A DNA stretch of 20,418 bases from a virus. Position numbers and translations under genes: made by a program. This document shows, one piece after another, positions 1-20,418 of the stretch (the stretch's first letter is position 1; every line of letters begins with the position of its first letter). The DNA lies in IMG/VR virus record IMGVR_UViG_3300036859_000486, positions 1-20,418 of that record, one strand, 5' to 3'. The notes beneath the pieces were generated by a model, which worked only from the letters and a program-made list of their open reading frames with translations, was not told the origin of the DNA and made no database searches.

Positions 1-535
1 TGATCGCGGTGCCGACCGGATACGCTACCGATCCGTTCGCCGGAATCGTCCACGTGCGGCCGGTCGTGTCTGCGCTCGGGTGCAGATGGCCGGTGTTGGC
101 ATCATCCAGCACGAACGTGTAGTCGGCCGAATGCGATGTCAGCGACAGGCCGCCACCCCCGCCGTTGAGCAGGCCGCCGGTGTCGAGCCGCGCGTCGGTG
201 ATGTCGGTGATCCCCGTGCCGTTGGTCGCGATCTGGTGCAGCCGCGCATAGGTGGCGTTGTTGTTCCAGTTGGTGGTGCCGGTGCTGACCGACACGGCGC
301 CCGTCGTACGATGTGCGACGACATAGTTCGTGTTGCTCGCGGTGAGCGCGACGGTTCCGTTGGCGACATCGACGCTGTTGTATCGGCCGCCATAGATGCC
401 GAGCGTCAGGCCCGCGGTCGTCTCGGCGTTTATGCCGTAGATGCCGGCCGCACCGAGTGCGCGGATCAGCTCGTTGATGCGGGTCGGCAAGCCTGCCGAT
501 GCGGTGACCTGATAGAGCGCGGGGCTGGTTGCCAT
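1..535 (-). CDS. Putative tail fibre protein, N-terminal part (runs off the window)
   Basis: This reading frame starts at ATG 535-533, one base after the stop of the tail hub gene, and stays open for 178 codons to base 1, so the C-terminus is missing. The N-terminus (ATSPALYQVTASAGLPTRIN) is followed by a region rich in Thr, Asn, Ser and Gly. Near the visible end is a segment containing RTWTIPANGSVAYPVGTAI. Segments of the type T-W/F-T-I-P-A-N-x-S-V-A-[FY]-P-[VI]-G-T recur in tail fibre and virion surface proteins, from family knowledge. The position directly behind the hub gene is where receptor-binding fibres are usually encoded. The specificity domain would lie outside the window, so receptor and fold are unknown. 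A short baseplate or hub accessory protein is the alternative. Confidence 0.7.
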   Translation of the reverse strand, partial: MATSPALYQVTASAGLPTRINELIRALGAAGIYGINAETTAGLTLGIYGGRYNSVDVANGTVALTASNTNYVVAHRTTGAVSVSTGTTNWNNNATYARLHQIATNGTGITDITDARLDTGGLLNGGGGGLSLTSHSADYTFVLDDANTGHLHPSADTTGRTWTIPANGSVAYPVGTAI

Positions 536-536
536 G

Positions 537-3464
537 TCAGTTCGATGCCTGTGCTGTGTAGCCTTCGCCGACTTGTTCGCTGATCTGATGCACCTTCCAG
601 TGCACGGTGGCCTGCGCCGATCCGAAATCGGTCGTCTGTTCCGCGGCGCTGTAGGCCTGCGACGCTGTCGTGACGATCGCGAACTCGCGTTTGACGGTGG
701 CGAATGTCCCGTCGACATACACACGCACGCGATAGGCCTCGACCGCCTCGCCCAACGGCAAAGATGCGTTGTCCGAGTTCATCGACAGACGCGAGCGGCG
801 ATCCCACGTGAACGTGAGGTTTCCGCTGCCATCGCGCGCGGCACGTGGCGATACGGGCGCGTGTGGCTTCTGGCTCGTCGCAGCGAAGGTCGCCGACTGT
901 GAACCGGCGCTATTGATGTCGCGGCCGATCGTGACGCCGCGCCAGTACCGTGTGTTTCCGATTTCGCTCGTCTCGAGCGGGATCCGGCGCATGCCGGTGG
1001 TCTGCAGCAGCACGAAGCGATCGCCCGCAGCATGGCCGGTCATCGCCCAGTCGGTGCCCTTGCGACCGCGCAGGAACCCGCTGAGGATATAGACCCCGGG
1101 AGACACGAGGCTCGCGGTGCGGAACTGCAGCACCTCATTGCCGATGAGACACAGGTTCGCCTCAGCGTCGACCATCGCAGCGTGCGTGACGCTGGACAAC
1201 GCGCCCGGACCAACGTTGACCGTGACGACACTGGCTTCGTCGGCCAGGTTGCCACCGGTCCAGTTGCCGAGTGCCGTGCTTGTGCTGCCAAGCACTGCCG
1301 ACTCGGTGATGCTGACTTGCTGCGACCAGTCGCTGTCATCTGCACTCTTGAAGACCACCGAGCCAGGATGCGAAGTTCCATCGCCGCGCGTCGCGCCATA
1401 TAGACCAACGCCGTTGTCGGCGTCACGCAGCAACGCGATGTCGAGGATGCGGAGCACCGTAATCCCCGGCACGCTGACCTCGCTCGACGGGATGTAGTCG
1501 GTGCTCGTGATGCCTGCCTGTGTGAGCACGTTCGCATCGTCGAACACGGCATCGAACGTGCGCACAAGGCCGGACTCGACGAGGTTCACCATGCGCAGGC
1601 GATAGGTGGAGCCATCGCGCGCCACCACGCTAAGCACGTCGCCCGGTTCCTTGGCGGCGTGGTGCAGCAGCAGCTTGATGCTCGTGGTGCCCATGGCCGC
1701 CACCAGCGCGTCATCACGCCAGGTGTCGACGATCGCTTTGGCCTCAGCCGCAGTGAATCCGAGCGGCACCTCCTGACCCTGCGAAGTACGCGCAGCGGAG
1801 CCGAGGCGATCGGACTGCTGCGTGTCTTTGGTGCAATCGGCATCGATGTTCATGTAGCTCATCGCCCACGTGCCGGGCAACTCGAGCTCGCTGCCGGGTG
1901 TGATCGACAGCGGCTCGGGGTCACCTTCGAGGCTTTCGCTGGCGCCCAGCTCGGCAAACGGGATGGTGGCCACCGCAGCACCGCCGCGCGGCCGAAAGTA
2001 CAGCTTGTCGCTCAGCACGCAATCGAAGAAGTAATTCGCACGCAGCAGGTCTATCACGTGGCGGGCACTGGTGACCTGGCTGATCGCCAGAGCGCGCACG
2101 GGATTGGTGATGCTGGCCAGAGCGGATGTGTCGAACTCGCTCGCCTGCAAGCCACTGCGCAGCAGTAGGGCATCGACAACATCGCGCAGAGTCTCGTTCT
2201 GAATCGTGGCGCGCGTTGGCAGCACGTAAATGTCGGAGAACTCGGCCTCGGTCGTTGGGATAGCCAGCGTGGCGTCCATGTAGAAGCCCTGTGTGCCAAT
2301 GTCAAGGGCGTTGAACGTGCCGGCGAGCGTCTGGCTGATAACCACCGCCTCATCGGGTAGGCGCGAGATCGTGACTACCGAACCACCGGACACGCCCGGC
2401 GCGATGGTCAGGTCGAACTGATACCAGCCCGGATCAAGCGCCACAGAGCCCAGGAAGAACGACGAGCCTGACACCAGAAGGCGCGGCCGCGATGCCGGAT
2501 CGATCGCCGCCTCTCGGCGCGGCGTGAAGAAGAAGCGATTCGTCGAACCGCTGGCGTTGTTGAAGTAGATCTCGCCAGAGTCTTCGCCGGTCAGGTTGAC
2601 GCCGAGCTTGAACTTGAAGCGAATGCCGATCGCGGTGCTCAGCGGAACGGTGCGCCGAATGTCGTCGGAGGTTGTGTTTGTGCGCTCCGGGCACACGACC
2701 GTTTCACCGTAATCGCTTGTCGAGCCGCGGCTGAACGCATCCACCGAGCCGGTGATGGCGCTGTAGTGCACGGCCAGTGCGTCATTGAGTCTGTCGTGGT
2801 AGCCCGTGCCGCCGGCTGTGCCCTTGGTGAACCACTCGGCTCGCACGTTGGGCATGTTGCCACTGGGGCCGAGCTGCAGCCCCTCGAAAACGATGCTGGC
2901 TCCGCCCACGTACGCCGGCGAGTTGCCCGCGCCAACTGCTGCTTCCTCGGTTGGATCCGGCAGTTGGCTCGTGGCACCGGTGTAAACCGTCATTCGGCGC
3001 CACATGATGTTTTGCAAGCTGTTGCCCACAGCGCCCACCGTCGCATCGCTGCGCACGTTGAAAACCAGCTTCTCGTTGATCCACAGCCGAGACAGGCCGA
3101 CTACCTGATTGCAGGTGAAGCCGACGCGGCAATCGACCTCGTACGTGTATGACGTTTGCGAAACCGTTGGACCGCCGCCCTTGCCACCGCTCTGCGACAC
3201 GGTGTTCGGAATGGCACGCCGGTCGCTCGCCCACCAGAGTTGCCCGGCCAGCACCGGCGCGCCTTTGATGTAGGCGATGGCATCGCCGAATTCCAGACCG
3301 ATGACGCGCAGGTCATCGATCTTCGGGCTCTCGTAGCGCTGGTCTGGCGCCATGCCGCGTTCGACAGCACCGCCCGCGAGCGAGCCGAGGAATGCGCCGA
3401 GCTGTGGATAGCCGACCTGATAGCCGATGTACGTGCCGATCGCCGTGAGCACGAGACGCGCCAC
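537..3464 (-). CDS. gpJ-like tail tip / host-specificity hub protein
   Basis: This 975-aa protein is probably the central tail-tip hub that contacts the tape measure and carries fibres. Start is GTG 3464, preceded by GGAGGG about 8 nt upstream inside the previous gene, whose stop is 3 nt away. Residues 5-33 are Gly/Ala-rich and hydrophobic (IGYQVGYPQLGAFLGSLAGG), typical of this family. Residues 45-215 form the conserved N-terminal region. Residues about 424-600 match the Phage-tail_3 (PF13550) / GTA hub type (RDVVDALLLRSGL; DCVLSDKLYFRPRGG). The C-terminus has a conserved segment around FLRGRKGTDWA and a final fibronectin-like region (NLTFTWDRRSRL; EAYRVRVYVDG). Residues about 225-415 look like an extra beta-sandwich between the first two parts, discussed as a finding. 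The family call is confident; receptor-binding activity is inferred. Confidence 0.9.
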   Translation of the reverse strand: MARLVLTAIGTYIGYQVGYPQLGAFLGSLAGGAVERGMAPDQRYESPKIDDLRVIGLEFGDAIAYIKGAPVLAGQLWWASDRRAIPNTVSQSGGKGGGPTVSQTSYTYEVDCRVGFTCNQVVGLSRLWINEKLVFNVRSDATVGAVGNSLQNIMWRRMTVYTGATSQLPDPTEEAAVGAGNSPAYVGGASIVFEGLQLGPSGNMPNVRAEWFTKGTAGGTGYHDRLNDALAVHYSAITGSVDAFSRGSTSDYGETVVCPERTNTTSDDIRRTVPLSTAIGIRFKFKLGVNLTGEDSGEIYFNNASGSTNRFFFTPRREAAIDPASRPRLLVSGSSFFLGSVALDPGWYQFDLTIAPGVSGGSVVTISRLPDEAVVISQTLAGTFNALDIGTQGFYMDATLAIPTTEAEFSDIYVLPTRATIQNETLRDVVDALLLRSGLQASEFDTSALASITNPVRALAISQVTSARHVIDLLRANYFFDCVLSDKLYFRPRGGAAVATIPFAELGASESLEGDPEPLSITPGSELELPGTWAMSYMNIDADCTKDTQQSDRLGSAARTSQGQEVPLGFTAAEAKAIVDTWRDDALVAAMGTTSIKLLLHHAAKEPGDVLSVVARDGSTYRLRMVNLVESGLVRTFDAVFDDANVLTQAGITSTDYIPSSEVSVPGITVLRILDIALLRDADNGVGLYGATRGDGTSHPGSVVFKSADDSDWSQQVSITESAVLGSTSTALGNWTGGNLADEASVVTVNVGPGALSSVTHAAMVDAEANLCLIGNEVLQFRTASLVSPGVYILSGFLRGRKGTDWAMTGHAAGDRFVLLQTTGMRRIPLETSEIGNTRYWRGVTIGRDINSAGSQSATFAATSQKPHAPVSPRAARDGSGNLTFTWDRRSRLSMNSDNASLPLGEAVEAYRVRVYVDGTFATVKREFAIVTTASQAYSAAEQTTDFGSAQATVHWKVHQISEQVGEGYTAQASN

Positions 3465-3467
3465 GCT

Positions 3468-3929
3468 TCAGCCCTCCACGTCCGGAAGCGCGTAGCCGGC
3501 GTGCATCAGCATGCCTGCATGCAGCATCAGCCGATGCTCGACCACGCCCCCAGTCTTGGCGCCGTGCACCCGCGCGAACTGGTTCGCATGGATGAACGAC
3601 AGGCCGCCGTGCACGTAGTCGCCGATGAACCCGACATGAGACACGCGCGCATTGACGCCCCAGGCGATCAGAGCCACGTGACCGGGCGCGATGGCCTCGA
3701 GCGGTACTGGCCGCAGATGCTCGTCGCACAGCGCCTTCATCGTGCGGCCATCCGGCATCGGGGCATAGCCGGTGACGTCGAAGTGCGCCGGGAAAGCACA
3801 CAGTTCGCGCCCCACTCCGATGATCAGCCCAGCACAGTCGACCGCCACGCCGCGCAGCCGCGCCTGATGCAGAAATGGCGTGCCGATCCACAGTCGGGAT
3901 TGCGCGACGACATCGGCCGCCGTGGTCAT
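3468..3929 (-). CDS. NlpC/P60-family tail peptidase
   Basis: This 153-aa protein is probably a cysteine peptidase or amidase of the tail tip that opens peptidoglycan or processes the tail. The catalytic Cys32 lies in VDCAGLI, the His98 in SHVGFIGD, and a third polar residue is likely His114 in SFIHAN, so the NlpC/P60 triad is visible. ATG 3929 was chosen because it overlaps the upstream stop as ATGA, the usual coupling in this block. An in-frame start 15 codons further upstream (3974) would add residues that look like out-of-frame translation of the preceding gene. It sits between DUF2163 and the hub gene, the same order as in gene transfer agents and many siphoviruses. No signal peptide is seen, which fits a virion-delivered enzyme. 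Confidence 0.9.
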   Translation of the reverse strand: MTTAADVVAQSRLWIGTPFLHQARLRGVAVDCAGLIIGVGRELCAFPAHFDVTGYAPMPDGRTMKALCDEHLRPVPLEAIAPGHVALIAWGVNARVSHVGFIGDYVHGGLSFIHANQFARVHGAKTGGVVEHRLMLHAGMLMHAGYALPDVEG

Positions 3930-4783
3930 GGCTCGGCCTGCTTCAAAACGTCGGCTGGCTTCGGCCGATACCACTCGCCCTTGAAGCGCGGCACGTTGTT
4001 GAACTTGATTTTGCAGTCGAGATCAAGCCGCTTGCGGCAGCCTGCGATCGCTTCGAAGGTGTCCCCGATCAAGATCGCTGCGAGCATCGGCTTCGTGAGC
4101 GTGAAGGCGCCCGAAGCGAAGGCCTTCACCAGCATGGTCAAGCCTGCGTTGTTTCCGGTCAGCCAGAGCACCGTGCCCTCGCCGAAGTAGTCATCGGGCT
4201 GGACGAGCGCGCTGTCGGTGAACTGGGCAGGATTGGCTACAGCCGTCACCGTGCCGCTATGCGTGAACGGAGCCAGGTTGACGTTGCAGAACGAGTGCAC
4301 ACCATCGTCGACGCCGAGCCGGTTGCGGCACAGCTTGGTGCTGATTGGACCGGTGGGGTGCTGCAGGTAAAACTGCAGGCCGAACAGTTCGACGACGACG
4401 GTCGTGCGCTTCAGCACCACCTCGCTGAAGACGCCGCCCATGATGGGATCGATGCCGTCGGCGACGTTCGCCCAGTTGTAGCGGAACAGCAGGAACTTGC
4501 TGTTGCTCCACTTTCGCGACAGCACATCGGCATGCGTGAAGACCGAACTATCGTCAAGCGTGGTCAATTCGATGTTGTCGACATCGAGCCCGGCCGACAA
4601 TTCGAAGCTGGACAGATCGATTCCGTTCTTGCTCTCGTACGGAACGCCACTGATCGTGGCATCGTGCGTGGCCGAGGTGAAGCCGAATACCTGCGCGTCA
4701 GGTCGCGTGACGCGCAGTGCGACGGCAATGGTCTGCGCCCGCGACGCGAACTGCGCCGCCATGCCGGCCGTTGGCGTCTTCAT
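3926..4783 (-). CDS. DUF2163 / phage BR0599-type tail tip protein
   Basis: This 285-aa protein matches the DUF2163 family with a C-terminal BR0599 domain, corresponding to a distal tail or hub-associated component in gene transfer agents. The diagnostic C-terminal stretch at residues 247-270 contains GCRKRLDLDC and KFNNVPRFKGE. Cysteines at 152, 166, 249 and 257 resemble the family cysteines that in some relatives bind an iron-sulfur cluster; cluster binding here is inference only. ATG 4783 overlaps the upstream stop as ATGA, and a GAGGAG SD lies about 12 nt upstream. It is translationally coupled to DUF2460 upstream and the NlpC/P60 peptidase downstream. The length is typical for the family. 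Confidence 0.9.
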   Translation of the reverse strand: MKTPTAGMAAQFASRAQTIAVALRVTRPDAQVFGFTSATHDATISGVPYESKNGIDLSSFELSAGLDVDNIELTTLDDSSVFTHADVLSRKWSNSKFLLFRYNWANVADGIDPIMGGVFSEVVLKRTTVVVELFGLQFYLQHPTGPISTKLCRNRLGVDDGVHSFCNVNLAPFTHSGTVTAVANPAQFTDSALVQPDDYFGEGTVLWLTGNNAGLTMLVKAFASGAFTLTKPMLAAILIGDTFEAIAGCRKRLDLDCKIKFNNVPRFKGEWYRPKPADVLKQAEP

Positions 4784-5382
4784 GAAAGGCGGATCTCCTC
4801 GAGGGTGATCTCTTGCGTGAGCACGAGCGGGCCGCTGCTGGACGCCTCCAATACTTCGGGGAACTCATCGCCCATGAACGTGACTGGCACGTCGAAAGTC
4901 CCGGTCCACTTCGCCGGCGTGCCGCCGCTGACGGCTGTCGCGATGCCTGTCGTCGTGCTGATCGTCGCCGTCAGCGCCACGCCGCCAGCATCGCGAAGCA
5001 CTGCATCGCTGTTCGGTTTGCTGATGACGCGGTCGAAGCTGATGCCGCCGAAGGTGTAGCGCCGGCAGAGCTGATAGGAGCCGCCGCCCAGGTCGATGAC
5101 ATGCGTGTTCGCCATCGTGGCCTGATAGTCGCCCCAATGGCGAAAGCGGAAGCCTTCGTACGGGGTGAAGTTGATCACGTACCACAGCGCGCGCAGCGAC
5201 TCGAACTCGCTGATCGTGCGCAGTCCGTGAGACACATCGAACTCGTGCAACGGCGCGGCCCACTTGAAGCCCTGCAGCAGCGCGCCAGCCTGGTTGTAGG
5301 CCTTCATGCGCCCTCGGTTCAGCGGGCGCGCGACGGCGTTTCGCTCCACCCGTGAATCGATCCGTTCCTCGAGCATCGCCAT
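4780..5382 (-). CDS. DUF2460 distal tail protein
   Basis: This 200-aa protein has the DUF2460 / TIGR02217 pattern: an N-terminal half with KAYNQAGALLQGFK and ALWYVINFTPYEGFRFR followed by HWGDY, then a beta-rich half ending in TQEITLEEIRLS. Members act as the distal tail protein that joins the tail tube to the tip in GTA-like tails. Start ATG 5382 lies 1 nt after the tape-measure stop; GAGG about 11 nt upstream is the possible SD. An alternative ATG two codons later cannot be excluded. Length and order (tape measure, DUF2460, DUF2163, NlpC/P60, hub) match known systems. Confidence 0.9.
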   Translation of the reverse strand: MAMLEERIDSRVERNAVARPLNRGRMKAYNQAGALLQGFKWAAPLHEFDVSHGLRTISEFESLRALWYVINFTPYEGFRFRHWGDYQATMANTHVIDLGGGSYQLCRRYTFGGISFDRVISKPNSDAVLRDAGGVALTATISTTTGIATAVSGGTPAKWTGTFDVPVTFMGDEFPEVLEASSSGPLVLTQEITLEEIRLS

Positions 5383-5383
5383 G

Positions 5384-8269
5384 TCAGTTCAGCCTCGCGC
5401 TCGCCCGGCGCAGCTTTGTCGCGGCACGCGCTGCGAACTGGTCGGCGCTATCGCGCGTCGGGTTGCCCTGCACGTTGACGTTGAAGCTCTGATTGACGAC
5501 GTTGTCGCCACCTTTCTGCTGAGGCTCGATGCGGCCGTTCTGCGCGGCGAGCAGGTACTGTCGACCGCCAGCGTTCAATATCTCGCCGGGGCCCGCTTCC
5601 TCGTTGATGCGGTACAGGTTGCCGCGGGTGACAGTGCCGCCTTGGGCCCTGCCGCCACCGAAGGCGCCCGCCAGGAACTGCGCGAAGGCTCCGAACCCGT
5701 CGCCGCCCTTGGTACTGTCACCGAGCAGGTTCGCGATCTGCTGCTTGATGATCACGCGCGTGATCTCGGCGACGATGGAGTCAGCCAGCGATCGCCAATT
5801 GAATTTGCCCTTGGTGACGAACTCGACGAGTGCGTCTTCCAATCTCTCGAGCGAGCGAGTGAAGAAGTTCTCTGACAACTTTGCCGCGTTGGCGGCCTGC
5901 TCTTGATACTTGCGAAACGCCTCGGACGCGCCGATGGTGGCGTCGCCCTCTTGCTGTTTGCGCTTCAGGAAGAACTGATCGTATTCGGCCAGGGAGCGCG
6001 ACAGGAACTCACGCAGCAATGCAAGGCGGGCGTCGAACTCGCGCTCGTCGTCGGCGGTGGCCGTGCCGGCGGTGCGCTTGCTTTGGATCTCGTTGGTCGC
6101 GCGCTCTATGTCGGCTCGGAACTTGTCCTCGATCTGTGCTCGCGCTTGCGCGCGCGAGCGCTCCACATCACCAGAACCGGCGAGTGCAAGCTCAAGCTCA
6201 TGCGCGCGCCTGACCGCCTCGAATGCCTGCACGGCCGAAATCTGCTCTTGCTGCTGCGCGGCGATGCGCCGGCGCGCGTTGGCCTCTTGCTGGATCGTCA
6301 GCGCATCGTCGGCCGCTGCGGCGGCGCTGCGCACGCGCGCTATCTGGCTTTGAGCGCTGGCGATCTGCTTCGCGTTCTCGATCGCGAGGCGCGCCGCATC
6401 CTTGCCTATGAATCGCTGCTGTTGGAGCCGCGCAATCTGGTCCTGCAGCGCCTGCACCTCGAACTGGGCCTGCAGCGCGACCTGCGCGCGCTGCGCGGCG
6501 AAGGCTTCCTCGTCGTTCAGCCTGCCGGCCTGACGCAGCGCGTTGAACACGGTTTGCGCGTTGCGCACCGCGTCGTTGCGGTCCTTCAGCACCTGCTCGA
6601 TCGCCTCGAGGTCGGCCTGCAGCTTGGCACGCGCGATGGCGTTCACATCGCTGTCGAGGCTGGCGAACTTCTCGCGGATGCCGGCCAGCACCGCGGCACG
6701 CTCTGCGGCTGTGGCGCCCGCTCTGTCGGCCAGCGCGTTGGCGTCGGCTAACTCTTTCGCTAGCCGCGCCTGCCGGGTCAGCGTCTGCTCTTTGAGCTTG
6801 CCGAAGGCGATCGCCGCCTGATTCGTTTGCGCCGCCTGCGCGGCAGCCGCCGCGGTCGACCGCTCGGCGCTCTGCTGGCGCTCGAGCGAGCGGATGAGGT
6901 CTTCAATCTCGGCGCGGCGACGATCAACGGCACCGCTGCCCTGCTCCTCCGGGCTTTGCTGCTGCGCCAGCAATTCCAGCTCGGCGCGCAGGCCGCGGAT
7001 GGCTTCTTCGGCGGTCTGGTCGCGTCCGATGGACAGAAGCGCATCGGCGGCGCCGCTGACCGCGCGCTTGACGGCAAGCCATGCGCGCTCGAGCGTGCCG
7101 ACCTTCTCGGCTGCCTCGCCGGTGCGCTCGTTCAGCGCAGCGAAGGTGACGGCCAGCGCCTCTTGTGTTCGGCCCTGGTCCTCGAGCGTTCGGATGTAGT
7201 CGATCTGTTTCGCGGTGAGGAAGTTCAGCGATCGATTCGTCTGCTCGGCAAACCTTGTCGGGCCGTCAGCGGCGCGCACGAAGTCTTTGATGATCTCGTC
7301 GCGGCTTTGGCCGGTCACCTTGCTCAGCAGCTGCACGCCGCGCGCCGCCTGCGCCAGCGCATCGCCGCTGAACCGCCCCGACGCCACGAGCGACTGCAGC
7401 GTCTCGCGCGCGCTGCCGATCGTGGTCTTGGTCGAGTCGGCGATCGTCCTCGCCATGTCGTTGAACTGGCCTTCGGTGACACCGGCCGCATTGCCCGTCA
7501 GGATGATCGCGCGCTGAAACGCGAGGCTTTCCTCGGATCCCTGGTGAAATGCCACGGCGACGCCGATCGTCGCGCCAGCCAGTCCGCCGAGCAGCAGACG
7601 GGTCGCCGTGAAGATTCCGGCCACCGCCCTGAGCGCATTGCCGGCGCTGCCGAACGCGCCAGAAAGCTGCGAGCCCTGCTGCACGAAGGCCGTGAGCGGG
7701 TTCTGACCGGCTGCTACCTGCACGAAGAAGTCGTGCAGTTGAAACCCGAGCTGCTGCTGTTGCTGCGCCGTGATGGCCGCGGCAGCGCCCGCGCTCTTGG
7801 TCGACACGGTAAGCAGCGCCTGCGCGGCGGCGAGGCGCGCTGCCGCCTGCGCCTGGCTGGCCTGCGCCTGCTCGACGCGCGCCGACGCAAGGGCGAATTG
7901 CGTCTGCGTGGCGGGCCCGGCCGCCTGCGCACGGTTGAACGCCTCTTGCGCCACCGTGACGCGCGCCGTTGCCACCGCGAGGGCTGCCTGCGCGGTCTGC
8001 ACGCGCAGCGCGGCACTGGACGATGCCTCAAGGCTCGCGGCACTGGCGCGCGCGTTCTGCGCGAGCCCAGCCTGCGCGCTGTTGGCTTGGCCGGCGGTGT
8101 TGGCGATCCCGGCCATTGCCGAACTCGCACCCTTGCCGGCGCGTTCGAATGCGGTCGCAGCGGTCTCGGCCTTCTTGCCTTGCGTCGCGAACTTGTCGAG
8201 CTCGCTGTTCGCCGACGCAACCTGTGTCGAGTCGACCTGTAGCGATAGACGGGTGATTTCTTCAGCCAT
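5384..8269 (-). CDS. Tail tape measure protein (lambda gpH type)
   Basis: This 961-aa protein sets tail length and is likely ejected with DNA. Residues 1-170 are Ala/Gln-rich with strong coiled-coil character. Residues about 175-410 match the Prophage tail length tape measure domain (QLHDFFVQVAAGQNPLTAF; TRFAEQTNRSLNFLTAKQI), including a hydrophobic stretch at 213-242 that could insert in the host membrane. Residues 410-790 are again long helical, charged and Ala/Gln-rich. Residues about 795-850 match the lambda TMP C-terminal domain (FVTKGKFNWRSLADSIV). Start ATG 8269 lies 3 nt after the DUF1799 stop. At the rule-of-thumb 0.15 nm per residue, the tail would be near 140 nm if the protein is uncleaved; that is inference. 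Confidence 0.95.
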   Translation of the reverse strand: MAEEITRLSLQVDSTQVASANSELDKFATQGKKAETAATAFERAGKGASSAMAGIANTAGQANSAQAGLAQNARASAASLEASSSAALRVQTAQAALAVATARVTVAQEAFNRAQAAGPATQTQFALASARVEQAQASQAQAAARLAAAQALLTVSTKSAGAAAAITAQQQQQLGFQLHDFFVQVAAGQNPLTAFVQQGSQLSGAFGSAGNALRAVAGIFTATRLLLGGLAGATIGVAVAFHQGSEESLAFQRAIILTGNAAGVTEGQFNDMARTIADSTKTTIGSARETLQSLVASGRFSGDALAQAARGVQLLSKVTGQSRDEIIKDFVRAADGPTRFAEQTNRSLNFLTAKQIDYIRTLEDQGRTQEALAVTFAALNERTGEAAEKVGTLERAWLAVKRAVSGAADALLSIGRDQTAEEAIRGLRAELELLAQQQSPEEQGSGAVDRRRAEIEDLIRSLERQQSAERSTAAAAAQAAQTNQAAIAFGKLKEQTLTRQARLAKELADANALADRAGATAAERAAVLAGIREKFASLDSDVNAIARAKLQADLEAIEQVLKDRNDAVRNAQTVFNALRQAGRLNDEEAFAAQRAQVALQAQFEVQALQDQIARLQQQRFIGKDAARLAIENAKQIASAQSQIARVRSAAAAADDALTIQQEANARRRIAAQQQEQISAVQAFEAVRRAHELELALAGSGDVERSRAQARAQIEDKFRADIERATNEIQSKRTAGTATADDEREFDARLALLREFLSRSLAEYDQFFLKRKQQEGDATIGASEAFRKYQEQAANAAKLSENFFTRSLERLEDALVEFVTKGKFNWRSLADSIVAEITRVIIKQQIANLLGDSTKGGDGFGAFAQFLAGAFGGGRAQGGTVTRGNLYRINEEAGPGEILNAGGRQYLLAAQNGRIEPQQKGGDNVVNQSFNVNVQGNPTRDSADQFAARAATKLRRASARLN

Positions 8270-8272
8270 GGA

Positions 8273-8596
8273 TCAATGCACGCCCGGCGCGGCGGCTCTC
8301 ATGCTCTCGTTCATGGTCTTGAGCGCTTCGCTTTCCATCACCTGCACGTCGTCGTACATCAACTGCCACTTCGGGCGTGTGATGCCCAGCGAGAGACGCA
8401 CCTCGCGCAGCGCCTCGGGGCGGATGCCGATCGGACCACCGGGGCCGACGTTCCACGCGCCAGGCGGTATGGCGTCGAAGAAGCGGACCGTCGGCCAGTT
8501 CTCCGGCCAGACCTCGACGTTGTCTTCGTCTTTGAAGTCGTCGAGCGTCAAGCCCCAGGCGGCCAGCTTCGCAAGATCACGCGGCGGCGAGTACAT
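8273..8596 (-). CDS. DUF1799 tail assembly chaperone extension (lambda T-like), probably read by frameshift
   Basis: This 107-aa frame matches DUF1799: EVWPENWPTVRFFDAI, then GPGGPIGIRPEALREV, LGITRPKW and a C-terminal DDVQVMESEALKTMNE. In lambda-like phages the equivalent region is made only as a fusion to the upstream chaperone and helps load tail tube subunits on the tape measure. The frame is open upstream past ATG 8596 to 8617, where it meets the slippery site of the chaperone gene. That adds LKAAARA before the methionine and would give a 216-aa fusion. No clear SD precedes ATG 8596, and that codon lies in the loop of a GC hairpin, so independent initiation looks poor. The stop is 3 nt before the tape measure start. 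Confidence 0.88.
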   Translation of the reverse strand: MYSPPRDLAKLAAWGLTLDDFKDEDNVEVWPENWPTVRFFDAIPPGAWNVGPGGPIGIRPEALREVRLSLGITRPKWQLMYDDVQVMESEALKTMNESMRAAAPGVH

Positions 8597-8623
8597 GGCA
8601 CGCGCCGCCGCTTTCAGTTTCCC
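8581..8623 (-). promoter_or_regulatory. Programmed -1 frameshift signal (slippery site plus hairpin)
   Basis: Read on the minus strand, codons 100-102 of the chaperone are CTG GGA AAC followed by the stop TGA, giving the heptamer G GGA AAC (8623-8617) in the correct zero frame for X XXY YYZ slippage. After a -1 slip the ribosome reads CTG AAA GCG and enters the DUF1799 frame. Five nucleotides after the heptamer begins a perfect 9-bp stem, GCGGCGGCG (8611-8603) with CGCCGCCGC (8589-8581), and a 13-nt loop. Slippery site, spacer, hairpin, frame and gene pair all agree with the lambda G/T system, where the heptamer is GGGAAAG. Efficiency is not predictable from sequence. Confidence 0.85.
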
Positions 8624-8922
8624 AGTCGTCGCCCGTGCAGTTCGTTGGCGTAGGCCGTTCCGATCGCGAACGACGCACCCGGATAGGCTTCAGTCAGCGC
8701 GAGCAGGTTCTCTTTCGAGAAGTCGCCATCGACGCCATCCCACCCGGCAATGATGCGCATCAGCGTATCGACATCGGCTTCGCCGTCCGCCGGCTGGAAC
8801 GCCTCGAACTGCGAGCGCGGCATGTGCTTGAACGTCAGCGTGATGTCGTGCCGCTTCTGTTCGCCCGGGATCGGAATGCCGACCTTGCACTTGAAGGTCG
8901 GATTCGGTTGCAGCTTGAGCAT
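8614..8922 (-). CDS. Tail assembly chaperone (lambda G-like)
   Basis: This 102-aa protein lies between the tail tube and DUF1799/tape measure genes, the standard place for the tail assembly chaperone. Its sequence has a beta-rich start (FKCKVGIPIPGEQK, HDITLTFKHMPRSQF) and a helical second half (VDTLMRIIAGWDGVDGDF, ENLLALTEAYPGA). These are features of phage tail assembly chaperone families. Chaperones of this type coat the tape measure and recruit tube subunits and are absent from the finished virion. Start ATG 8922 lies 14 nt after the tube gene stop, with only a weak GAAGA-like SD. The last three codons form the frameshift slippery site. Assignment rests mainly on context and moderate sequence resemblance. 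Confidence 0.85.
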   Translation of the reverse strand: MLKLQPNPTFKCKVGIPIPGEQKRHDITLTFKHMPRSQFEAFQPADGEADVDTLMRIIAGWDGVDGDFSKENLLALTEAYPGASFAIGTAYANELHGRRLGN

Positions 8923-8936
8923 GTGTCTTCAGCCGA

Positions 8937-9587
8937 TCACGACGCGTAGCGGGTGCTGAGCGGGTTGGCCAGCGCGAACACCGCCGTCGTCTTCATGTTC
9001 TCGTTGATGGTGAACGAGGGCTCGCCGTCGAAGCTGACGTACATGCCCCAGTACAGCTTGTTGCCGTTCGGCAGGGTCGCCAGCAGCGGCAGCACCGTGC
9101 CATCGTCCGACGCGTTGAGCAGCGCGCTGTGCCACGCCAGGTCCGGATCCCAGTCCATCACCAGCGTAAGCGACTTCGCGTTGCGGAACGTGGGCCGCTG
9201 TAGTTGCGAGCCGCTTTCGAGGTACTGCCAGGTGTAGAACTGCTGCTCGCCGCCGGCCGTCTGCGCGTCCGTGACCTGCGAGATCGCAGCCGGCGCCGTG
9301 GCGAGCTGCGAACTGCCGACGCCGAAGCCGGTCGGATACTTGATCACCGACGTCGTGTCGATGCCTTCCAAGTTCCACGCATTCGCGACTGAGCCCGCCA
9401 CGCGAACGACGCGATTGTTCAGGCGCGCCGACGCGACTGACAGCAACGCGATGCCGCCATCGCTCATGCCGTGTGCCGTCGAGGAGGCGACGCCCGGGTT
9501 GGCATTGCTGATAGCCGTGATCACATCCGCCGCTGCCAGCGTGGTGTAGAGCGAGAAGACGGTGCCATTCGGGAATGAGCTGGACAT
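8937..9587 (-). CDS. Major tail tube protein
   Basis: This 216-aa protein is likely the subunit of the tail tube. It is beta-rich with segments such as ITAISNANPGVASSTAHG, QQFYTWQYLESGSQLQRP, LTLVMDWDPDLAWHSALL and YWGMYVSFDGEPSFTINENM, resembling lambda gpV / Phage_tail_3-class tube proteins. It sits between the tail terminator and the tail assembly chaperone, exactly where tube genes lie. Start ATG 9587 is preceded by an AAGGGG SD about 8 nt upstream in a 32-nt intergenic gap, one of the clearer SD sites here, as expected for an abundant protein. No C-terminal Ig-like domain is present. Call is confident from order plus sequence style. Confidence 0.88.
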   Translation of the reverse strand: MSSSFPNGTVFSLYTTLAAADVITAISNANPGVASSTAHGMSDGGIALLSVASARLNNRVVRVAGSVANAWNLEGIDTTSVIKYPTGFGVGSSQLATAPAAISQVTDAQTAGGEQQFYTWQYLESGSQLQRPTFRNAKSLTLVMDWDPDLAWHSALLNASDDGTVLPLLATLPNGNKLYWGMYVSFDGEPSFTINENMKTTAVFALANPLSTRYAS

Positions 9588-9619
9588 TTCGGTGCCCCTT
9601 CAGTGGTTGGGTTGGTAGC

Positions 9620-10036
9620 TCAGCTGTAGGTGTCGGCGCGATAGGCGAGCGACGCTGGAATCACGAAGCGATCGCGCTCTGGAATCGCTGGTGCCGGCGA
9701 CAGCGGGCGCGTGACCCATATCGAGATGCCGCCCGAAACGATGGGTGCGTTCAGCGGGTACAGCGCGGCGATCGCGTCGCATACCGCCTCGGCAGCATCG
9801 GGCCCAGCGCCGACCGGCTCGACGATCGACACCTGAAACACGCCGTTGAACCTGCGATTCACGCGGCCGATGTCTCTCGATTCGGTCTCGGCCGGCAGCA
9901 CGAACGCGCGCAGATAGCGGCGCGATGGCTGCTCGAAAGCGGTGTTCTGCTGCGCGATGGCCACAGGCGGAAGTTGCGCATCGGCCCAGGTCTTCAGCAC
10001 CGACTCGAACGCGCTGCGAATGGCTGCGCTGCTCAT
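9620..10036 (-). CDS. DUF4128-type tail terminator protein
   Basis: This 138-aa protein resembles DUF4128 and lambda gpU-like tail terminators. A helical N-terminus (AIRSAFESVLKTWADAQ) is followed by RRYLRAFVLPAE, FNGVFQVSIVEPVGAG and an AAEAVCDAIAALYP helix. A beta-rich end contains SGGISIWVTRPLSP. Terminators cap the tail tube when it reaches the length set by the tape measure and provide the head-docking face. ATG 10036 was chosen because it overlaps the upstream stop as ATGA; frames extending to 10162 would translate the neighbour gene out of frame. It sits between the gp10-like and tube genes, the expected order. Confidence 0.85.
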   Translation of the reverse strand: MSSAAIRSAFESVLKTWADAQLPPVAIAQQNTAFEQPSRRYLRAFVLPAETESRDIGRVNRRFNGVFQVSIVEPVGAGPDAAEAVCDAIAALYPLNAPIVSGGISIWVTRPLSPAPAIPERDRFVIPASLAYRADTYS

Positions 10037-10416
10037 GCTGCGACCGCCTGCCGCACGAACTCGCCGAACCTGACGACGGACAGCCGGACCATGCCGGTCG
10101 GGGCCTGCCTTGACCATCCATGCTCTAGCCGGCGCGCGTAGGGCAACCCGTTGGACAGGCACACCACGCCGCCGAGCGGTATGTGCAGCGCCCTGTCGGC
10201 CTCGGACAGGCCGCGGGCCTGATCGATGCTCGGCGTGGTGGTGTAGTCGGGCGCGCCGAAAGAGACGTTCCAGTTCGCACGGAATCGACCGGTATCGACA
10301 GGCGACCGGAGCACCACCGAGCGGAACAGGTATCGCGTCGACTTGCGCCCGACCTCATCGACACGACCTTTCATGCGCCTGGCCAGCGCATCGATCGGGA
10401 CCGACCACGTGCTCAC
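10033..10416 (-). CDS. HK97 gp10-like head-tail/neck protein
   Basis: This 127-aa protein has the HK97 gp10-like pattern: a helical N-terminus, then SPVDTGRFRANWNVS, and near the end LPYARRLEHGWSRQAPTGMV followed by a C-terminal helix. In siphoviruses such proteins act in the neck as tail completion or head-tail joining factors. Start is GTG 10416, overlapping the upstream stop as GTGA. The stop overlaps the next start as ATGA, so it is translationally coupled on both sides. It is flanked by a head-closure candidate and the tail terminator, as expected. The family call is strong; the exact position in the neck is inferred. Confidence 0.88.
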   Translation of the reverse strand: MSTWSVPIDALARRMKGRVDEVGRKSTRYLFRSVVLRSPVDTGRFRANWNVSFGAPDYTTTPSIDQARGLSEADRALHIPLGGVVCLSNGLPYARRLEHGWSRQAPTGMVRLSVVRFGEFVRQAVAA

Positions 10417-10754
10417 GCGATCACCTCGTAGTCGTCCTTCAGCCGCTCGAACGTGTCGGCATTGCGCAGCACGCGCTGCACGGTCAGCGCGCCGGCCGCG
10501 GCAGGATCAGCCAGTGCTGACACACCGAGCACGATGCGATCGCCCGGCTTGATATCGGCCTTCTCGGTGTAGAACCTCAGCCCCGAGCCGATCTCGTCGC
10601 CGCGTTCCTTCGTCTCGATCGCGCGATCGGCGGCGTAGTCGCAGTCGAAGGCCGTCGGCGCGCCGAATGTCAGCGTCGCGCCGAACGCAGCGCTGACCTG
10701 CAGCGGCCAGTGCGTTGCCTTCGACGTATAGGACCATGCGGCCAGCGATGACAT
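10413..10754 (-). CDS. Putative head closure / head-tail joining protein
   Basis: This 113-aa protein is beta-rich, with FGAPTAFDCDYAAD, an ERGDEIGSGLRFYTE segment, then KPGDRIVLGV and a C-terminal RVLRNADTFERLKDDYEVI. The pattern of a small beta-barrel with short hairpin strands, just before an HK97 gp10-like gene, fits head-closure (Hc1/SPP1 gp16-like) proteins that seal the connector. That is inference from order and style rather than a firm family match. Start ATG 10754 has no strong SD. It is preceded by a 28-nt gap that carries one copy of the recurrent CCTAGCAT motif. Confidence 0.65.
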   Translation of the reverse strand: MSSLAAWSYTSKATHWPLQVSAAFGATLTFGAPTAFDCDYAADRAIETKERGDEIGSGLRFYTEKADIKPGDRIVLGVSALADPAAAGALTVQRVLRNADTFERLKDDYEVIA

Positions 10755-10762
10755 GCCGCCGC

Positions 10763-10771
10763 ATGCTAGGG
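10763..10771 (-). repeat. CCTAGCAT motif copy, intergenic
   Basis: The minus strand reads CCCTAGCAT here, in the 28-nt gap between the 110-aa gene and the head-closure candidate, 8 nt before the ATG. It is one of six same-orientation copies in the window. No promoter -35 box or SD is evident with it. Function unknown. Confidence 0.5.
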
Positions 10772-10782
10772 ACGCGCGGTTT

Positions 10783-11115
10783 TCAGCGGTCTTTGACCTT
10801 CAGGTAGAAGGTGCGGTCGTCCTGCGTGACGGCATCCAGCCCGACAACGCGCACGGTGAACGGGTATTTCACGCCCGGGGTGAACACCGGCGCGGCAACC
10901 AGCTTCATGCGCACGCCGATGATGCCCGCCGAATAGGTGCCTTCGCTCGCGCACTCCAGCGGGGCCGCGGTGATGATGTCGTGCGAGCCGTAGGTGGTGC
11001 CGAGCTCGGTCAGCCATGCATCGAGGCCGATCGGGATCACGATGTTGGCGTTCGGATCCCAAAGCGTCCAAGGCTTGTTTGGGTCGTCGACGTTCCACGC
11101 TGCGCCAATGGTCAT
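10783..11115 (-). CDS. Phage protein of unknown function (110 aa)
   Basis: I do not recognise a named family. The 110-aa product is predicted to be beta-rich, with DPNKPWTLWDPNANIVIPIG near the start, a GSHDIITAAPLECASEG segment in the middle and VKYPFTVRVVGLDAVTQDD near the end. No signal peptide, membrane segment or catalytic motif is visible. Start ATG 11115 is 2 nt after the stop of the repeat protein gene, with GAGG about 8 nt upstream. Tight spacing to the 391-aa repeat gene suggests that they are co-translated and may act together, possibly as a virion surface or capping component; that is inference. Confidence 0.75.
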   Translation of the reverse strand: MTIGAAWNVDDPNKPWTLWDPNANIVIPIGLDAWLTELGTTYGSHDIITAAPLECASEGTYSAGIIGVRMKLVAAPVFTPGVKYPFTVRVVGLDAVTQDDRTFYLKVKDR

Positions 11116-11117
11116 GT

Positions 11118-12293
11118 TCAGGCCTCGATCTCGTCGCCGATGCTAGGCACGTCGTAGTGAAGGCTCGCGCCCGGCACGTCGAAGCGCAGCGAAACCCCGG
11201 CAATGTCGAAGCGCAGCGACAGGCCCGGCACGTCGTAGCGGTAGAACGCCGACAGGCTCTCGGTGTTGTTCAGCGCGAAAGCTTGGTCGACCTCGATCGC
11301 GATGCCCAGGCTGGCGAAGAGTTGCACCGCCACTGCGAAGGCGCTGTCGCTTTCCTGGGCCTGCCCGATCTGCTGCGTGCTCGCCGGCGAGATCGACAGC
11401 GCTGCGTCGGTTTCCGTGGCCTGCGCGAGGCTTTGCGTCTGGCTGGAACCCACCGGCAGCGCGGTGTCAGCCTCGCTGGCCAGCCCGAGCAGGCGCTGCT
11501 GCAACACCTGCAGCGCCTGCGCGGCGTCGAGCTCGGTCGCGATGCCGAGCGCGAGCCTCAGCGTCGCCGAGATCGGCTGCGCGCTGTCGCTCTCGGTCGC
11601 TTGCCCGACAACGTTCGTGCCGCTTTGGGTGATGGGTTGTGCCTCGTCGACCTCGGCCACCTGGCCGATCGCCTTGCTCTGGTTCGCGGTGATCGGATGA
11701 GCTGCGTCGGTCTCGGACGCGATGCCGACCGGCGTGCGCACGACGATGGCGATCGATTGCGCCTGATCGGTCTCCTCGGCCTGGCCGAGCGCCGTGCGCA
11801 GGCTCGAGGTGATGCCGAGTGCGGCATCGGTCTCCTGCGCCTGCCCAACGCCCACCGAGGTGGCGCCGTTCGTCACCGATTGCGCTGCGTCGGTTTCCTG
11901 CGCTTGCCCGATGACGATCGGCAGCAGCGCCACGAGCGGCAGCGCGGCGTCGGTCTCAGCCGCCAGGCCGATGGCCAGCGACTGCCCGACCGTGATCGAC
12001 TGCGCCGAATCGCTCTCGCTGGCCAGCCCCAGCGTGATGGCATGGTGCGGCGCGATCGCGAATGCGGCGTCGGTCTCTTGTGCCTGACCGAGCGCGACGC
12101 TCTGCCGCAGCGTGATCGTTTGCGCGCTATCCGTCTCGATCGCCTGGCCGACCGGCTGCTGAAACCGCGCCGCGATGGCGAGTGCGGTGTCAGTCTCTAC
12201 GGCCTGGCCGACTGCGGTGCCACCGCCCGCCGTCTCGATCGGAACGCGCCCCAGGCGCGGCGTGAATGCCTGCGCGCGCCCAAGGCGGGCCAT
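11118..12293 (-). CDS. Tandem-repeat virion protein (16 x 20 aa, then 4 x 9 aa)
   Basis: This 391-aa protein is almost entirely repeats. After a 28-residue start (MARLGRAQAFTPRLGRVP), residues 29-349 are sixteen near-continuous units of about 20 residues with consensus G-Q-A-x-E-T-D-x-A-x-x-I followed by eight variable residues. One unit has 21. Residues 353-388 then form four 9-residue units of type [YF]-D-V-P-G-x-S-L-R. The protein is acidic and Ala/Gln/Thr-rich, with no Cys, signal peptide or membrane segment. Similar GQAxETDxAQ repeats occur in other phage proteins, from memory, but without known function. Regular 20-residue periodicity suggests a beta-solenoid or elongated fibre. ATG 12293 is 3 nt after the upstream stop. 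A role as a neck or head fibre is inference from position among connector genes. Confidence 0.85.
   Translation of the reverse strand: MARLGRAQAFTPRLGRVPIETAGGGTAVGQAVETDTALAIAARFQQPVGQAIETDSAQTITLRQSVALGQAQETDAAFAIAPHHAITLGLASESDSAQSITVGQSLAIGLAAETDAALPLVALLPIVIGQAQETDAAQSVTNGATSVGVGQAQETDAALGITSSLRTALGQAEETDQAQSIAIVVRTPVGIASETDAAHPITANQSKAIGQVAEVDEAQPITQSGTNVVGQATESDSAQPISATLRLALGIATELDAAQALQVLQQRLLGLASEADTALPVGSSQTQSLAQATETDAALSISPASTQQIGQAQESDSAFAVAVQLFASLGIAIEVDQAFALNNTESLSAFYRYDVPGLSLRFDIAGVSLRFDVPGASLHYDVPSIGDEIEA
11136..11237 (-). repeat. Four coding repeats of about 27 bp
   Basis: The 3' end of the 391-aa gene encodes four 9-residue units (YDVPGLSLR, FDIAGVSLR, FDVPGASLH, YDVPSIGDE). 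They differ in sequence and phase from the 20-residue repeats. The DNA units are clearly related but not identical. Confidence 0.8.
11247..12209 (-). repeat. Sixteen coding repeats of about 60 bp
   Basis: Tandem DNA repeats encode sixteen 20-residue units of the 391-aa protein, one of them 21 residues. The GA(G/A)-AC(C/G)-GAC core encoding E-T-D is the best-kept part and the other positions are diverged. There are no spacers, so this is a coding repeat and not a CRISPR array. Confidence 0.85.
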
Positions 12294-12296
12294 CGA

Positions 12297-12755
12297 TCAG
12301 CCCTCTTCGAACTCGAGATACGCCTGCGCGTTGACGGCCGCCGGCGCCGTGCAGCGGATGCACAGGCCGTCGGCTGTCGTCACCTGCTCAGGCTCCCGAC
12401 CGAGCGGAAACTGCACGACGATCCCGGTCTGTGGATGCACCAGCCAGCGGCGGATGACTGTCAGCACTGTCGGCTCGGCGGTGTAGTTCCGGGCCGCTGT
12501 CGCCTGCACGGTGCGCGTCGGACCGCGACACTGCACGATCGTGTGCGACGTGCTGGTGCCGGCGGTGGCCTGCGTGCTCGAGCAGAGCTCGACCGTGACG
12601 GGCTCGGCGCTGCTCGAGGTTCCGTCGAACGACACGCCGAGCTCGGTGAGGCGGATCAGGCTGTTTGCCGCATTGATGACGTTCAGGATCGTTTTCGCGG
12701 TGGCCGCGGACAATGCAACGTCGCCGTTGGTCTCTGCTACGTAGCCGGCTGACAT
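12297..12755 (-). CDS. Phage protein of unknown function (152 aa), likely virion component
   Basis: No named family is recognised. The product begins with an Ala/Ser-rich helix-like part (VALSAATAKTILNVINAANS). It continues as predicted beta strands (RLTELGVSFDGTSSSAEPVT, IRRWLVHPQTGIVVQFPLG) and ends with LCIRCTAPAAVNAQAYLEFE. Cysteines lie at 58, 76, 132 and 135. The style resembles small phage head or neck surface proteins. Start ATG 12755 has an AAAGG SD about 8 nt upstream in a 12-nt gap after the 232-aa gene. The stop is 3 nt before the repeat-protein gene. The closely spaced arrangement suggests one expression unit with the repeat protein; a structural role is inferred. Confidence 0.78.
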   Translation of the reverse strand: MSAGYVAETNGDVALSAATAKTILNVINAANSLIRLTELGVSFDGTSSSAEPVTVELCSSTQATAGTSTSHTIVQCRGPTRTVQATAARNYTAEPTVLTVIRRWLVHPQTGIVVQFPLGREPEQVTTADGLCIRCTAPAAVNAQAYLEFEEG

Positions 12756-12767
12756 GGTGTGTGCCTT

Positions 12768-13466
12768 TCAGCGAAATGCGGCGCGCTGCGTCGACGCCGG
12801 CACGCGGGGTGTGAAGCTCTTGCGTTGATAGACGTAGGTGTCGCCGGTGCTGTTGGCGCCGCCCTGAGAGGTCCACGTGTTGCCGTTGCCGGATTGGTCC
12901 GTGACCGTCGTGCCGTCTGGCAGGATGAAATCGGCATAAGCGCTATAGCGCGACTTGCTGGTGCCGCCCTCTTCGAGCCATTGCGCATTGGTCTTGCCGG
13001 CTTGGTACAGGCGCCACCAATCGAAATCGGCAGCGATCTGACTCGTCACGCTGCCCAGCGACTGATTGTTGTTCGTCGCCTTCTGTGCCGACGTGAGCGC
13101 CTGGCACGTGTTGGTCACGGCCACGCCGGTCAGGACGTTGATGAAGCCAGCGCGTTGATCCGCAGCGCCTTGTCCGAGGATCTCCAGAAAGAAGAGATAC
13201 CAGATCCCGAGGTCTGGGCGGCTGGCAAGAGCCACCACCGAAACGGCCACCCCGTTGACAAAGGTTGCGACGTAAGTGACATCGTCGCCGCCGTCGTAGT
13301 AGAGAACCTCGCCGGTGACGCCGCCGTCATAGTTGTATGACAGCAAGATCTGCACGTTGGCGCCTGAATCCGAGTTCACCTTGCCGAGCGCGGCGTTTGC
13401 GCGCGCAAAGAGCGAAGTCGGGAACTGGCTCCCGCACTGGATGCCAGGTGGCAGGCGCATGCTCAT
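12768..13466 (-). CDS. Phage protein of unknown function (232 aa)
   Basis: The start is taken as ATG 13466, which overlaps the stop of the 59-aa gene as ATGA and has CAGGAG 11 nt upstream. A longer in-frame start at 13613 would add 49 residues that overlap the 59-aa gene and look like frame noise. ATG 13460 two codons later is another option. The product has an N-terminal LPPGIQCGSQFPTSLFARAN. It then shows beta-rich stretches (NVQILLSYNYDGG, DDVTYVATFVNGVAVSVVAL), an aromatic helix (LGIWYLFFLEIL) and a second aromatic segment (AADFDWWRLYQAGKTNAQWL). The end is Gly/Ser/Thr-rich and contains VTDQSGNGNTWTSQGG. The last motif is reminiscent of LamG-like surface domains but too short to rely on. 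No function assigned. Confidence 0.78.
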   Translation of the reverse strand: MSMRLPPGIQCGSQFPTSLFARANAALGKVNSDSGANVQILLSYNYDGGVTGEVLYYDGGDDVTYVATFVNGVAVSVVALASRPDLGIWYLFFLEILGQGAADQRAGFINVLTGVAVTNTCQALTSAQKATNNNQSLGSVTSQIAADFDWWRLYQAGKTNAQWLEEGGTSKSRYSAYADFILPDGTTVTDQSGNGNTWTSQGGANSTGDTYVYQRKSFTPRVPASTQRAAFR

Positions 13467-13642
13467 CGCTTGATGTGCTCCTGCCAGTAGCGAACCGCGT
13501 AGTGACCGAGCATTTGCCACTGCGCAAACGGTACCTGCACACCACTCCTGAGGTAGTGCTCGTGTCGCTCTGATGGCGACAGCTGCCGAAACCACGCCAT
13601 CGCGCGGTCGCATTCCTCACGGCTCGGCGCCGGTCGGCTCAC
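13463..13642 (-). CDS. Small phage protein of unknown function (59 aa)
   Basis: A short frame runs from GTG 13642 to TGA 13463. It overlaps the upstream gene by GTGA and the downstream gene by ATGA, so it exactly fills the space between the 159-aa and 232-aa genes. The product begins MSRPAPSREECDRAMAWFRQ and continues through SPSERHEHYLRSG to end HYAVRYWQEHIKR. It is hydrophilic, rich in Arg, Glu, His and aromatic residues, and probably helical. No SD is strong, so translation likely depends on coupling. The perfect fit of both overlaps is the main evidence that it is real. Function unknown. Confidence 0.75.
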   Translation of the reverse strand: MSRPAPSREECDRAMAWFRQLSPSERHEHYLRSGVQVPFAQWQMLGHYAVRYWQEHIKR

Positions 13643-14118
13643 GATGCGCGGTAGAAGCCTGCCGCGTTGATCACCGCCACGATATCGCCACCGCTGGGCG
13701 TCACCGCGAAGTCGTGCTTCGTGGCCGGGATGATCGCGCTGTCGGTGCCCGCGGTGGTGTCGCTGTCGAAACCGATCACCAGCGCGCCGATCGCACCGGT
13801 GCCATCGTTGGCCACCGCGGTGAAGGTCTGGTCGGGGATGTCGAGGTCGACGCGGTCGTTCGTGTCATCGGGCGCGAACGCGGTCAGATCGGCATCGGTG
13901 AGCGTCTTTCGCGCATAGCCGGTGTTCGTGGCCTCGTTGGTGGCGCCCGATACGAGGTCGGCAAAGTCATCCTTGTCGCGCAACACCGCGTCGGTTTCGA
14001 TGCCAGACGACGCGAGCAGCGCGATGATGAATGCCGAGTTCGCCGGATCGTTGGTGTCGATCCGGACGTACCACTCGGCGACGCGGCCCTTGGCCCGGTT
14101 GAAGACGAAGTCAGCCAT
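13639..14118 (-). CDS. Phage virion-type protein, conserved in capsid neighbourhoods (159 aa)
   Basis: The product begins MADFVFNRAKGRVAEWYVRI and continues with TNDPANSAFIIALLASSGIE, YARKTLTDADLTAFAPDD, VDLDIPDQTF and a Gly/Thr-rich end with FDSDTTAGTDSAIIPATKHD and INAAGFYRAS. From memory, proteins with these same blocks recur near capsid and connector genes of many siphoviruses and are annotated as hypothetical or structural. The repeated recurrence suggests a virion protein, possibly of the neck or head surface, but no function is established. Start ATG 14118 has one of the strongest SDs here (GAAGGAGG, 8 nt upstream), suggesting high expression. The stop overlaps the next start as GTGA. 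Confidence 0.85.
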   Translation of the reverse strand: MADFVFNRAKGRVAEWYVRIDTNDPANSAFIIALLASSGIETDAVLRDKDDFADLVSGATNEATNTGYARKTLTDADLTAFAPDDTNDRVDLDIPDQTFTAVANDGTGAIGALVIGFDSDTTAGTDSAIIPATKHDFAVTPSGGDIVAVINAAGFYRAS

Positions 14119-14121
14119 GGC

Positions 14122-14640
14122 TCAGGCCTCCTTCGGCAGCTGGTGCGCCGGAATGATGTTGCCGTTCACCGGATGCCGCACCGCGCGCCAATGCTCGTGC
14201 TGGTCCGCGTCGAGCCTGCAGTGGTAGGCGCAGGTGATCTCGTAGTCGTCGGGCTGCTTGCCGTGGGCCTTCAGCCACTCGAGCGCGATCGGCCGCGATT
14301 CGCTGCTGTCGCTGGCCAGGCGGAAGCGCAGCCAGGCCGCGAGCGGCATCGTGATCGCCTCGCCGGTGCTCTTGCAGTAGTAGCCCTGGGTGCGCAGCAC
14401 CGTGTAGCGCAGCGGCTCGCCGTCGGTCTTGAGCTCGAGGCGGTCGCCGCTGATCGCGACCCAGCCCGCTGCGGCGCCCTTCTCGACCCATTGGTCGTCC
14501 CAGTTCTGCTCCGGGCTCAGGCCGGTGTTCTCCACCGTGTGGTGCGTGATGCGCGGCGCCGGGGGTTCCTTGATGCCTTGCGCCTTGGCGCCGAGGAAGG
14601 CCTGCAGCGAAGCCGCTTCGTAGTGACGCTTCAGCATCAT
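14122..14640 (-). CDS. Phage protein of unknown function (172 aa)
   Basis: No family is recognised. The start is ATGATG at 14640/14637, with AGGAG 9 nt before the first ATG. The product has a helical N-terminus (YEAASLQAFLGAKAQGI), a Pro-rich linker, and WDDQWVEKGAAAGW. It continues with DRLELKTDGEPLRYTVLRTQ and a Cys/His group (YYCK at 89, TCAYHC at 137-141). Metal binding by these residues is possible but not shown. The overall character is that of a soluble protein with mixed strands and helices. It sits between the adaptor-like gene and the 159-aa structural-type gene. Confidence 0.75.
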   Translation of the reverse strand: MMLKRHYEAASLQAFLGAKAQGIKEPPAPRITHHTVENTGLSPEQNWDDQWVEKGAAAGWVAISGDRLELKTDGEPLRYTVLRTQGYYCKSTGEAITMPLAAWLRFRLASDSSESRPIALEWLKAHGKQPDDYEITCAYHCRLDADQHEHWRAVRHPVNGNIIPAHQLPKEA

Positions 14641-14692
14641 GGCGTGGTGCTCCTGGTCGGTGATGGGGGATCGGCCGCCCCGTCGCCGGCGG
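14641..14692. other. Short intergenic gap, no gene seen
   Basis: This 52-nt gap between the adaptor-like gene and the 172-aa gene contains the AGGAG SD of the latter and GC-rich sequence. No T-tract, convincing promoter or copy of the CCTAGCAT motif is seen. Confidence 0.6.
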
Positions 14693-15058
14693 TCAGCAGA
14701 CCACCGCGAAGAGCGTGCTGGTGACGGGATCGGGGCCGACGATGTCGGTGACGGTGCCCGCGGTGTCCAGCGCGGCCAGCGTGCGGCGCAGCGCGGTCAG
14801 ATCCTTGTCGGCGTTCTTGAAGCTGCGCGACGCGCCGGAAGGGGCGTGCTGCGACTGGATGCGGCGCGGATCGCCGCCGACCACCAGCGCGACAGCCATC
14901 GATTGCACGAGGATCTGCTTCGGCTCGTCGTAGCCGGCGGTGGTCATCGCCTGCTCGGCCGACTCGACGCGCTCGACGGCGGCCGCGAGCAGGTAGCTCG
15001 GCACCTTGATGCCGAGCATCTGGTCGAGGTATTCCGCCGCCTGCGTGGTCGAGATCAT
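14693..15058 (-). CDS. Head-tail adaptor-like protein (DUF7370 type)
   Basis: This 121-aa protein is mostly helical: STTQAAEYLDQMLGIKVPSY, LAAAVERVESAEQAMTTAGY, EPKQILVQSMAVALVVGGDP. It then has a basic/Ser turn (SQHAPSGASRSFKN) and a last helix DLTALRRTLAALDTAGTVTD ending in a hydrophobic tail. The pattern matches, from memory, phage connector-region proteins grouped as DUF7370, and the helical layout fits head-tail adaptors that attach under the portal. ATG 15058 lies 9 nt after the upstream TAG stop. The position just downstream of the capsid gene agrees. Precise structural role is inferred. Confidence 0.75.
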   Translation of the reverse strand: MISTTQAAEYLDQMLGIKVPSYLLAAAVERVESAEQAMTTAGYDEPKQILVQSMAVALVVGGDPRRIQSQHAPSGASRSFKNADKDLTALRRTLAALDTAGTVTDIVGPDPVTSTLFAVVC

Positions 15059-15067
15059 GGTCGGGCG

Positions 15068-15454
15068 CTACTTCTTCGCCTTGGCGGCCGCCGGCGCTGC
15101 CTCGAGCTCGGCGACTCTGGCGTTGGCGGTCGCGAGCTCGGCCGCGAAGCGATCGCGCTCGGCCTTCAGCACCGCGGCCTCGTTCAGCGCATCGCCCTTC
15201 TCCTGCCGCTCTTTGGCCAGCTCGCCGGTCAGTTGCTCGATCCCGCGCTGCGCTTCGGCGAGCATGTTCTGCGCGATCTTCAGGTCGGCGGGGTCGGCAG
15301 CAGCACCGCTGGAAGACGCCGCTTCATCCGGCTGCACCGCGCACTTGCCGACGGCCCAGCCGGGCATCGGCGCTTCGTCGCTGACCTCGAACGTGTCGCC
15401 GATCTTCGTGCCCTTGGGCCACGGGGCCTTGAGGCTGGTAACAACGAGCTTCAT
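15068..15454 (-). CDS. Capsid-adjacent protein with C-terminal coiled coil
   Basis: This 128-aa protein has a small N-terminal region (MKLVVTSLKAPWPKGTKIGD, EAPMPGWAVGKCAV) that looks like a short beta domain. An Ala/Ser linker at about 46-58 follows, then a long charged helix at about 60-118 with heptad-like Leu/Ala spacing (ELAKERQEKGDALNEAAVLK). It ends in a Lys/Ala tail. The coiled coil suggests self-association or docking on the capsid. Start ATG 15454 has CGGAG about 8 nt upstream. It lies between the major capsid gene and the adaptor-like gene. No firm family assignment; a minor head protein is plausible. Confidence 0.75.
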   Translation of the reverse strand: MKLVVTSLKAPWPKGTKIGDTFEVSDEAPMPGWAVGKCAVQPDEAASSSGAAADPADLKIAQNMLAEAQRGIEQLTGELAKERQEKGDALNEAAVLKAERDRFAAELATANARVAELEAAPAAAKAKK

Positions 15455-15482
15455 GCGTACGGCTCCGTTGGAGTTGTGGGCG

Positions 15483-16499
15483 TCAGACGCGGGTCAGCTG
15501 CACGATGTGCGACCGGTCGCTGAAGTCGCTGCGGAACTGCGGCGCCACCGCGGCCATGACGCCGAAGGTGTAGTCGTCTTCCGGGTTGTGGCGCGCCTTC
15601 GGGCGGGTCGTCATCGGCATCGCCGACAGGATCGAGCCCCACTCGCCGCTCTGCAGCTTGTTGACGCCGATGACGTCGTCGGCCGGCACCTTGCTGCACG
15701 GGATGATGGCGGCGATGCCCTTCATCTCGAGCAGGTGGTTCAGGATCTTCTTCGGGTAGTTCGCGATGAACTCGGTGTTCGCCGCGAAGGTGTAGTCCGA
15801 ATAGTTCAGGAACACCGTCGTGTCGCCGAAGGAGTTGTCGGCCTGGTGCGCGTCGATGAGCTGCTTGAACACCGTCGCCCACTGCGCGCCGGTGGTAGCG
15901 CCGGCGTTCAGGTCGATGCCGTGCGTCGCGGTCCTGCGGTTCGGGAACGTGCGCAGGCCGTAGATCGTCGCGCCCCCGACGACGATGTTCGACAGGCCGT
16001 TCAGGGCCATGTCTTCCATCTTCTCGGCGATCTTGCGCTGGTGGTTGGCCACCGTCTCGGTGTCGAGGATGCCGCCGCCCTTGCGAATCACCTCCATCTG
16101 CCGCCAGCCGAAACGGGCCTGGCTGTCGAGGATCGGCACCGGCGTGCCTTCGTACTTGATGATCGCCTGATCGGCCGGGCCCTCGCTGCGGCCGTCCATG
16201 CTCACGTGCACGTCGCCCGAGTCGCTGATCTTCGGGAAGAAGCTGACGAGGTCAGCGATCTGGATCGGCGTTTGGCTGGCCAGGGCGAGCGTGTTGAACA
16301 CCGCCAACACGTCGCGCTGGATCATGGAGCCGCGCTGATCGATGCGGCGCCAGGCGTCGAGCGGCACCGGTGCGGAGTTGCCGACCAGCATCGAGCCGTT
16401 GTGCTCGCCCAGGCGCGCGGCCATCGCGAGTGCCGTCTCGTTGAACGAGATACGTGCGCCGCGCACGGCAGCTTGCTGGGGATCCGTGAATCGAAGCAT
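15483..16499 (-). CDS. Major capsid protein (HK97-type fold, DUF2184/DUF6260-like)
   Basis: This 338-aa protein is very likely the shell subunit. It starts MLRFTDPQQAAVRGARISFN and contains GPADQAIIKYEGTPVPILDS and ARFGWRQMEVIRKGG. It also has AEKMEDMALNGLSNIVVGGA (E-loop and spine region style), TVFLNYSDYTFAANTEFI and IPCSKVPADDVIGVNKLQSG, and ends DFSDRSHIVQLTRV. These blocks fit the DUF2184-like, encapsulin-related capsid families. ATG 16499 has a CAGGAG SD 7 nt upstream, fitting high expression. It follows the protease/scaffold and cement-like genes, the canonical order. No long N-terminal delta domain is seen, which agrees with a separate scaffold. The exact Pfam family is less certain than the role. 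Confidence 0.92.
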   Translation of the reverse strand: MLRFTDPQQAAVRGARISFNETALAMAARLGEHNGSMLVGNSAPVPLDAWRRIDQRGSMIQRDVLAVFNTLALASQTPIQIADLVSFFPKISDSGDVHVSMDGRSEGPADQAIIKYEGTPVPILDSQARFGWRQMEVIRKGGGILDTETVANHQRKIAEKMEDMALNGLSNIVVGGATIYGLRTFPNRRTATHGIDLNAGATTGAQWATVFKQLIDAHQADNSFGDTTVFLNYSDYTFAANTEFIANYPKKILNHLLEMKGIAAIIPCSKVPADDVIGVNKLQSGEWGSILSAMPMTTRPKARHNPEDDYTFGVMAAVAPQFRSDFSDRSHIVQLTRV

Positions 16500-16540
16500 G
16501 TCGAGGCTCCTGCTTGGTAGCTAAGAAGGTGGCGGCCGCG

Positions 16541-17008
16541 TCAGGCCTTGGTGTAGGCGTTGCAGACGACGACTTCGATCAGGTCGCCCGCCGCGCGCGC
16601 GACGCCGTTCGGGCCGTCGTAGTGGCAGATGACGACACCCGCTGCCGCGGCGCCCGCGACACGACCGGCGGCCGCGATCACGAGCTCTTGCCCGTTGGTG
16701 TAGGTCGCCGCGGCGCAGGCCATCAGGTAGCGCTGCCCGACCTCGGGGACGTACACGACAGCCGTGTCGCCGCTCGCATACGCGACCTTCAGCGGGTCAT
16801 TGCTGTCCATCTGGCCGTCGCTGTAGAAGTCGCGATCGCCGAGCAGCGCGGCGCGCACGCCGCTGATCGAGGTCGCCTGCGCGACGGTTCCGACCAGCAC
16901 CGACACCCACGTGCCGGGCAGCAGTCCACCGGCGGCCGTGACGCGGTCGCTGATGGTCTTCGGCTGGCGGTCGGCCGGGCCTTGATAGATGCGGTTCGCT
17001 GCGGCCAT
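16541..17008 (-). CDS. Capsid decoration / structural cement-like protein
   Basis: This 155-aa protein lies between the protease/scaffold and the major capsid gene, where decoration proteins are commonly encoded. It is beta-rich and Ala/Gly/Val-rich, with GGLLPGTWVSVLVGTVAQAT, DGQMDSNDPLKVAYASGDTA and VYVPEVGQRYLMACAAATYT. It continues with GQELVIAAAGRVAGAAAAGV and a final LIEVVVCNAYTKA. This alternation of strands and small residues resembles DUF2190-type cement proteins, though I cannot confirm the family. ATG 17008 has CGGAG about 7 nt upstream. Likely present in many copies on the capsid surface; inferred. Confidence 0.78.
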   Translation of the reverse strand: MAAANRIYQGPADRQPKTISDRVTAAGGLLPGTWVSVLVGTVAQATSISGVRAALLGDRDFYSDGQMDSNDPLKVAYASGDTAVVYVPEVGQRYLMACAAATYTNGQELVIAAAGRVAGAAAAGVVICHYDGPNGVARAAGDLIEVVVCNAYTKA

Positions 17009-17050
17009 GTGGGTGCTCCGTTGTCAGGTGGTGATCGGTAGGCGAAGGCG

Positions 17051-17446
17051 TCAGGCCGTGGCGGCCTGCTGCTTCGGCGGATCGATGAAGCTGTTCAGGT
17101 CGTACGACTTGAACTCGTCGCCGGGCTTCGGCGCGCCGCCGCTGGCCGGCAGCACCGGCGCGGCCGTCGCCTTCAGCTCGCGCAGGCGCTTGGCGCCGAG
17201 CTTCTTCAGGTCGTCGACCGTCAGGCTCGAGTTCGTCGCCAGCTCGGTGGCCAGCGCTGATGCCTCGGCCTCTTCGGCGGAGCGCGCGGTGGCCTCGTGC
17301 TCGGCGATCTTGCTGTTGGCGGCCGTCAGCTTGTCTTCGACCGGCTTCGCGACCAGCGCGTTGTAGGCGGTGAGCAGCTGCTGCTCGTCGAGACCTTCGG
17401 TCTTGATGCCGGCGGCGTTCAGCGCGGCAAGGATCTTGTCTTTCAT
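17051..17446 (-). CDS. Nested in-frame scaffold protein start within the DUF2213 gene
   Basis: ATG 17446 is in frame with the protease gene and has AAGGA 9 nt upstream. It would give a separate 131-aa protein, MKDKILAALNAAGIKTEGLD onward. The product is helical, highly charged and Ala/Glu/Lys-rich (VEDKLTAANSKIAEHEATAR, AEEAEASALATELATNSSL). Its end, FKSYDLNSFIDPPK, is aromatic with Pro, as seen in scaffold C-termini that bind capsid subunits. This mirrors lambda C/Nu3, where the scaffold is made from an internal start of the protease gene. The internal start with its own SD is seen; production of the short form is inferred. Confidence 0.65.
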   Translation of the reverse strand: MKDKILAALNAAGIKTEGLDEQQLLTAYNALVAKPVEDKLTAANSKIAEHEATARSAEEAEASALATELATNSSLTVDDLKKLGAKRLRELKATAAPVLPASGGAPKPGDEFKSYDLNSFIDPPKQQAATA

Positions 17447-18364
17447 GGCGTCCGGTCCTTCGCGGTTGGTCGTAATCGGTTCGTACGTGACCTTTCGGGT
17501 CACTTCGACAGCGGTTCCAGAAAATGCTAGGGAGCCCGCAGAACTGATCGAATAGTCCTGTCGCCACATGCGCCCATCGCGGTCGGTCCACACCGCGTAG
17601 CGCTCGAAGACTTCGCGCAGCCAGGCGCCCTCGGGCAGCAGCGGGTAGAGCCCCGATGTGATCTGATCGAAGCTGATGTCGGCATTGCCGATCAGCCGTT
17701 TCAGCCACGTCAGCAGGCCGGCGGTGCGCCGGTCTTCCGGCGCGGCATTCAGCGTCACGACCTCGATCTGCTCGGGCTGACCTTCCTCGTTCAGGAACAT
17801 GCCGACGCCCTGCTCGGGCGTAGCGGCACCGCGCCCGTCGACCAGAATCGCCAGGTGGTCGTAGCGGATGTTCGTGACGATCTCGCGGTACTTCTGGCCA
17901 GCGCTCTCGCCGTTGGCGGCGATCGAGTTGTGGAACAGGCCGGTGCTCACGTGAATCGGCTCGACGTTCGTGCCGTTCAGCGCCGCGTCGAGGCGCTGCA
18001 CCAGCTTCAGGCCTTCGGGATGCGCCCTCGCCTGCGGCTCGTTGACCACGACGTCGACCAGCGTGCGACCGCCTTCGTGGCGGGCGTTCTGGCAGTAGGA
18101 GCCCATCCACGAGGATGCAAGCGCCTCACCGTTGACCGCGCTGATCGCCTCGCCCTTGGCATTCTTTGGGTGCCCGGCCGGTGCGGGCTTGCCCTCGAGC
18201 GTCGGCACGCCGGCCGCCAGCGTTTCAGCGGGGTAGAACCGCTGATTCATCACGATGTCGTCGATCGCGCCGCAGACGTCCTTGATCGTGTAGGTGCTGC
18301 CCGCCTTGCTGACGTTGGCGGCATTGACGGTGCTCAGGATGTGGACGCGCTTCGCTTTTCGCAT
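17051..18364 (-). CDS. DUF2213 prohead protease with C-terminal scaffold region
   Basis: This 437-aa protein has a DUF2213-like N-terminal domain (about 1-225). Numbered from ATG 18364, candidate catalytic residues are His65 in PAGHPKN, Ser140 in HVSTGLF and His170 in YDHLAIL, consistent with a herpes-protease-like Ser/His/His arrangement. The assignment of the triad is inference. A Gly-rich DGRGAATPEQGVGM follows, then a linker with WLKRLIGNADIS, and from residue 307 a helical scaffold. ATG 18364 was chosen over ATG 18391 because GAGG lies 6 nt upstream, while the earlier ATG has no SD and overlaps the CCTAGCAT motif. The protein probably directs and then cleaves the prohead core. It follows a 143-nt spacer with a terminator-like hairpin. 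Confidence 0.87.
   Translation of the reverse strand: MRKAKRVHILSTVNAANVSKAGSTYTIKDVCGAIDDIVMNQRFYPAETLAAGVPTLEGKPAPAGHPKNAKGEAISAVNGEALASSWMGSYCQNARHEGGRTLVDVVVNEPQARAHPEGLKLVQRLDAALNGTNVEPIHVSTGLFHNSIAANGESAGQKYREIVTNIRYDHLAILVDGRGAATPEQGVGMFLNEEGQPEQIEVVTLNAAPEDRRTAGLLTWLKRLIGNADISFDQITSGLYPLLPEGAWLREVFERYAVWTDRDGRMWRQDYSISSAGSLAFSGTAVEVTRKVTYEPITTNREGPDAMKDKILAALNAAGIKTEGLDEQQLLTAYNALVAKPVEDKLTAANSKIAEHEATARSAEEAEASALATELATNSSLTVDDLKKLGAKRLRELKATAAPVLPASGGAPKPGDEFKSYDLNSFIDPPKQQAATA
17456..17460 (-). promoter_or_regulatory. Ribosome binding site of the nested scaffold start
   Basis: AAGGA on the minus strand, 9 nt before the in-frame ATG at 17446. It lies inside the DUF2213 reading frame and supports internal initiation of the scaffold form. 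Confidence 0.6.
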
Positions 18365-18389
18365 GGCAGGCCTCGGCGATGTGCGCCGC

Positions 18390-18398
18390 ATGCTAGGT
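18390..18398 (-). repeat. CCTAGCAT motif copy, intergenic
   Basis: The minus strand reads ACCTAGCAT (TACCTAGCAT with the next base), just downstream of the terminator-like hairpin and 25 nt before the chosen DUF2213 start. It is one of three copies in this part of the window that share the longer TACCTAGCAT form. Confidence 0.5.
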
Positions 18399-18405
18399 AC
18401 GCGTG

Positions 18406-18441
18406 AAAACGGTCCCGGCGAGGCTCACTCCACCGGGACCG
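18406..18441 (-). terminator. Probable Rho-independent terminator between MuF-like and DUF2213 genes
   Basis: The minus strand forms a perfect 9-bp stem, CGGTCCCGG (18441-18433) with CCGGGACCG (18418-18410), and a 14-nt loop. It is followed at once by TTTT (18409-18406). The short T-tract makes it a modest terminator, perhaps allowing read-through to tune expression of head genes. A role in mRNA processing or stability is the alternative. Confidence 0.6.
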
Positions 18442-18504
18442 CGAAGAGGGCGACGCCCCCGAGGAGACTTTGCAACTGCTCGGAAACTCCGGGCAGCGCA
18501 GGCG

Positions 18505-18513
18505 ATGCTAGGT
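18505..18513 (-). repeat. CCTAGCAT motif copy overlapping the MuF-like stop
   Basis: The minus strand reads ACCTAGCAT, and its TAG is the in-frame stop of the MuF-like gene. It forms a direct repeat with the copy at 18390-18398, 115 bp away, and together they bracket the terminator-bearing spacer. Confidence 0.5.
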
Positions 18514-19446
18514 AGGCTGCCGCGACTGCCAGGTCTTGCGCTCGTTGGCCATCGTGCTGCGCAGTTTCTTCGACAGGATCGGTGCGCCGTCTTCGTCGAG
18601 CAGGCACTCGGTGGTCGCGCAGCGGCAGGCGTAGCGGTTGCCGCGGTCGGCATAGAACGCGCGCACCTCGGCCGGCGTGTAGACCCGGCCGTGCCGGCTG
18701 GCGTGCCACGGCCTGGTGGTGGGGATCAGCGCCGACGTCCACAGCAGCGCGGTGCGCAGCCCGAGCTCGGCCTCGGCCGCCTCGGCTTCGGCCACGCGCG
18801 CCATGCGCAGCGTGTCGGTGATGTCGCTCTGCGCGTAGGCAAGTGCCTTCGACAGGCCCACGCCCAGCCGGTCGGCGATCGCGCGGCGCGCCACCCTGGG
18901 CGATTGGCCGTCGGCCACCGCCTGGCCGATCAGTTGCGCCAGCGCGGCGCGCTGCTCGGCCGCCAGGCCTGTCCAGTGCTCGTAGCTCTTGAACTTCGCC
19001 GTCGCGATGCGCTCGAGGTAAGGCGGGCTGAACAGCACCTGCGTCAGCGTGCGCGCCGCGGCGTAGGCCGGCGACAGGTTGGCCAGATTGGTCATGGTCT
19101 GGACGGTGCCGAGCTGCGCGGATTGCTCCACGAAGGAATCCCACCAGAAGGCGTGCTCGACCGAGCGCGTGCCGTCGAGCAGCCAGCGATCGAGCGTGAT
19201 CTGCAGTTCGGTCGCGATGCCTTGCAGCGTCGCCGGGCTGAGTCCGTAGCGCACCTCCGGGCTGCGTTCGTCGTTCAGCGTGTAGACGGGGATGCGGTCG
19301 AACGCCGCGATCACGTCGCGCTCGATCAGTTCGAAGCGGCGCCGGACCGATGCGCCGGCGCGCCGCAGGATGCCGCCGGCACCGGTGCGGTCGCGCGTGG
19401 TGCCGGGGATGATCGGCGACCTTGCGGCCGCCGTGCGCATCAGCAT
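18508..19446 (-). CDS. MuF-like phage head morphogenesis protein
   Basis: This 312-aa protein matches the Mu gpF-like minor head protein family. The N-terminal half is helical (RRFELIERDVIAAFDRIPVY, GIATELQITLDRWLLDG). Residues about 165-280 carry the MuF domain: QLIGQAVADGQSPRVARRAI, SKALAYAQSDITDTLRMARV, then TTRPWHASRHGRVYT and RGNRYACRCATTECLLDEDG with the conserved His and Cys residues. Such proteins bind the portal inside the prohead and may be ejected with DNA. Start ATG 19446 is 3 nt after the 101-aa gene stop; a second ATG at 19440 is possible. The stop TAG is part of the recurrent CCTAGCAT motif. No C-terminal toxin domain is fused here. Confidence 0.9.
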   Translation of the reverse strand: MLMRTAAARSPIIPGTTRDRTGAGGILRRAGASVRRRFELIERDVIAAFDRIPVYTLNDERSPEVRYGLSPATLQGIATELQITLDRWLLDGTRSVEHAFWWDSFVEQSAQLGTVQTMTNLANLSPAYAAARTLTQVLFSPPYLERIATAKFKSYEHWTGLAAEQRAALAQLIGQAVADGQSPRVARRAIADRLGVGLSKALAYAQSDITDTLRMARVAEAEAAEAELGLRTALLWTSALIPTTRPWHASRHGRVYTPAEVRAFYADRGNRYACRCATTECLLDEDGAPILSKKLRSTMANERKTWQSRQPT

Positions 19447-19449
19447 CGA

Positions 19450-19755
19450 TCAGGCCGTGCGTGTCGCGATGTAGACCGACGCACTGGCGCTGGCCGCGGT
19501 CAGCACGGCATTCGCGTATTCGGTCTTCGGATCCCACCCGCGGGTCGAGATCGAGCCGTTCATCGAGACGGCGAGCTCTTCGCCGTCTGCGGGGTCGGTG
19601 CACAAGTCGATCAGCGCGCCGGCGTTGGCCAGCGCTGCATCGCGATCGCGTGCGTGTACCGGCTGCGAGGCAACGACGAGGCGGTCGAACTCTTCGGCTG
19701 CCTTGGCCTTGGCGGCATCCTTGGTGTCGGCCTTGAACGAAAACGAGTAGGACAT
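19450..19755 (-). CDS. Small phage protein of unknown function (101 aa)
   Basis: The product begins MSYSFSFKADTKDAAKAKAA, a Lys/Ala-rich amphipathic start, then EEFDRLVVASQPVHARDRDA and GALIDLCTDPADGEELAVSM. It ends with a beta-like segment, ASASASVYIATRTA. Short proteins of this style between portal and MuF-like genes are seen in other phages (from memory) without known function. ATG 19755 has GGAGC 5-7 nt upstream and begins after the portal stop. An apparent longer frame to 20184 reads through the portal gene out of frame and is not used. The SD may sit in a small hairpin (19760-19779). Confidence 0.8.
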   Translation of the reverse strand: MSYSFSFKADTKDAAKAKAAEEFDRLVVASQPVHARDRDAALANAGALIDLCTDPADGEELAVSMNGSISTRGWDPKTEYANAVLTAASASASVYIATRTA

Positions 19756-19759
19756 GGAG

Positions 19760-19779
19760 CGCTCCAATTCATCGGAGCG
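19760..19779 (-). promoter_or_regulatory. Small hairpin covering the SD of the 101-aa gene
   Basis: On the minus strand CGCTCC (19779-19774) pairs with GGAGCG (19765-19760) across an 8-nt loop. The 3' arm holds the GGAG SD 4 nt before the 101-aa gene ATG sequence context. The 6-bp stem is short, so regulation is only a possibility. Confidence 0.35.
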
Positions 19780-19783
19780 GCCG

Positions 19784-19792
19784 ATGCTAGGT
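19784..19792 (-). repeat. CCTAGCAT motif copy, intergenic after the portal gene
   Basis: The minus strand reads ACCTAGCAT, 4 nt after the portal TAG stop, followed by CGGCC. It shares TACCTAGCAT with the copies at 18390 and 18505. Confidence 0.5.
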
Positions 19793-19796
19793 AGCG

Positions 19797-20418
19797 CTAC
19801 ACCGCCGCCATGCGCGGTCGCGCGCCGCCCGGTGGTGCCGCCGGCCCGGTGGCGCGCAGCGCGAGCTCGTGCCGGCGCTGGGCTTCCGCCTCGGCCTCGA
19901 GCTCGCCCTCGTCGGGCATGCCGTCGTCGGGCCGCGGATCGAAGCCGGCCACCTGGCGCAGCTCGTTCGCGTCGAACAGCGGCTCGGTGAGGCCGGCCGC
20001 CTGCGTGTCCTTCATGGCGGCGGTCAGCTTCGTCAGCTGGCCATACTTCGCATCGTCGCCCGGCGCATCCAGCGGCGGCCATTCGATTTCGAAATCGCCG
20101 GCCTCGATCACACCGCAGGCCTGCATGCGCTTGATGAACTCTTCGACCATCGGCGTCAAGTCGGAGTCCTGGCGCTCCTCGCAACGCGCGTTCATGTCCT
20201 TCTGGTCTTCGTCGCTAGCCAGCCGGCCGGTCTGCTGGCCGAACAGGATCGTGAACGGGATGCGCACCGAGGCGGCGAACAGGTTGCCCGACACATCGAA
20301 TGCTTTCGTCGGGTCGGCCTGCTGCGTCTGCAGCGTCGTCGCTTCACCACCTTGGAGCACGATGCTCGAGTCATGCCCGAGGTTGAGCTTGCGCATGCGC
20401 TCTTCGATGATCTCGGTC
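19797..20418 (-). CDS. Portal protein, C-terminal part (DUF1073 type)
   Basis: The frame is open through the window edge, so only the last 206 residues are visible, starting TEIIEERMRKLNLGHDSS. The segment with GNLFAASVRIPFTILFGQQT followed by GRLASDEDQKDMNARCEERQ is characteristic of DUF1073-type phage portals. After it come the long helices (TPMVEEFIKRMQACGVIEAG, FEIEWPPLDAP, KYGQLTKLTAAMKDTQAAGL), the FDANELRQVAGFDPRPDDG segment and an acidic, Glu/Ala-rich tail. Portals form the dodecameric DNA channel. The internal ATG at 20396 is not a gene start. Wing, stem and clip regions upstream are outside the window. Confidence 0.9.
   Translation of the reverse strand, partial: TEIIEERMRKLNLGHDSSIVLQGGEATTLQTQQADPTKAFDVSGNLFAASVRIPFTILFGQQTGRLASDEDQKDMNARCEERQDSDLTPMVEEFIKRMQACGVIEAGDFEIEWPPLDAPGDDAKYGQLTKLTAAMKDTQAAGLTEPLFDANELRQVAGFDPRPDDGMPDEGELEAEAEAQRRHELALRATGPAAPPGGARPRMAAV

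Follow-up and report, generated by a model that had tools for sequence, protein, structure and literature searches.

A predicted programmed −1 ribosomal frameshift linking the TAC_4 and DUF1799 parts of a phage tail assembly chaperone gene

Results

A TAC_4/DUF1799 gene pair between the tail tube and tape measure genes

In the record of an uncultivated virus (IMGVR_UViG_3300036859_000486; all 20,418 bases were analysed, and are here called the window), we identified a pair of reading frames, coding for a Phage_TAC_4 protein and a DUF1799 domain, which we predict, with a probability of about 95%, to form one gene that codes for tail assembly chaperones by programmed −1 ribosomal frameshifting. 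The original prediction, made from the DNA letters alone, had read this locus as a tail chaperone frameshift, and this reading is supported, as the protein families, the neighbouring genes, the −1 relation of the two frames, the heptamer, the codon constraint and the RNA structure all fit it.

The zero-frame ORF, located on the minus strand at 8614..8922, codes for a tail assembly chaperone (TAC) of 102 aa, corresponding to a short gpG-like product. It matches PF08748 (Phage_TAC_4; E 2.6e-22, 79.8 bits against a cut-off of 21.1) and PHROG 569 (E 1.1e-28), and its structural matches in BFVD are phage 'tape measure chaperones'. The −1-frame extension (minus strand, 8273..8617), which begins LKAAARAMYSPP..., codes for 114 aa with a DUF1799 domain (PF08809; E 1.2e-14, 54.7 bits against a cut-off of 26). 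Both ORFs are classed as tail proteins by PHROGs (the matches in the scan were to PHROG 569, 17368 and 680). In the Pfam scan the pair sits between the gene for the tail tube protein, upstream (minus strand, 8937..9587; PF08813, E 1.3e-43), and that for a tape measure protein of 961 aa, downstream (minus strand, 5384..8269; PF06791 and PF09718). Sequence and fold searches of the PDB gave no credible relative of the TAC_4 or the DUF1799 domain, and no Rfam family matched anywhere in the window.

Two further observations concern the surrounding genes. The tail module is a mosaic, with tail-tip genes at 537-5382 (minus strand) like those of a gene transfer agent (Rcc01698_C, Phage_BR0599/Gp84_N and DUF2460), as opposed to a tape measure protein and chaperones of the siphophage type. 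In addition, a 391-aa ORF at 11118-12293 (minus strand), found between the capsid and tail genes and with no Pfam match, consists of about 15-20 degenerate repeats on the pattern GxAxETDxAxxI, with repeats of the RYDVPGLSLRFDIAG type at its end.

The slippery heptamer and the two reading frames

Read directly, the minus-strand TAC ORF (8922-8614) ends with the codons CTG GGA AAC TGA. The zero-frame codons GGA and AAC, together with the G that precedes them, form the heptamer G_GGA_AAC (8623-8617), in the frame that tandem −1 slippage requires, and the zero-frame TGA stop (minus strand, 8614..8616) is directly 3' of it. The −1 frame is open from 5' of the heptamer through LKAAARA-MYSPP... to a stop at 8275-8273, giving a predicted fusion of 102 + 114 = 216 aa. 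The placement of the heptamer against the stop thus agrees to the base with what had been claimed, as do the uninterrupted passage of the shifted frame into DUF1799, the addition of LKAAARA and the length of the fusion. The interval 8581-8922, which had been proposed for the whole cassette, is right in its contents and too short in its extent, since it omits most of the DUF1799 domain, and the cassette should therefore be drawn to 8273.

The occurrence of GGGAAAC in the window is unremarkable in itself, with one copy found and 1.25 expected. What gives weight to the predicted site is the frame in which it stands, where it lies in the gene and how well it is conserved, and not its mere presence.

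Conservation of the heptamer, the frame and the stop

Relatives were picked by protein similarity alone, and comprise 20 named phages and a further 239 loci, taken from viral contigs and from genome contigs. As single-protein scans of viral contigs gave no close relatives, the loci were found with sub-group alignments, the full alignments being too divergent for scanning. Both domains were present in 251 loci, which correspond to 205 distinct junctions of 120 nt; at 75% identity these fall into 85 clusters.

Taking the window and the named phages together, 20 of the 21 TAC genes end in GGA AAC or AAA AAC with the stop directly after, and in the same 20 sequences the preceding codon ends in G before GGA AAC and in A before AAA AAC. 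An in-frame heptamer is present at the end of the TAC gene in 202 of the 205 distinct junctions, a count that includes a few junctions with the stop 1–3 codons further on, and for 204 of the 205 the frame of DUF1799 is −1 relative to the TAC gene. The conservation of GGGAAA[CG] in relatives had been proposed as a check; the heptamer is indeed kept, but as GGGAAAC or AAAAAAC (with one AAAAAAT), at 44, 40 and 1 of the 85 clusters, respectively. The last heptamer codon is AAG or AAA in none of the clusters, the stop is the very next codon in 81 of them, and the base that follows the stop, examined for a weak-terminator context that would point to a role of the stop, has no clear bias. Across the 205 junctions, we did not find the pattern of relatives that lack the heptamer and use a separate start with a Shine-Dalgarno (SD) sequence.

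Two of the junctions without a heptamer keep the ORF pair. The Xanthomonas phage phiL7 (L016, around 860-900) has GTA AAA TAA, with only an A_AAA tetramer, and a locus from a Fibrobacter MAG (L174) has GCA AAG CCC TAA, with the −1 ORF pair kept and only an A_AAG tetramer; these cases reflect either sequencing error or a tetramer-type shift site. The third exception among the junctions (L123) has indels within the TAC ORF and retains the heptamer as CGTGAAAAAAACTGA.

It had also been pointed out that GGGAAAC differs at its last base from the GGGAAAG of lambda. The difference is real, and C is the rule at this position across the TAC_4/DUF1799 relatives. Judging from these junctions, a last-base C followed by the stop is the norm of the family, and GGGAAAC is not a degraded GGGAAAG.

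Codon choice at the slip site

The conservation of the heptamer could merely follow from a Gly-Asn or Lys-Asn end of the protein, and in an alignment of 53 TAC proteins N102 is indeed invariant. We therefore note what a protein-level constraint leaves unexplained: GGA is used in every GGGAAAC cluster, against an expected share of 0.11, the third base of the preceding codon always matches the X of the heptamer, and DUF1799 is in the −1 frame at all but one of the junctions. A synonymous-codon test was performed, giving the chance of the observed choices under the codon usage of the gene in question. Per site, the joint synonymous-codon probability averages 0.035 for GGGAAAC and 0.105 for AAAAAAC, and the summed log10 probabilities are −71 and −48, respectively, with the clusters treated as independent, which is true only in part. 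As background, among 9319 other codon positions in the TAC genes of the relatives, 18 hold an X_XXY_YYZ heptamer in frame. On this comparison of sequences, the choice of codons at the predicted slip site is far more restricted than the amino acids alone would make it, and we give the protein-end explanation almost no credence.

A stem downstream of the slip site

A spacer of 5 nt (TGAAA, 8616-8612) separates the heptamer from a stem of 9 bp found by folding, with the 5' arm GCGGCGGCG at 8603..8611 and the 3' arm CGCCGCCGC at 8581..8589 (both minus strand), closing a loop of 13 nt (8602-8590). All 9 of the 9 pairs in this GC stem are Watson-Crick, and the length of the stem, the spacer and the pairing are all as originally described. 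The minimum free energy is −25.7 kcal/mol, with z = −3.2 against dinucleotide shuffles.

For the family, windows of 45 nt were slid across the junction and folding z-scores were obtained for the 85 clusters. The signal peaks at +5 nt downstream, where the mean z is −1.06, against about −0.15 upstream, and where z is below −2 in 31% of the clusters, against mostly 2-9% at other positions. With a second null, which keeps the protein and the codon usage, the mean z for the first codons past the site is −0.80 (P = 6e-4 when compared with the remainder of the gene); the window's own z is −2.1. Conservation of the stem in relatives, also proposed as a check, thus holds as an enrichment and not as a universal feature, a strong stem being present in only about 30% of the clusters. 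Because the downstream structure stands out under both nulls, in a minority of clusters, we take the stem to be a real, non-universal stimulator, one that aids the site but does not define it.

The fusion could instead arise by transcriptional slippage of RNA polymerase, which the A runs at the AAAAAAC sites of relatives might permit. However, half of the clusters, including that of the window, have GGGAAAC with 3 A only, too short for efficiency, and the downstream RNA stem fits ribosomal stimulation, making slippage by the polymerase an extremely improbable source of the fusion compared with ribosomal frameshifting.

DUF1799 is unlikely to start on its own

The downstream ORF has an ATG at 8596, which lies within the loop of the stem and has no SD ahead of it, both points as previously claimed. 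It is located 17 nt past the stop, and two genes are called by GenBank annotators in many relatives, which would suit a DUF1799 protein made from this ATG once the TAC stop has been reached, whether by coupling or by reinitiation, with the heptamer incidental. Against this, besides the missing SD, the ATG is enclosed by the −25.7 kcal/mol hairpin and is not conserved: at this position the 85 clusters have CTC (23) and CTG (19) more often than ATG (12), among others, and only 5 of the 85 have, among their first 25 codons, a start accompanied by an SD-like 4-mer of any kind. Conserved residues, moreover, lie before the ATG, with an A-x-x-L/M-Y motif that begins right after the slip site and spans the ATG. 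In the structural model of DUF1799 (pLDDT 94), helix 1 comprises residues 2-9, beginning before the ATG and spanning it, and a protein begun at 8596 would, according to this model, lose most of that helix. Separate initiation is thus unlikely, the ATG being unconserved and inside the conserved first helix, and since the heptamer and its synonymous codons are also conserved, we consider a two-gene arrangement very improbable.

Discussion

Proposed mechanism

We infer the slippage and its rate, the part played by the stop codon and the way in which the two products share the work as follows. Most ribosomes would decode GGA AAC and halt at TGA, giving the TAC_4 protein of 102 aa. A minority would be held by the stem 5 nt downstream, and perhaps also by the arrival of the stop codon in the A site, and would slip, the tRNAs re-pairing on GGG AAA. 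These shifted ribosomes would read on through CTG AAA GCG..., giving the TAC_4-DUF1799 fusion of 216 aa. In lambda, the tape measure is bound by the short protein, while the fusion, which is rarer, contacts the tail tube subunit as well; both chaperones have departed by the time the virion is complete (PMC5009743). If lambda gpG/gpGT is a guide, the short form would coat the tape measure protein and the fusion would recruit tail tube subunits.

The shift rate may be low, since in E. coli assays heptamers ending in AAG shift more than those ending in AAC (PMC4066793; PMC5009743); lower shifting with a last-base C may suit a product required in small amounts. Natural bacterial sites can evidently be held to AAC and a stop although AAG shifts better in those assays. 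The strict adjacency of the stop suggests that either the short form tolerates no tail, or a slow stop codon aids slippage. The latter leads to a more tentative idea, which we regard as rather unlikely, that the TAC_4/DUF1799 family represents a distinct bacterial −1 class, defined by XXXAAAC and an immediate stop, in which the tRNAs that already occupy the E and P sites (Gly-Asn or Lys-Asn) would be made to slip by the stop in the A site, and not by a stem only. If this were true, release-factor activity would set the ratio of the two chaperones.

Relation to known systems

The lambda G/G-T tail chaperone frameshift (Levin 1993; Xu 2004, 2013, as cited in PMC5009743) is likewise encoded between the tail tube and tape measure genes, and involves a −1 shift at G_GGA_AA(N) near the end of the first ORF, giving a short chaperone and a fusion. 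In lambda, however, GGGAAAG is five codons ahead of the stop, whereas GGGAAAC in the window is directly at it. The Pfam and PHROG scans of the window proteins detected no homology to lambda G/T, so that the proposed lambda G/T style stands for the mechanism and the gene order, but not as sequence kinship.

Counterparts of the site exist in other phages. In the Burkholderia phage KL1 (gp18/gp19), a predicted GGGAAAC is also found immediately before TGA in a tail chaperone gene (PMC3483164), but its chaperones belong to another family, with a Phage_TAC_18 match for the −1 product and no Pfam match for the ORF before it. In the Acinetobacter phage Loki (gp12/gp13), the slip heptamer is reported to abut the chaperone stop as in the window (PMC5313236), but it is AAAAAAC, and the likeness drawn here is that of the site. 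Phage TLS (tfmA/tfmS) and Serratia phage Smarc2 (pre-tape measure frameshift protein) share with the window both TAC_4 and a DUF1799-type extension, differing in having AAAAAAC instead of GGGAAAC. Both heptamers are also listed for Caulobacter and haloarchaeal phages. Since the lambda, KL1, Loki, TLS and Smarc2 cases have already been described, this kind of frameshift is known in phages, and it is the locus of the window that is new.

Frameshifting is not mentioned in the single open-access paper found to name DUF1799 or Phage_TAC_4, and the family-wide rule of AAC followed by a stop appears to be unstated in the open-access literature. Among the 20 named phages only TLS and Smarc2 have a joined frameshift CDS, the HK639 record does not annotate DUF1799 at all, and in most GenBank records (L002-L006, L009-L021) DUF1799 is a hypothetical protein of its own, whose start is often truncated. 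Our analysis argues instead that DUF1799, whose function is listed as unknown, makes up, across the family, the C-terminal half of a tail chaperone produced by frameshifting.
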